The notes beneath the pieces were generated by a model that ran no database searches, had not been told where the DNA came from, and worked only from the letters and a program-made list of their open reading frames with translations. Positions 1 through 64,000 of a stretch of 64,000 bases of DNA are shown in pieces (the first letter of the stretch is position 1; each line of letters opens with the position of its first letter). This stretch comes from Flavobacteriales bacterium (GTDB lineage: Bacteria > Bacteroidota > Bacteroidia > Flavobacteriales_D > Crocinitomicaceae). The stretch covers positions 1 through 64,000 of the forward strand of contig JAKSBJ010000304.1 of assembly GCA_022361195.1 (NCBI GenBank), given 5' to 3'. A program made the translations under genes and the position numbers.

Positions 1-45
1 CCTGGTCGGAGTTTCTTAAGGGAATAGGTACAGGAAAATATCAAA

Positions 46-498
46 TCAGTCAGTAAACGATTCTAAGGCTTTTTTATTCGGGATTTCCTGCAAATAGGAA
101 ATGGTTCCATCTGTTTTAACCAAAGCACAAAAGTGTTGTAAGCCATTCGTTAAAATAAGTAGCGGTGCGTTTAGTACGTGATTGTAACGGGCAATTTGAT
201 AAAAGGTGTCTTCGGTTAAACGAATGTGGGGAGCTTTGCATTCTACTATTACAACAGCTTGTAGTTCGCGATTCATCACAACAATATCACAGCGTTTTTT
301 CATCTTGTTGTAGTTAACAGTGTATTCGCTGGCCATTAATCCTTCCGGATATCCCAGGTACTCAATTAGATAATAGATGAAATTTTGTCGAACCCATTCT
401 TCCGGATCGTTTGGAACGTATTTTTTACGAAGCCTGTCCCAGATTTGCTGGTCCTGCGTACGGATGTTGAACGAAGGTAAATTTAGCTTAGGGTGCAT
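46..498 (-). CDS. HsdR_N-like type I restriction N-terminal domain protein
   Basis: This 150-residue protein is a stand-alone copy of the N-terminal nuclease-like domain of type I restriction subunits (HSDR_N family). A PD-(D/E)xK-type core is visible: D71, then E87 and K89 in an ECK motif after two hydrophobic strands. A VRQ helix lies near residue 36. The helicase and translocase domains of true HsdR are absent and no hsdM or hsdS is nearby, so it is unlikely to be a restriction enzyme. Stand-alone copies are common in Bacteroidota and their role is not established. A perfect TAnnTTTG box lies four bases before the ATG, which supports this start and suggests a leaderless transcript. The family call is firm; the function is unknown. 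Confidence 0.85.
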   Translation of the reverse strand: MHPKLNLPSFNIRTQDQQIWDRLRKKYVPNDPEEWVRQNFIYYLIEYLGYPEGLMASEYTVNYNKMKKRCDIVVMNRELQAVVIVECKAPHIRLTEDTFYQIARYNHVLNAPLLILTNGLQHFCALVKTDGTISYLQEIPNKKALESFTD

Positions 499-502
499 GC
501 AG

Positions 503-510
503 CAAATCTA
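503..510 (-). promoter_or_regulatory. -7 promoter box (TAGATTTG) of the HsdR_N-like gene
   Basis: On the minus strand TAGATTTG matches the Bacteroidota -7 consensus TAnnTTTG perfectly. Four bases (CTGC) separate it from the ATG, so transcription would begin at or next to the start codon. I see no clear TTG at the -33 position. Confidence 0.5.
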
Positions 511-786
511 TGAAAAGTGATGAGAGTTTAATAAGGATGAGCATTAGAAAATCTCGTTTTGTCAGAAAAGGATTCTAATATTTTATGAATTATCAGATCG
601 AGCGTAGACTATGTTTGGATTAGGAGTTTTGTATACAGGCCTTCAAGGAAAATGTGATCATAAGATTGACATTAAATTCCGCGAAAAAATCGCTCAATAA
701 TCATGAATAAAATTCCTCCTTTAGTGAGGAGTGCACTAATCGAAAATCGTATCTTTGGGCTGTCCACAGAATTGGAAACTACCAGC

Positions 787-1890
787 ATGCATTTAAGCTC
801 TTTAAACTTAATTAATTTCAAAAACCATCCCGAAGCTCAATTGAGTTTTTCGCCAGAAATAAATGTGTTTGTGGGGAATAACGGGGTAGGGAAAACCAAT
901 TTGCTGGATGCCATTCATTACCTTTCTTTTTGTAAATCTTTTCTCAATCCGGTCGATCGACAAAATATCCGAATTGATGAAAAGTTTTTTATGCTTCAAG
1001 GTGACTTTAGCAAAGAAGATAAAAATGTCCAAATCAGTTGCTCTGTGCAGCAGGGACAAAAAAAGAAGGTGAAATGGAATAAGAAGGAGTACGAAAAACT
1101 GGCGGATCATATTGGTAAATTTCCAACGGTAATTGTATCTCCCTATGATACTAACCTGATCATTGAAGGAAGTGAAACGCGCCGGAAGTTTATTGACAGT
1201 ATTATTTCTCAATTTGATCGGAATTATCTGGAAACCTTGATGTATTATAATAAGGTTTTACAACAGCGTAATGCCTTGTTAAAGCAGTTTCAGGAATTGC
1301 GGATTTTTGATCAGGAAAGTATAGAGGTATGGGATGTACAGTTGGTTGAGAATGGGATGAAAATCTATGAAAAACGTCGGAAATTTCTCGAAGATTTTAT
1401 TCCGGTTTTTCAAAAGTACTTTGACTTGATCGCTAATCATAAAGAAGAAATATCCATTGCTTATAAGTCACAACTTACTGATGCTAATTTTGCGGAAGAA
1501 CTGGAAGCCAGTAAGCGAAAAGATTCGGCTGTGGGGTATACCGGGGTTGGAATTCATAAAGATGATTTGATCTTTTTGATCAATGATAAGCCGATTAAAA
1601 AATTTGGTTCTCAAGGTCAGCAAAAGTCTTTTTTAATAGCGTTAAAACTAGCTCAATTTGAATTAATAAGTCAGTTGTTAGAGATGAAGCCTATTTTGTT
1701 GTTGGATGATATTTTCGATAAATTAGATCATCAACGAGTAGAGCATTTAATGAAATTGGTTTCCGATCATGCCTTTGGACAGGTGTTTATCACTGATACA
1801 GATATAGACCGAATTGAGAAGGTTTTTAAGGAAATTGATATTGAACGTAGAGTATTTGAACTAAAATCAAACACAATTGAGGAACGATAG
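787..1890 (+). CDS. recF: DNA replication and repair protein RecF
   Basis: RecF is the SMC-like ATPase that helps load RecA at single-strand gaps during recombinational repair. The 367-residue product has a Walker A motif GNNGVGKTN (residues 30-38), an ABC-type signature near the C-terminus (GSQGQQKS) and a Walker B ending in LLLDDIFDKLD, which is the full RecF plan at the usual length. The frame is open back to an ATG at 703, but the residues that would add are unlike RecF, while MHLSSLNLINFKNH from 787 is the classical N-terminus; I therefore choose 787. The downstream DciA-like gene overlaps it by 14 bases, so the two are probably cotranscribed. Confidence 0.95.
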   Translation: MHLSSLNLINFKNHPEAQLSFSPEINVFVGNNGVGKTNLLDAIHYLSFCKSFLNPVDRQNIRIDEKFFMLQGDFSKEDKNVQISCSVQQGQKKKVKWNKKEYEKLADHIGKFPTVIVSPYDTNLIIEGSETRRKFIDSIISQFDRNYLETLMYYNKVLQQRNALLKQFQELRIFDQESIEVWDVQLVENGMKIYEKRRKFLEDFIPVFQKYFDLIANHKEEISIAYKSQLTDANFAEELEASKRKDSAVGYTGVGIHKDDLIFLINDKPIKKFGSQGQQKSFLIALKLAQFELISQLLEMKPILLLDDIFDKLDHQRVEHLMKLVSDHAFGQVFITDTDIDRIEKVFKEIDIERRVFELKSNTIEER

Positions 1891-2176
1891 AAATGAAGAT
1901 GCGCAAAGCATGAAAGATGCAGTGGATGGATTCCTCAAAGCCATGGGAATTGATAAAAAGGTGCATGAAGCTTCGGTTTTGAATCAATGGGAGGAGATGA
2001 TGGGGACTGCTGTTGCCAGTCGAACTGAAAAGAAGATGATTAAGGACCGGGTACTTATCTTGGAAATCAATTCATCCGTAATGCGGGAAGAGCTTTTGCA
2101 ATCTAAAGGCAAAATCATCCAGAAAATCAATGAAGCTGCGGGCTTTGAAATGATAGAAGATGTCTATTTAAAATAA
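1877..2176 (+). CDS. DciA-like DUF721 protein
   Basis: A small 99-residue basic protein of the DUF721 family, whose characterised member DciA helps load the replicative helicase DnaB in many bacteria. The family pattern is visible: an N-terminal QSMKDAVDGFL helix, a central NQWEEMMG segment, then alternating strands ending in the conserved helix before the C-terminus. The start is TTG, overlapping the end of recF by 14 bases. An ATG lies at 1910, but starting there would cut off the NEDAQS segment that family members keep, so I prefer the TTG. Its position beside recF fits a role in DNA replication. A helicase-loader role here is inferred from the family. Confidence 0.8.
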   Translation: MRNDRNEDAQSMKDAVDGFLKAMGIDKKVHEASVLNQWEEMMGTAVASRTEKKMIKDRVLILEINSSVMREELLQSKGKIIQKINEAAGFEMIEDVYLK

Positions 2177-2185
2177 GCAGAGTAG

Positions 2186-3643
2186 GTGAAAAACGTATCA
2201 GATAAACAAAAGTGGATTGCTGGTTTTATTGTTTTAATGTTGGCTGCATTTTTCTCCGAAGGCTATCACCATCCTGATGAACATTACCAACTCATTGAGT
2301 TTGCACAGTATTATTTGGGGGAAGCTGATGCGACTAATTTGCCCTGGGAGTTTGAGGCTCAAATGAGACCAACTGCACAAGTGTTTATAGCGGCAGGTTT
2401 TATCAAGTTTTTTTCTTTTTTTGGAGCAGATGATCCTTTTTTCCTGGCATGGGTATTACGAATAATATCCGCTTTGCTGTCTTTTTTCAGTATTCGTTTA
2501 TTGGTTCAAACATTTTCGCCCAGGTTCCAGTCACAGCGGGCAAAATCAGTTTTGTTGCTACTGTCGCTTTTTCTTTGGTTCATCGTTTACAACAATATTC
2601 GTTTTTCTTCTGAAAACTGGTCCGGAACTCTATTTTTAATGGGATTCACTGTGTTCTATATGGATCGGATTGGGGAATTAAAACGCTATTTGTGGGTGGG
2701 GGCTTTATTTGGATTGGCTTTTTTGTTCCGTTATCAGGCCATTATCATGATTGGAGGTTTTGGTTTATGGATGTTGTTTATTCATCGGGCAAATTTTAAA
2801 AATAGTTTGGCCTTAATTGGCGGATTTGTAGGTGTTTCTTTAGTTGGGAGCTTGGGAGATATCCTTTTTTATGGAGATACTGTTTTTCCGTTCTACAATT
2901 ACATTGATGAGAATATTTTTCAGGGTAAAGCAGCTGAATTTGGAACAGAGCCGGTTTGGTTTTACCTCAAAGACATTTTTGAAAAATCCATTCCACCATT
3001 TAGCCTGTTCTACCTTTTTGCCTTTGGGTTTATGATTTACAAACAGCCCAAATCAGCATTAACCTGGTCCTTAGTACCCTTTTTTCTGGTTCATAGTTTC
3101 ATTTCGCATAAAGAAGGACGTTTTCTATTTCCAATGGTCTTCTTTTTACCTTTAATACTAGCCGAATTATATGAGAAATGGGAAGCTTCAAAATGGGCAG
3201 ACTGGTTAAAGAAGAAGGTTTATAAAATATTTAGGTGGTTGTTTATTGTGGTAAATGGAATTGCTCTTTTGGTCATAACCTTTAAGTCTGCCGATAGCGG
3301 AATTAAGGTGTATAGAGCTATTTATGAAGAGGTAGATGGTACAGCTTTATTGTATTACATGAAAAAAACACCTTACGAGGGTGGAAGAGGGAAGCAGCTT
3401 CATTTTTATATGCCTGATGATCTAAAGTTCCAAAAAGCAGAAAATCTCAATGAAATAAAAGCCATTAAAGGTGAAGATTGCCTGTTTGCTACCTCAGATC
3501 GTAGTCTGTTTGATGAAATTGAAGCCAGAGGGTGGGAAAATGTATACCGTAGTTTACCCAAATGGGTTGATAACGTAAACTTTAATAATTGGGTAGACCG
3601 TACTCCTCAGTGGCGACTGTATCGAATTACAGAAGAGGAATAA
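2186..3643 (+). CDS. GT22/Alg9-like membrane mannosyltransferase
   Basis: A 485-residue multi-pass membrane protein resembling the Alg9/PIG-B family (GT22), which transfers sugars from polyprenyl-phosphate donors on the outer face of the membrane. Soon after the first membrane segment comes HPDEHYQ (residues 29-35), matching the HPDE motif in the first extracytoplasmic loop of these enzymes, followed by LPWEFEAQMRPT, the second family hallmark. Roughly eight to ten hydrophobic segments follow, then a soluble tail. The start is GTG, nine bases after the DciA-like gene. The acceptor is unknown: cell-surface glycan or glycolipid is plausible. The family is well supported; mannose specificity is not. 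Confidence 0.8.
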   Translation: MKNVSDKQKWIAGFIVLMLAAFFSEGYHHPDEHYQLIEFAQYYLGEADATNLPWEFEAQMRPTAQVFIAAGFIKFFSFFGADDPFFLAWVLRIISALLSFFSIRLLVQTFSPRFQSQRAKSVLLLLSLFLWFIVYNNIRFSSENWSGTLFLMGFTVFYMDRIGELKRYLWVGALFGLAFLFRYQAIIMIGGFGLWMLFIHRANFKNSLALIGGFVGVSLVGSLGDILFYGDTVFPFYNYIDENIFQGKAAEFGTEPVWFYLKDIFEKSIPPFSLFYLFAFGFMIYKQPKSALTWSLVPFFLVHSFISHKEGRFLFPMVFFLPLILAELYEKWEASKWADWLKKKVYKIFRWLFIVVNGIALLVITFKSADSGIKVYRAIYEEVDGTALLYYMKKTPYEGGRGKQLHFYMPDDLKFQKAENLNEIKAIKGEDCLFATSDRSLFDEIEARGWENVYRSLPKWVDNVNFNNWVDRTPQWRLYRITEEE

Positions 3644-3718
3644 AGGTCAAGCTTTTCTGCTTTCACAAATTATTTTAACTTTATCAGGAATCGAACACAA
3701 TTCTTAAAATCCAACATC

Positions 3719-3976
3719 ATGATAAAAAAAGGAACGATATTTTTTGCATTAGGAGCGTTATTAACAGCTTGCGGAGGTTATACCGAAGAACAAGCTAAAG
3801 CGGCCGATGCCTTTTGTGATTGTATGAGTAAAGAGGGAGATTTTGATATTCTTTTTTATGAGTGTGATATGGAAATCGTTGCTGACCATGGTGGAGAGGT
3901 AATGGCCGATGAAGGCTGGGGATTAGCCCTAGAAGAAAAATGTCCGGACGTAGCCGGACAAATTGCTGAAGAGTAA
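3719..3976 (+). CDS. Small Cys-rich lipoprotein
   Basis: An 85-residue protein with a lipoprotein signal peptide: a KK start, a hydrophobic stretch, then lipobox LTAC with Cys18 followed by GG. The mature part is acidic and has four further cysteines (in the FCDC, YECD and KCPD segments), suggesting disulfides in the periplasm or at the cell surface. No family recognised. It is a single gene with a short leader; a TAnnTTTA-like sequence lies about 40 bases upstream. It converges with the cyclophilin gene. Confidence 0.75.
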   Translation: MIKKGTIFFALGALLTACGGYTEEQAKAADAFCDCMSKEGDFDILFYECDMEIVADHGGEVMADEGWGLALEEKCPDVAGQIAEE

Positions 3977-3992
3977 TATGTTCTAATATCGA

Positions 3993-4424
3993 TTAATCCT
4001 CGATAATTTCAATACTTTCAATTTTATCACCTTCGCGAATAAGGTCGATAACTTCTTCTCCTTCATACACTTTTCCAAAGCAAGTGTGATTTCCATCTAA
4101 ATGAGAAGTTTGATCTCTGCTGTGGCATACAAAGAATTGCGAACCACCTGTATTTCTTCCAGCGTGTGCCATAGAAAGTACTCCTCTGTCATGGAATTGA
4201 CGTTCAGCAGTTACTTCACAATCAATTGTATATCCTGGCCCACCAGCTCCAGTTCCGTTAGGACATCCTCCCTGAATAACAAAGTTTGGGATCACGCGGT
4301 GCCATGTCAATCCGTTGTAAAATCCGGATTTTGATAATTTAACGAAGTTCTCCGTTGTAATAGGAGTCTCGTTATAAAGTTCGGCCTTCATCACGCCTTT
4401 GTTGGTTGTAATAATTGCTTTCAT
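3993..4424 (-). CDS. Cyclophilin-type peptidyl-prolyl cis-trans isomerase
   Basis: A 143-residue single-domain cyclophilin that catalyses proline isomerisation during protein folding. It begins [10 protein letters not shown] and contains [19 protein letters not shown], the [16 protein letters not shown] active-site strand and [12 protein letters not shown], all hallmarks of the family. No signal peptide, so it should be cytoplasmic. The frame is open to a possible start at 4469, but those 15 extra residues are not family-like, and the ATG at 4424 gives the expected N-terminus. Confidence 0.93.
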
Positions 4425-4523
4425 TTTTATTCTTATGATTTTTACAAGGTTAGTTAAAATTAGCTGCATTTTTGAAAGTTAGAGGAGCAATTTTTTTCAA
4501 TTTATTTGTAACTATGTAGTGTT

Positions 4524-4952
4524 ATGGAAGAAGAAAATGTAATCGTTCAGGAAGAACCCTCAGGGCAAAGCAATAATGTTTTTAAAATTGTTGCTTATTT
4601 AGGTGTTGGAGGAAATGTATTGGTTGGTTTGGTTTCTTTGTTCTTTTTCATTTCAGGACTCAGTGGAACAGCATTTTTCTCGGATATTGAAAATGAATCG
4701 GTTGATTCTACCCGAGTAATTATCTCCATCCTTTTATTTTTATCGGTTTCTATCTTGAGCTTATTTACAGCTTTTGGATTGCTTAAAATGATTCGTAAGG
4801 ATTTCAATGGAGCGAAGATTTTTCTTATTTCAAACGGAATTTGGATTGTGTTGACCTTTTTGGTACTCCAAGACATTGGTTTTTACCAGTTAGGAATCTT
4901 TTCGGCTATCTATACTTTAGTGGTTTGGTTCATGTTTCGTCAACAATCTTAA
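4524..4952 (+). CDS. Membrane protein of unknown function
   Basis: A 142-residue protein with a short acidic cytoplasmic N-terminus (MEEENVIVQEE) and about four hydrophobic segments (roughly residues 22-48, 67-88, 98-116 and 119-138). No family recognised. It is divergent from the cyclophilin gene, and bshC follows 35 bases downstream with its own candidate promoter. Confidence 0.7.
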   Translation: MEEENVIVQEEPSGQSNNVFKIVAYLGVGGNVLVGLVSLFFFISGLSGTAFFSDIENESVDSTRVIISILLFLSVSILSLFTAFGLLKMIRKDFNGAKIFLISNGIWIVLTFLVLQDIGFYQLGIFSAIYTLVVWFMFRQQS

Positions 4953-4975
4953 AATTCTTAAGGAGTAATAATTCC

Positions 4976-4983
4976 TATTTTTG
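4976..4983 (+). promoter_or_regulatory. -7 promoter box (TATTTTTG) of bshC
   Basis: TATTTTTG is a perfect TAnnTTTG match and ends four bases before the bshC ATG, so transcription should start at about the start codon. No good TTG is seen at -33. Confidence 0.45.
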
Positions 4984-4987
4984 TTAA

Positions 4988-6571
4988 ATGATTAAGAACG
5001 AACTAACGTTTGAAGAGTTGGGACTTTCTTCCCAATTAGTCCGAGATCTCATTGCAGGAACTCCAGAGACGTCTGATTTGATTGATTTACCTTTTTCATT
5101 GGAAAATATTCCCAATCAAATTGCTAAAAAATCATTTGATACCGAAAGTCGATCAGTTTTACATGCCGCCTTTGTCAAGCAATATGGAGATGTAGAACTA
5201 ACTGAGGCCTCTAAAGAAAATTTAGAAAAACTAAAAAGCGAGAATACATACACCATTTGTACCGGGCATCAGCTGAATTTATTGACCGGACCTTTGTATT
5301 CGATTTATAAAATTGCTCAGGTTGTTTCATTGAGTAATCAACTTCAACAATTGTATCCTAATTTCAATTTCGTTCCTGTTTTTTGGATGGCAACAGAAGA
5401 TCATGATTATGATGAAATCAATCATTTGAGAATGTTTGGTAAAAAACTGAGTTGGGAAAGAGAAACAAACAATTCAGTAGTTGGACGATTGAATTTAGAA
5501 GGAATAGATCCGTTTTTGGAAGAAGTAGAAGGGATGTATCAGAATGAGGATTTAAAAGCGAAGATTCAGGAACTGACCACTTTTTATCGTAATTCACCTA
5601 CTTTAACCGAAGCCACCAGGAAGCTCATAAACTTCTTATTTGGGAAATATGGTTTGTTGATTTTGGATGGTGATGATAAAAGCTTAAAAGCACGTTTTAC
5701 TCCTACAATCCAAAAGGAATTGACTGAAGGATTTGTAGAAAAGTTTGTTAATGAGACAAATGGGGAACTGACAAAACGAAACTATCATACACAGGTTTAT
5801 GTTCGGGATTGTAATTTGTTTTACATCCATGAAGATGGTCAACGTCAACGAATTGAGCGAAAAGGAGATAATTTCGCCTTTGGAGAAAAAGAATATGGTA
5901 GGGAAGAGCTTTTAAAGGAATCTGTAGAGCATCCGGATCGTTTTTCTCCAAATGCCTTAATGAGGCCAATGTATCAGGAAACGGTATTGCCAAACCTGGT
6001 TTATTTAGGTGGAGGGGGAGAAATTGCCTATTGGTTACAGCTCAAAAGTGCATTTGAGGGAGCTAAAATACCTTTTCCAATGATTCGTACCAGAGATTCT
6101 TACATCTTGCTTAATGATAAGGATGAAGCTGTTTTGAAAGAATTTAATTTACAGCTTCCAGACCTGAAACGGGATGTTCAGCACATTGTGAAGGAAATGG
6201 CTCTTGAAGAATCAGAGATGGATTTTGGCTTGGACACCGAGAGAGAACAAATTGAGATGGTAAAACAAGCCTTGTTAGAAAAGGCTGCAACTATTGATAA
6301 AGGTTTGAGCCAATCGATAGAAGGAGAGTTCGTCAAAATTTCTAAATCCATTGATAATATAGCTGGACGATTAATCAAAGCAGAAAAGAAAAAACATGAG
6401 GGGAGCCTGAAGAAATTGCAACGATTGCAAAGCAAGGTTTTTCCCGAAAATGGGTTTCAGGAACGCTATGATAATATGATGCCAACTTATCTTCAAAAGG
6501 AAGGCTTGGTTGATTTGTTAGTTGAGTTAAGTGTTGCTAATGGTTTGTTGGTTAGGGTTTTAAATATTTAA
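4988..6571 (+). CDS. bshC: Bacillithiol synthesis cysteine-adding enzyme BshC
   Basis: BshC is thought to add cysteine to glucosaminyl-malate, the last step in making bacillithiol, the low-molecular-weight thiol of Firmicutes and many Bacteroidota. The 527-residue product has the expected length and motifs: CTGHQLNLLTGPLY (residues 91-104), the nucleotidyltransferase-like motif TEDHDYDE (136-143) and a long C-terminal coiled coil (about residues 415-500) ending in a helix. A phosphorylase gene follows ten bases downstream, suggesting an operon. No other bsh genes lie in the window. Confidence 0.93.
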   Translation: MIKNELTFEELGLSSQLVRDLIAGTPETSDLIDLPFSLENIPNQIAKKSFDTESRSVLHAAFVKQYGDVELTEASKENLEKLKSENTYTICTGHQLNLLTGPLYSIYKIAQVVSLSNQLQQLYPNFNFVPVFWMATEDHDYDEINHLRMFGKKLSWERETNNSVVGRLNLEGIDPFLEEVEGMYQNEDLKAKIQELTTFYRNSPTLTEATRKLINFLFGKYGLLILDGDDKSLKARFTPTIQKELTEGFVEKFVNETNGELTKRNYHTQVYVRDCNLFYIHEDGQRQRIERKGDNFAFGEKEYGREELLKESVEHPDRFSPNALMRPMYQETVLPNLVYLGGGGEIAYWLQLKSAFEGAKIPFPMIRTRDSYILLNDKDEAVLKEFNLQLPDLKRDVQHIVKEMALEESEMDFGLDTEREQIEMVKQALLEKAATIDKGLSQSIEGEFVKISKSIDNIAGRLIKAEKKKHEGSLKKLQRLQSKVFPENGFQERYDNMMPTYLQKEGLVDLLVELSVANGLLVRVLNI

Positions 6572-6581
6572 AAATAAAAGA

Positions 6582-7454
6582 ATGAGTTTAGCTTCTTCAG
6601 AATTAATTCTCAATAAAAAAGGTCGTATTTATCACATGGATCTAGCTCCAGAAGATATTGCTGATACTATCATTTTAGTCGGTGATCAAGACAGAGTTGA
6701 TCTTATTGGAACTTACTTTGATGAAGTTAGGTTTAAAGTTCAAAATCGAGAGTTTAAAACCTTAACAGGCATTTATAAAGGCAAAGAACTTTCAGTTGTT
6801 TCAACTGGAATTGGGACGGATAACGTAGATATTGTTCTCAATGAACTGGATGCTTTGGTAAACATTGATTTGGAGAATAGAACCATCAAAGAGGAAAAGA
6901 AGTCCTTGAAATTCATTAGAATAGGGACTTGTGGTGCCTTGCAAGAGGATATTGATCCCGGACAATATGTTATCTCAAAATATGCAATGGGATTGGATGG
7001 AGTGGCGCATTTTTACGATTTGCCTTATTCTGAGGAAGAAAAGGAAATAATGACTTCTTTCTTTAAAAAAGTGGATTGGAAAGAAGGTGTAAATCGTCCG
7101 TATATCAAGAAATGTAGTGATGAATTGTTTGATTTGCTCCAAGATGGAATGCAAGAGGGAATCACTATAACCGCTAATGGTTTTTACGGTCCACAAGGGC
7201 GTTCTTTACGCTTACCGTTGGGGATGAAGGACTTTAAAGAAAATATTCGTTCTTTTTCATGGAATGAAGTAAAAGTCACCAACTTGGAAATGGAAACCTC
7301 TTGTTTATATGCACTTTCCAATGCTTTGGGACATGAAGCTGTAACTGTCTGTTTAGCATTAGCTAACCGCTATAATGGTAAGTTTTTGACCGATTATTCA
7401 CAGGGTATGAAGAACTTAATTCAAACGGTTCTTGATCGACTAATAAAGGCTTGA
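6582..7454 (+). CDS. Nucleoside phosphorylase (uridine/purine type)
   Basis: A 290-residue member of the PNP/UDP phosphorylase superfamily, which splits nucleosides with phosphate to give ribose-1-phosphate and base. Visible motifs are the N-terminal phosphate-binding segment IILVGDQDRV, STGIGTDN, the central RIGTCGALQEDI, and NLEMETSCLYALS, where Glu-Met-Glu binds ribose. These place it nearest uridine phosphorylase-like enzymes, but the base specificity cannot be read off. It follows bshC by ten bases and is probably cotranscribed, serving nucleotide salvage. Confidence 0.88.
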   Translation: MSLASSELILNKKGRIYHMDLAPEDIADTIILVGDQDRVDLIGTYFDEVRFKVQNREFKTLTGIYKGKELSVVSTGIGTDNVDIVLNELDALVNIDLENRTIKEEKKSLKFIRIGTCGALQEDIDPGQYVISKYAMGLDGVAHFYDLPYSEEEKEIMTSFFKKVDWKEGVNRPYIKKCSDELFDLLQDGMQEGITITANGFYGPQGRSLRLPLGMKDFKENIRSFSWNEVKVTNLEMETSCLYALSNALGHEAVTVCLALANRYNGKFLTDYSQGMKNLIQTVLDRLIKA

Positions 7455-7561
7455 TTTCTAATTGGTTATTATTTTCTATCTCTTCTGCTAAAAGAAGTTA
7501 GATTAACAAAATAGCGTTTAAAAGATTTTTCTTAATCCCTGATATTGCCACAGTTCTCCCA

Positions 7562-7569
7562 TAAATTTG
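7562..7569 (+). promoter_or_regulatory. -7 promoter box (TAAATTTG) of the SirB1-family gene
   Basis: TAAATTTG matches TAnnTTTG perfectly and ends four bases before the GTG at 7574, supporting that unusual start codon and a leaderless mRNA. A TTG at 7545-7547 is only 14 bases upstream of the box, shorter than the usual spacing. Confidence 0.5.
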
Positions 7570-7573
7570 TAGT

Positions 7574-8455
7574 GTGGAGGCTTTGCATTTTCCCAATATA
7601 AATGAATTAGAAGCTCTGATCAGATTGGTCGAGGATCCAGATCCTGGAATTTACGATCAGGTTCGCTTAGAGTTAGTTGGACGCGGAAAGGAAATTATTC
7701 CTGTTCTGGAGTCAACTGATTCGCATGACTTTGAACATGATCAAAAAATTCGATCCATCATCAAAGAAATTCGTTTCAATGAAATAAAAAACGAGCTGAT
7801 GAAATGGCGCGAATCTTCTAATCGAGATTTATTGAGAGGGTCATTGATCATTAGTAAATTCCAATATCCACATATTGAGAATAAGAAGGTAGAAGAGGAA
7901 TTAGAGCGGATTAAGCAAAAGGTTTGGTTAGAGATTAATGAGGATAATACAGCTTTTGAAATTGTTAAGATTTTCAATCACGTATTGTTTGATCATTGTG
8001 GCTTTAAATCAAGTAAAACCAATTTTTATTCTCCTCAAAATTCATACATCAACACCGTTTTAGAATCTAAAGTTGGAAATCCTTTGAGTTTGAGTATTCT
8101 TTACTCCGTAATTGCTCAAAAATTGCAGATTCCAATTTATGGTGTTAACTTGCCTAACCATTTCGTGTTGGGGTTTTTGGATGAATTTCAAACACTTAAG
8201 ATGTTAGGATTGAGTGCAGATAGAAACATTCTATTTTACATCAATCCATTTAGTAAAGGCCGAATTTTTGACCATAATGAGATAGAGAACTACCTCAGAA
8301 GTTTGAATTTACCTTTGCAAAAAGATTATTTTGAGCCTTGTTCAAACTCGGATATATTAAAGCGGATGATCACCAACCTTTCTTACGCCTACGGAAAAGA
8401 AGGAGAAACAGAGAAGGTGCGTCAACTAAAGGAACTGCAGGAAATACTTGTTTGA
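7574..8455 (+). CDS. SirB1-family transglutaminase-like protein
   Basis: A 293-residue protein of the SirB1/transglutaminase-like family. The N-terminal part has HEAT-like helices (LIRLVEDPDPGIYDQVRLEL), followed by the family core: NHVLFDHCGFK, then NSYINTVLESKVGNPLSLSILYSVIA and the NLPNHFVLGF strand, which carry the Cys-His-like pocket. The biochemical function is not established. The start is GTG, placed by a promoter box just upstream and by the family N-terminus. Its stop codon overlaps the TTG start of the next gene (TTGA), so the two are translationally coupled. Confidence 0.82.
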   Translation: MEALHFPNINELEALIRLVEDPDPGIYDQVRLELVGRGKEIIPVLESTDSHDFEHDQKIRSIIKEIRFNEIKNELMKWRESSNRDLLRGSLIISKFQYPHIENKKVEEELERIKQKVWLEINEDNTAFEIVKIFNHVLFDHCGFKSSKTNFYSPQNSYINTVLESKVGNPLSLSILYSVIAQKLQIPIYGVNLPNHFVLGFLDEFQTLKMLGLSADRNILFYINPFSKGRIFDHNEIENYLRSLNLPLQKDYFEPCSNSDILKRMITNLSYAYGKEGETEKVRQLKELQEILV

Positions 8456-10224
8456 TATTTCTGTGTCTTTTTAGCTCGTTTTTCGCTTTTTCGCAATCAA
8501 ACATTTACAAAAAACAAAGTATTGGGGGAGGAATTTCTCCTAAATCTATCGTCTCAAGCGGTACGGGGCTGTTTGCAGCACAAAACATGATGTACCGACA
8601 CTCTGTTACCCTATATGATCAAAATGGCAATTTAAAGGCTAAAATTAGGGATGCGGTTAATTTAAATTCTTTTGGATTTAGTGAATATGGCTCACAAAAC
8701 TATTTGGGAGGCCCTGTAGAGGCTGTTTTTAGTCATGGAGGCCAATACCTTTGGGTATCTCAATATGCTATGGTTGGAGAAGGATTTGATAATCCGGGTT
8801 GTGATACTTGTTCTGGAGAGACTTATGATCCTGGATTTGTTTATAAGATCAATGTACAAACCATGGAGGTTGAAAATGTCATTAAGGTAGGGTCTGTTCC
8901 AAAGTTTATGGCTATTTCGGAGGATGAAAGTTTGCTTGTTGTTTCAAACTGGACCAGTGGTGATGTTTCCATCATTGATGTGGAGAAAGAGGAGGAGGTT
9001 AGACGCGTTTCTATTGGCCCCCATCCCCGCGGAGTTGCTATTAAGAAAGATAATTCGGAAGCCTTTGTAACGGTTATGGGATCAACTAAAATTGCCCGGC
9101 TCGACCTTAAAACTTACGAGGTAAGCTACATGGCTAACGTTGGGAAATCTCCTCGGCACCTTATTTTATCTGGAAATGATAAGTATTTGTACTGTTCGTT
9201 AAATTCGACGCATGAAGTGGTTAAAATCAATCTTGAAACAGAGGAGTTAAAAAGTTGTTCGGTCGGAGCAGGACCAAGAACTATGGCTCTTTCAGCGGAT
9301 GAACGTTATCTCTATGTGGTCAATTACTTTTCAAACACCTTTAGCAAAATTGAAACAGCTACTATGACCGTCTCGGAGGAGGTCGAAACCGCAGCAAAGC
9401 CAATAGGCATTTGCGGGAATTGGAAAGAAGGAGAATTGTGGGTAGCTTGTTATTCTGGTAGCATTGAGATATTCCGTGATTTTGAACTCCGGCCTGCCGA
9501 AGAAGATCATGCTTTAGCATTGAATGGAGGTTTAAAAGGGTACTTAGAATTTGACGATTTTTATGTTCAAACCAATTCAGGACTCAGGGAGTTAGGAGGT
9601 TCTTTTAAAGATTCAGGTGGTGCTGTTGAAAGTGCTGGTAAAGAGGGTTTTGACTCTGCTGATAAAGAAAGTGTTGTGGCGTCGTTTATTTCTCCTGATG
9701 TTGCCTTGAGTGGAATGGAGAAAACTACTTCATCGCTCACTCCCAAAGCAGATTATGTTCATATAAAAACTCCTGATTGGGTAAGCATTAAACTGCAAGA
9801 AAAAGAGATCACTGAATCTTTGGCTCAACAAGAACAGGTTTCGTCTAATTTGGAAGTTGAAGAAGAAACTGATTTAATAGAAATTAAAGAAGAGAAAAAC
9901 GAGTCCCTTGCCGAGAATATGGCTTCAGTCCAACAATCTGCTAAAATTGGAATGTTATCCAAAGAAGGGCGGAGTAAAAAAACAGCAAAATACAATCCAC
10001 AAGGTTGTATGTACCACGTAATTGTTGGTAGTTTTTCTGTTCCGGAGAATGCTACCAATCTCAAAGCCGATTTGGAAGCTGATGGTTATCCGGTAACTTT
10101 GATTGAGGGAAGCGAGCTAACTTACGTCTCCGCGCAGTGTTATACGGACAGGGTAAACGCTCAGCAGGGAATCAAAAATATTGAAGAGGGTACAGGAATT
10201 AAGGGCTGGATCTTGAAGCGCTAA
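8452..10224 (+). CDS. Secreted beta-propeller (YncE-like) protein with SPOR domain
   Basis: About 590 residues. A short hydrophobic signal peptide (LCLFSSFFAFSQ) is followed by a YncE/YVTN-type beta-propeller (about residues 120-390) with recurring units such as ISEDESLLVVSNW, DVSIIDVEKEE and LSADERYLYVVNY. An acidic linker follows (about 400-510), then a C-terminal SPOR domain (about 515-590, from MYHVIVGSFSVPENA to GWILKR). SPOR domains bind denuded septal peptidoglycan, so the propeller may be anchored at the cell wall. The frame is open from 8338, but those residues lie inside the upstream gene and lack a signal peptide; a TTG at 8452 overlapping the upstream stop as TTGA is the best start. 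The start is uncertain, the domains are clear. Confidence 0.75.
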   Translation: MIFLCLFSSFFAFSQSNIYKKQSIGGGISPKSIVSSGTGLFAAQNMMYRHSVTLYDQNGNLKAKIRDAVNLNSFGFSEYGSQNYLGGPVEAVFSHGGQYLWVSQYAMVGEGFDNPGCDTCSGETYDPGFVYKINVQTMEVENVIKVGSVPKFMAISEDESLLVVSNWTSGDVSIIDVEKEEEVRRVSIGPHPRGVAIKKDNSEAFVTVMGSTKIARLDLKTYEVSYMANVGKSPRHLILSGNDKYLYCSLNSTHEVVKINLETEELKSCSVGAGPRTMALSADERYLYVVNYFSNTFSKIETATMTVSEEVETAAKPIGICGNWKEGELWVACYSGSIEIFRDFELRPAEEDHALALNGGLKGYLEFDDFYVQTNSGLRELGGSFKDSGGAVESAGKEGFDSADKESVVASFISPDVALSGMEKTTSSLTPKADYVHIKTPDWVSIKLQEKEITESLAQQEQVSSNLEVEEETDLIEIKEEKNESLAENMASVQQSAKIGMLSKEGRSKKTAKYNPQGCMYHVIVGSFSVPENATNLKADLEADGYPVTLIEGSELTYVSAQCYTDRVNAQQGIKNIEEGTGIKGWILKR

Positions 10225-10289
10225 AAAAGACTAGTCGTTGGCTAAAGTCCAATCAGGAGTTCTATTCATTTTCCTCTGAATAAAGAGAA

Positions 10290-11027
10290 TTAAAGTTTTG
10301 AATGAGATAGTATAATTCCACAGGCCATGGCAACGTTTAGGGATTCAGACTTTCCAAAGCGCGGAATGGTTATACTTTCGTCCAGGAGAGACTGAAGTGT
10401 TTCACTAATACCATGCGATTCACTCCCCATTACCAGGGCAAACTTTTTATCGAATTTCTTTTCGTTAAGAGCCGTACCATTCATCTCAGCCCCCAAAACT
10501 TCAAATCCTGCTTCTTTCAACTCCTGAATAGTAGAGGAAAGTTCGGTACGAACATAAGTGCTTCTGAAAATGGCTCCCATCGAGGATTGAATAACCTTTG
10601 GGTTGTAAACTTCAACACTCTCGGCAGAAGCAAAAACAGTTGAAATGCCAAACCAGTCAGCCGTTCGCAAGATAGTCCCCAAATTTCCCGGATCGTTAAT
10701 GCCATCCAAAATCAAGCAACTTTCAATCGAATTTAAGTCGACTTGAGCAGTTTTTGGGATCTCTACAATTGCCAATACCTCATTGGGGCTTTTGAAGCCA
10801 GAAATACGTTCTAAATCCTTTTCTGAAATCACTTCAAAATCAACTTCTGAACCAGGATTTCCATTCCATCGTTCAGTAGCGTAAACCTTAACAATATTCA
10901 GTGCTTTAGCCTCGTTTAATTCTTGTAGAAGTTTTGGACCTTCGACAACAAAAACACCTTCCTGTTCCCGAAACTTTTTTTGTTGTAAGGATTTAATGAA
11001 TTTTATTTCGTTTTTTGTGAGGGACAT
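10290..11027 (-). CDS. TrmH/SpoU-family RNA 2'-O-methyltransferase
   Basis: A 245-residue SPOUT methyltransferase that would methylate a ribose 2'-OH in rRNA or tRNA. All three family motifs are present: NDPGNLGTILRTADW, LVMGSESHGIS and IPRFGKSESLNVAMA, the last two forming the knotted SAM-binding site. The N-terminal part (LTKNEIKFIKSLQQKKFREQEG, VVEGPKLLQE) is the RNA substrate-binding domain typical of the RlmB/TsnR group. The target nucleotide cannot be assigned. It is divergent from tamL, and the two promoter boxes abut. Confidence 0.9.
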   Translation of the reverse strand: MSLTKNEIKFIKSLQQKKFREQEGVFVVEGPKLLQELNEAKALNIVKVYATERWNGNPGSEVDFEVISEKDLERISGFKSPNEVLAIVEIPKTAQVDLNSIESCLILDGINDPGNLGTILRTADWFGISTVFASAESVEVYNPKVIQSSMGAIFRSTYVRTELSSTIQELKEAGFEVLGAEMNGTALNEKKFDKKFALVMGSESHGISETLQSLLDESITIPRFGKSESLNVAMACGIILSHSKL

Positions 11028-11040
11028 TCTGCGATTCGGT

Positions 11041-11056
11041 TATTTTTGCAAAGATA
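11041..11056. promoter_or_regulatory. Abutting divergent -7 boxes for tamL (+) and the trmH-family gene (-)
   Basis: TATTTTTG at 11041-11048 (plus) and TATCTTTG at 11056-11049 (minus) are both perfect TAnnTTTG boxes placed back to back in a near-palindrome. For the plus strand a TTTG at 11014-11017 lies 23 bases upstream, a long but tolerable -33 spacing. The predicted leaders are about 11 bases (tamL) and about 17 bases (methyltransferase). Confidence 0.5.
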
Positions 11057-11063
11057 CAGTTTT

Positions 11064-13727
11064 ATGAATCAGCGCCCGCTACTATATTTTATTTTTAGCC
11101 TTAGTTTACTCAGCTTAATGGCTTGTCGGCAAGCAAAGTATGTGGAGGAAGGTGCTTATTTGCTGGATAAAAACGAAATTCAATTTAAAACTGAAAAGGA
11201 CGGTGAAGTAGAATGGGAGAGTGGACATTCCATTTTGGATGATGCCGAAATGGAGGAATTGATTCGTCCTGTTCCAAATCGAAAATTCAAACTCTTTGTT
11301 TATAATCGTATTGATACAACGCGTCATGCTAAACAGGTAGATCGAAAAAAGAAAAAGTTTAAGAAAAAGAACGATAAACGTCAGGACAAAGAGGATCGTA
11401 TCAATGAAAAACGTATTAAAAAGGCAAAGAAAAAGGGCAAAGAGTTTTACCGCAAAAAGATCATTAAACCAAAGCCTGTAAAATTAGGTTGGAGAGAATG
11501 GGTAAGAGTAAATGCCGGTGAACCACCTGTATTGCTGGATACCTTCAAAATGCGAAAAACCAAAGAGCAGCTTGAGATTTACCTGAAGAAACACGGTTTT
11601 TATTACGGGAATGTAGAAGACACGGTCTATTACAACGAACGAAAGAAAAAAGCAACAGTATCCTTTCAAGTTGAATCGGGAAAGCCATATATTATCAAGG
11701 CTATCACCTTTGATTCTATTTCTCGGAATAGAGGTTTGATAAAGCTTTATGACAAAATGCAAGGCCTGGAGAACAGTAACATTGTAGTAGGAGATCCGCT
11801 TGATGAGGAAAAATTGGATGCTGAGCGAGAAAGGTTTGCCTCTTACTGTCGTAACAATGCTTATTTTGAGTTTAACAAAAGTTATATCAACTATGAAGTG
11901 GATACTTCTTTTGGTAACTATGATGCAGTCGTCAAAATCTTCATTAAGCAGAAGACTTATGAGGATACTGTCACAAACACAATGGTAAACTTAAGGCATA
12001 AAACTTATCATGTCAGTGATGTTACCTTTTTGCTTTACAATCCCGACACTTCTTCATTCAAAAATGGCTTTCACCTCTTCAGGAAAAAATGTGACTCCTT
12101 AGGAATAGAAGAAATGGTGAACAAAAAATACTCACTGCTGGATACCATTCGCATTGATGGAAAAGGGAATTTCATCTATAACGAAAAACCATTTCTGAAA
12201 CCCGACCTACTGGATGACCAAAATTTCCTGGAAATGGGAAATTGGTATAAAGAATACTACGTTGAGCGATCATACCGAACCTTGAACAAACTGGACGTTT
12301 TTTCTTCCATAACCATGGAAATAGATTATGACCCAAAAGATATTAAGGGAGACAGCGTTGTTGTTACCTATCACTTGATTCCTAAAAAACGGCAGAGCTT
12401 TTTAATGGAACCTCGGACAACTAATACCAATGGTGTATTGGGGATTTCAGGAGCATTGACCTATACCAATAGAAATTGCTTTAGAGGAGCTCAACGGTTA
12501 AAAGTTTCTTTTGTCGGGGGAGTTGAGGCACAGCCTAATATCTCTCGAACAGCAGATTCTTCCGCTACTGGCTTTTTGAGCCGAATCAATACGTTTGAGT
12601 GGGGACCATCCCTTTCATTAACTTTCCCCAAGTTGGTTCCAATGCCTAAGAAGTGGCAGGATAATTTTTCTAAAAGACTTTATCCTTCAACTGAGTATAC
12701 CTCCTTGGTTAATGTGCAAAGACGTTCAGAGTTTGTCCGGTTTTTGGGAGAGTTTGCTTATAGCTGGAACTTTAGAGAAGGAAAAACAAGGGAATGGAAA
12801 GTAGATTTGATCAACTTTAACTTTGTAAAACTGAATAAGGAACAATTCTTTATAGAAGATTTAGCTGAATTGAATGACCCTTTTCTATTGAATTCATATT
12901 CTGATCACTTAACCACATCTATCAAGGTTAATTGGCATTATAATAACCGAAATGCCAATCGTCGAATTAACAAGAATATTAAGCACATTCACGATGTTAA
13001 AGTGAGTTTGATGGAATCAGGGAATGTACTGTATGGTGTTGGAGCCGGAAAATCTGCTTTGGACACAAATGGTTTAAGAACCATTTTGGGAGTTCCATAT
13101 ACCCAGTTTGTCAAATTTGATGTGCAGTATGTCGCAAATCAACACGTTAATGATCGACACAAAATAGCCTATCGACTAATGGCAGGGGCTGGTTTTGCAT
13201 ATCAAAATTCACCATCCATGCCTTATGAGCACAGCTTCTTTGCAGGAGGTTCCAACGACATTAGAGCTTTTCCTGCCCGAACCATGGCACCAGGAGCAAC
13301 ACAGAAGTATATAGATCCTGATCTCACCCAAACTCAAATTGGAGATATGAGATTGGAGTTGAATGTTGAGTGGCGATTTAAGATGCTAGGTATTTTAGAA
13401 GGAGCCCTTTTTGCAGATGCTGGAAATATTTGGATGATTTTACCAAAAGATGATCCAAGTGTTGCTGCTTTCCGATTTAATAGTTTTCTTGAGCAATCGG
13501 CTCTTGGTGGTGGATTTGGTATGAGAGCTGACCTGGACTTCCTCATTATTCGTTTGGACATGGCAGTTCCAATCTACAATCCTTATTTACCTGAAACCGA
13601 ACGTTGGATCACCAAACAACATAAGCCAATTTACCTGAGTCAGATCGATGCAGTATATTCAGAAACTTTTAAATGGACTAATCCGCATCGAATTAACTTT
13701 AGTCTCGGAATTGGGTATCCTTTCTAA
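11064..13727 (+). CDS. tamL: TamL-like lipoprotein of the BamA/TamA outer-membrane assembly family
   Basis: An 887-residue Omp85-superfamily protein. The N-terminus is a lipoprotein signal (lipobox LMAC, Cys21), a feature of the Bacteroidota TamA variant TamL. POTRA-like domains follow (about residues 140-400), then a 16-strand-type beta-barrel including FFAGGSNDIRAFPARTMAPG, the equivalent of the conserved L6-loop VRGY region, and a C-terminal strand ending in GIGYPF. A strikingly basic segment, about residues 90-140, precedes the POTRA region. It probably inserts or exports outer-membrane proteins. No tamB lies beside it, which is less usual. The ATG at 11064 gives the signal peptide; the TTG at 11046 lies within the promoter box. 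Confidence 0.88.
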   Translation: MNQRPLLYFIFSLSLLSLMACRQAKYVEEGAYLLDKNEIQFKTEKDGEVEWESGHSILDDAEMEELIRPVPNRKFKLFVYNRIDTTRHAKQVDRKKKKFKKKNDKRQDKEDRINEKRIKKAKKKGKEFYRKKIIKPKPVKLGWREWVRVNAGEPPVLLDTFKMRKTKEQLEIYLKKHGFYYGNVEDTVYYNERKKKATVSFQVESGKPYIIKAITFDSISRNRGLIKLYDKMQGLENSNIVVGDPLDEEKLDAERERFASYCRNNAYFEFNKSYINYEVDTSFGNYDAVVKIFIKQKTYEDTVTNTMVNLRHKTYHVSDVTFLLYNPDTSSFKNGFHLFRKKCDSLGIEEMVNKKYSLLDTIRIDGKGNFIYNEKPFLKPDLLDDQNFLEMGNWYKEYYVERSYRTLNKLDVFSSITMEIDYDPKDIKGDSVVVTYHLIPKKRQSFLMEPRTTNTNGVLGISGALTYTNRNCFRGAQRLKVSFVGGVEAQPNISRTADSSATGFLSRINTFEWGPSLSLTFPKLVPMPKKWQDNFSKRLYPSTEYTSLVNVQRRSEFVRFLGEFAYSWNFREGKTREWKVDLINFNFVKLNKEQFFIEDLAELNDPFLLNSYSDHLTTSIKVNWHYNNRNANRRINKNIKHIHDVKVSLMESGNVLYGVGAGKSALDTNGLRTILGVPYTQFVKFDVQYVANQHVNDRHKIAYRLMAGAGFAYQNSPSMPYEHSFFAGGSNDIRAFPARTMAPGATQKYIDPDLTQTQIGDMRLELNVEWRFKMLGILEGALFADAGNIWMILPKDDPSVAAFRFNSFLEQSALGGGFGMRADLDFLIIRLDMAVPIYNPYLPETERWITKQHKPIYLSQIDAVYSETFKWTNPHRINFSLGIGYPF

Positions 13728-13729
13728 GT

Positions 13730-15025
13730 ATGAAATTCTTTTTAACCCTTTGTAGTCTACTCTTTGTTTTTGTGTCGTATTCACAATACAAAAATGTGAC
13801 TTTGCCATTGCCTAAAAAGGCTAAGTATCGTTATTCTCAGGTGGAGCCATCCATTTACATCAATCCTAAAAATGTCAATGAGATCATTGCAGGTTCGGTA
13901 CTCAACGATTATTATTATTCAATTGATGGAGGGGAAAGTTGGAAATCTAAATCCATCAAGTCTAAATGGGGTGTTCATGGAGATCCATGCATGTTAATTG
14001 ACACCTTGCAACGTTATTACTATTTCCATTTATCTAACATTAAAGGAGAACGGCTTATTGGAGGAATGATATGCCAACGGTCGGACAAAATTGAAGGCAA
14101 GTTTCGCAAATATCAGGGGAGAACGGTCGCTAATAGTAAATTCCATGATAAAGAATGGGCAGTGGTTAATACAGCGAACAATCACCTTTACATGACCTGG
14201 ACACAGTTTGATGCTTATGCTTCGGAAGAACTAACTGATTATAGTAATATTCTTTTTTCTAAAAGTACCGACGGTGGTTTAAACTGGAGTGACCCAACAG
14301 TTATTTCTGCTGTTCCTGGAGATTGTAAAGACAATGATAAAACGGCAGAAGGTGCCGTTCCGGCTGTAGGGCCAAATGGTGAAATTTATGTGTGCTGGTC
14401 AAGAGATGATAGTATTTGGTTTAATTTTTCCACTGATGAGGGGAAAACCTGGCTGCCAAAGGAACGCTTTGTGGCTACTCAACCTAACGGATGGGTAATT
14501 AAAATACCTGGTATTTACCGTTCAAATGGTCTTCCCGTTACAACTTGTGATCGTTCAAAGTCAAGGTTTAAAGGAACCGTTTATGTCAATTGGGCCGATC
14601 AACGAAACGGAGAGGATAATACAGATATCTGGTTGGCTAAATCAACCGATGGAGGTAAGAGTTGGTCCAAACCTAAGCGAGTTAATAATGATGATTCTAA
14701 AAAACATCAGTTTCTTACTTGGATGACCATTGATCAAACAAATGGCTATTTGTATTTTGTTTTTTATGATCGTCGAGAACAAGCGGTAAATAAAACGGAT
14801 GTCTATTTGGCTCGCTCCACTGATGGAGGGGAGACTTTTGAAAATTTTAAGATCAGCGAAAGTCCTTTTTTACCAACAGACGATGTGTTTTTTGGTGATT
14901 ACACGAACATTTCTGTCCATTCAGGAGTAATAAGACCTATTTGGACACGTTTGCACAAAAGAAAAATTACTTTGCACACTGCCCTTATCAAAGATTCGGA
15001 CCTCAATAAAAAACGAACTGAGTGA
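13730..15025 (+). CDS. Secreted sialidase-fold (BNR/Asp-box) protein
   Basis: A 431-residue protein with a cleavable signal peptide (MKFFLTLCSLLFVFVSYSQ). Its body is a six-bladed sialidase-type propeller carrying five Asp-box motifs: SIDGGESW, STDGGLNW, STDEGKTW, STDGGKSW and STDGGETF. I do not see the arginine triad of true sialidases arranged with confidence, so enzymatic activity is not claimed. It starts two bases after the tamL stop, and its stop overlaps the GTG of the next gene (GTGA), so tamL, this gene and the glycosyltransferase form a tight unit. A carbohydrate-binding or hydrolytic role outside the inner membrane is inferred. Confidence 0.82.
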   Translation: MKFFLTLCSLLFVFVSYSQYKNVTLPLPKKAKYRYSQVEPSIYINPKNVNEIIAGSVLNDYYYSIDGGESWKSKSIKSKWGVHGDPCMLIDTLQRYYYFHLSNIKGERLIGGMICQRSDKIEGKFRKYQGRTVANSKFHDKEWAVVNTANNHLYMTWTQFDAYASEELTDYSNILFSKSTDGGLNWSDPTVISAVPGDCKDNDKTAEGAVPAVGPNGEIYVCWSRDDSIWFNFSTDEGKTWLPKERFVATQPNGWVIKIPGIYRSNGLPVTTCDRSKSRFKGTVYVNWADQRNGEDNTDIWLAKSTDGGKSWSKPKRVNNDDSKKHQFLTWMTIDQTNGYLYFVFYDRREQAVNKTDVYLARSTDGGETFENFKISESPFLPTDDVFFGDYTNISVHSGVIRPIWTRLHKRKITLHTALIKDSDLNKKRTE

Positions 15026-16965
15026 AATTATCGGTTATCATAGTTAACTATAATGTAGAGTTCTTTCTGGAACAATGCCTTAATTCCACTATGGAAGCTT
15101 TAAAGCATGTTGAGGGAGAAGTTTTTGTGGTTGATAATCATTCCATTGATGGTTCGGTAGAGATGGTGCGGGCTAAATTCCCGGAGGTTCAATTAATCGC
15201 AAATAAGGATAATGTTGGTTTTTCTAAAGCAAACAATCAAGCTTTGCGAATTGCGAAAGGAGAATATCACCTTTTGTTGAATCCGGATACTATTGTAGAG
15301 GAAATGACCTTTAAGGAGGTGGTTGACTTTATGGATGCTCATCCTGATGCTGGAGGTTTAGGGGTTAAAATGATTGATGGGAAAGGAAACTTTTTACCAG
15401 AGTCTAAAAGAGGGCTTCCTACTCCTAAAGATGCTTTTTATAAGATATTTGGTTTGTCACGCCTCTTTCCTCGTTCAAAACGCTTTGGTCGTTACCATCT
15501 TTCGTATTTGGATAAGGATCAAACGCACGAAATTGAAATTTTATCAGGAGCGTTTATGCTTATGCGTAAAGAGGCTCTGGACAAAGTTGGTTTGTTGGAT
15601 GAGGATTTCTTCATGTATGGAGAAGATATTGATTTGAGTTATCGAATCGTTTTGGGCGGATTTAAGAACTATTATTTTCCTGGAACCCGAATTATTCACT
15701 ATAAAGGAGAAAGTACAAAGAAGAGTAGCGTTAACTACGTTTTTGTTTTTTACAATGCGATGATCATTTTTGCGCGAAAGCACTTTTCCAGCAAAAATGC
15801 CCGTATTTATTCAGCACTCATAAATTTGGCTATTTACTTCCGTGCCTCTTTGGCAGTGGCGAATCGTCTGTTTAAAAAGATGCTCTTGCCTTTGGTCGAC
15901 ATGAGTGTAATAATTTTTGGTTTATTCCTCATTGCCTTTCAGTATGAGAAGATCGAGGGAATTGATATTCCAGATGATCTTTTGTGGTATGCACTGCCGA
16001 TTTATGGCGTTGCTTGGTTCTTAGCCCAGTTTTTTACCGGCGGATATGATAAACCAATCCGATTATTCCGAAATATTGCCGGATCAGCTGTTGGAACAGC
16101 TTTAATATTGATGGCCTATGCCTTATTGTCAAAAGATTATCAGTTTTCTCGTTTAATAGTTCTATTAGGTGGAAGCTGGGTTCTATTGTATTATTTGGCA
16201 TCACGGGCCCTTTTACACTTTACTGTCCCATCTCACCGCATTGGAGGTGATAAGAATAAAAAGTTCGCCATTGTGGGAGAGATGGAAGAAGCAGAACGGG
16301 TTTCGCAACTTTTGCAACAAACCAATTCTCGTATCCAATCCATCGAATTTTTATCTGTCGAACCCTCTTCGGATAAATCATATACCGGTTCACTAAATCA
16401 GTTAGATCAAATTATAGACATTCGTAAGATTGATGAAGTCATCTTTTGTGCTAAGTACGTTGCTTCGGACCAAATTATTTCCAAAATGTTGGAGTTAGAA
16501 GGGAAAGATGTTGATTTTAAAATTGCACAACCTGAAACCTCTTTTTTGATTGGATCCAATTCAATTGACTCTCAAGGAGACTTGTATGTTTTGGATATTA
16601 ATAGAATTAATAAACCCTCGAATCGCCGTAATAAACGTACTATTGACCTTGTGTTAGCTCTTTTGTTTATCCTCTTATCTCCAGTTTTAATGTGGGGATT
16701 TAAACAAAAAGGAAAGTTTATGGGGAATATGTTTAGGGTGCTGTTAGGAAGTCTTTCATTTGTGGGGTATACGCGAATAGAGCATGTCTCTAATTTAAAG
16801 CTTCCGCAAATTAAAAGAGGGATTTTAAGTTCCCGTCTAATGGTTCCTGATGCACAATTGGATCAGGATGGAATTTCGCGCTTAAACTTAATTTACGCTA
16901 AGAACCATTCCTACCTAATGGATTTAAAAATAATCTTCCGCAACTTTTCAAAGTTGGATCAGTAG
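15022..16965 (+). CDS. GT2 glycosyltransferase fused to degenerate polyprenyl-phosphate sugar-transferase module
   Basis: 647 residues in two parts. Residues 1-260 are a complete GT2 (GT-A) glycosyltransferase like rhamnosyltransferases: VVDNHSIDGS (about 36-45), NPDT (87-90, the DxD-like metal site), and GAFMLMRKEALDKVG then GEDIDLSYR (200-208, catalytic acid region). Residues 285-645 copy the plan of WbaP/WcaJ-type enzymes: four membrane segments (about 289-400), a Rossmann-like domain (412-530), the re-entrant helix RTIDLVLALLFILLSPVL (539-556) and the C-terminal LNLIYAKNHSYLMDLKIIF. The roughly 70-residue cytosolic core that holds the catalytic Asp-Glu pair is missing, so this half cannot be a normal phosphotransferase. 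It starts with GTG overlapping the previous stop. Confidence 0.85.
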   Translation: MKLSVIIVNYNVEFFLEQCLNSTMEALKHVEGEVFVVDNHSIDGSVEMVRAKFPEVQLIANKDNVGFSKANNQALRIAKGEYHLLLNPDTIVEEMTFKEVVDFMDAHPDAGGLGVKMIDGKGNFLPESKRGLPTPKDAFYKIFGLSRLFPRSKRFGRYHLSYLDKDQTHEIEILSGAFMLMRKEALDKVGLLDEDFFMYGEDIDLSYRIVLGGFKNYYFPGTRIIHYKGESTKKSSVNYVFVFYNAMIIFARKHFSSKNARIYSALINLAIYFRASLAVANRLFKKMLLPLVDMSVIIFGLFLIAFQYEKIEGIDIPDDLLWYALPIYGVAWFLAQFFTGGYDKPIRLFRNIAGSAVGTALILMAYALLSKDYQFSRLIVLLGGSWVLLYYLASRALLHFTVPSHRIGGDKNKKFAIVGEMEEAERVSQLLQQTNSRIQSIEFLSVEPSSDKSYTGSLNQLDQIIDIRKIDEVIFCAKYVASDQIISKMLELEGKDVDFKIAQPETSFLIGSNSIDSQGDLYVLDINRINKPSNRRNKRTIDLVLALLFILLSPVLMWGFKQKGKFMGNMFRVLLGSLSFVGYTRIEHVSNLKLPQIKRGILSSRLMVPDAQLDQDGISRLNLIYAKNHSYLMDLKIIFRNFSKLDQ

Positions 16966-16976
16966 GAGAGTTATAG

Positions 16977-17008
16977 ACAAAAAAAAGAGTTGTTTTACAA
17001 CAACTCTT
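16977..17008 (-). terminator. Intrinsic terminator of the TerB-like gene
   Basis: A perfect 10-bp stem (AAGAGTTGTT at 16985-16994 pairing with AACAACTCTT at 16999-17008, loop TTAC) is followed on the minus strand by a T-run (16984 down to 16977). It overlaps the last codons of the TerB-like gene and may also stop the convergent glycosyltransferase transcript. Confidence 0.75.
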
Positions 17009-17411
17009 CGATAATAATTTCTGTGTCTTCACCTCGTATTATCAAGGCCAAAATACTTTCGACATCTACGTCGTCAATGCTTTTATATCCAATTCCAACG
17101 GCAATTCGTTCAATAGTTGATATTTCTTCATCCTGAATTTTTCCATCGGCTTGAGCCATTTGAATTAAATTAACAATTTGCTCAAAACGCTCTGTACGGT
17201 CAGTTGGAGGATTGATAGCATAGCTTGTAGGATTTTTGATCATCTCGTTGATCTCTACGTCCGAAAGTCCAATTGAAGAACCAATTTTGTCTAACAAAGC
17301 TCTTTCCGAATCAGTAATGATTCCATCTGCTCTGGCAATTAAAACCATGTTTCTGAAATGACCTTTATCTTGTCTTCTCTCTCCACCTTCGTACAATGCT
17401 GCTATACTCAT
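16995..17411 (-). CDS. TerB-like (DjlA N-terminal-like) protein
   Basis: A 138-residue helical protein of the TerB/DjlA-N family. Two similar halves each carry the metal-site motif of the family: IARADGIITDSERALLDKI and MAQADGKIQDEEISTIERI. No signal or membrane segment, so it is cytosolic. TerB-like proteins are linked to tellurite or stress resistance in some bacteria, but single copies like this are widespread and of unknown function. It has a clear promoter (17431-17460) and its own terminator, so it is probably monocistronic. Confidence 0.85.
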   Translation of the reverse strand: MSIAALYEGGERRQDKGHFRNMVLIARADGIITDSERALLDKIGSSIGLSDVEINEMIKNPTSYAINPPTDRTERFEQIVNLIQMAQADGKIQDEEISTIERIAVGIGYKSIDDVDVESILALIIRGEDTEIIIEELL

Positions 17412-17430
17412 TATATAAAAATTTTTTTCG

Positions 17431-17460
17431 CAAAAATAAATTTAATCTACGGATGTCAAA
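17431..17460 (-). promoter_or_regulatory. Canonical Bacteroidota promoter of the TerB-like gene
   Basis: On the minus strand TTTG (17460-17457), an 18-base spacer and TATTTTTG (17438-17431) match the -33/-7 promoter consensus at standard spacing. The predicted leader is about 15 bases. This is the best complete promoter in the window. Confidence 0.7.
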
Positions 17461-17518
17461 CTCTTTTGGGTCAAATAAATTAACAATCTGCCTTATTTGA
17501 TCTGTAATGGCTGTGTCA

Positions 17519-17542
17519 GTTGATTTAAAAGAGACCATCAAC
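17519..17542. other. Small inverted repeat upstream of the T9SS gene
   Basis: GTTGAT (17519-17524) pairs with ATCAAC (17537-17542) across a 12-base loop in the 278-base intergenic region. It could be an operator or part of a leader. I found no convincing TAnnTTTG box for the plus-strand gene here. Confidence 0.25.
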
Positions 17543-17689
17543 ACTTAAAATTTTCCGCTTATCAGAAGTCAAAATGGGAAAAAGTTAAATATTGTTCACT
17601 TGTAGAATTTTACGACCATTTGTATTATTTTTTTTAAGTAAGATGCAGATTATTACATAACTTAGATTTAATTAATATTAATCTGGACT

Positions 17690-19519
17690 ATGATGAAAAA
17701 AATTTTACTAGCCTTTTGGATGGTGGTTGTCACTTTTGCAGTAAATGCACAAACAACTTCAAAAGATCAAACTGCCACACGACCTGCACCAGGACACACA
17801 GGAATTATAAACTCGGATAGAGCTGAACCTTTTTGGGAAGAAGATTTCGGTAGTGGATTCCCTTCGGACTGGGCGATTATTGACTCTTCTGGAATTTGCC
17901 CATGGACTTACACTTTTGACGGTACCTGGGGATATTGGAATGGAGATGACGGAATGAGTGCCAATGATCCAATGAATTCAACAACCGCTGATAACGGATA
18001 TCTAATCTGTGATAACGATTCAGCAAACCATTACACTTACGGACAACCTTCTGGTACTACTTATGAATATTTAAGTTCTTATTTTGGAACTTCTGCTATT
18101 GATTGTTCAGGAGAGACCTCTGTAATCTTGCGTTTTGAGCAAACATTCCGTTACAACAATGGAGTTGCTATGATTGTTCAAGTAAGTAATGATAGTTCTT
18201 CATGGACTTCATATGACGTATCCGGAGGAACTCCAGATAACACTTTCTCTGACGATCCGGATATTGTAGTTTTAAATATCTCACCAATCGCGGCGGGAGA
18301 ATCAACCGTTTACCTTCGTTTTGGATGGAGTGCTCGAGTTTACTTCTGGAGTATTGACGATATTAGCTTAAGCCCAGCTGAACCAAATGATATTATCATG
18401 CAAAATGGTTTTTGGCAAGATGGAGGAGTAAACGAGTACCAACACTACAAAATTCCTTTATCACAACCTTCTCCAATTACTTTTAGAGGAGGTATCTCAA
18501 ATAATACCGGAGAGGTGTTGGATGATATCTCAGTTTCTTTTGACTTAAATGACGGAACAGGATCTGTATTTTCAGGTACATCTTCTACTGGTGATTTGAA
18601 TTCAACTGAGTTAGACACTTTTGATGTTACTACAACCTGGACACCTGATGCTGTAGGAGACTATACTGCAACATATACAGCTGTTATTGATGGTGTTACT
18701 GATGGAGACTTAACCAATAATGAGTTTACGGATCAATTCCAAATTACATCGAGCATCTATGGTTTGGATAATTTGACAGATGGTTTAACAGGATCATCTG
18801 GAGGTATCTCAAACTGGTCAGGAAACGGAGGATTCACCTTTGGAATTGGTAATGTTCATGAAATTTTTGTAGATGATGAGGTAGAATGTGTTGAAATTGG
18901 AATTTCAAACTTGGCTACTAACGAAGGACAAGTAGTTTATGGTGTAGTATATGTTTGGAATGGTTCTGAATGGGAGTGGAGAGGTCAAACAGAAGACTAT
19001 AATGTAACTGCCGCTGATGTGGGACAAGTTGTTTCATTAATCATGGACGACCCTGCTTACGTAGCTGCTGGAGAATTGATGTTAGTATGTGCTGGACACT
19101 ATGGAGGAACAGACACTGAATTTGCGCAAGCGCAGGCTGTACCAGATCAAATGGTTTATGGTTATGACGGTGACGGAACTTTCTTCTGGTTAGCAAGTCC
19201 TAGAGCCATTGTTTGTCGTGCGAACTTCTCATGTGGATTAGGAACGGATGAATTAGAGAATACAGTTTCTTTTGATTGCTATCCAAATCCGTTTGACAGC
19301 CAATTAAATGTAGCTTTTGAACTTTCTCAACCAACTACTGTTTCATTGCAATTAATGGACATTAACGGAAGAATTGTTTGGACGCAGGGAGCGGAAGAAA
19401 TGGCTTCAGGTAAAAATGAAGCAACAATTAATACTGCTGATTTGGCTCCAGGTGTTTACACCATTGAGGTTCAAATGGGAGACCAAAAGAACTACCAAAA
19501 GGTAATTTTAGAGCGATAG
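17690..19519 (+). CDS. Secreted T9SS type A cargo protein
   Basis: 609 residues with an N-terminal signal peptide (MMKKILLAFWMVVVTFAVNAQ). Residues about 45-235 form a jelly-roll-like domain (EEDFGSGFPSDWAIID to YFWSIDDISL, as in choice-of-anchor domains). A CARDB/Ig-like domain follows (about 265-350), then a beta-rich region and a T9SS type A sorting domain (about 531-609: YPNPFDSQLNV, LMDINGRIVW, LAPGVYTIEV, YQKVILER). The sorting domain sends the protein across the outer membrane through the PorU-type machinery. Function beyond secretion and probable adhesion is unknown. It has a 278-base upstream region and a strong terminator, so it is a single gene. The second codon is also ATG, so the start may be three bases later. 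Confidence 0.9.
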   Translation: MMKKILLAFWMVVVTFAVNAQTTSKDQTATRPAPGHTGIINSDRAEPFWEEDFGSGFPSDWAIIDSSGICPWTYTFDGTWGYWNGDDGMSANDPMNSTTADNGYLICDNDSANHYTYGQPSGTTYEYLSSYFGTSAIDCSGETSVILRFEQTFRYNNGVAMIVQVSNDSSSWTSYDVSGGTPDNTFSDDPDIVVLNISPIAAGESTVYLRFGWSARVYFWSIDDISLSPAEPNDIIMQNGFWQDGGVNEYQHYKIPLSQPSPITFRGGISNNTGEVLDDISVSFDLNDGTGSVFSGTSSTGDLNSTELDTFDVTTTWTPDAVGDYTATYTAVIDGVTDGDLTNNEFTDQFQITSSIYGLDNLTDGLTGSSGGISNWSGNGGFTFGIGNVHEIFVDDEVECVEIGISNLATNEGQVVYGVVYVWNGSEWEWRGQTEDYNVTAADVGQVVSLIMDDPAYVAAGELMLVCAGHYGGTDTEFAQAQAVPDQMVYGYDGDGTFFWLASPRAIVCRANFSCGLGTDELENTVSFDCYPNPFDSQLNVAFELSQPTTVSLQLMDINGRIVWTQGAEEMASGKNEATINTADLAPGVYTIEVQMGDQKNYQKVILER

Positions 19520-19545
19520 AATAATCGTTCAATCAATATATTGAG

Positions 19546-19576
19546 AAAGGGTGCCACTAGAATGGCGCCCTTTTTT
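19546..19576. terminator. Bidirectional intrinsic terminator
   Basis: GGGTGCCA (19549-19556) pairs with TGGCGCCC (19563-19570) with one wobble pair and a six-base loop; flanking AAA/TTT extends the stem. A T6 run (19571-19576) follows on plus, and a short T-stretch on minus. It lies between the convergent T9SS gene and the methyltransferase-like gene, whose stop codon overlaps the T-run. Confidence 0.85.
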
Positions 19577-20354
19577 ATGCTTTCTTAGGATAAGCTAACA
19601 AGTAAGGAACTGTAATTCCTTTTTCTTTATGCTTTCCAATTTTCCATTCAAATCTTTCATTTCCCTTTAATTCACCAACTAAACCTTCCATTTCTTTCAC
19701 TGAATAAGTTCGTAGGACAGAAACAATGCCATCCCACCATACAAATAGAGGAACAATGGGTAAAATGTAAGTGAAGAACAAGCGTCCAAAGCTAAAAGGA
19801 GTAATAAAAGGTGTTGCAATTAAAACACTAATAGGAGAAAAGAAATTCTTCAGTAAATGAGGGAAATCTCTTACCTGACCTTCAAAAATGGCAATGGGAG
19901 AATCACAATCCACCGCATTTTGCAAAATTTGACGAGCATCTTCCTTTTTAAAATGATGAAAGGACAAAAACTGTGTTCGTAGTCCTTTTAAATGCTCTGG
20001 AACATCTAACGCACTAACAGATTCTGTTTCATAATCAAAGATTTCAGAATCAAATTCTTGCATGCGTTTTAAAGCTCCCAGGTTGGGGTAGTAGTCCGTC
20101 AGTTTAATCTTTAAGTGTGGCTGTTTATCCTTTAAATGTTTGGAGATTGATTTCCAACCGCCTCCTCCTCCAGAAGCCAGATCAATAATTTGATTGTTTC
20201 CAGCTTCTTTAATTCCCTCTTCCAGTATGGGGATAACACCTTTATAAAAATCAAATTTATTGGTAATGAACTGCAAAAAGTCGGTTCCGTAATTACGTAT
20301 TGAAGTTGGAAACCATTTTAAATCTTCAAACTCAAATAAATGCATTCGGGCCAT
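19575..20354 (-). CDS. SAM-dependent methyltransferase-like protein with C-terminal hydrophobic region
   Basis: 259 residues. The N-terminal half looks like a class I methyltransferase fold: motif I is IIDLASGGGGGW (residues 56-67) and the acidic end of strand 2 is LTDYYPN (about 85-91). Residues about 168-212 are strongly hydrophobic (HLLKNFFSPISVLIATPF to LPIVPLFVWW) and may lie in or on the membrane, which is unusual for the fold. Substrate unknown. It converges with the T9SS gene and is divergent from the flippase gene. Confidence 0.72.
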   Translation of the reverse strand: MARMHLFEFEDLKWFPTSIRNYGTDFLQFITNKFDFYKGVIPILEEGIKEAGNNQIIDLASGGGGGWKSISKHLKDKQPHLKIKLTDYYPNLGALKRMQEFDSEIFDYETESVSALDVPEHLKGLRTQFLSFHHFKKEDARQILQNAVDCDSPIAIFEGQVRDFPHLLKNFFSPISVLIATPFITPFSFGRLFFTYILPIVPLFVWWDGIVSVLRTYSVKEMEGLVGELKGNERFEWKIGKHKEKGITVPYLLAYPKKA

Positions 20355-20561
20355 AAATTGCGGATTTAAATTTTAATTAAAGCTAAGAAAAGGAGATTGT
20401 ATCAAGTATTGAAAATCAACGATGATAGACAATTCATCAACCAATTTCTCTTTTGCTAAATTCTGACTTTTGAAGAAGAAGAGAAAAGGAGTGAGTATTG
20501 ATTCTACTCAAAAACAAAACAAATCCCTGTAAATTCCGTATTTCATTAGGATTAGAATTAT

Positions 20562-22013
20562 ATGCAGCGGAAATTTTTATCCAACCTCATATTAGTTGTT
20601 GTACTTAACCTTTTGGTAAAGCCATTTTACATTCTCGGAATTGATGCTGAGGTGCAAAACAGGGTGGGGGAAGTTGTGTACGGAAATTATTTCTCTTTGC
20701 TTAATTTTTCTTTCTTGCTCAATATTTTATTGGATTTTGGTTTAACCAATTACAATACCCGAAACATAGCACAGCATCCGCATTTAATTGAGAAGCATTT
20801 TTATAAAATACTCTCTCTTCGCTTTGTATTGTTCTTTTTGTATGCTTCGGTTACTTTGGGAGCGGGATTATTTGTTGGATATAGTGGAAAAGAGTTTTAT
20901 CTCCTTTCTATCTTAATGCTCAACCAATTCCTGGTAGCAATTATTCAGTTTTGCCGTTCCAATTTTGCCGGATTACACTTGTTTAGAACAGATTCGTTTA
21001 TTTCTATTCTAGATCGTTTTTTACTCATCTTGATTTGCTCAGTTTTGTTGTGGACCAGTTGGTTTGGAGGAGAAATGAAGATAGAATGGTTTGTTTATGC
21101 TCAAACAGCGGCTTATGGTATCTCAGCTTTGATATCCCTGCTAATGCTAATTCCAAAGGTCGGGAAAATTAAGCCAGACATTAAAAAGACTTTTTCGGCA
21201 GTTATTTTACGAAAAAGCTTTCCTTACGCTCTGCTCATTTTGTTGATGATGTTTTACAGTAGAATTGATGCGGTGATGTTAGAACGATTATTGGAGGATG
21301 GAGATTATCAGGCAGGGGTTTACGCACAAGGATTTAGATTGTTAGATGCCGTGAGTATGTTTGCATTGCTCTTTGCTGGTTTACTACTGCCTATCTTTTC
21401 AACCCTTATCAAGAAAAAAGAATCGGTAGCAGAAATGTTAGAATTAGCTTTTCGTATTCTACTAGGTATATCTTTAACAGTGGCCATGATAGGCTTTTTG
21501 TATCAAGGAGATTTAATTCATTTACGCTATCCAACAGCTCCTGAAAATTCGGCGATTACTTTTGGTTATTTGATTTTGAGTTTTATTCCCATTTCTTTGG
21601 GATATGTATTTGGAACCTTACTTACAGCTAATGGAAGTTTGCGTTATTTGAATGGAATGGCCATTTTTGGATTGGTATTGAATGTGGTACTCAATTTTAT
21701 CTTTATTCGTTTGTGGAAGGCAGAAGGAGCTGCATTAGCGACTTTAATCACCCAGTCAACAACAGTTTTACTGCAAATTATTTTTGCCTACCGAATTTTT
21801 AAGCTGAAGATTAACTTTAAATTGTACGGGGCTTTTATCCTTTTTACAGGACTTTTATTCGGAGCTTATTGGTTGTTGACCGAACAAAGTTCTTTGCCTG
21901 TATTTATAACACTTTTAACTCTCTTAGGATTAGCTGCTGTGAGCGGATTTGTATTCGGAATTTTTAAAATCTCCGATATCCGTACAATTTTGAAGAAAGA
22001 AGAAAACGCTTAG
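20562..22013 (+). CDS. Polysaccharide flippase (Wzx/MATE-like)
   Basis: A 483-residue integral membrane protein with about 12-14 hydrophobic segments, of the polysaccharide transport (MVF/MATE, RfbX-like) family. Family features include NFSFLLNILLDFGLTNYNTRNIAQ near the N-terminus, SFPYALLILLMMFYSRIDAVMLERL in the middle and LNGMAIFGLVLNVVLNFIFI followed by GAALATLITQ in the C-terminal half. It would flip lipid-linked glycans outward. It is not within a large polysaccharide cluster, though glycosyltransferase and sugar-transferase genes occur elsewhere in the window. Its stop overlaps that of the convergent 98-residue gene by four bases. Confidence 0.85.
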   Translation: MQRKFLSNLILVVVLNLLVKPFYILGIDAEVQNRVGEVVYGNYFSLLNFSFLLNILLDFGLTNYNTRNIAQHPHLIEKHFYKILSLRFVLFFLYASVTLGAGLFVGYSGKEFYLLSILMLNQFLVAIIQFCRSNFAGLHLFRTDSFISILDRFLLILICSVLLWTSWFGGEMKIEWFVYAQTAAYGISALISLLMLIPKVGKIKPDIKKTFSAVILRKSFPYALLILLMMFYSRIDAVMLERLLEDGDYQAGVYAQGFRLLDAVSMFALLFAGLLLPIFSTLIKKKESVAEMLELAFRILLGISLTVAMIGFLYQGDLIHLRYPTAPENSAITFGYLILSFIPISLGYVFGTLLTANGSLRYLNGMAIFGLVLNVVLNFIFIRLWKAEGAALATLITQSTTVLLQIIFAYRIFKLKINFKLYGAFILFTGLLFGAYWLLTEQSSLPVFITLLTLLGLAAVSGFVFGIFKISDIRTILKKEENA

Positions 22014-22306
22014 TAAGTAATGATGAATAAGGCTAGGCCGAGTAATAAAGTCACGGCAACTAAACCTTTGGTCATTTCATACATTTTCCATCTAAAATTG
22101 GTGAAATAGAAGAAAAACATATTTGGAATAATGCAGAAAATTAAAATATCCTGCTGATCAATAGAAGGATTTAGTGTCATTTCAACATATGTTTGAAAAT
22201 CTACTGCACCTCCCCGGTTTTTTACGACATAGGACAATAGGAAGCCTATAATTGGTAAAATAGCTCCAAATAATACCCCGTAAATCGCTTTATCCAATTT
22301 CTTCAT
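22010..22306 (-). CDS. Small three-TM membrane protein
   Basis: A 98-residue protein with three hydrophobic segments (about residues 7-27, 53-70 and 78-96) and a basic start (MKKLDK). No family recognised. It begins 14 bases after the surE stop on the same strand, so it is probably the second gene of a surE operon. Confidence 0.65.
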   Translation of the reverse strand: MKKLDKAIYGVLFGAILPIIGFLLSYVVKNRGGAVDFQTYVEMTLNPSIDQQDILIFCIIPNMFFFYFTNFRWKMYEMTKGLVAVTLLLGLALFIITY

Positions 22307-22320
22307 TCCTTTTTAATTTT

Positions 22321-23091
22321 CTATTTGAAATCCCACAAATTTAAATTTGAGATCAGATGGTGTGCTGTCATGTCAAACTGAGTAGGTACAACTGAAACAT
22401 AATTATGTTCCAATGCCCACATATCGGTATCTTCCCCTTTATCGGTTTCTCTGAATTCTCCGGTTAACCAAAAGTATTCACCTCCAAAAGGATCTTTTCG
22501 TTTATCAAAAGTATCTTCCCAAAAAGCGCGACCCTGACGACAAATTTTAATACCCTTTATGTCTGATTCTTTTCCTTTAGGGATGTTCACATTTAAACAG
22601 GTACCATTTTGAATTCCATTGTCCAAAACCAATTGGGCAATTTTCTTAGCATAAACTGCTGAGGCTGTAAAATCAGCTTCTGCAGAATGATCTAACAATG
22701 AAAAACCTATAGCTGGAATTCCTTCAATAGCTCCTTCAACTGCTGCTGACATTGTTCCTGAGTACAATACATTGGTTCCTGCATTGGAACCATGGTTAAT
22801 TCCCGAAACAAGCAGGGTAGGGCGTTTTTTTAAAATCTCGTAAATCGCCAATTTTACACAATCCACAGGGGTTCCTGAGCAAGTGTAGGCTTCTATATTA
22901 CTGAATTCATTCGATTTCCTTAAACGAAGTGGGTGATGAATGGTAATAGCGTGTCCGGTTCCACTTTGTGGACTATCGGGTGCAACAACTAAAACGTCAC
23001 CAAGTTCTTTCATGGCTTCAACGAGGGCTGCAATTCCCCCAGCTATGATGCTATCATCGTTTGTTACGAGTATTAAAGGCTTTTCTGTCAT
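22321..23091 (-). CDS. surE: 5'/3'-nucleotidase SurE
   Basis: SurE is a metal-dependent phosphatase acting on nucleoside monophosphates and linked to stationary-phase survival. The 256-residue product starts MTEKPLILVTNDDS, with the metal-binding NDD, and includes VVAPDSPQSGTGHAIT, CSGTPVDCVKLA, VSGINHGSNAGTNVLYSGTMSAAVEG and the C-terminal VSVVPTQFDMTAH, all family hallmarks. The ATG at 23091 is chosen over a TTG at 23103. The small membrane-protein gene follows closely. Confidence 0.95.
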   Translation of the reverse strand: MTEKPLILVTNDDSIIAGGIAALVEAMKELGDVLVVAPDSPQSGTGHAITIHHPLRLRKSNEFSNIEAYTCSGTPVDCVKLAIYEILKKRPTLLVSGINHGSNAGTNVLYSGTMSAAVEGAIEGIPAIGFSLLDHSAEADFTASAVYAKKIAQLVLDNGIQNGTCLNVNIPKGKESDIKGIKICRQGRAFWEDTFDKRKDPFGGEYFWLTGEFRETDKGEDTDMWALEHNYVSVVPTQFDMTAHHLISNLNLWDFK

Positions 23092-23168
23092 CTTGAGAAA
23101 CAAATTTGGCGAATAATTTTTGTTTTGATCTCATAAATCTAATTCTCTTTTCAACAAGAAGTAACAGA

Positions 23169-23199
23169 AAAAGCCACCCAATATCTTAGGATGGCTTTT
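23169..23199 (-). terminator. Intrinsic terminator after the 166-residue secreted-protein gene
   Basis: An 11-bp stem with one wobble pair (AAAAGCCACCC at 23169-23179 with GGATGGCTTTT at 23189-23199, nine-base loop). On the minus strand a short T-run follows. It sits between that gene and surE. Confidence 0.7.
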
Positions 23200-23248
23200 G
23201 TAATCGTAAAAAGTAAATAAATTGTGTTTGGGCTAAACAGGATTTTTC

Positions 23249-23749
23249 TTAGAGCAATGGCTTTAAGAATAGCAATACTCCTTTGTAGGGAATTGCTAGT
23301 TGTCCTCCTTCTAGCTGAACAATGCCAAATACGTCGGAATTATTAGTTTTATGTACATAAATTTGAGCAGGTAAATTAGGTTCGGGAGCTCTCAAAGCAC
23401 GTCCAAAAGTTTGATAAATGAAATTTCCACTTTGCATGAGTTGAACTTCGGTAATAGAGTAGTGCTGATTGTCAATTTTAGAACCTTTAAATTCTGTTGC
23501 TCCAACCTCTATGGTAGAACCTACAATCTTCTCTAAAACCTTGTTTGAAGGTGGCTCTAAACTTAAGATACTGTAATGTGTTACCTCAAATTTGCCTGCT
23601 TTTAAGATAGCAGGTTTTGGAGACTCAACGGTCTCTTTTGAAGTTTTGATCTTATAGGTTTTACTTTCCGTCTTTTTAGCCGGAGGAATTTGTCCGTGAA
23701 TTCCCAAACCAATACCAAGTCCGGCTATAAGTAATACTAAGGTTTTCAT
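23249..23749 (-). CDS. Secreted protein of unknown function
   Basis: 166 residues with a signal peptide (MKTLVLLIAGLGIGLGIHGQ). The mature part begins with a lysine-rich stretch, then a probable beta-rich domain (HYSILSLEPPSNKVLEKIVGSTIEVG, IYVHKTNNSDVFGIVQLEGGQLAIPYKGVLLFLKPLL). No cysteine and no recognised family. It lies 50 bases downstream of the TPM gene on the same strand and is followed by a terminator, so it may be the last gene of the LemA/TPM unit or stand alone. Confidence 0.65.
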   Translation of the reverse strand: MKTLVLLIAGLGIGLGIHGQIPPAKKTESKTYKIKTSKETVESPKPAILKAGKFEVTHYSILSLEPPSNKVLEKIVGSTIEVGATEFKGSKIDNQHYSITEVQLMQSGNFIYQTFGRALRAPEPNLPAQIYVHKTNNSDVFGIVQLEGGQLAIPYKGVLLFLKPLL

Positions 23750-23799
23750 AGCTTCTGCTTTTAATTTCCTGAAAACCTAGATTCAACTACCGTGCCAAA

Positions 23800-25782
23800 T
23801 TACCAACTCGATCCAGCTCCACCACCTCCGGAACTACCACCTCCGTAAGAAGAACCTCCACTGCTGTATGATCCACCGCCACTGCTATAAGAACCTCCAG
23901 AACTACCCCCCGAAGAAGATGATCTTTGTAATCTTGGAATGGTGTAACGAGTCACTTTAGAATGACCACAGTTTTCACATTTGTATTTCTTTTCACCCAT
24001 TCCTGAACTGGTGTAAGTTGGACTGGTGATGGTTCTATTGTACTCTTTATAATACGTTTTGTATTTACAGCTTGGGCACTTTCTGTTTTTAGTAAACCAG
24101 CGTTTATAGGCTAAAATCAGTACTTCTTTGCCGTTAGTAGTAATCCAAACATCGTAATCAATGGATTTAACTTTTTCTTCAGCAATTTGACCTTTCTTCA
24201 GATACTTATCTTCTTCACTCTCTCCTAAGCGGTGCATTTGTTCACCACTATTTGTACTAAAACGAACCGTGTTTCTCCAGCGTTCCATCAAACTTTTGGT
24301 GATGAAATACAAAATGATAAATGGAACAGGGAAGAGGATCGGAATAAGCGTCAGGCTAAAAAATTTCATAGTATGATATCGCTTATGCAAACTCTTCATA
24401 AAGAAAGATAGGACAAGGAATATCATCCAAACTGCAGTCAAAAAACCTGACAAGATTAAATAACCTCTTACAAATGGTTGTTCAAAGAATGGAACAGCTT
24501 CATATTCATAATCAAATTCATCGTCATAGTAATCATCATCACTGTTGTAATCGTCGTAAACGTAATAATCTGGCGGATTTCCGTAAAAAACATCTGCAAC
24601 AGCCTGCGTTCCTCGAATCATTCCGGTAACATAATCGTCGTTCTTAAAATGAGGTACCATTTCCTCTTGCTGAATGTCATAGCACATACCATCGGTTAAA
24701 ACAATTTCAGTCCCTCTTCCGGTAATGAACTCAATTCGATGAATGTCGTTAACTAATAACATCAATAAACCATTGTCCTGACGTGCTTCACCAATACCCC
24801 AAAGGTTAAATAGTTCTGTTCCCCATTCATGCGGATCGTTGTCACCAATAGAGTTTAAGCAGACAACAGCTACTTCATAACCCGTTTCATTTTCTGTTTC
24901 AATTAAAATAGAGTCAATCGTGGCGATAGCCATATCATTTAAGAGAAAGTGAGGGTCTGTAACTCGGCTATTGTTTACTTCTCTTTGATTGACAACATCA
25001 TGGATGTCTGAAATGAGTCCGCTGGTATTAATTCGTGCATAATTGGTTTGAATTTCTCTTGAAGATAGCCCTGAAAAATATTCACGCTCACTTTCTCCAT
25101 TTTCAGCATTCATTCGGCTATTTGCAGCTCCTGTTTGGTAAGGAGAGTCATCCATTGTAGTAAGAGTACCATTACTTTTTTGGACTTTGTCCGGATAAAA
25201 AGAATGAATGTGTGCTCCATTGGCATAAGATGAAATTTCAGAGTCATAGGCTATTTGCTCAAAGATGTGACTTCCTAGTTTAGAAATTGAAACGAAACTT
25301 CCAGTTCCCGTCGCTCCGGAAAAGTGGATGGATTCAATATCAGCCGTTAATTCATCAATGAAATCATCATCATAAAATTCTTCCATTTTGCTTCCAAAGC
25401 GATATACAATTCGTTCTTTATTTATCACCACCAATTGAAAAACGAATCTACCGTTGGTTTTATCTTCTAAATCCCATAAGTCAACCAATTCATCGGCAAA
25501 TTCATCAATGTCGGATGGATTTTTGATGTCATTTACCCGAACACAAACAGGTTCAACATAACGAGCAAAAAAGTAAGTTTTTCTTGAACCATGCATGGAG
25601 TACCGCCACTCGTCAACAATTCCATGATCGGGATCAATGACAAATCCAGTACTATCAAAAACAGGTTCTTTAAGATCGTTTGGATTGTAGGTTTGACTAA
25701 TTCCAAATCCGCTTGTCAAAACAAACAAGGCGAATAGAATGTGTGCTTTTAGTTTAGTCGGCAAAATAAGGTTTGATTTCAT
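23800..25782 (-). CDS. TPM-domain membrane protein with zinc-ribbon and Gly/Ser-rich tail
   Basis: 660 residues. A signal peptide (to about residue 30) is followed by a divergent TPM-like region (about 75-185) and a clear TPM domain (about 285-405: DNGLLMLLVNDIHRIEFITGRGTEI, MVPHFKNDDYVTGMIRG). Two hydrophobic segments follow (about 435-460 and 472-495), then a zinc-ribbon with two CxxC pairs (CPSC and CENC, about 567-607) and a Gly/Ser-rich C-terminus ending GAGSSW, typical of YgcG-like proteins. TPM proteins often accompany LemA and are linked to membrane-protein or photosystem maintenance; the function here is unknown. It overlaps the LemA gene by 29 bases, implying translational coupling. 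Confidence 0.83.
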   Translation of the reverse strand: MKSNLILPTKLKAHILFALFVLTSGFGISQTYNPNDLKEPVFDSTGFVIDPDHGIVDEWRYSMHGSRKTYFFARYVEPVCVRVNDIKNPSDIDEFADELVDLWDLEDKTNGRFVFQLVVINKERIVYRFGSKMEEFYDDDFIDELTADIESIHFSGATGTGSFVSISKLGSHIFEQIAYDSEISSYANGAHIHSFYPDKVQKSNGTLTTMDDSPYQTGAANSRMNAENGESEREYFSGLSSREIQTNYARINTSGLISDIHDVVNQREVNNSRVTDPHFLLNDMAIATIDSILIETENETGYEVAVVCLNSIGDNDPHEWGTELFNLWGIGEARQDNGLLMLLVNDIHRIEFITGRGTEIVLTDGMCYDIQQEEMVPHFKNDDYVTGMIRGTQAVADVFYGNPPDYYVYDDYNSDDDYYDDEFDYEYEAVPFFEQPFVRGYLILSGFLTAVWMIFLVLSFFMKSLHKRYHTMKFFSLTLIPILFPVPFIILYFITKSLMERWRNTVRFSTNSGEQMHRLGESEEDKYLKKGQIAEEKVKSIDYDVWITTNGKEVLILAYKRWFTKNRKCPSCKYKTYYKEYNRTITSPTYTSSGMGEKKYKCENCGHSKVTRYTIPRLQRSSSSGGSSGGSYSSGGGSYSSGGSSYGGGSSGGGGAGSSW

Positions 25783-26773
25783 AGTCTGGGAATTCCTCTT
25801 TGTGTTTTTTAACCAGGATATTATAGCGTTTTACGGCTTCGTTATAGCTTTTCTTTTCAAAGGCAATGCGATTTTCAGAGCCTTCTATCTGAATCATTAA
25901 TTTTTCAATATTATCTGAATTGGCATATTCTGAAGCTAACGCTTTAGCCTCATTGATTTTTAATTCGAGATCATTTTCAAGTTTGAATCGTTCTTCTCCT
26001 TCTGCTTTGCTGATTTTTTCTTTTAAATCACCAATGGTCGCTTCTAAAACGTCCATGTCTTCATGTGAACCTTCAATGGCTTTGAATAATTCGGGAACCA
26101 AGTTATTTCGTCGTTCAATTTGAATTTCAACTAAATTCCATTTTGAGTTTACATCTTCTTCGGCTTCAATCAATTCATCTCGAATAAAGGAAGTGGAAGA
26201 TTCTGAAACTTCTGATTCACCAGGTTTATCAGGAGAACTTCCTGACGAAAACACGACAAACCCTAATACAAATAATATAACGATAACTCCAACTGCTATA
26301 AGAATTTTCTTACGAGAGTTATTGTCTTCTCTTAAAATTTTAGATTTTTTGTTGATGGTGCTCAAGACATTGATTGCCACCATATCTTTTGGATCCACTT
26401 TTAGTTCCTGACGAGCGTGGAATTCGGCCTTATCTCTTAAATGATCACTGTGTTCATCCAACCATAACATCATATAAGCTTTCGCTAAAACCGAATTGCC
26501 GTTGGTGATATATGGATTAATTGCCGTTGCTTTTTCTCCTTCCGAAATAGCTTCATTAAAATTGAGTGCTTTCAGATGATCATCAGCTGATTTCAGATGT
26601 GTTTCAGCCTTTTTAAGCAGTTTTTCCCATCCTTCTTCAGTTACCCCCATGCTAATGGCCAATTCCTTTAACTCATCAAGGGTAAGTGCCCGTTCTCCAA
26701 TTGAATGGTCTTCTTCGCCAGCCTCTACAACGGCCTTAATATGTTCTTTGAACTTCTCTTCGTTGTAATCCAT
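25754..26773 (-). CDS. TPR-like/LemA fusion membrane protein
   Basis: 339 residues. The N-terminal 150 residues are helical and TPR-like (HLKALNFNEAISEGEKATAINPY, FHARQELKVDPKDMVAIN). A membrane segment follows (about 165-184, ILIAVGVIVILFVLGFVV), then a LemA-type helical domain (about 200-335) with WNLVEIQIERRNNLVPELF and the terminal SYNEAVKRYNILVKKHKEEFPDYEIK. Ordinary LemA has only the membrane segment plus this domain, so the TPR-like extension, probably cytosolic, is unusual. The TPM gene overlaps its 3' end by 29 bases; LemA-TPM pairs are common, suggesting a shared envelope function that is still poorly understood. Confidence 0.8.
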   Translation of the reverse strand: MDYNEEKFKEHIKAVVEAGEEDHSIGERALTLDELKELAISMGVTEEGWEKLLKKAETHLKSADDHLKALNFNEAISEGEKATAINPYITNGNSVLAKAYMMLWLDEHSDHLRDKAEFHARQELKVDPKDMVAINVLSTINKKSKILREDNNSRKKILIAVGVIVILFVLGFVVFSSGSSPDKPGESEVSESSTSFIRDELIEAEEDVNSKWNLVEIQIERRNNLVPELFKAIEGSHEDMDVLEATIGDLKEKISKAEGEERFKLENDLELKINEAKALASEYANSDNIEKLMIQIEGSENRIAFEKKSYNEAVKRYNILVKKHKEEFPDYEIKPYFAD

Positions 26774-26824
26774 GATTTAATTCAAACTTTCTCCTGAAAT
26801 AGAGAAGAGTCTGAACGAAAATAG

Positions 26825-27043
26825 CTAAAGTATTTTTATTTCAACTCCATCTATTTGAACTAAATCACCTTTTCGTAATTTCTTTCTTTTACGAAACTCT
26901 ATTTCCCCGTTACATTTCACCAAACCATCTTCAATGATCAACTTGGCATGCCCTCCAGTTTGGGCAATTTGTTCTACTTTGAGGAGTTTCATTAACTCGA
27001 TATACTCGGAGTCCGGATTGAGGGTAAAGGTTCTATTTTCCAT
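26825..27043 (-). CDS. S4-domain RNA-binding protein (YbcJ-like)
   Basis: A 72-residue protein made only of an S4 RNA-binding domain and closest in pattern to E. coli YbcJ: YIELMKLLKVEQIAQTGGHAKLIIEDG, VKCNGEIEFRKRKKLRKGDLV. It presumably binds structured RNA such as rRNA; its role is not established. It overlaps the 3' end of meaB by 11 bases and is therefore translationally coupled to it. Confidence 0.87.
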   Translation of the reverse strand: MENRTFTLNPDSEYIELMKLLKVEQIAQTGGHAKLIIEDGLVKCNGEIEFRKRKKLRKGDLVQIDGVEIKIL

Positions 27044-28085
27044 GCTGGTAAAATTCGTATAATCGATCTGCGGCTTGATAAGAAGTTATTTCACCCGAGA
27101 TAATTTTTTGTTTTAAATCACTAAAGAGTTCACCAATGCCATCTGATTCATAAAATGAACTCAATATTTTTTCATTGATGGTTTCTTTTAACCAATGGAG
27201 GTGCTGTTTTTCTCTTTTGAGATCAAAGTGCCCATTTACTTTTACCTGGTTAAAGTAAGAGTCGAGAATTTCTACCACCTTTTCGTTTCCTTTATCTTCC
27301 AAAGCACTGATGGTTTCTACTTTTGGAATCCAGTTGTTTTCTTTTGGAGGAAAGAGGTGCAGCGCATTTTTATATTCGGCTCGGGCTAAATTGGCTCGTT
27401 TGATATTTTCTCCATCAGCCTTATTAATCAAAATGGTATCGGCCATTTCCATGATTCCCCGTTTAATTCCTTGTAATTCGTCACCTGCTCCGGCTAACAT
27501 TAGCAAAAGAAAAAAATCGGTCATGGAATGTACTGCTACTTCCGATTGCCCAACTCCAACAGTCTCAACCAATATGGTATCAAATCCTGCTGCTTCACAA
27601 AGTATGATGGTTTCTCGTGTTTTTCTGGAAACTCCTCCTAATGAACCGCTGGATGCCGTTGGCCGAATAAATGCATCGGGATGAACAGAAAGACGATGCA
27701 TTCGGGTTTTATCTCCCAAAATAGAGCCTTTTGAACGTTCACTGCTAGGGTCAACGGCCAAAACGGCTACTTTACGACCACTGTTTACCAAAAAACTTCC
27801 AAAACTCTCGATAAAAGTACTTTTTCCAACCCCAGGAACACCTGTAATTCCAATCCTAACAGACTGTGAGGCGTGTGGGAGGCATTGAATGACAATTTGC
27901 TGCCCTGCTTTTTGTAAATCGGGATTTTCACTTTCAATTAAAGTGATGCTCTCTGCTAAGGCCTTTTTATCTCCTTTTAATAGCTTGGAAACAAGGTTTT
28001 CCGGATTAGATTGTTGTTGATGCTTCCGTCTTTCCTGAAGAAGTTTTTTGATGGAATCATTATTGGGTTTATCCGGTTTGCTCAT
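27033..28085 (-). CDS. meaB: Methylmalonyl-CoA mutase-associated GTPase MeaB
   Basis: A 350-residue G3E-family GTPase (MeaB/ArgK) that protects and gates cofactor loading of B12-dependent methylmalonyl-CoA mutase. Motifs: Walker A GVPGVGKST (82-90), AVDPSSERSKGSILGDKTRM, the G3 region VETVGVGQSE and the NKAD base-specificity motif. The N-terminal and C-terminal helical arms typical of MeaB are present. The mutase genes are not in the window. The gene starts one base after the stop of the 193-residue secreted-protein gene and ends overlapping the S4 gene. Confidence 0.95.
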   Translation of the reverse strand: MSKPDKPNNDSIKKLLQERRKHQQQSNPENLVSKLLKGDKKALAESITLIESENPDLQKAGQQIVIQCLPHASQSVRIGITGVPGVGKSTFIESFGSFLVNSGRKVAVLAVDPSSERSKGSILGDKTRMHRLSVHPDAFIRPTASSGSLGGVSRKTRETIILCEAAGFDTILVETVGVGQSEVAVHSMTDFFLLLMLAGAGDELQGIKRGIMEMADTILINKADGENIKRANLARAEYKNALHLFPPKENNWIPKVETISALEDKGNEKVVEILDSYFNQVKVNGHFDLKREKQHLHWLKETINEKILSSFYESDGIGELFSDLKQKIISGEITSYQAADRLYEFYQHGK

Positions 28086-28667
28086 TTAGGGGCCTTGATT
28101 AAAAATGGTTGAGTCAGCAGTTTTATATAACGAAATCCATTGTGGATTTTGGACATCCCTCAGTAATTTAAAGAGGGTGTCGCCGTAAAAGTACTCAGTT
28201 AAAACATTTTTCACACCATATTCCTGCTTAATAAATTGCATTTGATAAAGTGATGGTTTTATTCTTCCCTGACTCCAACCAGGAGTATCAAATTGGTAAG
28301 GATGTTCATAAAATCGAAGCTTCCATAATAGTCTGAAAGGCTTGGCATACCATCCTGCAACTTTATCGTATTCGTCATAAACTAAAAAGCAGCTATCTAC
28401 GCCATATTTTTCAAAGAGGTTTTCTCTATCTAAGTTTACCAGTCCAGGCCAATGCCCCATTGCGGTGTACATAAAAACATCTTCACGAACCAAACGAGCT
28501 CCCGTAATTTGATCGCCTCTCATCTGCAAAAAAGCATAGGTAATTAATGATGAATGGGCTCCAGTAAATAATCCCACGGCCAAAACATTCTTCTTCGGCG
28601 GAACTTGCGAAGAAGTTGAAAATGAAACCAAAACGGTCAGAATGATTATGTTAATAAACTTTAACAT
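28086..28667 (-). CDS. Secreted protein of unknown function upstream of meaB
   Basis: 193 residues starting MLKFINIIILTVLVSFSTSSQ, a signal peptide. The mature part is mixed and aromatic-rich (GHWPGLVNL, FRLLWKLRFYEHPYQF) with single cysteine CFLVYDEYDK. No family recognised. The frame is open to a TTG at 28673, but that codon is part of a TAATTTTG promoter box, so I choose the ATG at 28667. Its stop abuts the meaB start, so the two are probably cotranscribed, although a secreted protein with a cytosolic GTPase is an unexpected pair. Confidence 0.65.
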   Translation of the reverse strand: MLKFINIIILTVLVSFSTSSQVPPKKNVLAVGLFTGAHSSLITYAFLQMRGDQITGARLVREDVFMYTAMGHWPGLVNLDRENLFEKYGVDSCFLVYDEYDKVAGWYAKPFRLLWKLRFYEHPYQFDTPGWSQGRIKPSLYQMQFIKQEYGVKNVLTEYFYGDTLFKLLRDVQNPQWISLYKTADSTIFNQGP

Positions 28668-28670
28668 GTT

Positions 28671-28678
28671 CAAAATTA
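28671..28678 (-). promoter_or_regulatory. -7 promoter box (TAATTTTG)
   Basis: On minus, TAATTTTG matches TAnnTTTG perfectly and ends three bases before the ATG at 28667. A near-leaderless transcript is predicted. No TTG at proper -33 spacing. Confidence 0.45.
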
Positions 28679-28766
28679 CCTGTTTAAAAATACGGATTTA
28701 TCCTTTTCTTCACAAGATTTGTACCGTCTGATCACACAAACACTATTAAACAAACCGAAGCACCCC

Positions 28767-30020
28767 ATGAGATTAGTTACGTTAATTTTCCTACTGGGTT
28801 TTACAATCCAAGCTCAGGCACAGGATCTTAATCCAAATAGAGATTCTGTTTCAAACAATGATTTGGCCATTTTTATTGATTGCAATTTTTGTGACATTTC
28901 ATTCATGAAACAAAATTTGCAACATGTCAATTTTGTGAGAGATCGTAAAGTAGCAGAGGTACATTTGTTATTTACCCGCCAGCGAAATGGAGCCGGTGGA
29001 TGGGCCGAACGAATTCAGTTTATTGGAATGGGAAATTTGGCTCATTTAACGGATACATTGGAGTACACTATTGATGTCAACATGACACAGGATGAAAAAC
29101 GGAAAACACAATTGCGTTATATGCAATTTGGGTTATTACGTTTCTGGTTGGAAAAAGGAATGGATGAACTAATTACAATAGATGTCAAAGAAGCTGATAC
29201 TTCAATGGAACTGACACCTGAGGATGACCCTTGGAATAATTGGGTTTTTGGACTTAATGCTGGAGGGTGGTTCAATGGTCAAGAAACATCTAACTCCCTT
29301 AATTTTTATGGGAATATTTCTGCAAAACGCATTACAGAAAAGAATAAACTATCAATTCGGGCTGGGGGAGATCAAAATCTCAATTACTTTAATTACGATG
29401 GGGTTGAAACAAAGGCACGTCAGCAAAGCTCATGGTTAAGAGCTCAGGAGATTATTTCAATTAGTGACCATTGGTCATATGGATTTTTTGGAGAGGCAGG
29501 GAATTCAGTTTTTAGTAATTATAAATTTTACGGTGATTTGGGAGCTGGAATAGAGTATGATGTCTTTGAGTATGAAGATTCTTATGAAAAACAATTAATA
29601 GTAGCTTACCATGCTGGTGGACGTTACAATGATTATTATGACACGACTGTTTTTAATAAAGATGAGGAGTTGGTGGGATGGCACAAGCTAATTTTGGGAG
29701 CATCAACCAATAAAGAGTGGGGAAAGCTCAGTAGTACCATTACTTACCGTAACTACTTACACGATTTTTCATTGAATTCCATTTCCTTTTGGATGAACTT
29801 TAATGTTCGGTTATTTAAAGGCTTTTCGTGGAGAGTGAATGGAAGCTTTAGTGTGAATCACAATCAAATCAATATCTCTAAACAAGGGGCTACGCCAGAG
29901 GAGGTACTGCTGCAACAACAGCAATTAGGTTCGGGGTATAACTACTGGATGAATACAGGCCTCAATTATTCCTTTGGTTCTATTTACAACACTGTAGTTA
30001 ACCCTCGTTTTGACTTTTAA
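28767..30020 (+). CDS. Predicted outer-membrane beta-barrel protein
   Basis: 417 residues with a signal peptide (MRLVTLIFLLGFTIQAQAQ). Residues about 30-140 are a soluble domain containing a CNFCDISF motif. From about 170 to the end alternating aromatic-hydrophobic strands appear (KNKLSIRAGGDQNLNYFNYDG, YGFFGEAGNSVFSNYKFYGDLG, FSWRVNGSFSVNHNQINIS), and the C-terminal residue is Phe (PRFDF), as in many outer-membrane barrels. Family not recognised. An ATG at 28767 gives the signal peptide; an upstream TTG at 28719 in frame does not. Confidence 0.75.
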   Translation: MRLVTLIFLLGFTIQAQAQDLNPNRDSVSNNDLAIFIDCNFCDISFMKQNLQHVNFVRDRKVAEVHLLFTRQRNGAGGWAERIQFIGMGNLAHLTDTLEYTIDVNMTQDEKRKTQLRYMQFGLLRFWLEKGMDELITIDVKEADTSMELTPEDDPWNNWVFGLNAGGWFNGQETSNSLNFYGNISAKRITEKNKLSIRAGGDQNLNYFNYDGVETKARQQSSWLRAQEIISISDHWSYGFFGEAGNSVFSNYKFYGDLGAGIEYDVFEYEDSYEKQLIVAYHAGGRYNDYYDTTVFNKDEELVGWHKLILGASTNKEWGKLSSTITYRNYLHDFSLNSISFWMNFNVRLFKGFSWRVNGSFSVNHNQINISKQGATPEEVLLQQQQLGSGYNYWMNTGLNYSFGSIYNTVVNPRFDF

Positions 30021-30099
30021 GCTTCCGACAAAAAGGAAGTTCTATCATCCAAAATAGCAGTTTTTAGTCATTTGTCTGCAATGATTTCAGACCGTTTAA

Positions 30100-30138
30100 G
30101 ACAAAATGTCACAATTTTCGTCTTGGCATTTGTTTTGA
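30100..30138 (+). promoter_or_regulatory. Sigma54-like -24/-12 promoter and palindromic site of htpG
   Basis: TTGGCA (30123-30128) and TTGA (30135-30138) place GG and G exactly ten bases apart, as in the sigma54 -24/-12 consensus, with A in place of the final C. Just upstream lies a perfect palindrome, GACA-AAA-TGTC (30100-30110), and a related imperfect GTCATTTGTC at 30067-30076. The site is a candidate regulator-binding element. The predicted leader is about 35 bases. No TAnnTTTG box is seen in this 163-base region. Confidence 0.55.
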
Positions 30139-30183
30139 AAAGGAAAATCTGTAGAAAAAAAATTGAATTAAACTGATTATAAA

Positions 30184-32082
30184 ATGGCAACAAAAGGAAC
30201 GGTAAACGTACAAACCGAGAATATTTTTCCATTGATTAAAAAATTCTTGTATTCTGATCACGAGATCTTTTTACGAGAGTTGATTTCCAATGCGGTTGAT
30301 GCAACCAGTAAATTGAAAGTACTAAGTCAGGCGGGAGAAGCTAAAGGAGATTTAGGAAGTTTATTGACAGAGGTAATTCTGGACGCAGATGCTGGAACAT
30401 TAACTGTTAAGGATAGAGGAATTGGTTTAACCGAAGAGGAAATTGAGAAATACATCAACCAAATTGCTTTTTCAGGAGCAGAGGAGTTTGTGAAAAAATA
30501 TGAAGGAAAAGAAGGAGCTGAGCAGATTATTGGGCACTTTGGTTTAGGATTTTATTCAGCCTTTATGGTATCGGATAAAGTTCAAATCAGAACCTTATCA
30601 TTCAAAGAAGGGGCACAAGCAGTACAATGGGAGAGTAACGGAACTCCTGAGTATGAAATTACAGAGATTGAGAAAGAGGAAAGAGGTACAGAGATTGTAC
30701 TATACATCGCTGAAGATTCTAAGGAATTTTTGGAAAAAGCACGTGTTGAGGGCATTTTGAATAAGTATTGTAAGTTCCTTCCGGTTGAAATTAAGTTTGG
30801 AACTAAGACGATCTCAGAAGAGGATCCTTCAGGAGAGAAAGATGAGAACGGAAATGCAAAAAGAGTTGATGTTGAAGTAGACAATATCATCAATAACCCT
30901 CAGCCAGCTTGGGTAAAATCACCATCCGAACTAAAAGATGAAGATTATAAAGGCTTTTACAGAGAGCTTTATCCAATGAGTTTTGAGGATCCTTTGTTCC
31001 ATATTCACCTGAATGTAGATTATCCATTTAACCTAACGGGAATTCTTTACTTCCCTCGATTAAAAGAGAATATCGAAGTTCAAAAGAACAAAATTCAATT
31101 GTACTCAAACCAGGTATTTATTACCGATTCGGTAGAGGAAATTGTACCGGAGTTCTTAACCTTATTACATGGTGTAATAGATTCTCCTGATATTCCATTA
31201 AACGTTTCTCGTTCTTATTTACAGGCTGACGGAAATGTGAAAAAAATCTCTTCGCACATCACCAAAAAGGTGGCTGATAAATTGAATGGTATGTTTAAGA
31301 ATGACCGTGAAGATTTTGAAGCAAAATGGGATGATTTAAAGGTGTTTGTGGAGTATGGAATGTTGACAGAGGAGAAATTCTACGAAAAGGCTGAGAAATT
31401 TGCCCTTTTAAAGAACACCAAAGGTGAGTGTTATACTATTGAAGATTATCAGGAAAAAATCAAAGCTATCCAAACCGATAAAGATGATAAGTTGGTGATT
31501 CTTTACGCAAACAGCAAAGATGCACATCATCAATTTATTAAAGGAGCTGAGGAAAGAGGATACGATGTATTGATTCTTGATAGCCCATTAACTCCTCATT
31601 ACATTCAAAAGTTAGAATCTAAATTGGAGAATGTCTCGTTTGCTCGTGTAGATTCTGATACCTTGGATAACCTGATTAAAAAAGACGAAGAAATTCCGTC
31701 GAAATTATCAGAAGAAGAAAAAGAAAAGTTAAAGCCTGTTTTTGAAGAGGTACTGAACAAGGAAAAATTCACGATTCAGTTAGAATCAATGAGCGAAACA
31801 GATCCTCCAATAATCATTACACAACCTGAGTTTATGCGAAGAATGCAAGAACAACAAAAAATGGGCGGTGGAAATGGTATGTTTGGAGCTTTCCCTGAAA
31901 TGTATTCTGTAGCTGTAAATGTGAATCATCCTGTGGTAGGATCAATTCTCAAAAAGCAAAAGGCGAATAAAACAAAAACGGCTAAACAATTAACCGATTT
32001 GGCGATGTTGTCTCAAGGTATGTTGAGAGGAGAGGAGCTGACAGAATTTATCAACAGAAGTGTCGATTTAATGAAGTCGTAA
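30184..32082 (+). CDS. htpG: Chaperone HtpG (Hsp90)
   Basis: Bacterial Hsp90, an ATP-driven homodimeric chaperone that remodels stressed client proteins in the cytosol. The 632-residue product has the GHKL ATPase domain (ELISNAVDATSKL, DRGIGLTEEEI, IGHFGLGFYSAFMVSDKV), the middle domain with NVSRSYLQADG holding the ATP-contacting Arg, and the C-terminal dimer region. The length is usual for HtpG. It is monocistronic: a terminator follows and the neighbours point away or converge. The unusual promoter upstream suggests stress induction by a route other than the housekeeping sigma factor. Confidence 0.97.
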   Translation: MATKGTVNVQTENIFPLIKKFLYSDHEIFLRELISNAVDATSKLKVLSQAGEAKGDLGSLLTEVILDADAGTLTVKDRGIGLTEEEIEKYINQIAFSGAEEFVKKYEGKEGAEQIIGHFGLGFYSAFMVSDKVQIRTLSFKEGAQAVQWESNGTPEYEITEIEKEERGTEIVLYIAEDSKEFLEKARVEGILNKYCKFLPVEIKFGTKTISEEDPSGEKDENGNAKRVDVEVDNIINNPQPAWVKSPSELKDEDYKGFYRELYPMSFEDPLFHIHLNVDYPFNLTGILYFPRLKENIEVQKNKIQLYSNQVFITDSVEEIVPEFLTLLHGVIDSPDIPLNVSRSYLQADGNVKKISSHITKKVADKLNGMFKNDREDFEAKWDDLKVFVEYGMLTEEKFYEKAEKFALLKNTKGECYTIEDYQEKIKAIQTDKDDKLVILYANSKDAHHQFIKGAEERGYDVLILDSPLTPHYIQKLESKLENVSFARVDSDTLDNLIKKDEEIPSKLSEEEKEKLKPVFEEVLNKEKFTIQLESMSETDPPIIITQPEFMRRMQEQQKMGGGNGMFGAFPEMYSVAVNVNHPVVGSILKKQKANKTKTAKQLTDLAMLSQGMLRGEELTEFINRSVDLMKS

Positions 32083-32105
32083 AGACGAATTTGACTATAA
32101 AACCG

Positions 32106-32140
32106 AAAACGTCCGTTCAATTATTTGTTCGGGCGTTTTT
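32106..32140. terminator. Terminator after htpG
   Basis: AAAACGTCCG (32106-32115) pairs with CGGGCGTTTT (32130-32139) with one wobble and a 14-base loop; T-rich sequence follows on plus. The stop of the convergent radical SAM gene lies in the loop, so it may act in both directions. Confidence 0.75.
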
Positions 32141-33044
32141 TCTTTTGTTCAGCAGCCTCCAAAATGCTGTTGGATAGCTCGTATTGTTTTAAAAGCTCTT
32201 GCATTTTCTTGTAAAAAGCATCACGGTAATAAAAAGGCATTTCTGATCCCTGTGCAAAATAATTGAGGTACTTTTTCTCCAGATGAGGATAATGTTTACG
32301 AATGGCGTTTAAAACTAGAGTTTTACTATCAGCCTTAGAATCTCCAAAAAGTGTAATGGTTGCAGGTAAGACATAGTCCGCCTTGAGTTGACTGAAGGTT
32401 GAAAACAGAACGTTCAAATGTTCCTTGGTATCAGAGATAAATGGGAGTAGTGGCATTAAGCTGACTCCGCTCAAAAAATCCTGTTTTAAAGAACGTTCAA
32501 GGCTTTTTAAGCGTTCAGAAGGAGGTGGGGCTCCCGGTTCAAAAATCCTGGCAACCTTATCATCTAAAGTAGAAAACGAAAAGCTTATGATGGCTCCTCG
32601 TCCTAATGAAGTTTGTAAATCCTCTGGTAAAATGGCTTTTTCATTGATTTTATTTAATAAATCAAAGTCTCGTTCTATCAAATTAGATTTTGTAATGATA
32701 TGAACAGGAAAACGATGTTTTAGGATAACCTCTAATGCTTTTCTGGTAAGCTCGTAACGTTTTTCAATTTGCAAATAAGGATCAGTGGCTGATGAGAGAA
32801 CAATAATGCCGTATTGTCCTTTTTTAGCCCGATTGGATAACTGCTTGTCCAATAATTCAATGGCGTTGGTTTTAATCGATAAACTCTCTTCTAAATTACT
32901 ACCATACTTACTTCCCCGGATGTAGCAATAAAGGCAATTGAACGAACAACTACTGTACAGGTTTACCGAATAGTCATCTAAAAACCATGAATCTCGTTTT
33001 TTGGTTTTATTGAGTATTGACTTTACTTCAACCTCTCTGGGCAT
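32121..33044 (-). CDS. SplB-like radical SAM protein
   Basis: 307 residues of the radical SAM superfamily with CxxxCxxC (Cys33, Cys37, Cys40) binding the 4Fe-4S cluster that cleaves SAM. The surroundings (SVNLYSSCSFNCLYCYIRG, SSATDPYLQIEKRYELTRKALEVI, PVHIITKSNLIERDFDLL) match the spore-photoproduct-lyase-like (Rv2578c) group. These proteins are widespread in non-sporulating bacteria and their substrates are mostly unknown, so DNA repair is not claimed. It is convergent with htpG. Confidence 0.88.
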   Translation of the reverse strand: MPREVEVKSILNKTKKRDSWFLDDYSVNLYSSCSFNCLYCYIRGSKYGSNLEESLSIKTNAIELLDKQLSNRAKKGQYGIIVLSSATDPYLQIEKRYELTRKALEVILKHRFPVHIITKSNLIERDFDLLNKINEKAILPEDLQTSLGRGAIISFSFSTLDDKVARIFEPGAPPPSERLKSLERSLKQDFLSGVSLMPLLPFISDTKEHLNVLFSTFSQLKADYVLPATITLFGDSKADSKTLVLNAIRKHYPHLEKKYLNYFAQGSEMPFYYRDAFYKKMQELLKQYELSNSILEAAEQKKKRPNK

Positions 33045-33170
33045 AATCAGTATTTCTTTCTATTCCAACTCGTCAACGGAATGCTTCCATTGTTTAACCT
33101 TCAAAATAACGACTTCTCATTTTAATTCTAAGCGTAATGACGATTTTTTTCGGTATAATTGTAGTTAATG

Positions 33171-33239
33171 AAAGGTTTGTCAAATAAGCAATTTCGTAGA
33201 ATGCCATGGATAATCATTCCAGGGCTCTGATGAACCTTT
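33171..33239 (+). other. Possible hairpin in the 249-base region before the saccharopine dehydrogenase-family gene
   Basis: AAAGGTT (33171-33177) can pair with AACCTTT (33233-33239), followed by a T-rich run, with an inner pair GAATG/CATTC (33199-33203 and 33215-33219). It may be a terminator, attenuator or small RNA; folding is only suggestive. The rest of this region has no identified signal. Confidence 0.25.
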
Positions 33240-33293
33240 TTTCTTTTTAGCTACAACTAGTTTTTATTTACCATTTTAATTTAAAATTAAGAA

Positions 33294-34421
33294 ATGAGCG
33301 ATATTATCGTATTAGGTGCCGGTATGGTTGGAAGTGCCATGGCCATTGATTTAGCGAAAAAACATAAAGTCACTTTAACGGACATTGATGTCAGTGCATT
33401 GAACCGTGCTAAATCAAAACAAACGAATTTAGAAGTGATGACTTTAGACGTCACAGATAAAAGAATTTTGCAAGAAACCATTGTTAAGCATGATTTGGTG
33501 GTTTGCGCGGTTCCGGGCTTTTTGGGCTTTGAAACTTTACGATCCATTATTGAAGCCGAAATGAATGTCATTGATATTTCCTTTTTTCCAGAAAATTCAT
33601 TGGAATTAGACGAATTAGCAAAGGAGAAAAATGTGACAGCCATTGTTGATTGTGGAGTAGCACCTGGAATGGATAATATCATTTTAGGCTATTACAATGA
33701 AAAACTCAAGTTGACTGATTTTGAGTGCCTGGTAGGTGGATTACCCAAAGTGAAAAAGTGGCCTTTTGCCTATAAAGCACCCTTTTCTCCGATTGATGTA
33801 ATTGAGGAGTATACACGACCGGCTCGTTATGTTGAAGGAGGAAAAACAGTGGTTAGGGAACCCTTGACCGATTGTGAATATGTGGAGTTTGACAAGGTAG
33901 GTACTCTAGAGTCATTTAATTCGGATGGACTTAGGTCTATCATTTATACGATGCCTCATATTCCTAACATGAAAGAGAAAACCTTACGTTATCCAGGACA
34001 TGTAGAGTACATAAGGGTGTTGAAAGAAAGTGGTTTTTTTGATACTGAAAAGGTAAACATTAATGGTGCAGAGGTTTCTCCTTTGGACTTTAGTTGTAAG
34101 ATTTTATTCAAAGAGTGGAAATTGGGGGAAGTAGAAGAGGAGTTGACAGTAATGCGGGTGAGTTTAAAAGGAACAAACGATGCAGGGGAGACAGAGGATA
34201 TTGTTTACAATTTGTATGATGAGTTTGATCCTATTACTCAAACTTCGTCTATGGCTCGAACAACAGGATATACGGCTACGGCTGCGGCAAATATGTTCTT
34301 AGAAGGACTTTTTACAGAAAAGGGCGTATTCCCTCCTGAACTGGTTGGAAAACACGAAACTTGCTTCCATTATTTCATTAAATACCTTGAAGAACGGAAC
34401 ATTTTTTATGTGAAAGACTAG
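33294..34421 (+). CDS. Saccharopine dehydrogenase-family oxidoreductase
   Basis: 375 residues with an N-terminal Rossmann domain (IIVLGAGMVGSAMAIDLAK, residues 4-22, then LTDIDVSALNRAK) and a C-terminal catalytic domain of the saccharopine dehydrogenase/homospermidine synthase type (DCGVAPGMDNIILGYY, GGLPKVKKWPFAYKAPFSP, TTGYTATAAANMFLEG). The family acts on lysine and related amino acids with NAD(P). Length and motifs fit the stand-alone reductase (LYS9-like) found in Bacteroidota. The exact substrate is not assignable. It is flanked by divergent and convergent genes, so it is monocistronic. Confidence 0.87.
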   Translation: MSDIIVLGAGMVGSAMAIDLAKKHKVTLTDIDVSALNRAKSKQTNLEVMTLDVTDKRILQETIVKHDLVVCAVPGFLGFETLRSIIEAEMNVIDISFFPENSLELDELAKEKNVTAIVDCGVAPGMDNIILGYYNEKLKLTDFECLVGGLPKVKKWPFAYKAPFSPIDVIEEYTRPARYVEGGKTVVREPLTDCEYVEFDKVGTLESFNSDGLRSIIYTMPHIPNMKEKTLRYPGHVEYIRVLKESGFFDTEKVNINGAEVSPLDFSCKILFKEWKLGEVEEELTVMRVSLKGTNDAGETEDIVYNLYDEFDPITQTSSMARTTGYTATAAANMFLEGLFTEKGVFPPELVGKHETCFHYFIKYLEERNIFYVKD

Positions 34422-34434
34422 GTGATAAGGTCTT

Positions 34435-34767
34435 TCAAATTATATTTTTAAAATGACTGATGGCCAAACGAAAAGGAGATACTTCTGAGAGATGTATTCC
34501 TGCCTCAACACCTGGATCTTTGGCCATCATTTCTTCTGCTTCTTTTTGGGAATGGGCTAAAATAAGGGCTATTCCAAATTGATTTTCATTTCCCAAATCC
34601 AAATCCGTTCGGCCAGCAAAAATCAGTTTTCCTTGATTTCCTAACTCATTGAGAAAGTTTACGTGTTCCTGGATGGTTTCTTGTGTCGAATTGGTCCAGT
34701 TTTTCCCATTTTGGTATTTAGGACTAAGCCGAAGTCGGTAAATAAAATAATTTTTTTCGTTATTCAT
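34435..34767 (-). CDS. YciI-family protein
   Basis: A 110-residue protein of the YCII-related fold (ferredoxin-like dimer). The family pattern is seen: HVNFLNELGNQGKLIFAGRTDLDLG, then the ALILAHSQKEAEEMMAKDPGVEAGI segment and the SEVSPFRLAI strand. The conserved His-Asp pair corresponds to His33 and an Asp of the DPGVEAG motif. No function is established for most members. Monocistronic. Confidence 0.85.
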   Translation of the reverse strand: MNNEKNYFIYRLRLSPKYQNGKNWTNSTQETIQEHVNFLNELGNQGKLIFAGRTDLDLGNENQFGIALILAHSQKEAEEMMAKDPGVEAGIHLSEVSPFRLAISHFKNII

Positions 34768-34875
34768 GAGGAACCGTTTTGTTGTTATACAAGATAGTTA
34801 GTTTATTCTTTGTTTTTCGCCTTTTAAGAAGGTTTGTTATCTATGAAAAACGGTCCTTAAATACTTGAAAAGTAG

Positions 34876-34907
34876 TTGTGTGAAAAATTATCAAGGCACA
34901 ATTTTTG
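34876..34907 (+). promoter_or_regulatory. Candidate promoter of the 112-residue orphan gene
   Basis: TTG (34876-34878), 21 bases, then AATTTTTG (34900-34907), which misses only the first T of TAnnTTTG. It would give a leader of about 140 bases containing several inverted repeats. Confidence 0.4.
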
Positions 34908-34936
34908 CGTTTTTTTTTCAAAAAAGCGGTGACCAT

Positions 34937-35017
34937 TTAATTATGCGGACATATATAATTAAGGGTTAGGTCTAAGAACGGCGCCGTTTTCTTTTTCTGG
35001 ACTTTTTTATCCAACCC
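34937..35017 (+). other. Structured leader region with three inverted repeats
   Basis: TTAATTAT/ATAATTAA (34937-34944 and 34955-34962), a 12-base palindrome AACGGCGCCGTT (34977-34988), and GGGTTAGG/CCAACCC (34963-34970 and 35011-35017) enclosing the palindrome. The arrangement is compatible with a folded mRNA leader or protein-binding site. No known riboswitch is recognised. Confidence 0.35.
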
Positions 35018-35052
35018 TATCCAAAAACTGTTCGTCTTTAATAGTAGGAGTT

Positions 35053-35391
35053 ATGACGTTTGATGAAAGATTAACAGCAGTACATGTAATACAGCGTTTT
35101 GTTCGGATGAGTAGAACCTTAATTCCGCTCTTTTATGAACTTAGAAAAACAGCTTTGCCTAGTCCAACAGACGAGGAAGACATTCACAGAATACGGCTGA
35201 TTTATGACAATTTTAAAGCTGACCCTAGTGTTTCGCTTTCACTAATTAATTCGGATATTATCCATTTAATTAAAGAGGTGTACTCTAAATTACTTCATGA
35301 TCCCTTAAATAAGGATAACTCTACCTACAATGAATTTATTCGCGAAAGTGACCGATTAATTGATCAGTGGAATCGAATTGAAATGAACTAG
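35053..35391 (+). CDS. Conserved-looking helical protein of unknown function
   Basis: 112 residues, no signal peptide or membrane segment. Two helical halves: MSRTLIPLFYELRKTALPSPTDEE and INSDIIHLIKEVYSKLLHD. I do not recognise a family. It follows an unusually long, structured leader and converges with the sugar-transferase gene, ending one base from it. Confidence 0.6.
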   Translation: MTFDERLTAVHVIQRFVRMSRTLIPLFYELRKTALPSPTDEEDIHRIRLIYDNFKADPSVSLSLINSDIIHLIKEVYSKLLHDPLNKDNSTYNEFIRESDRLIDQWNRIEMN

Positions 35392-35392
35392 T

Positions 35393-36787
35393 CTATTTTC
35401 CTTCTCCCTTAAAGATGATGGCAATAGTGTAGAACATGATCTTGAAATCCAATGCTAAAGACATATTGCGGATGTACAATAAATCGTATTTCATCCGTTC
35501 TACCATTTGCTCTACATTCTCAGCATAACCAAACTTAACCTGCCCCCAGGAGGTAATTCCTGGACGAACTTTATGTAAATAAAGATATTGAGGGTCTTTT
35601 TCTGAGATTTGATCAATGTAAAATTGACGTTCTGGTCTTGGGCCAACTAAAGACATATCTCCCCTTAAAACATTCCAAAATTGAGGGAATTCATCCAAAC
35701 GGGTTTTTCTAAGAAAGCGACCAATTGGCGTAATTCGGCTATCGTGCGAGCTTGAAAGTTGTGGGCCATTTTTCTCTGCATCCACATACATGGTTCGGAA
35801 CTTTATAATCTTAAAAGGTTTTCCCATTAAACCAATTCTCTCCTGTGTAAAGAATATGGGACCTTTAGAAGATAGTTTAACCAAAATAGCCAGGGTAAGA
35901 TATACAGGAAGCAAAATGAGCAAAGAAACAAAGGAAGCGACGATGTCAATGAGTCGTTTGGTTGAATATTGCCAATCAGGCATTAAATTGGCATTTACGG
36001 TTATTAAAAGTGCTCCAAAAATGTTGTCCATCTTTACTTGTCCGGACAAAATATCATAACTATCAGGAATAATGGAAATCTTAATATCATATCCTGATAA
36101 CTTGGTAATTAATCCCTTTAAACGTTCATGCTCTGAACTTTCTAAGGCAATAATCACTTCTTGAATTTCTTGCTTAACAATGATCTCTTCAACTTTGTCA
36201 ATTTCTCCCAGATGTTTTAGTTTCTCACTCAGTTTAAAGTCTGATCCGTTGATGTTTACAAATCCAATGAAACGATGTCCAGAATTCTTTTTGAGTTTTT
36301 GAATGTCTTCATAAATTTCAATAGCCTTATCACTCCCTCCCAAAATAATGGTGTTAAAGCCAAATTTTCCAGAGTGAATTCGTTTTACCAAATAAGTGGT
36401 TAGAATTAATCGGGGAGTGAGGGTAAACAAAAAATGAAGCCCAATTAAGACAAAGAATAAGGTATAGTACTGTTTGTAAGAGTAAACAACATCATTCAGC
36501 AAAAGCGAAAAGAAAACCACTATACCTCCCATTAAAGTGGCGAATAAGGTGTTTTTAATCGTTTTTAATCGATATTTCCGTAATACATTTCGGTAAGTTC
36601 CCTGAATGGCGTAAAGAAATACCCAGAACAAAGGAATGAGTACCAGACCTTGATAAAATCCCTCCTTGAAGATGACTTCTGTTTTTTCTACATTGATGAT
36701 TCGATAGATATAAAACAGAAACCATACTGAAGCTGCTGTAAGCAGATCAAGAGTAAAGTAAATTATTGCCTGGCGAGAAGCATTCAT
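35393..36787 (-). CDS. Polyprenyl-phosphate hexose-1-phosphate transferase (WcaJ/WbaP-like)
   Basis: 464 residues initiating exopolysaccharide or capsule repeat units by moving a sugar-phosphate to undecaprenyl phosphate. Four membrane segments (about 8-135), a Rossmann-like CoA_binding_3 domain (about 145-265), the re-entrant helix (about 277-303) and the intact catalytic domain: FKIIKFRTMYVDAE, the Asp-Glu pair in RLDEFPQFWNVLRGDMSLVGPRPE (D365, E366) and VRPGITSWGQV. It ends YDLLYIRNMSLALDFKIM. It serves as the intact comparison for the degenerate module in the GT2 fusion at 15022-16965. Its ATG overlaps the stop of the upstream lipoprotein gene by four bases. Confidence 0.92.
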   Translation of the reverse strand: MNASRQAIIYFTLDLLTAASVWFLFYIYRIINVEKTEVIFKEGFYQGLVLIPLFWVFLYAIQGTYRNVLRKYRLKTIKNTLFATLMGGIVVFFSLLLNDVVYSYKQYYTLFFVLIGLHFLFTLTPRLILTTYLVKRIHSGKFGFNTIILGGSDKAIEIYEDIQKLKKNSGHRFIGFVNINGSDFKLSEKLKHLGEIDKVEEIIVKQEIQEVIIALESSEHERLKGLITKLSGYDIKISIIPDSYDILSGQVKMDNIFGALLITVNANLMPDWQYSTKRLIDIVASFVSLLILLPVYLTLAILVKLSSKGPIFFTQERIGLMGKPFKIIKFRTMYVDAEKNGPQLSSSHDSRITPIGRFLRKTRLDEFPQFWNVLRGDMSLVGPRPERQFYIDQISEKDPQYLYLHKVRPGITSWGQVKFGYAENVEQMVERMKYDLLYIRNMSLALDFKIMFYTIAIIFKGEGK

Positions 36788-37662
36788 GGAAAGTGAACCA
36801 CTTTTATATTGTCAACATAGATATTTGCACTGGATTTTCCTTTTTCCAGAAATGCAACAAAATAAAGTTCAATGCTGGTGGTATTGACATGTTTCCCAAC
36901 ATTCTCAGACAATTCAATATAAATATGCTTCCATTTCAAATTCTCAGGATCCTGACCATTCATTAGAATAACTAAACCTTGATCATCTGTTCCGCTGGTG
37001 AGATTAGAAATAAAACCTTGAGAAAGGGAATTGTCATTGTAGTAGTCAAGTTCTAAAAAACTTTGTTGACCTGTTGGAACAGGGATTTGTAAGTCAGTTT
37101 CAGCTCTGAAAAACGTATCGGTTGCTGTTAGGAAAACAGCTCCACACTTTTCTCCGTATTGCACAATGTCTGGATAGCTTGCTTTATGAATAAAAACGAA
37201 GGGAGTGTCAGATTCCGGAGTTGGAGCAAAATCAATTCCTGAATCTTCAAAATCCTCTTTTAGACTAAACTGAAGTCCTTCTTTATAATTAAAGGTGAGG
37301 TCAACTGAGGTTGTGTCACTTTTGGTTAATGAGATATCCATTTCTACTTTTTCGTAAAATGGATAACGAATTTTAGTGGCAGAAATACCATTGTTATTAA
37401 CTCCTGCCCAAAAAGTAAATTTGTGGGTTCCTTCATCTAAAATTGGAAGAGTCTTTCCAACTTCAAAAACACCTATGGCTTCATTTCCTTTGTAAACCCA
37501 CAGATCGGTAATATTGTGCGAGTTTTCTCCTTCAGCAACCGAATTAGTTACGAGGTTAACAGAGTTTAACTTTAACCATGAAGGTTCAATGTCATCCTGT
37601 TTACAGGCTGTAAAGGACAATAAAATAACTGGAACAAGAAAAAAAAGTAAGCGGTATGTCAT
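36784..37662 (-). CDS. Lipoprotein with jelly-roll-like C-terminus
   Basis: 292 residues with lipoprotein signal (SFTAC, Cys20) followed by KQDD, resembling the surface-export signal of Bacteroidota lipoproteins. The mature protein contains two beta-rich parts; the C-terminal one (about 150-292) ends SANIYVDNIKVVHFP, as in carbohydrate-binding jelly-rolls. No enzyme motif recognised. The stop overlaps the sugar-transferase start (ATGA), so the two are coupled. A surface glycan-related role is inferred from this coupling. I use the ATG at 37662 rather than 37689 because it gives a normal signal. Confidence 0.7.
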   Translation of the reverse strand: MTYRLLFFLVPVILLSFTACKQDDIEPSWLKLNSVNLVTNSVAEGENSHNITDLWVYKGNEAIGVFEVGKTLPILDEGTHKFTFWAGVNNNGISATKIRYPFYEKVEMDISLTKSDTTSVDLTFNYKEGLQFSLKEDFEDSGIDFAPTPESDTPFVFIHKASYPDIVQYGEKCGAVFLTATDTFFRAETDLQIPVPTGQQSFLELDYYNDNSLSQGFISNLTSGTDDQGLVILMNGQDPENLKWKHIYIELSENVGKHVNTTSIELYFVAFLEKGKSSANIYVDNIKVVHFP

Positions 37663-37764
37663 AAATGGTGGATTAAAATCCAAACGCAAAAAAAGCTCAA
37701 ATATTCTTTTTAATCAAGCGTGTAAAGCTGTTTTCTGTTAAAAAATGGAAATATTAAGCGAATT

Positions 37765-38757
37765 CTAGTGACTTTCTATCAAATTTCCGTTAGCTCTCAG
37801 CTTATCCATGATTAAAAGGGCTACCTCTAAGGCATATTTTCCATCCTCGATTGATACGATAGGAGTAGTGTCTGTAAGAATGCTTTGAGCAAAGGTTTCT
37901 AATTCTTCTTTAATAGCATTTGATGGTTCAATATCGGCCTTAAAGATTTCAATCTTTTTCTTCTCTTTACCTTCTCCCAAATCAAAGATGATATCAAACG
38001 GATCTGCTTCTCCTTCTAAAGTGGTCATTTTCACAATCTCTGATTGCTTTTCTAAAAAGTCTACCGAGATATAGGCATCTTTTTGAAAGAAACGCGATTT
38101 ACGCATGTTCTTGAGTGAGATTCTACTAGCTGTTAAGTTGGCAACAGAACCATTTTCAAACTCAATTCGAGCATTTGTAATATCAGGAGTTTCACTTACA
38201 ACAGCCACTCCAGAAGCACTTACTCTCCTAATTTTTGATTTAACCGTACTTAAAATAATATCCAAATCATGGATCATTAAGTCCAGTACTACAGGAACAT
38301 CTGTTCCACGCGGGTTATACTGCGCCAATCGGTGACTTTCTATAAACATTGGGTTTTGAATGAAATCCAGTGCATGCTTAAAAGCAGGATTAAAACGCTC
38401 AACGTGCCCAACCTGAACTTTTACAGCTGCCTCTTGGGTTAAAGAACTCAATTTATTGGCTTCTTCCAAAGTTTGAGTAACTGGCTTTTCAATGAATACG
38501 TGCTTTGATCGACGAATGGCTTCGGAAGCAATTTCAAAGTGGGAGAGAGTAGGAGTAACGATATCAATACAATCTACCTGATCAATTAGTTCAAGATGAT
38601 TGTCAAATCGTCGAATTCCAAATTCCTCTGCAGCTTTGGAGTTTTCATCGTTGGGATCGTAAAATCCAACAAATTCGTAAACATCACTTAATTCTTTGAT
38701 CAGACGGGCATGAATCTTTCCCAAATGTCCTAAACCAAATAAGCCAATTTTTAGCAT
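37765..38757 (-). CDS. Gfo/Idh/MocA-family oxidoreductase
   Basis: 330 residues. The N-terminal Rossmann fold binds NAD(P) (IGLFGLGHLGKIHARLIKEL, residues 4-23), with the EKPVTQTLEEA motif whose Lys is the family catalytic residue, and a C-terminal alpha-beta substrate domain (MIHDLDIILSTV, ENGSVANLTASRIS). Sugars or sugar nucleotides are likely substrates, fitting the polysaccharide genes nearby. It lies about 100 bases upstream of the lipoprotein gene on the same strand. The ATG at 38757 is chosen over the one at 38775. Confidence 0.9.
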   Translation of the reverse strand: MLKIGLFGLGHLGKIHARLIKELSDVYEFVGFYDPNDENSKAAEEFGIRRFDNHLELIDQVDCIDIVTPTLSHFEIASEAIRRSKHVFIEKPVTQTLEEANKLSSLTQEAAVKVQVGHVERFNPAFKHALDFIQNPMFIESHRLAQYNPRGTDVPVVLDLMIHDLDIILSTVKSKIRRVSASGVAVVSETPDITNARIEFENGSVANLTASRISLKNMRKSRFFQKDAYISVDFLEKQSEIVKMTTLEGEADPFDIIFDLGEGKEKKKIEIFKADIEPSNAIKEELETFAQSILTDTTPIVSIEDGKYALEVALLIMDKLRANGNLIESH

Positions 38758-38772
38758 AATCAAATTTTCCAC

Positions 38773-38780
38773 CAAAATTA
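38773..38780 (-). promoter_or_regulatory. -7 promoter box (TAATTTTG) of the Gfo/Idh/MocA gene
   Basis: A perfect TAnnTTTG on minus, 15 bases before the ATG at 38757. It predicts a leader of about ten bases and excludes the alternative ATG at 38775. No TTG at -33. Confidence 0.4.
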
Positions 38781-38873
38781 AAGAGAATCCTTTAGCTGTG
38801 ATTGATAGTTATGAGCACTTATCAACATAAAAAGCTTAACGATTTTTTTACGAGTCAACCGAGAAATAAAGCG

Positions 38874-38881
38874 TAGATTTG
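38874..38881 (+). promoter_or_regulatory. -7 promoter box (TAGATTTG) of the EEP-domain gene
   Basis: A perfect TAnnTTTG match on plus. Transcription would start near 38886, after the in-frame TTG at 38879, so the ATG at 38942 is the real start. The leader would be about 55 bases. Confidence 0.45.
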
Positions 38882-38941
38882 GTTGAATGCGGTCTTGTAC
38901 AAGCCATTTATTGTTCGGGATTTGATAGAAATGATGATTTT

Positions 38942-40162
38942 ATGGTAAAGAAGGAAAGCTTGAAGCAGTATATTTTGGTCCTATTTCTACTCTCAGGAAC
39001 GGCCTTTTCCCAATCAACAGACACATTAAAAGTTGTGACTTACAACCTACTAAACTTCCCTGGCTCTTCACCCAATAGGGTCGATACCCTGGAGGTAATC
39101 ATGCAGCATCTAAAGCCTGATATTTTAACGGTTTGCGAATTAACCAGCTCAGCTGGCGCAACGGATATTTTAGAGGATGCTTTAAATGTAGATGGAACAA
39201 CTTCTTACGAGATGGCTTATTATGTAGATAGCCCTGGATCACAGAATGAGTTGTATTACAATTCAGAAAAACTGGTTTTGGTTGAACAAAATGAAATTGC
39301 TACGGTTTTGAGAGACATCAATGAATATGTTCTTTACCACAAAGCGGACGATTTGGAGACAACGGGGGACACCGTATTCTTTTATGTTTATGTATGTCAC
39401 TTAAAAGCCGGAACTGGATTCGAGGCACAAAGAGATAGTGAAACCAATTCATTAAAAACGTATTTAGCTGGGCGTCCACAAGCAGAGAACATCATTGTTT
39501 CAGGAGATTTTAACTTTTATGGTTCAGATACTGAACCGGCATGGAATACGATGCTTAACGGATCAGGAGTAGCTTTAAAAGATCCCATTCTTTCACCAGG
39601 ACATTGGAACTCAAATCCAGGCTATGCGCCTATTCATACACAAAGTACCCGAACTACCAGCTTTGGAGGCGGAGCAACGGGTGGAATGGATGATCGTTTT
39701 GATATCATTTTTGTAAGTCCGGATTTGATGAATTATAAAAATGATGCCCGTTATATTACCGGAACTTATAGAGCTATTGGACAAGATGCTTTGCACTTCA
39801 ATTCAACCTTGATTGATCCTCCAACCAATACTTCTCAGCCTTGGAATGTCATTACTGCTTTGTATCATATGTCCGACCATTTACCGGTTTATATGGAGAT
39901 TGAAGTACGAAAGGAAGCAGCTTCAATGGATGAACTAAACCAACAACAAGCATGTGATTATTATTACGATCAGGAAAATAAAATGCTGCGTTTAAAGTCA
40001 GTTGTTTCTTCACCCTCTGTTTATTTCCTTTATTCCTTAAGCGGAGAAAAGGTGATGGAGTTTGAGAGCGATCAGGAACAGCTAAACCTTTCTCATTTGG
40101 AATCCGGAACCTATATCTTAAGCAAAGAAGGAACGGAAACACTCAAATTGGTCGTAGATTAA
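38942..40162 (+). CDS. Secreted endonuclease/exonuclease/phosphatase-family protein with T9SS-like C-terminal domain
   Basis: 406 residues with a signal peptide (LKQYILVLFLLSGTAFSQS). The EEP fold is seen from VVTYNLLNFP (Asn), CELTSSAGA (Glu), SGDFNFYGSD (Asp-Asn) to MSDHLPVYMEI (Asp-His), the catalytic set of DNase I-like enzymes. The last 70 residues (SVYFLYSLSGEKVMEF, LSHLESGTYILSKEG, TLKLVVD) resemble a T9SS type A sorting domain but lack its usual YPNP beginning. It may be a secreted nuclease, phosphodiesterase or sphingomyelinase-like enzyme; the exact substrate is unknown. It overlaps the convergent hydrolase gene by four bases. Confidence 0.83.
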   Translation: MVKKESLKQYILVLFLLSGTAFSQSTDTLKVVTYNLLNFPGSSPNRVDTLEVIMQHLKPDILTVCELTSSAGATDILEDALNVDGTTSYEMAYYVDSPGSQNELYYNSEKLVLVEQNEIATVLRDINEYVLYHKADDLETTGDTVFFYVYVCHLKAGTGFEAQRDSETNSLKTYLAGRPQAENIIVSGDFNFYGSDTEPAWNTMLNGSGVALKDPILSPGHWNSNPGYAPIHTQSTRTTSFGGGATGGMDDRFDIIFVSPDLMNYKNDARYITGTYRAIGQDALHFNSTLIDPPTNTSQPWNVITALYHMSDHLPVYMEIEVRKEAASMDELNQQQACDYYYDQENKMLRLKSVVSSPSVYFLYSLSGEKVMEFESDQEQLNLSHLESGTYILSKEGTETLKLVVD

Positions 40163-40971
40163 AGGCTTTCAGATAAAAGCCTGATTTTTTTGAGATACTC
40201 TTTACGGTATTCAGCAAAACCGCGTAAATGTTTTCCTTTAATACTCCATAATTCCTTTTCGATAGAAGAAGCATTCTCGTACAATTCTTTCCCCATACGG
40301 TACAGACAAACCTGATCTTCTTCACTATGTACAACCAGTAAAGGTTTGTACCATTCTTTAATAATCTTTTCCCCTTTAATTTTATTCTTCACTCCAAAAT
40401 AAGCAATCGGACGAAGCGCTTTAGGAACCCGAGTTAAACCAACATCTCGGTGGCTATTAAAAGGTCCTTCTAGAATCATGGCATCTAATACGCCTTGATT
40501 TTCCACTCCAATTTTAGTAGCTAAATTTCCTCCTAATGACATCCCAAACAAAATCTTTTTGGTGTTTTTAACTTCATCACGCTTGATAAAATAGTCTAAA
40601 CCTTTTTGAGCCGATTGTTGAACGCGTTTATGACGAGGTGTTTTATCCGAATTTCCAAATCCGGGATAATCGATGATGAATACATTGTAACCATCTTTCC
40701 ATAAAATTTCAGCTAGATGCCTCCACCCACTTAGGTTTCCTGCATTACCGTGTAAAAAGTAAATAGAAGTTTCAGCCGCCTCTGCATGGTAAAATAATCC
40801 ATGAAAGGTATCTGTTTTACTCCATTCTAAATAAACATCTTCGGCTGTTTCGGAAGGAGGAACTTCATTCGTATTAGGGTAGTAGTAGAGCCGGTTAAAC
40901 GAACAGGAAGTCAGTAAGATAAAGGTCAAAAAAACGAGTGCGTATTTTGGTTGTAGGATTTTCAAAAGCAT
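40159..40971 (-). CDS. Alpha/beta-hydrolase lipoprotein
   Basis: 270 residues with a lipoprotein signal (lipobox LTSC, Cys23). The fold shows the oxyanion segment FLHGNAGNLSGW, nucleophile elbow GMSLGG, a probable acid in HSEEDQV and a probable His in KGKHLRGF. This resembles the BEM46/ABHD13-like group. The substrate is unknown; it sits on an envelope membrane by its lipid anchor. Convergent with the EEP gene. Confidence 0.85.
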   Translation of the reverse strand: MLLKILQPKYALVFLTFILLTSCSFNRLYYYPNTNEVPPSETAEDVYLEWSKTDTFHGLFYHAEAAETSIYFLHGNAGNLSGWRHLAEILWKDGYNVFIIDYPGFGNSDKTPRHKRVQQSAQKGLDYFIKRDEVKNTKKILFGMSLGGNLATKIGVENQGVLDAMILEGPFNSHRDVGLTRVPKALRPIAYFGVKNKIKGEKIIKEWYKPLLVVHSEEDQVCLYRMGKELYENASSIEKELWSIKGKHLRGFAEYRKEYLKKIRLLSESL

Positions 40972-41088
40972 ATAATTAGGCTTAAAAATAGCTTTTTTGA
41001 TTGGTTATGCGAGGCAACATTAATTGACAAAATTCGTATATTTACTGAATTTAAACCAAGCGCGAAATTTGCGATAAAGATTTTTGAA

Positions 41089-41406
41089 ATGAGAATAGCC
41101 GGAATAATTGGAATGTTTGCTGTTGTTGTAATTGCATTTTCATCATGTAAAAGAAACAACGGTTGCAGTTGGTCGGAAAAAGCAATTGTAGAAGATTGGT
41201 CTGAAGGAAATGATACTTGTGGAATTGTTTTCCGTTTGGTTGAAAGTGGAGAAAAAGTGGAACCAACAAACCTGGCTTCTTTTTCAAATCTTACTTATGA
41301 GCACGGAGATTTAGTTTGGTTATCTCATAAAAAAGTTTCCGGAGCAAGTACTTGTGGTTTAGGAGAAGTGGTTAAAATTCGCTGTATCGCAGAAAGAGAA
41401 TTTTAA
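41089..41406 (+). CDS. Small lipoprotein with conserved-looking cysteines
   Basis: 105 residues: signal peptide, lipobox FSSC (Cys20), then a beta-rich domain with cysteines at NNGCSW, DTCGI, STCGL and IRCIA. No family recognised. Single gene, convergent with the next lipoprotein gene. Confidence 0.68.
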   Translation: MRIAGIIGMFAVVVIAFSSCKRNNGCSWSEKAIVEDWSEGNDTCGIVFRLVESGEKVEPTNLASFSNLTYEHGDLVWLSHKKVSGASTCGLGEVVKIRCIAEREF

Positions 41407-41408
41407 AC

Positions 41409-42227
41409 CTACTTAACTTTCAATTTTCCTTCTTCCAAATAAATGGTAGCTTCATTCCTTTGTGGTGTGAAGTCAAAGAAGAACATCTCGTTTAAATAAG
41501 TCACTTTCCCTCCATATTGGTTAAGAGAATCTTTAACAAATAGGTATAAATCCATGTATGTAGGGCCTTCAAGTACTTCAAAGTCAAACTTACGTTTTCC
41601 TTCACCATCTTTTTCTGAATCGTAGATTATAGGCTCTTCTACACTCAACTTGACATCATAATCGGAGACTTCAATACTCTCATCTAAGCGAACAGTAGCT
41701 TTAAATTCCTGTTCTTTTAATTTGTCTTGTGTAAGTGATGTAATAGCATCCGAAACATTGATCCAGTTTTTTCTCCATTTATCGTTGACGAATGATCCAC
41801 CTGTATTATCAACGTCAATATACTTTTCATCGGCCTTTAATTCTATGCGTACTCCGCCACGGTCATAAACTCCATCTTCTTTTCTGCATTCGATCTTATC
41901 AAATTGATTTTCTACAAAAACGGCATATAACTCATCCATTTCCTGATCGGAAAGTTCAAAGGATATTTGTTTATTTCTTCCATAACGCTGAAAATCCCAG
42001 AAACAACTATCGGTGGAAATTAAAATGTATTCAGCCCGATTGAGCATGCCACCATCTTCATTCCATTGAATTTTAACTTTTTCAGGAGACGTAGGTAAAC
42101 CAGATTGTTCTGGAGAATTACCATTTCCGGTTTCACCAACGGTTGTATCCGAACAGGCAACAAGAAATAAGGCTGCTGCTAGGACTAAAAAATTTTTGAA
42201 GCTTAGTTTACTTAAGAACTGTTTCAT
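41409..42227 (-). CDS. Lipoprotein of unknown function
   Basis: 272 residues with lipobox LVAC (Cys25), then a low-complexity linker (TGNGNSPEQSG) and a mixed domain with CFWDFQRYGR and FFDFTPQRNE. No known family. Its start lies inside comB (20-base overlap), so it is translated from the same message. Confidence 0.68.
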   Translation of the reverse strand: MKQFLSKLSFKNFLVLAAALFLVACSDTTVGETGNGNSPEQSGLPTSPEKVKIQWNEDGGMLNRAEYILISTDSCFWDFQRYGRNKQISFELSDQEMDELYAVFVENQFDKIECRKEDGVYDRGGVRIELKADEKYIDVDNTGGSFVNDKWRKNWINVSDAITSLTQDKLKEQEFKATVRLDESIEVSDYDVKLSVEEPIIYDSEKDGEGKRKFDFEVLEGPTYMDLYLFVKDSLNQYGGKVTYLNEMFFFDFTPQRNEATIYLEEGKLKVK

Positions 42228-42954
42228 TTAATGCTACCAATTTATCTCCTTCTAAGATAGGAATAACAGGTGCATTATTGGGTGTCAGGCAGAATTTAAT
42301 ATCCTCGCTCAAGTTCAAGTTTAATAATCTTCTTCGGTGCGATGAAGCTTTGAGATATCCCAAAATATTATCTTTTGCACTTAAGAAAAGGTACTTTGCT
42401 GCAATGGACGAATCTTCAATAGAAGTGTATTGCCCGGTAGACAATAGATAGTCCATAATTGCTCCAGCGCAAATGGTATCTTCTAAATTGAACTTATTCT
42501 GCCATCCCGAACAAAGACAGAGTACGTTTTTATTTTGCTTTTCCAGCCAGTATTTTAAAACGTCTAAATTGCTAAGAGAACCAATTACAACCTGTCCGGC
42601 TTCCTTGGCTATGTTGATAGATCGGGTCCCGTTAGTAGTACTTAAAACCACTGTTTGATCTTTTACTTGCTCTTTCATGTAAGAATAAGGCGAGTTTCCA
42701 AAATCAAATCCTTCAACAATCTTTCCTTGTCTTTCAGCTCCTACCAAATACCCTTTTTTTTGATATTCTTTAGCCTCATCAATAGTTGATACCGGAATCA
42801 ATTCTTTAACACCATTATGAAAAGCCGCACAAATAGCAGATGTTGCTCTTAAAACGTCAATTACAACGATGATATCAAATTCATCTTTATAAAGCGGAAA
42901 TAGGTAAGGGGAAAAACAGACCTCAACTCGTTTTCTACTGTCTTCAGTTTGCAT
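42208..42954 (-). CDS. comB: 2-phosphosulfolactate phosphatase (ComB) family protein
   Basis: 248 residues of the ComB family, the enzyme that removes phosphate from 2-phospho-3-sulfolactate in coenzyme M synthesis. Motifs: IIVVIDVLRATSAICAAFHNG, GAERQGKIVEGFDFGNSPYSY, VVLSTTNGTRSI and LCSGWQNKFNLEDTICAGA. Bacteroidota do not make coenzyme M, so here it may serve sulfolactate metabolism or an unrelated phosphatase reaction. It overlaps the lipoprotein gene by 20 bases. The ATG at 42954 is chosen; a TATTTTCG box (one mismatch) ends four bases upstream of it. Confidence 0.88.
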   Translation of the reverse strand: MQTEDSRKRVEVCFSPYLFPLYKDEFDIIVVIDVLRATSAICAAFHNGVKELIPVSTIDEAKEYQKKGYLVGAERQGKIVEGFDFGNSPYSYMKEQVKDQTVVLSTTNGTRSINIAKEAGQVVIGSLSNLDVLKYWLEKQNKNVLCLCSGWQNKFNLEDTICAGAIMDYLLSTGQYTSIEDSSIAAKYLFLSAKDNILGYLKASSHRRRLLNLNLSEDIKFCLTPNNAPVIPILEGDKLVALNETVLK

Positions 42955-42970
42955 GGGCCGAAAATACAAA

Positions 42971-42997
42971 AAAACTCAGTCTTATAAACTGAGTTTT
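42971..42997. terminator. Terminator between ferredoxin and comB genes
   Basis: A perfect 10-bp stem: AAAACTCAGT (42971-42980) with ACTGAGTTTT (42988-42997), loop CTTATAA. On minus a T-run of seven or more follows; it ends the ferredoxin message upstream of comB. Confidence 0.8.
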
Positions 42998-43027
42998 TAA
43001 TATCATTTAATAAATGAAGTGGATTGA

Positions 43028-43387
<360 letters not shown>

Positions 43388-43450
43388 TTAAAATTTCAAT
43401 TTCTTTTGCAGAAAATCCTAAAATTTGCAAATCGAAATTGAATATTGGTG

Positions 43451-43458
43451 CAAATATA
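43451..43458 (-). promoter_or_regulatory. Candidate -7 box (TATATTTG) of the ferredoxin gene
   Basis: A perfect TAnnTTTG on minus, which would give a leader of about 68 bases. No TTG at -33. The divergent reductase gene starts 13 bases away. Confidence 0.35.
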
Positions 43459-43470
43459 TAAGGTCTTCGA

Positions 43471-44520
43471 ATGATATTAACGGAAAAGATCAAGATTTTG
43501 TTCAAAATTGGAAATATTTTAGAACATCTTGGAGAACAAAAAGACTGGCCCGGCTTTGATTGCGGGCTGAATCAATCTGAATATGAGAACTTAGCGGAAC
43601 TTGTAGAGAGGGTACATGTTTATAATGGGTGGTTTACGGCAGATTCTGTTCGGCAAGCCTTTTTAGGAATATCAGAATGGTTAAAGGAGGATCATTTGGC
43701 TGATTGGGTTGCGAACTATTCCATTAAAGATAATGCTAAGCCTAAGCGAGTTGCCATTATTATGGCTGGAAATATTCCCTTAGTTGGCTTTCATGACTTT
43801 TTGAGTGTCTACTTATCTGGAAACATTGCGGTGGTTAAATTATCGTCAGATGATAAACACCTTTTTCCTGCCTTGTTAAAAACGATGTCTCTTTTTGATG
43901 ACAAAATTAGTGATTGGGTAGAGGTATATGATGGCAAATTGGGAGATTTTGAAGCCGTAATTGCTACTGGAAGTGATAATTCTGCTCAGTATTTTGAGTC
44001 CTATTTTGGTAAATACCCTCACATTATCCGAAAAAACAGAAACTCAATAGCTCTTTTAACAGGAGAAGAAACAGATGAAGAGTTGAAAGAATTGGGGAAG
44101 GACATTTTTACCTTTTATGGTTTGGGATGCCGAAATGTGACACAATTGTGGATTCCAGAGAATTTTGAATTGGATCGCTTTTTTGGTGCGATTTACGATA
44201 ATAATCCCATCATTAATCATAATAAATACGCAAATAACTACGATTACAACAAGGCGGTTTACCTTATGAATCAAGAGGAAATCCTGGATAATGGCTTTTT
44301 GCTATTGAAAGAGGATAAGACGATTCACTCGCCTTTGGGAATGTTACATTACGTTCGTTATAAAGAAATTTCGGAAGCAAAACAGTTCTTTGACGAAAAG
44401 CAGGAACACATCCAGGCTATTGTAGGTAAAGACTACATTCCGTTTGGAAAAGCGCAGTGTCCATCTTTAACAGATTATGCTGATGGAGTTGATACGATGA
44501 AATTCTTAACCGAATTGTAA
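43471..44520 (+). CDS. LuxC-like acyl-CoA reductase
   Basis: 349 residues of the LuxC/acyl-CoA reductase family (aldehyde dehydrogenase superfamily), reducing acyl-CoA to aldehyde with NAD(P)H. Motifs include VAIIMAGNIPLVGFHDFL, AVVKLSSDDKHLFP, FEAVIATGSDNSAQYFE and the nucleophile region FYGLGCRNVTQLW, with Cys in GLGC. Bacteroidota without bioluminescence commonly have it; a role in fatty-acid or storage-lipid metabolism is inferred. It is divergent from the ferredoxin gene. Confidence 0.9.
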   Translation: MILTEKIKILFKIGNILEHLGEQKDWPGFDCGLNQSEYENLAELVERVHVYNGWFTADSVRQAFLGISEWLKEDHLADWVANYSIKDNAKPKRVAIIMAGNIPLVGFHDFLSVYLSGNIAVVKLSSDDKHLFPALLKTMSLFDDKISDWVEVYDGKLGDFEAVIATGSDNSAQYFESYFGKYPHIIRKNRNSIALLTGEETDEELKELGKDIFTFYGLGCRNVTQLWIPENFELDRFFGAIYDNNPIINHNKYANNYDYNKAVYLMNQEEILDNGFLLLKEDKTIHSPLGMLHYVRYKEISEAKQFFDEKQEHIQAIVGKDYIPFGKAQCPSLTDYADGVDTMKFLTEL

Positions 44521-44584
44521 GCGAAAAACTGGGCAATCGTCCTACTTTTCATTATTTTCGTTTTCCAAAAATTATAGCATTAAA

Positions 44585-46000
44585 ATGACAAAAATCAAGT
44601 TTGGTACCGATGGATGGAGAGCCATCATTGCAAAGGAATATACAGTAGACAATGTGGCAAGAGTAAGTTCGGCCGTGGCAGTATGGTTAAAAGAAAACTT
44701 TCAAAAACCTGTTGTTACAATCGGTCACGACTGTCGTTTTGGTGGAGAAATGTTTGTGGAAGCAGCTATTAAAGTTTTTGTTTCACAAGGAATTCGGGTA
44801 TATACAACCAACAAAGGTTTTGTCTCTACACCAATGATTTCTCTGGCAACGCGTAAGTTAGAAGCTTCATTAGGAGTTGTAATTACCGCGAGTCACAATC
44901 CTCCATCGTATAACGGATACAAACTAAAAGGTCATTTTGGAGGTCCACTTTTACCGGATCAGGTAGGTGAGATTGAACAAATCATTCCAGATGAAAATAC
45001 GGTTGATTTAAATGCTATATCTATTCGTCAGGCAGAGGAGGATGGATTAATCATCTATTCTGACTTTGAAGAAATGTACCTTCAACAGGTAAGAGAAGTA
45101 TTTGACTTGGATTTGATTAAAAATTCAGGAATCGGTTTGGCTTATGATGCTATGTACGGGGCAGGACAGCGTGTTGCAAAGCGCTTATTGCCAGATATGA
45201 CATTCTTGCATTGTGAGTACAATCCTTCTTTTATGGGGCAAGCTCCTGAACCTATTCATAAAAATTTGATTGAATTCTCTAACTTGATTAAAGGTGATGA
45301 CGCTATTCAATGTGGTTTAGCTACAGATGGAGATGCAGATAGAATTGGTTTATACAATTCAACCGGAGAGTTTGTAGATTCACATCACATTATTTTGTTA
45401 ACCATCCATTATTTGGTGAAATACAAAGGACTCAACGGTAAGGTTGTAACTGGATTTAGTAGTACACCAAAAATCAAAAAAATGTGTGCTCACTATGGTT
45501 TAGAGCATGTTGAGGTGCCAATTGGATTCAAATATATTGCCGGTTTAATGGCAGATTCAAGTCAGGATGTTTTATTAGGAGGAGAAGAATCAGGTGGTAT
45601 TGCTATTAAAACTCACATTCCAGAAAGGGATGGGATTTGGATGGGATTGACCGTTTGGGAATTCATGGCTAAAACAGGAAAAACGTTGGAAGATTTAATT
45701 GCCGAGGTTTACGAAATTGTTGGGCCTTTTGCTTTTGAACGAAATGACTTACACATTAACGAACAATTAAAGCAGGAAATCGTTGAGAAATGTAAACGAT
45801 CAGAGTTTAATATGTTCGGAAAATATAAGGTGGAGCGGGTTGAAGATATGGATGGTTTCAAATACTTTTTTGATGAGGACCGTTGGTTAATGATTCGACC
45901 TTCAGGAACAGAACCTGTATTAAGAACTTACGCTCAGGCACCAACTTTAGAAGAGGTTCGAGTTATCTTGGATGCCTGTAAGCTAACTATCGGAGCATAA
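44585..46000 (+). CDS. Phosphohexomutase (phosphoglucomutase/phosphomannomutase family)
   Basis: 471 residues of the alpha-D-phosphohexomutase superfamily, interconverting hexose-1- and hexose-6-phosphates. The four functional loops are present: TASHNP with phosphoserine Ser103, metal loop DGDADRIGL, sugar loop GGEESGGIA and phosphate loop [10 protein letters not shown]. The start FGTDGWRA is also typical. Glucose, mannose or glucosamine specificity is not read with certainty. It would feed sugar-nucleotide synthesis for the glycan genes in this window. aroC follows with a two-base gap. Confidence 0.93.
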
Positions 46001-46002
46001 AT

Positions 46003-47082
46003 ATGGCAGGAAATTCCTTCGGGCAAATATTTCGTTTAAGCTCCTTTGGAGAATCGCACGGAAAAGCTATTGGAGGAATTGTTGATGGTTGTCCGGCGAA
46101 TATTAATTTGGACTTAGATCGAATTCAAGCAGAATTGGATCGAAGAAAGCCAGGGCAGTCAGCCATTTCTACACAGCGTAAAGAAACTGATAAAGTTGAA
46201 TTCCTTTCAGGGATTTTAGATGGAAAAACGTTGGGAACTCCCATTGGCTTTGTTTTAAAAAACGCTGATCAAAGAAGTAAGGATTATTCTAAGATAGCTC
46301 AGGTTTATCGTCCGTCACATGCTGACTATACATATGAGAAAAAGTATGGTATTCGGGACCCAAGAGGGGGAGGACGAAGTAGTGCCAGAGAAACAGCTGT
46401 AAGAGTTGTGGCTGGTGCGATAGCCGCCCAAATCCTCGAACAAAAAGGAGTTAAAATTCAATCTTATGTAACACAAGTTGGAAAAGTTGCTGTAGATAAA
46501 TCATATGAGGAATTGAATTTGTCTTTAATTGACTCCAATGTTGTTCGATGTCCGGATGAGGCGAAAGCTAAAGAAATGGAAACGGCTATTTTGGCAGCAA
46601 GAAAGGATGGTGATAGTCTTGGAGGAATCATTCAATGTGTGATTAAGAATGTTCCAATTGGGTTGGGAGAGCCGGTATTTGATCGTTTGAACGCTGACTT
46701 GGCTAAAGCAATGTGCTCAATCAATGCCGTTAAAGGTTTTGAACTGGGGAGTGGTTTTGCCGGTACAAGCATGCGCGGAAGTGAACACAATGATGCCTTT
46801 GTTCAGGAAGAGGGAGAAATCAAAACTTTGTCTAACCATTCAGGTGGAATTCAAGGTGGAATCTCAAATGGAGAAGATATTCACTTTAAAGTTGGTTTTA
46901 AACCTGTTGCTACCATCATGAAAGAACAACAAACCATTAGCAAAGAGGAAGAAAATGTGGCTTTTAAAGCTGAAGGTCGCCATGATCCTTGTGTATTGCC
47001 TAGGGCGGTTCCTATTGTAGATGCTATGGCCGCAATGGTTATTCTGGATCACCTTTTGAGAGATCAAGCTAGTCGTCTTTAA
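46003..47082 (+). CDS. aroC: Chorismate synthase
   Basis: 359 residues, the final step of the shikimate pathway: EPSP to chorismate with reduced FMN. Family signatures include [20 protein letters not shown] near the N-terminus, [30 protein letters not shown] and C-terminal [19 protein letters not shown]. Length normal. It lies two bases after the phosphohexomutase stop and is probably cotranscribed. A long nested hairpin follows the gene. Confidence 0.97.
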
Positions 47083-47092
47083 GTAGAAAAAC

Positions 47093-47171
47093 AACTGAGA
47101 TTTAGAATCTGGTTTCAAATCATTGAATACTGCACTTTGTATTCTATAAACCAGGAAGTAATTTCTTAGTT
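47093..47171. terminator. Long nested hairpin between convergent genes
   Basis: Three nested pairs: AACTGAGA/TCTTAGTT (47093-47100 with 47164-47171), CTGGTTT/AAACCAG (47109-47115 with 47148-47154) and GAATAC/GTATTC (47125-47130 with 47139-47144). The outer arm includes the stop codon of the minus gene. It probably acts as a terminator for aroC or for both genes, although no long T-run is adjacent. Confidence 0.45.
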
Positions 47172-47678
47172 TATTTTCCTAAAAAAATACACATAAGTTT
47201 CATCGTAGCTGAATTGGTTACCTATATACTCTTCGTCTTTTCTAATAGCAAGATACTCTCTGTAGTAAAATGGTATCCAATTGTTGGAGGAGTCATTTTG
47301 GGTAGGAGAAATTTTATCCTTTGATTCAGAAAAATTGAGTTTAAAAAGTTGAACTATTGAATCGGTGCTAATTAATAATTCATTTATTGGTTTATAAGAA
47401 GTAATTTGAGGAATCGTCGATTCGGGTGGGATATCACCACTTATAGAAGAATAAGTCTTCACAGCTACGAATTCCCAATTTTGCGAAGGGTTAATTCCTT
47501 TAAATGGTAACCATGTAATTAAGGAATCCGCTTGTTCAAAAGGAAAAACAATATTACGATCTGCCTTTATCAAATTAGACGTAAAAGGTAGTTTCGGTGT
47601 GGTTAAGCTATCATCTTGCGACATTGATAAGTGGCAAGAAATCAACAGAATTACAATTAACCAGTGTTTCTTTTTCAT
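47166..47678 (-). CDS. Secreted protein of unknown function
   Basis: 170 residues with signal peptide (KKHWLIVILLISCHLSMSQ). The mature part is hydrophilic with no cysteine (WLPFKGINPSQNW, WIPFYYREYLAIR). No family recognised. Convergent with aroC. Confidence 0.62.
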   Translation of the reverse strand: MKKKHWLIVILLISCHLSMSQDDSLTTPKLPFTSNLIKADRNIVFPFEQADSLITWLPFKGINPSQNWEFVAVKTYSSISGDIPPESTIPQITSYKPINELLISTDSIVQLFKLNFSESKDKISPTQNDSSNNWIPFYYREYLAIRKDEEYIGNQFSYDETYVYFFRKIN

Positions 47679-47741
47679 TTTAGGACTTTAAAGGCTTGTT
47701 TCAACTCTCCTGTATCTAACAAAAATAAAGCCATAAATCCT

Positions 47742-47760
47742 CAATTCTTTAAATTGAGTA
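47742..47760. other. Short inverted repeat in the 188-base spacer
   Basis: CTCAATT (47742-47748) pairs with AATTGAG (47754-47760), loop of five. A further small ATACC/GGTAT arm lies at about 47798-47809. No T-run; role unknown. The rest of 47679-47866 shows nothing recognisable. Confidence 0.25.
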
Positions 47761-47866
47761 GGGATCTTGGTACTGAGTAAATTTTAACCGACGATATACC
47801 TTGGGTATTAAATCCAATAAAACTGCCTATGATGCCTTTGAATGCTGTTTAGTCGTGGTTAGCAGC

Positions 47867-48202
47867 TTATTCAAAATTGATCACTTTCCCGCTTTCCAAA
47901 AGCTTCTTTGCTTCTTTCCAATTAGGAAGTGAATCTGTCTCAATTGTTATTGTTCTGATTTCTTTAGCAATTTGACTGCTACTTTTCATAGCTTCTAAAT
48001 GCGCGCCACTTTTCGCAAATTCTCTAAGTTCGTTTTCGTCACTCCATAGGGTCATGGTATAGTGTTTAGTCCAAAATCCTCTTTTCTTAAAATCTTTACA
48101 ATTAGTTGTCTTTAGCTGTCTAATGATTTTAAGTGCTTGAGAGGACAAAGCAAAGAACTTTAAGGGACCTTTTAATGCTATTGAAGTAATTGTAGCTTTC
48201 AT
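47867..48202 (-). CDS. Small ABM/dimeric alpha-beta-barrel-like protein
   Basis: 111 residues without a signal peptide. The pattern FKKRGFWTKHYTMTLWSDENELREFAKSGAHLEAMKSS resembles antibiotic-monooxygenase-type ferredoxin-like proteins, which degrade or bind small aromatic compounds or haem. This is a fold-level resemblance only; no catalytic residues can be assigned. Confidence 0.6.
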   Translation of the reverse strand: MKATITSIALKGPLKFFALSSQALKIIRQLKTTNCKDFKKRGFWTKHYTMTLWSDENELREFAKSGAHLEAMKSSSQIAKEIRTITIETDSLPNWKEAKKLLESGKVINFE

Positions 48203-48286
48203 GTTCTTATTGTCTTGTTGCTAACGGGAAGTAAAGAGTATTAGAAAGAGGCTTTGGTTGGAAGCTGAAGGTTTTAACTTGTATCC

Positions 48287-48322
48287 TTCTACTTTATACT
48301 CCCTTATCTTTCTACTTTATAC
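48287..48322. repeat. 13-base direct repeat, two copies
   Basis: TTCTACTTTATAC occurs at 48287-48299 and 48310-48322, 23 bases apart, in the 144-base spacer upstream of the ABM-like gene. No known element matches; it could be local duplication. Confidence 0.5.
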
Positions 48323-48346
48323 AATCTAATCGTATCTTCTAAGCCA

Positions 48347-49414
48347 CTAGTCCTTCACACGATTCATTCCCATAGCCTTAAGCATCCAGATTGGTAGACT
48401 CTTTTCAGGATTTCGTTTTTTCAAATTGATGTACCAACCTAATTTTTTCATGATTGGAACTTTGTGTGTTTCCACAAACTCAATCCATGTCCCATCCGGA
48501 TCTTCAATATAAGAGAAATGTCCACCAGCTTCACCCATGTCAAAAGTATCTCCGCTATCAACGGTGAAAGGAAATCCAGCAGCTTCACACTCTGCTTTTA
48601 ATTGAGCCATTCCCTGAATGTCAAAACATAAGTGAATGAATCCCCAATCTCCCCAGAAACGGTTCTCAAAAATCTTTCTTGGCTCTCTGTCAATGGCCTG
48701 AACTAATTCAATTCGGGTTGGTCCAAATATTTTTGCAAAAGGTCCTTTGCGCTCGCTTTTATGCGTTAACAAAACTCTTCTGTACTGTTTGTCTCCGCCA
48801 GGTAAACCAGCAAAACAATCAAAAGTACCTGTTTCATCGTACTCAATCGTTTCATATTCCAAAACATCTTTGTACAACTTAAGTGCTTTATCTATATCAC
48901 TTACACCAATTAAACATCCAGCAACACCACCAGTTTTTGCGGGATGTTTAGTGTCTTTAAACCATCCTCTTTTCTCCTCAACAATATTAAAAATATTGCC
49001 ATTAGGATCTTCGATAAAATAATTGAATTCTCCAGCAGGAGTTTTAGCTAATTCACCTAATATTTTTACACCTTTTGACTTGTGATATTCAAAGGTAGCT
49101 TTAATGTCTTTTGATTTAATTCGGCAAGAGTACAATCCAAGGTCTCCCAATAAAATGTCGAAAGTTGCTTTTTCGGTAGGGCGGCTGGTATATTGCCAGA
49201 TTTCAAATCCTCCACCACCTTCCATGCTCACAGCCAAGGTAGCTGTTCGGCTTTGAACTTTATCTCCGGTATATCTGGTCATTAAAGGGGCTTCGGCCGC
49301 TTCTTCAAAAATCCGTACATCAGTACCAAACATTTCTCTGTACCATTTCCAGATTTTTTGTACGTCGGGAACTCCAACTCCCATTTGCTGAATACCTGAG
49401 ATAATCTTTTTCAT
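48347..49414 (-). CDS. Twin VOC (glyoxalase-fold) protein
   Basis: 355 residues with two vicinal-oxygen-chelate domains (about 8-135 and 165-310). Visible segments are IQQMGVGVPDVQKIWKWYREMFG and GVAGCLIGVSDIDKALKLYKDVLEYE at the domain starts, EDPNGNIFNIVE and SYIEDPDGTWIEFVE at the ends, the usual metal-binding Glu positions. These enzymes are dioxygenases, glyoxalases or resistance proteins; the substrate is not assignable. The frame is open to 49495, but the ATG at 49414 gives the normal N-terminus and follows a TATCTTTG box. Divergent from the six-repeat protein gene. Confidence 0.85.
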   Translation of the reverse strand: MKKIISGIQQMGVGVPDVQKIWKWYREMFGTDVRIFEEAAEAPLMTRYTGDKVQSRTATLAVSMEGGGGFEIWQYTSRPTEKATFDILLGDLGLYSCRIKSKDIKATFEYHKSKGVKILGELAKTPAGEFNYFIEDPNGNIFNIVEEKRGWFKDTKHPAKTGGVAGCLIGVSDIDKALKLYKDVLEYETIEYDETGTFDCFAGLPGGDKQYRRVLLTHKSERKGPFAKIFGPTRIELVQAIDREPRKIFENRFWGDWGFIHLCFDIQGMAQLKAECEAAGFPFTVDSGDTFDMGEAGGHFSYIEDPDGTWIEFVETHKVPIMKKLGWYINLKKRNPEKSLPIWMLKAMGMNRVKD

Positions 49415-49430
49415 TGAATCAAATTTTCGA

Positions 49431-49438
49431 CAAAGATA
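49431..49438 (-). promoter_or_regulatory. -7 promoter box (TATCTTTG) of the VOC gene
   Basis: Perfect TAnnTTTG on minus, 16 bases from the ATG at 49414, giving a leader of about 12 bases. No TTG at -33. Confidence 0.45.
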
Positions 49439-49502
49439 TACGCTTTTGGGAATTGTGAAAAACTTGGCTCGTATTCCCTCAAAATACTGGTTCAATTTTT
49501 GC

Positions 49503-49510
49503 TACTTTTG
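49503..49510 (+). promoter_or_regulatory. -7 promoter box (TACTTTTG) of the six-repeat protein gene
   Basis: Perfect TAnnTTTG match ending five bases before the ATG at 49516; a leaderless message is predicted. It would drive the downstream DUF819-DUF1573-DUF6702-M1 operon. Confidence 0.45.
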
Positions 49511-49515
49511 ATTCC

Positions 49516-49983
49516 ATGAAGTTATTCCTTACTTCCCTTTTTGTAATGGTGTCCGTGCTTGTAACAGCTCAAATTAGGTTGTTCAGAGGTGATTCCAATT
49601 ATAATTCAGACATGGCTTTTTCCATTGAAAATGGCTTCGTCTATCATGGAGATCATACTTTTTCGAGACTGGTTTTATTCACGATTTCAGACAATAAAGT
49701 CTATCATGGTCAATCCACTTCAACCTTTGATTGCCTTTTTACTGTCAATGGTGATAAAGTGTATCAGGGAGATTCCAATTTCTCTTCTGATATTGTTTAT
49801 ACGATAAGTGATGGCAAGGTTTATCGCGGAAATTCAACCTTTTCATCGAATTGTATTTTGACCTTTGAGGATGATAAGATCTATATGGGAGATTCTAATT
49901 TCCCATCTGATGTCCTCTTTACCATTCAGGGAATAAATGAAATTTCAATTGCCCTCCTGGCCTGTATTGTAGGTCCCTATTAA
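49516..49983 (+). CDS. Secreted protein made of six 20-residue repeats
   Basis: 155 residues: a signal peptide (MKLFLTSLFVMVSVLVTAQ) and then six contiguous repeats of exactly 20 residues (22-141), consensus VYxGDSxFSSDxLFTIxDxK, followed by a hydrophobic tail (ISIALLACIV). The periodicity suggests a beta-solenoid or beta-stack. Similar repeat proteins occur in other Gram-negative bacteria, without assigned function as far as I know. It starts the run of genes leading to the M1 peptidase, with a nine-base gap to the DUF819 gene. Confidence 0.78.
   Translation: MKLFLTSLFVMVSVLVTAQIRLFRGDSNYNSDMAFSIENGFVYHGDHTFSRLVLFTISDNKVYHGQSTSTFDCLFTVNGDKVYQGDSNFSSDIVYTISDGKVYRGNSTFSSNCILTFEDDKIYMGDSNFPSDVLFTIQGINEISIALLACIVGPY
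49579..49938 (+). repeat. Six 60-base coding repeats
   Basis: Six tandem units of 60 bases encode the 20-residue repeats (YxGDSxFSSD core). The units have diverged, so they are an old internal expansion rather than a recent satellite or CRISPR array. Confidence 0.85.
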
Positions 49984-49992
49984 CCCCAAGAA

Positions 49993-51660
49993 ATGAAGCA
50001 ACTTTTAGCATTTTTTAGTATTGTATTGTTGAGTTTTACCTCTTTTGGAGGTGAGCTCGAATTTCGATCAGCGACTTCAGCTGATGCAGATAGTTTATTT
50101 ACCACGCTTGCTTTTGATGATGTGGGAGGTGTATACTACGCCTCGGAAACACCTAAACTTAAGATTACCTTTGAGGGGTATGAAGATTATCGAGTGGTGG
50201 TAGATGCTGATACAACTGACTTAACAACTTCTTCAGCATTAATCATTGATCAATTATCTAGAGGAGATCACTCGGTTTTGTTGTTTAAAAAAGGAGAAAA
50301 TGGTAAAAGTGAGGATGCCATCAAAACCTTTAAGTCACGACCACGGCCACCTTTGGTGAAAAATGATGCAGCTGTTTTTGGTTTGTTATTGGTGGTTTTA
50401 TACTTCATCTTTAAAACAGCTCGATCAGAGAATTCTGCGCTCAAGAAATTTTACAAAATTGTGCCAGCTTTATTGCTTTGTTATTTCATTCCGGCTGGTT
50501 TAAATTCAGTTGGAATTGTCTACTCGGAAGAATCCAATTTATATTTTGTCGCCTCACGTTATTTACTACCTGCTAGTTTAGTCTTATTGTGTTTGAGTAT
50601 TGATTTGCCAAGTATTAAAAAACTTGGATCAAAGGCTATTATCATGTTCTTTGCAGCTACGATTGGTATTGTAATTGGAGGCCCAATAGCACTTTGGTTG
50701 GTGTCATTAATGGCTCCTGAGGTATTGGACGGAGAGATTTGGAAAGGACTGTCAACAGTAGCAGGATCATGGATTGGTGGAGGAGCTAACCAAACTGCTA
50801 TGAAAGAAATTTATGGTGCTAGCGACCAGTTATTCTCAGCCATGATTGTAGTAGACGTTTTTGTGGCAAATGTTTTCATGTCAATTTTATTGTTTGGTAC
50901 AGGCTATAACAAAAAACTGAATAAATTCTTTAAAGCAGATGATTCGGCCATTGAAGGATTGAAGAATAAAATGGAGAAATTTCAAGCATCTGTCGCTAAA
51001 ATTCCAACCTTTTATGATTTAATAAAAATGATGGGAATTACATTCTTCTGTGTTGGTTTAGCTCATTTCCTTTCAGATTTAATAGCTCCTGTAATTGGAG
51101 ATGGTTTAAATTCTTTACGATCAGTACCTGCCGGGGAGGATATGGTAGTTGTTGGTGATCAATCGCCAACGTGGGGTGACCATGCTGCAGATTTGATGGT
51201 TTCATTTGGTAGTGGATTTTTCTGGTTAGTAGTATTGTCAACGGTCTTTGGAATCATTTTGTCTTTTACAAAATATCGCTCGTTAGAAGGGGCTGGAGCT
51301 TCAAAATTTGGAAGTTTGTTTTTATATGTTTTGGTAGCAACTATCGGAATGAAAATGGACATCATGGAACTTGTGGCGAATTGGGGAGTATTTAAATTCT
51401 TGATTACAATTGGATTGATTTGGATTGTTATTCATGCTCTTGTTTTATTTATTGTAGCTAAGATTATTAAAGCACCATTCTTTTACGTTGCTGTGGGATC
51501 ACAAGCCAATGTAGGTGGTGCAGCTTCGGCACCAATTGTTGCCAGTGCCTTTTCTCCTTCTTTAGCTCCTGTAGGGGTTTTATTGGCTGTTTTAGGATAT
51601 GCGGTGGGAACCTTTGGAGCCATTTTATGTACTCTTTTGATGCAATCACTCACACTTTAA
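49993..51660 (+). CDS. DUF819-family membrane protein with N-terminal extracytoplasmic domain
   Basis: 555 residues. A signal-like segment (1-20) and a small extracytoplasmic domain (about 21-120) come first. The DUF819 domain (about 128-555) follows, with about 10-12 membrane segments and family motifs FIPAGLNSVGIVYSEESNLYF, AGSWIGGGANQTAMKE and SQANVGGAASAPIVASAF. DUF819 proteins look like secondary transporters; the substrate is unknown. Normal members lack the first domain. The next gene starts one base after its stop, with no spacer. Confidence 0.83.
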   Translation: MKQLLAFFSIVLLSFTSFGGELEFRSATSADADSLFTTLAFDDVGGVYYASETPKLKITFEGYEDYRVVVDADTTDLTTSSALIIDQLSRGDHSVLLFKKGENGKSEDAIKTFKSRPRPPLVKNDAAVFGLLLVVLYFIFKTARSENSALKKFYKIVPALLLCYFIPAGLNSVGIVYSEESNLYFVASRYLLPASLVLLCLSIDLPSIKKLGSKAIIMFFAATIGIVIGGPIALWLVSLMAPEVLDGEIWKGLSTVAGSWIGGGANQTAMKEIYGASDQLFSAMIVVDVFVANVFMSILLFGTGYNKKLNKFFKADDSAIEGLKNKMEKFQASVAKIPTFYDLIKMMGITFFCVGLAHFLSDLIAPVIGDGLNSLRSVPAGEDMVVVGDQSPTWGDHAADLMVSFGSGFFWLVVLSTVFGIILSFTKYRSLEGAGASKFGSLFLYVLVATIGMKMDIMELVANWGVFKFLITIGLIWIVIHALVLFIVAKIIKAPFFYVAVGSQANVGGAASAPIVASAFSPSLAPVGVLLAVLGYAVGTFGAILCTLLMQSLTL

Positions 51661-53601
51661 ATGAAACAATGGGGACTGTTCATAGGAATTTTGTGGGGGA
51701 CTTGTGTTTTTGGACAAATCCGAATCAGTGAGCCTATACAGGACCTTGGGGATATTTTTGAGAATAAAGGGAAAGTAAGCACCTTTTTTGAATTGACCAA
51801 TCCTTATTTCGAGGACAGTATATTAATTGACAATATTCTAACTCCTTGCGGATGCACTGCTGTTTTAACCGAAGAGCGTATTATTCTACCGCGATCTACT
51901 CTGAAATTGGAAGTCTCTTACGACCCAACTAACCGTCCTGGATTGTTTGTGAAGAGTTTAAAGCTGGAGACCATTACCGGAAAGGATGAACGAAACAGTA
52001 TCTACCTAAAAATTAAAGGGAATGTTATAGCCAAAAATGAACTGGTAAAAGACAAAGGTGCTAGTTTGGAGGAGTACAAGGTCGTACCGCTCTATTTTTA
52101 TCCGATAACGGCCTATGATACTTCTTATCTGGACTTTAATTACTTCGTCACATTCATTAATGATATTTCTTATGAAGTAGATTTTTATCAGTTTACGACG
52201 ATTGGTTTTGAAATTGAGGTTGAAGATGATAAACAGATAGAGGAATTAGAGAATTTGATGCGATATACCCAGCAAAAAATAAGAAGAGGATTCCGTATTA
52301 GAGGTTTTTCAGAAGATAGAGTCTTTTTTGCTTCTCCTGTTTTTAAAGAAGCTGAAATTCCAGTTTGGGCATCGGCCAGGGTAAAGGTTTATTCTGTCAA
52401 TTTTAATTCAGATGAGGAAGAGGAGAGTATCATTGTGGTTTCAGACGATAAAATTGTAGATCCGGAAAATTTAGTGTTTCGTTATGAACGTTTTCGCTTG
52501 CCAGAAGAGGAGGAAGTTTTAGAGCAATTGAATTTTGAACGCCTGGAGTCTAAACTTTTTGTGAATGGTTCCTTGAATTTGAAAGGGAGTATTGAAATAT
52601 CTAACAGAACCTCTTTAAAGGAAACAGAAAAGTTGGCTGCTTCCCTGGAAAAAAGCATTTACAAAAAACTCAAAAAGTCCAGTGGAATTAAAGAAGAGAA
52701 TTGCATAATACACATTGACTCTATTCATGTGCATGATGGTAAGAAGATTTCTTTCTTATTGTGGGATAGAAGTGATGAAGAAGAGCAAACTACCTTAAAG
52801 TTTGTAGAACGGGAGGATGTTATTACACCGCCTTTGTTACCAACCTTTAAGCAAACAACTATTTTTCAAAATACCGTTGACAAGGCCAGTAGAGAGTTTC
52901 GTCATTTTTGGGAGAACATAATAGCCAATTACCGTTCAGGACATCAAATTAAGATTCTAATTGAATCTTCAACCTCACACCGCCCGATTGAGGGAACAGA
53001 AGATAAGTACCAATATGCCTTGATGGTGGCTCAAAATGCCAAAGATTTCCTAATCAAAAAGTTCAAACAGGAAACAGGGGCAGATTTGCAGCTGGAAAGT
53101 CGTAGTTTGGTTCGGGGACCGGCATGGGATGAGAAAAAAGATGCTGCTGTTTACGATGAGTTTGAATACTTGAACTTAGTTCCCATTGTGCATAATCGAC
53201 CAACTATTCCTGCCCATAAACCAAGTCCGTATCAGGTGAATTTTGATTTCTTTTTTAATGGGGTAGATACGACAGCAATCGTATTCAATAACTTTTCTCG
53301 TTACATCTGTAATGCTGTTGAAAAGGATGGATATGTTGAGTTACGCATTGAATCCAGTATTTCTCAAATTCCGGTTGAAAAGCACATTTCAAACCTCGAT
53401 TTGGCCTATAAACGTTCGTACGAGAGCCAAATACGAATGAAAGAACACTTAAAAAAGAAATTGATCGATCCTAACAGAGTATTGATTATCGAGGAACGAA
53501 TTTTGATACAGGGACCCAAGTATGATGGGAAAACTCCTATTTTAAAATACAGACCTTATCAGTATCTTCGTATCATACCAGAGAAATCATTAAGAAATTA
53601 A
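51661..53601 (+). CDS. DUF1573 protein with two OmpA-like C-terminal units
   Basis: 646 residues with a signal peptide (MKQWGLFIGILWGTCVFGQ). Residues about 25-125 are a DUF1573 Ig-like domain (DLGDIFENKGKVSTFFELTN, LTPCGCTAVL, VSYDPTNRPG). A beta-rich middle part is followed by two similar units (about 420-520 and 550-640) that each run IxIESSxSxxPxE then a long helix and xxGPxYD or GPAWDE, reminiscent of OmpA-type peptidoglycan-binding repeats. It may link an envelope component to the wall; this is inference. It begins directly after the DUF819 stop, and DUF6702 follows two bases later. Confidence 0.75.
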   Translation: MKQWGLFIGILWGTCVFGQIRISEPIQDLGDIFENKGKVSTFFELTNPYFEDSILIDNILTPCGCTAVLTEERIILPRSTLKLEVSYDPTNRPGLFVKSLKLETITGKDERNSIYLKIKGNVIAKNELVKDKGASLEEYKVVPLYFYPITAYDTSYLDFNYFVTFINDISYEVDFYQFTTIGFEIEVEDDKQIEELENLMRYTQQKIRRGFRIRGFSEDRVFFASPVFKEAEIPVWASARVKVYSVNFNSDEEEESIIVVSDDKIVDPENLVFRYERFRLPEEEEVLEQLNFERLESKLFVNGSLNLKGSIEISNRTSLKETEKLAASLEKSIYKKLKKSSGIKEENCIIHIDSIHVHDGKKISFLLWDRSDEEEQTTLKFVEREDVITPPLLPTFKQTTIFQNTVDKASREFRHFWENIIANYRSGHQIKILIESSTSHRPIEGTEDKYQYALMVAQNAKDFLIKKFKQETGADLQLESRSLVRGPAWDEKKDAAVYDEFEYLNLVPIVHNRPTIPAHKPSPYQVNFDFFFNGVDTTAIVFNNFSRYICNAVEKDGYVELRIESSISQIPVEKHISNLDLAYKRSYESQIRMKEHLKKKLIDPNRVLIIEERILIQGPKYDGKTPILKYRPYQYLRIIPEKSLRN

Positions 53602-53603
53602 GC

Positions 53604-54101
53604 ATGAAAAAAATTCTTACTCTATTCGTGTTGTTTGTAGCCTTTAATGGCTTTTCGCATAAGTATTATGTGGCCATTGCTAATATGGAATACAATGAAA
53701 AAGATCAGCAAATTGATGTTTTTCTCAAAGCTACAGCGCACGATTTTCAACATTTAATGGAAATGACGTTCAAAGAACGTATGGATTTGGATACGGTATC
53801 TCAAAATAAAAAGTACAGTTCTTTTATTGAAAGTTATCTCAAGGAGAATTTTATTGTTACTTCTCTCGATCAACCAGCTAGCTTTGAGTATATTGGAATG
53901 GAAGTGACAGAGCGTTTAAATATCTTTTTTTACTTCTCTTTTAAGGAAGTTCTCAACCCAAAAAAGATCAAAATCGCAAGCAAATTTTTGTTCGATTTCT
54001 TTAAGGATCAACAAAATATCGTCCATTACAAATATGGAGAGCAAACGAAAAGTGTTACCTTAGTACCCGCTCTATCTGTGGCAGAGATAAAGTTCGATTA
54101 A
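53604..54101 (+). CDS. DUF6702-family secreted protein
   Basis: 165 residues with a signal peptide (MKKILTLFVLFVAFNGFS). The sequence HKYYVAIANMEYNEKDQQIDVFLKATAHDFQHLM and SKFLFDFFKDQQNIVHYKYG fit the DUF6702 family, which typically lies next to M1 peptidase genes in Bacteroidota. Function unknown. It lies in the middle of the operon, 13 bases before the peptidase. Confidence 0.8.
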   Translation: MKKILTLFVLFVAFNGFSHKYYVAIANMEYNEKDQQIDVFLKATAHDFQHLMEMTFKERMDLDTVSQNKKYSSFIESYLKENFIVTSLDQPASFEYIGMEVTERLNIFFYFSFKEVLNPKKIKIASKFLFDFFKDQQNIVHYKYGEQTKSVTLVPALSVAEIKFD

Positions 54102-54114
54102 TTAATTTTTTGCA

Positions 54115-56385
54115 ATGATAAAAACCAGAAGCTTACTTATGCTCCTTATGGGAGTGTCTATCACCGCTATTTCTCAAAATACCAATAACAGCAAATTCAA
54201 ACAGCTGAAAGATGAATTAGCAACTCCAAATGTTTATCGTAACGCCGCAGGAGCTCCAGGACCTGAGTATTATCAGCAAAAAGCGGATTATATCATGAAA
54301 ATCACCCTGGATGATGAAAAGCAAACCATCCACGGAGAAGAAACCATTACCTATACGAACAATTCTCCTGATCCATTATCATACTTGTGGTTACAGTTAG
54401 ATCAGAATATCCGTAAACCAAATTCAGAGGGGCAATTGGCCAACACATCGACTATTGAAGATATTTCAAACAGTTGGGAAATGAAGCGTATGTTAAACCG
54501 AGCTGAGTTTGAAGGTGGGTTTAATATTGAAAAGGTAACGGATGCAGCTGGAAACGCAATTGATTACGCGGTGGTTGGAACCATGATGCGAATCGACCTG
54601 AAAAAAGATTTATTAAAAGGAGGAAAATATACCTTCAAGATTAACTGGTGGTACAATATCAATAACCGAATGGAGATTGGTGGACGTTCGGGCTATGAAT
54701 ACTTTGAGGAAGATGAGAATTATTTGTACACCATTGCACAGTTTTTCCCCCGTATGTGTGTTTACAACGACGTAGAAGGTTGGCAAAATAAGCAGTTCTT
54801 AGGAAGTGGGGAGTTTACCCTCCCGTTTGGAGATTATGACGTTCAAATTACTGTTCCTGAAGATCATATTGTAGCTGGAACAGGAGTTTTACAAAATGCT
54901 ACTAAAGTATTGACTAAGGAGCAACAAGAGCGTTGGAAAAAAGCACAAAACGAAACAGAAACTCCCATTTTCATTGTAACTGCAGAGGAAGCGAAAGAAG
55001 CTGAGAAAACAAAGAAAACCGCAAGTAAAACATGGCATTATAAAGCCGAAAATGTAAGAGATTTTGCATTTGCTTCTTCCCGAAAGTTTATTTGGGATGC
55101 GATGAAAGTTGAACAGGAGTCGGAAGATGTAATGGCTATGTCATATTACCCCAAAGAAGGTATGCCTTTATGGGATCGTTATTCAACTCGCGTGGTAGCA
55201 CAAACTTTGAAGTCTTATACAAAATTTACTTTTGATTATCCTTATCCGGTAGCAATTTCGGTACATGCCAATTCAATTGGAATGGAGTATCCAATGATTT
55301 GCTTTAATGGAGGACGTCCAAATGCAGATGGAACCTATAGTGAAAGAACCAAGTATGGGATGATGTCTGTAATTATTCACGAAGTAGGGCATAACTACTT
55401 TCCAATGATTATTAACTCAGACGAGAGACAATGGACCTGGATGGATGAAGGACTGAATACCTTTTTACAGTATTTGTGTGAGCAAGAGTGGCAACGAAAT
55501 TACCCTTCACGAAGAGGACCAGCTCATTTAATTGTAGACTATATGAAGGGAGATAAAAACTTCATTACTCCAATCATGACAAATTCTGAGTCTATACGTC
55601 AATTTGGAAATAATGCTTACGGTAAACCGGCTACAGCTTTGAATATTTTGCGTGAAACTATTTTAGGAAGAGATAACTTTGATTATGCTTTTAAAGAATA
55701 TGCAAACCGATGGAAGTTTAAGCACCCAACTCCAGCAGATTTCTTTAGAACGATGGAAGATGCAAGTGGGGTAGACTTAGATTGGTTTTGGCGAGGTTGG
55801 TTCTATACTACTGATCACGTTGATATTGGAATTGAAAACGTTCAATGGTTTCAGATAAATACTCACAATCCAGAGGTAGAATTAGCATTCCAAAAAGAAA
55901 CGGATGCTATGAGAAATAAAAACATTTCTACTATTCGTAATGAAGAAGAAATTAAACAAACAGAGAATGAAAAGAATCCATTCCTCAATGATAAATACAT
56001 TGTTGCTGATCCTTACCAGGTAACAGATGAAGCAAAACAGGAATATCAAAACTTCCTGGACGGCTTGTCAAATGAGCAAAAAGAGATGTTAAAAGTTGGT
56101 TATAACTTCTATCAGGTTGACTTTGAGAATAAAGGAGGTTTGGTGATGCCGATTTTGGTTGAATTCCACTTTACAGATGATACCAAGGAAATGATTAAAC
56201 TTCCTGCTGAAATTTGGAGATATAACGAGCAAAAAGCATCTAAAGTTTTCATGTTTGAAAAAGAAGTAAAAGCAGTGGCATTAGATCCATATTTGGAAAC
56301 TGCTGACTGTGAACTTTACGATAATAATTGGCCAAGAAAAACAATTCCTTCACGTTTCGATCTCTTCAAGCAAAATCAAGAATAA
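54115..56385 (+). CDS. Secreted M1-family zinc metallopeptidase
   Basis: 756 residues with a signal peptide (LLMLLMGVSITAISQ). The gluzincin site is intact: HEVGH (His422, Glu423, His426) and Glu445 in WMDEGL, 18 residues later, as in M1 aminopeptidases. N-terminal beta-saddle (about 50-290) precedes it, and a C-terminal helical and beta part follows. The N-terminal GXMEN-like exopeptidase signature appears as SIGMEYP. It should trim peptides in the periplasm or outside. It is the last gene of the operon; a short stem (GGAAGG/CCTTCC, 56386-56405) follows. Confidence 0.9.
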   Translation: MIKTRSLLMLLMGVSITAISQNTNNSKFKQLKDELATPNVYRNAAGAPGPEYYQQKADYIMKITLDDEKQTIHGEETITYTNNSPDPLSYLWLQLDQNIRKPNSEGQLANTSTIEDISNSWEMKRMLNRAEFEGGFNIEKVTDAAGNAIDYAVVGTMMRIDLKKDLLKGGKYTFKINWWYNINNRMEIGGRSGYEYFEEDENYLYTIAQFFPRMCVYNDVEGWQNKQFLGSGEFTLPFGDYDVQITVPEDHIVAGTGVLQNATKVLTKEQQERWKKAQNETETPIFIVTAEEAKEAEKTKKTASKTWHYKAENVRDFAFASSRKFIWDAMKVEQESEDVMAMSYYPKEGMPLWDRYSTRVVAQTLKSYTKFTFDYPYPVAISVHANSIGMEYPMICFNGGRPNADGTYSERTKYGMMSVIIHEVGHNYFPMIINSDERQWTWMDEGLNTFLQYLCEQEWQRNYPSRRGPAHLIVDYMKGDKNFITPIMTNSESIRQFGNNAYGKPATALNILRETILGRDNFDYAFKEYANRWKFKHPTPADFFRTMEDASGVDLDWFWRGWFYTTDHVDIGIENVQWFQINTHNPEVELAFQKETDAMRNKNISTIRNEEEIKQTENEKNPFLNDKYIVADPYQVTDEAKQEYQNFLDGLSNEQKEMLKVGYNFYQVDFENKGGLVMPILVEFHFTDDTKEMIKLPAEIWRYNEQKASKVFMFEKEVKAVALDPYLETADCELYDNNWPRKTIPSRFDLFKQNQE

Positions 56386-56405
56386 GGAAGGTAAATAACC
56401 CTTCC
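56386..56405 (+). terminator. Weak hairpin after the M1 peptidase gene
   Basis: GGAAGG (56386-56391) pairs with CCTTCC (56400-56405) across eight bases directly after the stop codon; no T-run follows. Possible weak terminator. Confidence 0.35.
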
Positions 56406-56503
56406 ATTAGTTGATGTTGTCTTGAATAGTGAATGAGTTTATCTCGTTCAACCTTTTGAGAAGAAGTACGTAAAGGTTATAACTGCTTATTTTATACCTT
56501 TTG

Positions 56504-59503
56504 ATGATTCGCCCAAAATTGCTGTTGTGGTGCCTTGTTCCGCTTTTCATTTATGCTTGTAGTGAAAAGGGGACAGAGGATGGACTGTCCAATGCAGAGT
56601 CTACTTTGACCATTGATTGTGATATGGAGGATGTTGTGGAGAATGGTGATAAGACTCATTTCAAAACTTCAAATCCTGAGTATACTCTTTCAAATGGGAA
56701 AACGATAAGTAGTGATTTTGCACGAAGCGGAAGTCATTCTTTGAAGCTCAATGAAGAGAGACAGTATGGTCTAAATCTCAAGCTAGATGGTTTAACTGAG
56801 CGAAATTACATCCAGATTTCAATTTGGCAAAAAGATGATTGTCCTAATGGAACCTTGCAGGCTACTTTAAGTGGCGGGGAATCGGAATATAATTATCGTA
56901 CTTTTTATGAAGAGCTGGAAGAAAGAGAAAATGGTTGGGTTAAACATCAGTTATCTTTTACGGTAGGGCCTGGTGTTGATTCTATACACGTTTTCATCTT
57001 CGCTGGAGGTAAGACGACTTATTTTGACGATTTTTCCTTTCAAAAACTAGCTTCAGCACCTAAAAATGATTTACCACTCCGATTGAATTTGAACATTCCG
57101 GATTCATCCAAACAAACACTTGATTCTTATATAGCTGATGCTTTAAATTATGAAGCCATTCCAATAGCGGATAAGGCTTACGTTAATGCACACATTTTAG
57201 ATGGCCAGGATACTGCTCAGGTTGAAATGAAATTGAAAGGAGATTGGACGGATCATTTGAAATTGGGAAAAGAGTCCTATCGAATAAAAATTAAAAGCGA
57301 TCATGCTTATGAGGGATTAAAATCTTTTTCTATTCAGCATCCTTATTGCCGAAAGTATCTTGATGAATGGATTTTGCATAAGATGGCGGATAGAGAGGAT
57401 ATTTTGACAACAACCTATGATTTCATCAACGTTTCAATTAACGGGCTGGATTGTGGTGTTTATGCTTTAGAGGAGCATTTTGATAAGCAACTTTTAGAGA
57501 GTAGAAATCGCCGTGAGGGTCCTATATTGAAATTTGATGAATCTGGATATTGGGCGGCCATAAAGGCTTTTGAAGGTTTTGATAGTTTGAGATACATCCC
57601 TTTCTTTCAGCAAAGTACCGAGGGTGTATTTAAGAGTAATAGAACACGAAAATCTCCACAGTTGAGCAAACAGTTTGAGGAGGGGAGAAAATTACTCCGT
57701 TTGTTCAAAGAGGGGTGTTTGAATTTGGATGAGATCTTTGATATCGACCGATTAGCGAAGTTTTATGTTTTGATGGAGTTGAGTGGAAGTGATCATGGTT
57801 TGAGGTGGCATAACCGTCGTTTTTACTACAATCCAATTACCCAAAAATTAGAGCATATCGCTTATGATATATTACCTTATTTCTACGACAAACCTTACAA
57901 GGGATATGTCATGCATAAGCTCAAACAGTTTAAACAAATCCACGAATACAGCTTTGACAATGCAATCCTATTCAACAAAGAATTTAAGGATAAGTACCTC
58001 TATTATCTTGAGCAAAAAACCAATCCAGCTTATCTAGATTCCATCTTTACTGAGTTAGATGAGGAAATGACCATTTGTCTGGCGGCAATTCAAGGAGAAA
58101 CACCGACTTATCAATTCCAAAAAGACCGCTATTACAAAAATGCAGCAATTCAACGAAAGCAAATTCCTGAATTATCAGAATTATGGGATCAACGAATAAA
58201 AGAGCATCAATTGTGGTCTGATTGGGTGAAGGAGCAACCATTTAAACAATTTTCAAAAGGTTTGTTTTTGAGAGAGGTGGCGCTTAATGTCTATTGTGAA
58301 GATGCTGAAAATGGCTATCAAATCACTGCAGAAAATTATCATTTAGGAGCTATTGAAATTCTTGCTTTTAAAACTAAATCAAAAGAAAATAAGGTCATTG
58401 TTTTAGAGCAACCAGTTCGTTTAAAGGGATATCAGGGAATAGCGGATACCGCTTTTTTTGGAACCTTGTTAAACCCTAAAAAAGTTTATTACAGAACTGT
58501 AGATAATCCTGGTGTTTTTCATTCGCAAAAAATAATACCATGGTCGCGGCCTGTTGGTAAATCAAGCCGGTCTCAATTATTGGCACAGTTTGACGCTAAT
58601 TCACCACTTTATACCATTCGAGGTAAGGAATTAATCTTTTCTGGAAGTGTGAAAATTGAACAATTAATTTTGGTGCCAAAAGAGTACACTGTTAAAATTG
58701 CTGCCGGATCAGAAATTGAGTTTGCCAATGGTGGTGGATTGATAGCGACTAATAGCTTTGCGGCTCTTGGAACTGAAGCAAATCCTATTCACATCTTTTG
58801 CCGTGACAGTAGCTCTAATGGGGTAACGGTTTTAGGAGGTGAAGAAGCCCGTTTAAGTCATGTTGAGTTGGATGGGTTGTCGAATTTAAATTACAAAAAC
58901 TGGGAGTTAACGGGAGCTTTGACAATTTATGAAACACCAGCTTTCCTTGATCATTGTACTATCTCCAATAACCATTCAGAGGATGCATTAAATGTGGTAC
59001 GAAGCCATTTTGAAATCAGTAATTTAACGATAGGAGAAACCTATTCGGATGGTTTTGATGCCGATTTTTGTACTGGAAATTTAAGTCATTCCACTTTTGT
59101 TAATACAGGAAATGATTGTATTGATTTTTCGGGCTCTAAGGTATTCATTCAGCATATTGCAATTACTAATTCAGGAGACAAGGGAATTTCGGGAGGTGAA
59201 CGTTCGCAATTGACAGTTGAAAATATTGACATAAACGGAGCGGTTACTGGTTTAGCTTCTAAGGATGGCAGTTTAATTGAAGGTGAAAATATCACTGTGC
59301 TTAATGCGGAGTTTGGATGTGCCGCTTTTCAAAAGAAACCGGAATATTCGGGAGCTTCTATGTCGCTTAAAAAATGTGAAATCAAAGAATCTTTAAAAGA
59401 GATCTTGGTTGAACTAGGTTCTGTTGTAACTCTTAATGGTGAAAGGGTAGAGGGGACAGCTAAAATCGACATTGATTTACTCTACGCTCGTTTTGAGAAA
59501 TAA
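56504..59503 (+). CDS. CotH-like/right-handed beta-helix lipoprotein
   Basis: 999 residues with a lipoprotein signal (lipobox IYAC, Cys19). Residues about 30-180 form a carbohydrate-binding-like jelly-roll, followed by a CotH-like kinase region (about 195-500; VEMKLKGDWTDHL, YRIKIKSDHAYEGLKSFSIQHPYCRKY, SINGLDCGVYALEEHFDKQLLE). Known CotH kinases have an acidic WDxD-type motif; here it reads AYDILPYF, so activity is uncertain. The C-terminal part (about 720-990) is a right-handed beta-helix with parallel repeats such as HVELDGLSNLN, CTISNNHSED and KVFIQHIAITNSGDKGI. A TTG three bases earlier is in frame; ATG is chosen. Surface location is inferred. Confidence 0.82.
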   Translation: MIRPKLLLWCLVPLFIYACSEKGTEDGLSNAESTLTIDCDMEDVVENGDKTHFKTSNPEYTLSNGKTISSDFARSGSHSLKLNEERQYGLNLKLDGLTERNYIQISIWQKDDCPNGTLQATLSGGESEYNYRTFYEELEERENGWVKHQLSFTVGPGVDSIHVFIFAGGKTTYFDDFSFQKLASAPKNDLPLRLNLNIPDSSKQTLDSYIADALNYEAIPIADKAYVNAHILDGQDTAQVEMKLKGDWTDHLKLGKESYRIKIKSDHAYEGLKSFSIQHPYCRKYLDEWILHKMADREDILTTTYDFINVSINGLDCGVYALEEHFDKQLLESRNRREGPILKFDESGYWAAIKAFEGFDSLRYIPFFQQSTEGVFKSNRTRKSPQLSKQFEEGRKLLRLFKEGCLNLDEIFDIDRLAKFYVLMELSGSDHGLRWHNRRFYYNPITQKLEHIAYDILPYFYDKPYKGYVMHKLKQFKQIHEYSFDNAILFNKEFKDKYLYYLEQKTNPAYLDSIFTELDEEMTICLAAIQGETPTYQFQKDRYYKNAAIQRKQIPELSELWDQRIKEHQLWSDWVKEQPFKQFSKGLFLREVALNVYCEDAENGYQITAENYHLGAIEILAFKTKSKENKVIVLEQPVRLKGYQGIADTAFFGTLLNPKKVYYRTVDNPGVFHSQKIIPWSRPVGKSSRSQLLAQFDANSPLYTIRGKELIFSGSVKIEQLILVPKEYTVKIAAGSEIEFANGGGLIATNSFAALGTEANPIHIFCRDSSSNGVTVLGGEEARLSHVELDGLSNLNYKNWELTGALTIYETPAFLDHCTISNNHSEDALNVVRSHFEISNLTIGETYSDGFDADFCTGNLSHSTFVNTGNDCIDFSGSKVFIQHIAITNSGDKGISGGERSQLTVENIDINGAVTGLASKDGSLIEGENITVLNAEFGCAAFQKKPEYSGASMSLKKCEIKESLKEILVELGSVVTLNGERVEGTAKIDIDLLYARFEK

Positions 59504-59569
59504 AGATCTTAGCCCTTTAATACTCAAATTTACCCCATCCGATAAGGTTAAATCCTTTTAGTTTCATCA

Positions 59570-59581
59570 AAAAGTACTTTT
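59570..59581. other. 12-base palindrome upstream of the seven-repeat T9SS gene
   Basis: AAAAGTACTTTT at 59570-59581 is a perfect palindrome in the 119-base spacer, about 42 bases before the ATG. Possible operator. Confidence 0.25.
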
Positions 59582-59622
59582 ACTTAGCTTGTTGTGATTA
59601 TTGACCCAAAAAAAATAATTCA

Positions 59623-61422
59623 ATGAAAAAGGGTAAAAGCGTACTCATCATTATTCTATTGTGTCTTGGAAAGTTTGCTTTTCAACAAGAACTGGTTATA
59701 GAATGGCAAAAAACAGTGGGAGGTTTTGACCGTGATTTTATTGAGGCTGTATCCGAATCTGCTGACGGAAGTTTGTTTTGGGGTGCTACCTCAGGATCTA
59801 ATATTTCAGGGGACAAAACAGAAGATTTAATTGCTGATATATATTATGATTGTTGGGTAATAAAAACTACTGCTGAAGGAGAAATTCTTTGGCAGAGGAC
59901 CTTAGGTGGGGAGTTAGCAGATTATGTTTATTCCATTGAAGCTACTGCCGATGGAGGTTGTATAGTGGGAGCGAGGTCGTTTTCAAATGCTTATATCTAT
60001 AAAAGTGAAGATGGTTTAGGTGAAATGGATTATTGGTTAATTAAGTTGGATGAAGATGGAAATATAGAGTGGGAAAATACAATTGGAAGCGCGTCTTTGG
60101 ATTATTTATTTCAAGTCGTTGAAATAGAAGGGGAGGGATACTACGCCGGAGGATACTCTTATGGGGACGCTTCAGGAGATAAAACTGAAAACTCTTGGGG
60201 AGATCGGGATTTTTGGATTGTTAAGCTTGATTTGTCTGGAAATATTATTTGGGATAGAACATTAGGAGGAAATGATGATGATCTTTTTGGAGGTATGGAT
60301 TTAACAGTTGATGGAGGCTTAATTATTACAGGTTATTCCCGTTCCAATATCTCAGGAAATAAGACACAAAACTCTTACGATGAGTCTGCAGATTATTGGC
60401 TTGTTCGTTTGGCGGCTGATGGAAACATTATTTGGGATAGGACTATAGGGGGAAATGGTTATGATGCTCCAAGAATGGTAAAAAGTACGGAAGATGGGGG
60501 ATATATAGTTATTGGTAGTTCATATTCAGATGTTTCAGAAGATAAATCTGAGGACTCTAAGGGGTATGGTGATTTTTGGGTTGTGAAGACGGATCAAATT
60601 GGTAATATTGTTTGGGATCGAACATTTGGAGGAGCTGGAGCTGATGTCGGACAAGACGTAATTATTACAGAGGACTATGATTACATTATTGGAGGGATTA
60701 GTTGGTCGGATATAAGTGGAGATAAAACAGAAACTAATGTTGGAATAAGAGATTATTGGTTGGTAAAAGTTAATCAATATGGGGAATTAGTTTGGGATAA
60801 AACCTATGGAGGAAGCAAAGATGATTTATTGTATGATTTAGAGAAGTCGGCTGATGGGGGAATCATCTTAGTGGGGAATTCAGAATCAAGTATTTCGGGT
60901 GATAAGGAGGATGGTGTTATAGGAGGAGGCGAAGATGAAGATTTATGGCTTATAAAGATCCGGGAATGCTTTCCGGTTGAAGCATCAATCTCCATTGTTG
61001 AAAACACACTAATTGCGCAAGAATCAGATTCGTATCAATGGGTGGATTGTGATAATGACTTTGCCCCGATTTTAGGAGCAAATGAACAAAGTTTTACACC
61101 AACAGAAAATTGTAGCTATGCTGTTGTTCTTAAGGATGATGTTTGTGGAGAAACAATGTCTGACTGTGTTTCAATAAATTCGTTGTCTATATCGAATAAC
61201 CATGAGTCTTTACCGCTGTTTTATCCCAATCCATTTGAGAATTTTATCATCGTTAATGCGGAGGAGAACATTCAGTTAGTTTTGTATGATGCGCAAGGGG
61301 TGATACTCAAAAGAGGAATTAATCAATTGCTGGTTGAAGACCTTCCTTCTGGCGTTTATTTTGTCTTTGGATATAATGCTCAGGATGAGTTGTTGGGGTA
61401 TCATAAAATGATCAAAAACTAA
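59623..61422 (+). CDS. Seven-repeat T9SS type A secreted protein
   Basis: 599 residues with a hydrophobic N-terminus (SVLIIILLCLGKFAF). From about 28 to 445 there are seven repeats of roughly 55 residues, each with WDxTxGG (WQKTVGG, WQRTLGG, WENTIGS, WDRTLGG, WDRTIGG, WDRTFGG, WDKTYGG), a DGG turn, and SGDKTE then DYWLVK; this count suggests a seven-bladed propeller. A short Ig-like region (about 450-515) and a T9SS sorting domain (about 533-599, FYPNPFENF, LYDAQGVILK, LPSGVYFVFG) follow. It is likely secreted to the cell surface; ligand unknown. Confidence 0.88.
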   Translation: MKKGKSVLIIILLCLGKFAFQQELVIEWQKTVGGFDRDFIEAVSESADGSLFWGATSGSNISGDKTEDLIADIYYDCWVIKTTAEGEILWQRTLGGELADYVYSIEATADGGCIVGARSFSNAYIYKSEDGLGEMDYWLIKLDEDGNIEWENTIGSASLDYLFQVVEIEGEGYYAGGYSYGDASGDKTENSWGDRDFWIVKLDLSGNIIWDRTLGGNDDDLFGGMDLTVDGGLIITGYSRSNISGNKTQNSYDESADYWLVRLAADGNIIWDRTIGGNGYDAPRMVKSTEDGGYIVIGSSYSDVSEDKSEDSKGYGDFWVVKTDQIGNIVWDRTFGGAGADVGQDVIITEDYDYIIGGISWSDISGDKTETNVGIRDYWLVKVNQYGELVWDKTYGGSKDDLLYDLEKSADGGIILVGNSESSISGDKEDGVIGGGEDEDLWLIKIRECFPVEASISIVENTLIAQESDSYQWVDCDNDFAPILGANEQSFTPTENCSYAVVLKDDVCGETMSDCVSINSLSISNNHESLPLFYPNPFENFIIVNAEENIQLVLYDAQGVILKRGINQLLVEDLPSGVYFVFGYNAQDELLGYHKMIKN

Positions 61423-61493
61423 GGCTTTTTTTGAGGAAGAGAATTCGGTGTGAAATGAATTTCGTTTTCAAAGTAAAAAAACAGTAGACTTAA

Positions 61494-61524
61494 TTGATAC
61501 TCTGAGGGCTATCTATTACATTCG
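61494..61524 (+). promoter_or_regulatory. Promoter of the fabF-like gene
   Basis: TTG (61494-61496), 20 bases, TACATTCG (61517-61524, one mismatch to TAnnTTTG). Start about 20 bases before the ATG at 61550. Confidence 0.45.
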
Positions 61525-61549
61525 TAATTGAATTATAACCCAAAACTTA

Positions 61550-62797
61550 ATGAAAGCTAAACGTGTCGTCGTTACCGGAATGGGAGCTTTAACTCCTATT
61601 GGTAATTCGGTGGATGAATTTTGGAAAAACTCCCTTACAGGAAAAAGTGGAGCAGCTCCAATCAGTTGTTTTGACTCCTCCCGTTCCAGAACTACTTTTG
61701 CAGGTGAACTCAAAAACTTTGAGGTAAAGGATTATCTGAATCGTATGGAGATTCAGAAGACAGATAAATTTGCCCAATACGGTCTTATTGCAGCCGAAAT
61801 GGCTATTGTGGATAGTGGAATTGATTTGCAAAATATTTCTCCATATGAATGTGGGGTAATTTGGGGAACAGGGCAAGGAGGCCTAATCACCTTTGGGAAA
61901 GAGGTGTCACGTTATACTTTAGACGGTTATAATCCTCGTTTTAGCCCCTTCTTTGTTCCAAAGACAATCCATAACATTCCCACAGGTTTAATAGCGATTA
62001 AGTTTGGTTTTAAAGGAATCAATTATACTCCATGTGCTGCTTGTGCAACTTCTAATATTGCTTTGGCTAATTCATTTGATAACATTCGATGGGGAAAGGC
62101 TAAAATGATTATTACGGGGGGATCTGAAGCTCCGTTGTCTGAGGCTTGTATTGGTGGATTTAATTCTCTGCACGCCATGTCTGTTAGGAATGATGCTCCA
62201 GAAAAAGCTTCGCGTCCTTTTGATGTGGACCGAGATGGTTTTATGATGTCAGAAGGGGCAGGGGCCTTGATTTTGGAGGAGTATGAGCATGCTAAGGCGA
62301 GAGGAGCAAAGATTTATGCAGAAATTGTTGGTTCTGGAATTACCTCGGATGCGCACCATATGGTCGCTCCAGATCCGGATGGAATTAGTTCTACACAGGC
62401 AATAAAATTAGCCTTGGAGGATGCTGACTTGCAGCCGGAACAAATTGATTATATAAATGCTCATGCTACTTCAACACCTGTTGGTGATGTGAGTGAAATA
62501 AAGGCAATTTCAAATGTATTTGGAGAAGATGCCGATTTAGTGATTTCGGCTACCAAATCTATGACAGGGCATTTATTGGGGGCGGCTGGAGCGGTAGAGG
62601 CTATCTCTGTAATTCAATCTATGAATGAAAGTCTCATTCCTCCAACTATTAATCTCGAAAACCCTGATCCGGCTATTTCCGCAAGTTTGAATATTGCCCG
62701 TGAAGCGGTAAAAAAGGACATAAAATATGCCCTCAACAATGCTTTTGGCTTTGGAGGGCATAATGCGATTTTAGTCTTTAAAAAATTTGAGGAGTAA
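61550..62797 (+). CDS. Beta-ketoacyl-ACP synthase II (FabF-like)
   Basis: 415 residues of the KAS I/II family that extends acyl-ACP with malonyl-ACP. The catalytic triad is complete: Cys165 in TPCAACATS, His305 in NAHATSTPVGD and His341 in KSMTGHLLGAAG; FGFGGHN is the C-terminal loop. The nucleophile context AACATS differs slightly from the usual TACAT of FabF. It ends three bases from the convergent CMAS-like gene, which is coupled to an ACP. It may be the housekeeping FabF or a specialised ketosynthase of an adjacent cluster; position favours the latter but does not prove it. Confidence 0.9.
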   Translation: MKAKRVVVTGMGALTPIGNSVDEFWKNSLTGKSGAAPISCFDSSRSRTTFAGELKNFEVKDYLNRMEIQKTDKFAQYGLIAAEMAIVDSGIDLQNISPYECGVIWGTGQGGLITFGKEVSRYTLDGYNPRFSPFFVPKTIHNIPTGLIAIKFGFKGINYTPCAACATSNIALANSFDNIRWGKAKMIITGGSEAPLSEACIGGFNSLHAMSVRNDAPEKASRPFDVDRDGFMMSEGAGALILEEYEHAKARGAKIYAEIVGSGITSDAHHMVAPDPDGISSTQAIKLALEDADLQPEQIDYINAHATSTPVGDVSEIKAISNVFGEDADLVISATKSMTGHLLGAAGAVEAISVIQSMNESLIPPTINLENPDPAISASLNIAREAVKKDIKYALNNAFGFGGHNAILVFKKFEE

Positions 62798-62800
62798 GCT

Positions 62801-63679
62801 CTAAAGAACTTTAGGTTCTTTGTTTCGTCTAAATCCAATTCTGTATAAATCCATCGTTCCAAAATGCTCGAACGATAAAATAGCCAATTGAAAGTACTTT
62901 TCGTATCGCTTATATAGTTCTAATCCATAAGTGTCGATAACCATGGCTTTGTGCGAACGTAAGCGTTTTAACCATTGTTTTAAGGTTTTGGCGTAATGTA
63001 AACGATCATTCCTGACGGATGTAATTTCAAATAAATGTTCACTTGCTGCACAAATTTCAGAAAGTCGTGGTAAATCGGACTCAGGAAAAATTTCAGTGGC
63101 GAAAAACTCACTGAATTGGTCACGGGTCATATTTCCACAGCCAATGGTTTGCAATGACAAATAGCATCCGTCATTGAGCCATTCATGACATTTTCTAAAA
63201 AAGTCTCGATAACCTTCAATTCGGTCTGCCTCCGAAAGGTCTTGTTTGGCAAAGTGCTCAAAAGCTCCAATTGAAATAATGGCATCATACTTTTTTTCAG
63301 CTTGGTGATCTTGCCAATTTTCCAAACGGGTATCGATTCCCGGAATTTGTAAATTATCAACCCAGTTTACTTGTTCTTGACTTAGGGTTAATCCAACTCC
63401 TGATTCGGCATTATAATGGGAGGTTAAACGCTCCAAAAGGCTTCCCCAACCACAACCTATATCTAACATGTGTTTGGCGTTTTGAGCATGGGCGTTTTGA
63501 ATATGATAATCTAGCTTACGAATTTGGGCTGACTCTAAAGTATCTTCCTCTTCCCATAAGGCCGATGAATACACCATGTTTTCATCCAGCCAGAGTTTAT
63601 AGAAATTATTTCCTTTATCGTAATGATATTGAATGGCATCCTGAGATGCTCCTTTTAATTCAACTTCCGAATTATCCAT
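62801..63679 (-). CDS. Cyclopropane-fatty-acid-synthase-like methyltransferase
   Basis: 292 residues of the CMAS/CFA synthase family, which methylate unsaturated acyl chains using SAM. The pattern is clear: YHYDKGNNFYKLWLDENMVYSS (18-39), TLESAQIRKLDYHI (47-60), SAM motif LDIGCGWG (72-79), SIGAFEHF (136-143, Glu141 conserved) and YERY-like KRYEKYF (257-263). However, where canonical enzymes have Cys (YSCAY) and His (LLHTI) as bicarbonate ligands, this has Ser39 and Gln177. It may be a different acyl or polyketide methyltransferase. It overlaps the ACP gene by eight bases and so is coupled to it. Confidence 0.87.
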   Translation of the reverse strand: MDNSEVELKGASQDAIQYHYDKGNNFYKLWLDENMVYSSALWEEEDTLESAQIRKLDYHIQNAHAQNAKHMLDIGCGWGSLLERLTSHYNAESGVGLTLSQEQVNWVDNLQIPGIDTRLENWQDHQAEKKYDAIISIGAFEHFAKQDLSEADRIEGYRDFFRKCHEWLNDGCYLSLQTIGCGNMTRDQFSEFFATEIFPESDLPRLSEICAASEHLFEITSVRNDRLHYAKTLKQWLKRLRSHKAMVIDTYGLELYKRYEKYFQLAILSFEHFGTMDLYRIGFRRNKEPKVL

Positions 63680-63947
63680 GCTCTTTAATGGTTAAACCTT
63701 CGAGGTAAGCTGAAACCGCAGCAATGGAAGGGTAGTTGTAAAGTGATTTTGGATCTATTTCAATGTTGAGCCATTCTCCAACTTGATAAGAGATCTCAAC
63801 CATGGTGATAGAATCAATTCCAAAAGTTTCAAAAGAAGCTTCTACATCAATATCTTCCTTGGGTAAATCCAATGCTTCCATTATATAATCAGACAGCCAT
63901 TCCTGAATTTCTGCCTGTGTTTTTAAAGTACTTACTTGATCACTCAT
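63672..63947 (-). CDS. Acyl carrier protein
   Basis: 91 residues of the PP-binding family. The phosphopantetheine site is Ser46 in FGIDSITMVE, a PKS-like GIDS context rather than the GxDSL of housekeeping AcpP. It holds substrates as thioesters. Its 3' end overlaps the CMAS-like gene by eight bases. The upstream region (63948-64000) shows no box and is probably within an operon that extends beyond the window. Confidence 0.9.
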   Translation of the reverse strand: MSDQVSTLKTQAEIQEWLSDYIMEALDLPKEDIDVEASFETFGIDSITMVEISYQVGEWLNIEIDPKSLYNYPSIAAVSAYLEGLTIKEHG

Positions 63948-64000
63948 AGATTTTGTTTTATCGTTTATTGTTGTTTTCTGTAAATCATTTCCTGTGGCGG

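Follow-up and report, generated by a model that had tools for sequence, protein, structure and literature searches.

This locus raises the question of what a methyltransferase of the cyclopropane synthase family makes, and on which carrier, when the residues of its bicarbonate site are altered. The gene lies at the edge of the window (the whole stretch of DNA analysed, 64,000 nucleotides), and the contig runs on beyond it to 74152. The open reading frame at 62801-63679 is real (minus strand, ATG start, 292 aa), and its product belongs to the superfamily, scoring 206 bits against Pfam CMAS (PF02353; cut-off 27). The AlphaFold model (pLDDT 90.5, pTM 0.89) has its nearest fold in CmaA1 (Z 34.3, 266 aligned residues, rmsd 2.0, 33% identity), followed by other mycolic enzymes, E. 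coli Cfa (Z 30.6) and plant N-methyltransferases (Z 28.8); PDB relatives by sequence are CmaA1, MmaA2, CmaA2, PcaA and CFAS. The protein is a single catalytic domain without the N-terminal membrane-lipid-binding domain, and it falls well under every NCBIfam equivalog cut-off for cyclopropane synthases, both for the E. coli-type phospholipid CFAS (NF008686; 162 bits versus 400) and for the mycolic acid cyclopropane synthases (NF040660; 155 bits versus 390). The features referred to below are as follows.

62801..63679, minus strand: SAM-dependent methyltransferase of the CMAS family (PF02353), 292 aa, of the Gln177 clade (Pfam, AlphaFold model, tree)
62993..62995, minus strand: Tyr229, codon TAC, kept bicarbonate ligand (E. 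coli Y317, CmaA1 Y232; alignment)
63149..63151, minus strand: Gln177, codon CAA, at the position of the bicarbonate-ligand His (E. coli H266, CmaA1 H167; alignment)
63257..63259, minus strand: Glu141, codon GAG, kept bicarbonate ligand (E. coli E239, CmaA1 E140; alignment)
63563..63565, minus strand: Ser39, codon TCG, at the Cys position (E. coli C139, CmaA1 C35; alignment)
63672..63947, minus strand: stand-alone acyl carrier protein (ACP), 91 aa, with the phosphopantetheine motif GIDS (Pfam PP-binding, 3.7e-14)
63965..64000, minus strand: 3' end of a DesA/JamB-like membrane fatty acid desaturase, 334 aa (PF00487), which spans contig positions 63965-64969 (L002:3966-4970)
Contig 65002-66741, minus strand: fatty acyl-AMP ligase (FAAL), 579 aa, heading the operon and wholly past the window (NCBIfam and PDB matches)

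The original prediction held that two residues that hold the bicarbonate in characterized enzymes, a Cys and a His, are replaced here by Ser39 and Gln177, while Glu141 and the Tyr region are kept. Alignment with E. coli Cfa and the mycobacterial enzymes, the check that it had proposed, places all of these residues where they had been read, and the kept Tyr is Tyr229. The two replacements differ in weight. In the E. coli enzyme, the only side-chain ligands of bicarbonate that are named are Glu239, His266 and Tyr317, with no Cys among them (PMC11387697). By alignment, one of the three ligands is thus replaced in the methyltransferase, which keeps Glu and Tyr and has Gln in place of the His of a cyclopropane synthase proper. 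No compensating His or Cys is found elsewhere at the site in the alignment, and Cys181, four residues past Gln177, is not conserved. The amide of Gln is able to stand in for the imidazole NH as a hydrogen-bond donor, so loss of bicarbonate is not established by the exchange.

Whether the replacement is peculiar to this protein was settled by comparison with 16 members of the surrounding clade, eight from gene cassettes like the one described below (the source genome of the window, Polaromonas, Thalassospira, Pseudonocardia, two Sphingobium, Rhodococcus and Tistrella) and eight that come from alpha- and gammaproteobacteria and lie outside such cassettes. All 16 clade members have Gln at position 177, where each of the 104 other CFAS/CMAS sequences used for comparison has His; these controls are mostly from Burkholderiales and not independent, and the outcome is unchanged with 20 sequences of wider diversity taken from them. 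The equivalents of Glu141 and Tyr229 do not vary in either set. The Burkholderiales CFAS (∼ 34% identity) were the main yield of a contig search with the methyltransferase alone, and served as controls, not as orthologues. In the tree, the Gln clade together with L032 splits from all other sequences with support of 100/99. Given this clade and the 16/16 versus 104/104 distribution, we read the His-to-Gln change as old and fixed, and the Cys-to-Ser change as ordinary variation. Position 39 is Cys in six clade members, Ser in five and Ala in four, one sequence being truncated. We therefore reject a functional weight for Ser39, and the claim of two lost bicarbonate residues stands for His and falls for Cys.

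Four sequences were kept out of the 104. L032, from Streptomyces, is the long branch that joins the Gln clade, yet it carries His. L025 (L145:1329-2501) is a full-length Bacteroidota CFAS nested in the ordinary CFAS clade that has undergone an independent His-to-Gln change, and as such provides a natural control for the effect of the substitution. L019 and L021 are divergent at several of the compared positions.

The methyltransferase gene is the last of an operon in the order FAAL, desaturase, ACP, methyltransferase, all on the same strand, that runs past the window. FAAL and desaturase genes are 32 nt apart, desaturase and ACP 17 nt, and the ACP gene overlaps the methyltransferase start by 8 nt, which bears out the predicted coupling of the two. 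The ligase is identified as a FAAL by NCBIfam FAAL subfamilies and by PDB FAALs such as 3kxw and FadD23/28/32. Because FAAL, fatty acid desaturase and ACP, the set that marks a JamABC-type cassette (PMC8406139), lie together at L002:3673-6742, and because the desaturase is related to one from a polyyne-type cluster (see below), the operon is, as judged from its genes, a JamABC-type cassette to which an enzyme of the CMAS family has been joined. It shares with the JamABC alkyne/polyyne cassette the three genes as one unit, but differs in having the methyltransferase and in having no rubredoxin, thioesterase or extra desaturases. The FAD-binding oxidoreductase of the two-gene Tms (10-methyl) system is absent: the neighbours of the methyltransferase are ACP, desaturase, FAAL and a convergent FabF. 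Since the GC content of the operon (38.7%) is close to that of the window (37.1%), contamination by a foreign contig looks unlikely. Upstream of the FAAL gene, on the same strand, contig 67108-67926 (L002:7109-7927) encodes an acyl-amide hydrolase/acyltransferase of the AAT type (PF03417), whose start resembles a signal peptide and which may have a part in processing an acyl product.

Matching FAAL-desaturase-ACP-methyltransferase cassettes are found on plasmids of Polaromonas, Thalassospira, Tistrella, Rhodococcus and Pseudonocardia, with methyltransferases 42-51% identical to that of the window. The cassette is thus spread over three bacterial phyla, often on plasmids. A FAAL is present in 8/8 cassette loci versus none of 80 ordinary CFAS loci (flanks up to 8 kb), and the desaturase in six of the eight. 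After the Polaromonas cassette come another desaturase and two PKS proteins; those of Thalassospira, Pseudonocardia and Rhodococcus have in addition a P450 and a thioesterase-type hydrolase. When the plasmids were searched with the desaturase alone, the same five cassette desaturases were among the best matches, as was one (41% identical) from a Streptomyces cluster of FAAL, three desaturases, ACP, thioesterase and rubredoxin, a gene set known from polyyne clusters (PMC8406139). Identities between cassettes correlate for methyltransferase and desaturase (rho 0.67, from few, non-independent pairs). The desaturase tree, with two long rows, left the branching unresolved, and the methyltransferase tree did not recover monophyly of the cassette enzymes inside the clade.

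Both cassettes without a desaturase are on Sphingobium plasmids (L029:6216-10764 and L033:6191-10639). There, its place is taken by a LuxI-type synthase (PF00765, 3.7e-25) and a small ORF that weakly matches a LuxR-type DNA-binding domain, in one cluster with ACP, Gln177 methyltransferase and FAAL. This suggests that the Sphingobium product is a homoserine lactone whose modified acyl chain comes from the FAAL, not from general fatty acid synthesis. Our literature search yielded no publication describing this cassette, and none on a homoserine lactone with a cyclopropyl group.

The remaining eight clade members, also with Gln177, have no FAAL or desaturase nearby. In L143:5357-10220, a Gln177 methyltransferase 46.7% identical to the window protein is last in an operon with a GST-type protein, a fumarylacetoacetate hydrolase and a homogentisate dioxygenase. 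With eight members outside the cassette, this one ending an operon of homogentisate/tyrosine catabolism, the clade as a whole is not tied to ACP substrates. At L137:3980-6390 and L138:7240-9664, Gln177 relatives adjoin an uncharacterized protein of 482-488 aa with weak PilZ and methyltransferase matches.

Searches covering 59 relatives and samples of the order (199 genomes), the class (247) and the phylum (395) gave no orthologue outside the source genome, and that genome itself has no second CFAS and no other desaturase of the cassette's family. Vertical inheritance within Bacteroidota is therefore unsupported. The lack of a Bacteroidota orthologue and the location of the known relatives on plasmids (of limited weight, as the plasmid search returns plasmids only) suggest that the operon was acquired horizontally.

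We consider it probable that the four genes form a carrier-protein cassette in which a fatty acid is loaded on ACP, desaturated and C-methylated at the cis double bond. As had been predicted, the context favours an ACP-bound substrate, because FAAL, desaturase, ACP and methyltransferase recur together in distant phyla and the enzyme lacks the membrane-lipid-binding N-terminal domain. We infer the substrate, the order of steps and the product as follows. The FAAL would activate a free fatty acid and load it on the small ACP, the desaturase would add a cis double bond (possibly more) to the bound chain, and the methyltransferase would then methylate this double bond. The proton would be taken by Glu141 directly, or by way of an anion that Glu141, Tyr229 and Gln177 would continue to hold, to yield an acyl-ACP one carbon longer. 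The chain would be handed to a host-specific acceptor: PKS in Polaromonas, P450 and thioesterase in Thalassospira and relatives, and the LuxI-type synthase in Sphingobium. In the genome of the window, a possible taker is a single highly reducing PKS on contig C219 (L168:5869-19715; KS-AT-DH-MT-ER-KR-ACP-TE, 2805 aa), which has a PlsC-type acyltransferase, a phosphopantetheinyl transferase, a CotH-domain protein and an AMP-ligase as neighbours. Window positions 56501-59503 encode a lipoprotein-like protein of 1000 aa with a C-terminal repeat region; its middle part, judged by eye, resembles a CotH kinase domain. A CotH protein also adjoins the C219 PKS.

What the cassette makes is less certain than how it is built. 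For a cyclopropane we see a little under an even chance, a methyl- or methylene-branched chain is a substantial possibility, and an altogether different acceptor for the methyltransferase is improbable. One rival account has the enzyme work as a normal cyclopropanase whose substrates are ACP-bound alkenes, in which Gln177 still hydrogen-bonds bicarbonate and the exchange is tolerated without a change of product. Two of the three side-chain ligands, Glu and Tyr, are indeed kept in all 16 clade members, an independent His-to-Gln change has occurred in L025 amid ordinary CFAS, and the hydrogen-bonding capacity of Gln is general knowledge. However, His in 104/104 other CFAS/CMAS argues that the position is constrained, and ligand mutants of the E. 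coli enzyme are described, in a passage of PMC11387697 drawing on earlier work, as less active. We regard this account as tenable but short of likely. Loss of a different proton from the cationic intermediate would instead give a methyl- or methylene-branched chain. The clade-wide change falls at the site that holds the base, and the family offers precedents in UfaM and TmsB, CFAS-family C-methyltransferases that act on unsaturated acyl chains and form no cyclopropane. UfaM, as described in a passage of PMC10876521, methylates with migration of the double bond to give an 11-methyl-12-trans product, and TmsB forms a methylene product (PMC7791843). Both use phospholipids, unlike the substrate proposed here, and the FAD reductase with which TmsB is paired is absent from our operon. 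Moreover, because TmsB had been chosen on the strength of conserved residues at the bicarbonate site (PMC7791843), these residues do not predict the product, and the exchange to Gln is not the known route to branching. As an account of the enzyme, branching is rather unlikely in our estimate.

A further reading takes the clade off alkenes altogether, with N, O or activated-carbon methylation of small molecules, the cassette enzyme acting on a head group or a β-ketoacyl-ACP. The non-cassette Gln177 relatives in unrelated contexts, including tyrosine catabolism, are consistent with it, as are the related plant N-methyltransferases, which share the fold (Z about 28). The enzyme is nonetheless nearer to CmaA than to these in fold and sequence, and a desaturase in 6/8 cassettes points to an alkene as the natural acceptor; we think this reading improbable. 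Returning to the C-methylating carrier-protein cassette, we speculate, while holding it doubtful in its full breadth, that the Gln-for-His clade of the CMAS fold uses an altered or bicarbonate-free base, and that cyclopropyl or methyl-branched acyl-ACP starters pass from a mobile FAAL(-desaturase)-ACP cassette into varied end products, among them a signal of the acyl-homoserine-lactone type with a modified chain in Sphingobium.

Among characterized enzymes, the mycolic acid cyclopropane synthases (CmaA1, CmaA2, PcaA, MmaA2; PF02353) are the closest parallel, sharing the fold, the single catalytic domain, the Glu and Tyr of the site, the SAM motif and the use of acyl substrates outside the membrane. 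The present enzyme differs from them in the clade-wide Gln for His167, in its 33% identity and in its operon with FAAL, desaturase and ACP. With E. coli Cfa and the phospholipid CFA synthases it has in common the catalytic domain and the equivalents of Glu239 and Tyr317, but not the N-terminal lipid-binding domain or His266 (here Gln), at about 30% identity.

What bound bicarbonate does in cyclopropane synthases is known chiefly from the E. coli enzyme. In nature, a clade with a fixed Gln that keeps Glu and Tyr allows the role of each ligand to be tested in enzymes that evolved without the His. The cassette itself, present in three phyla and often carried on plasmids, flags modified fatty acids on carriers that have yet to be explored, and in its Sphingobium form it hints at a possible new acyl-homoserine-lactone variant.
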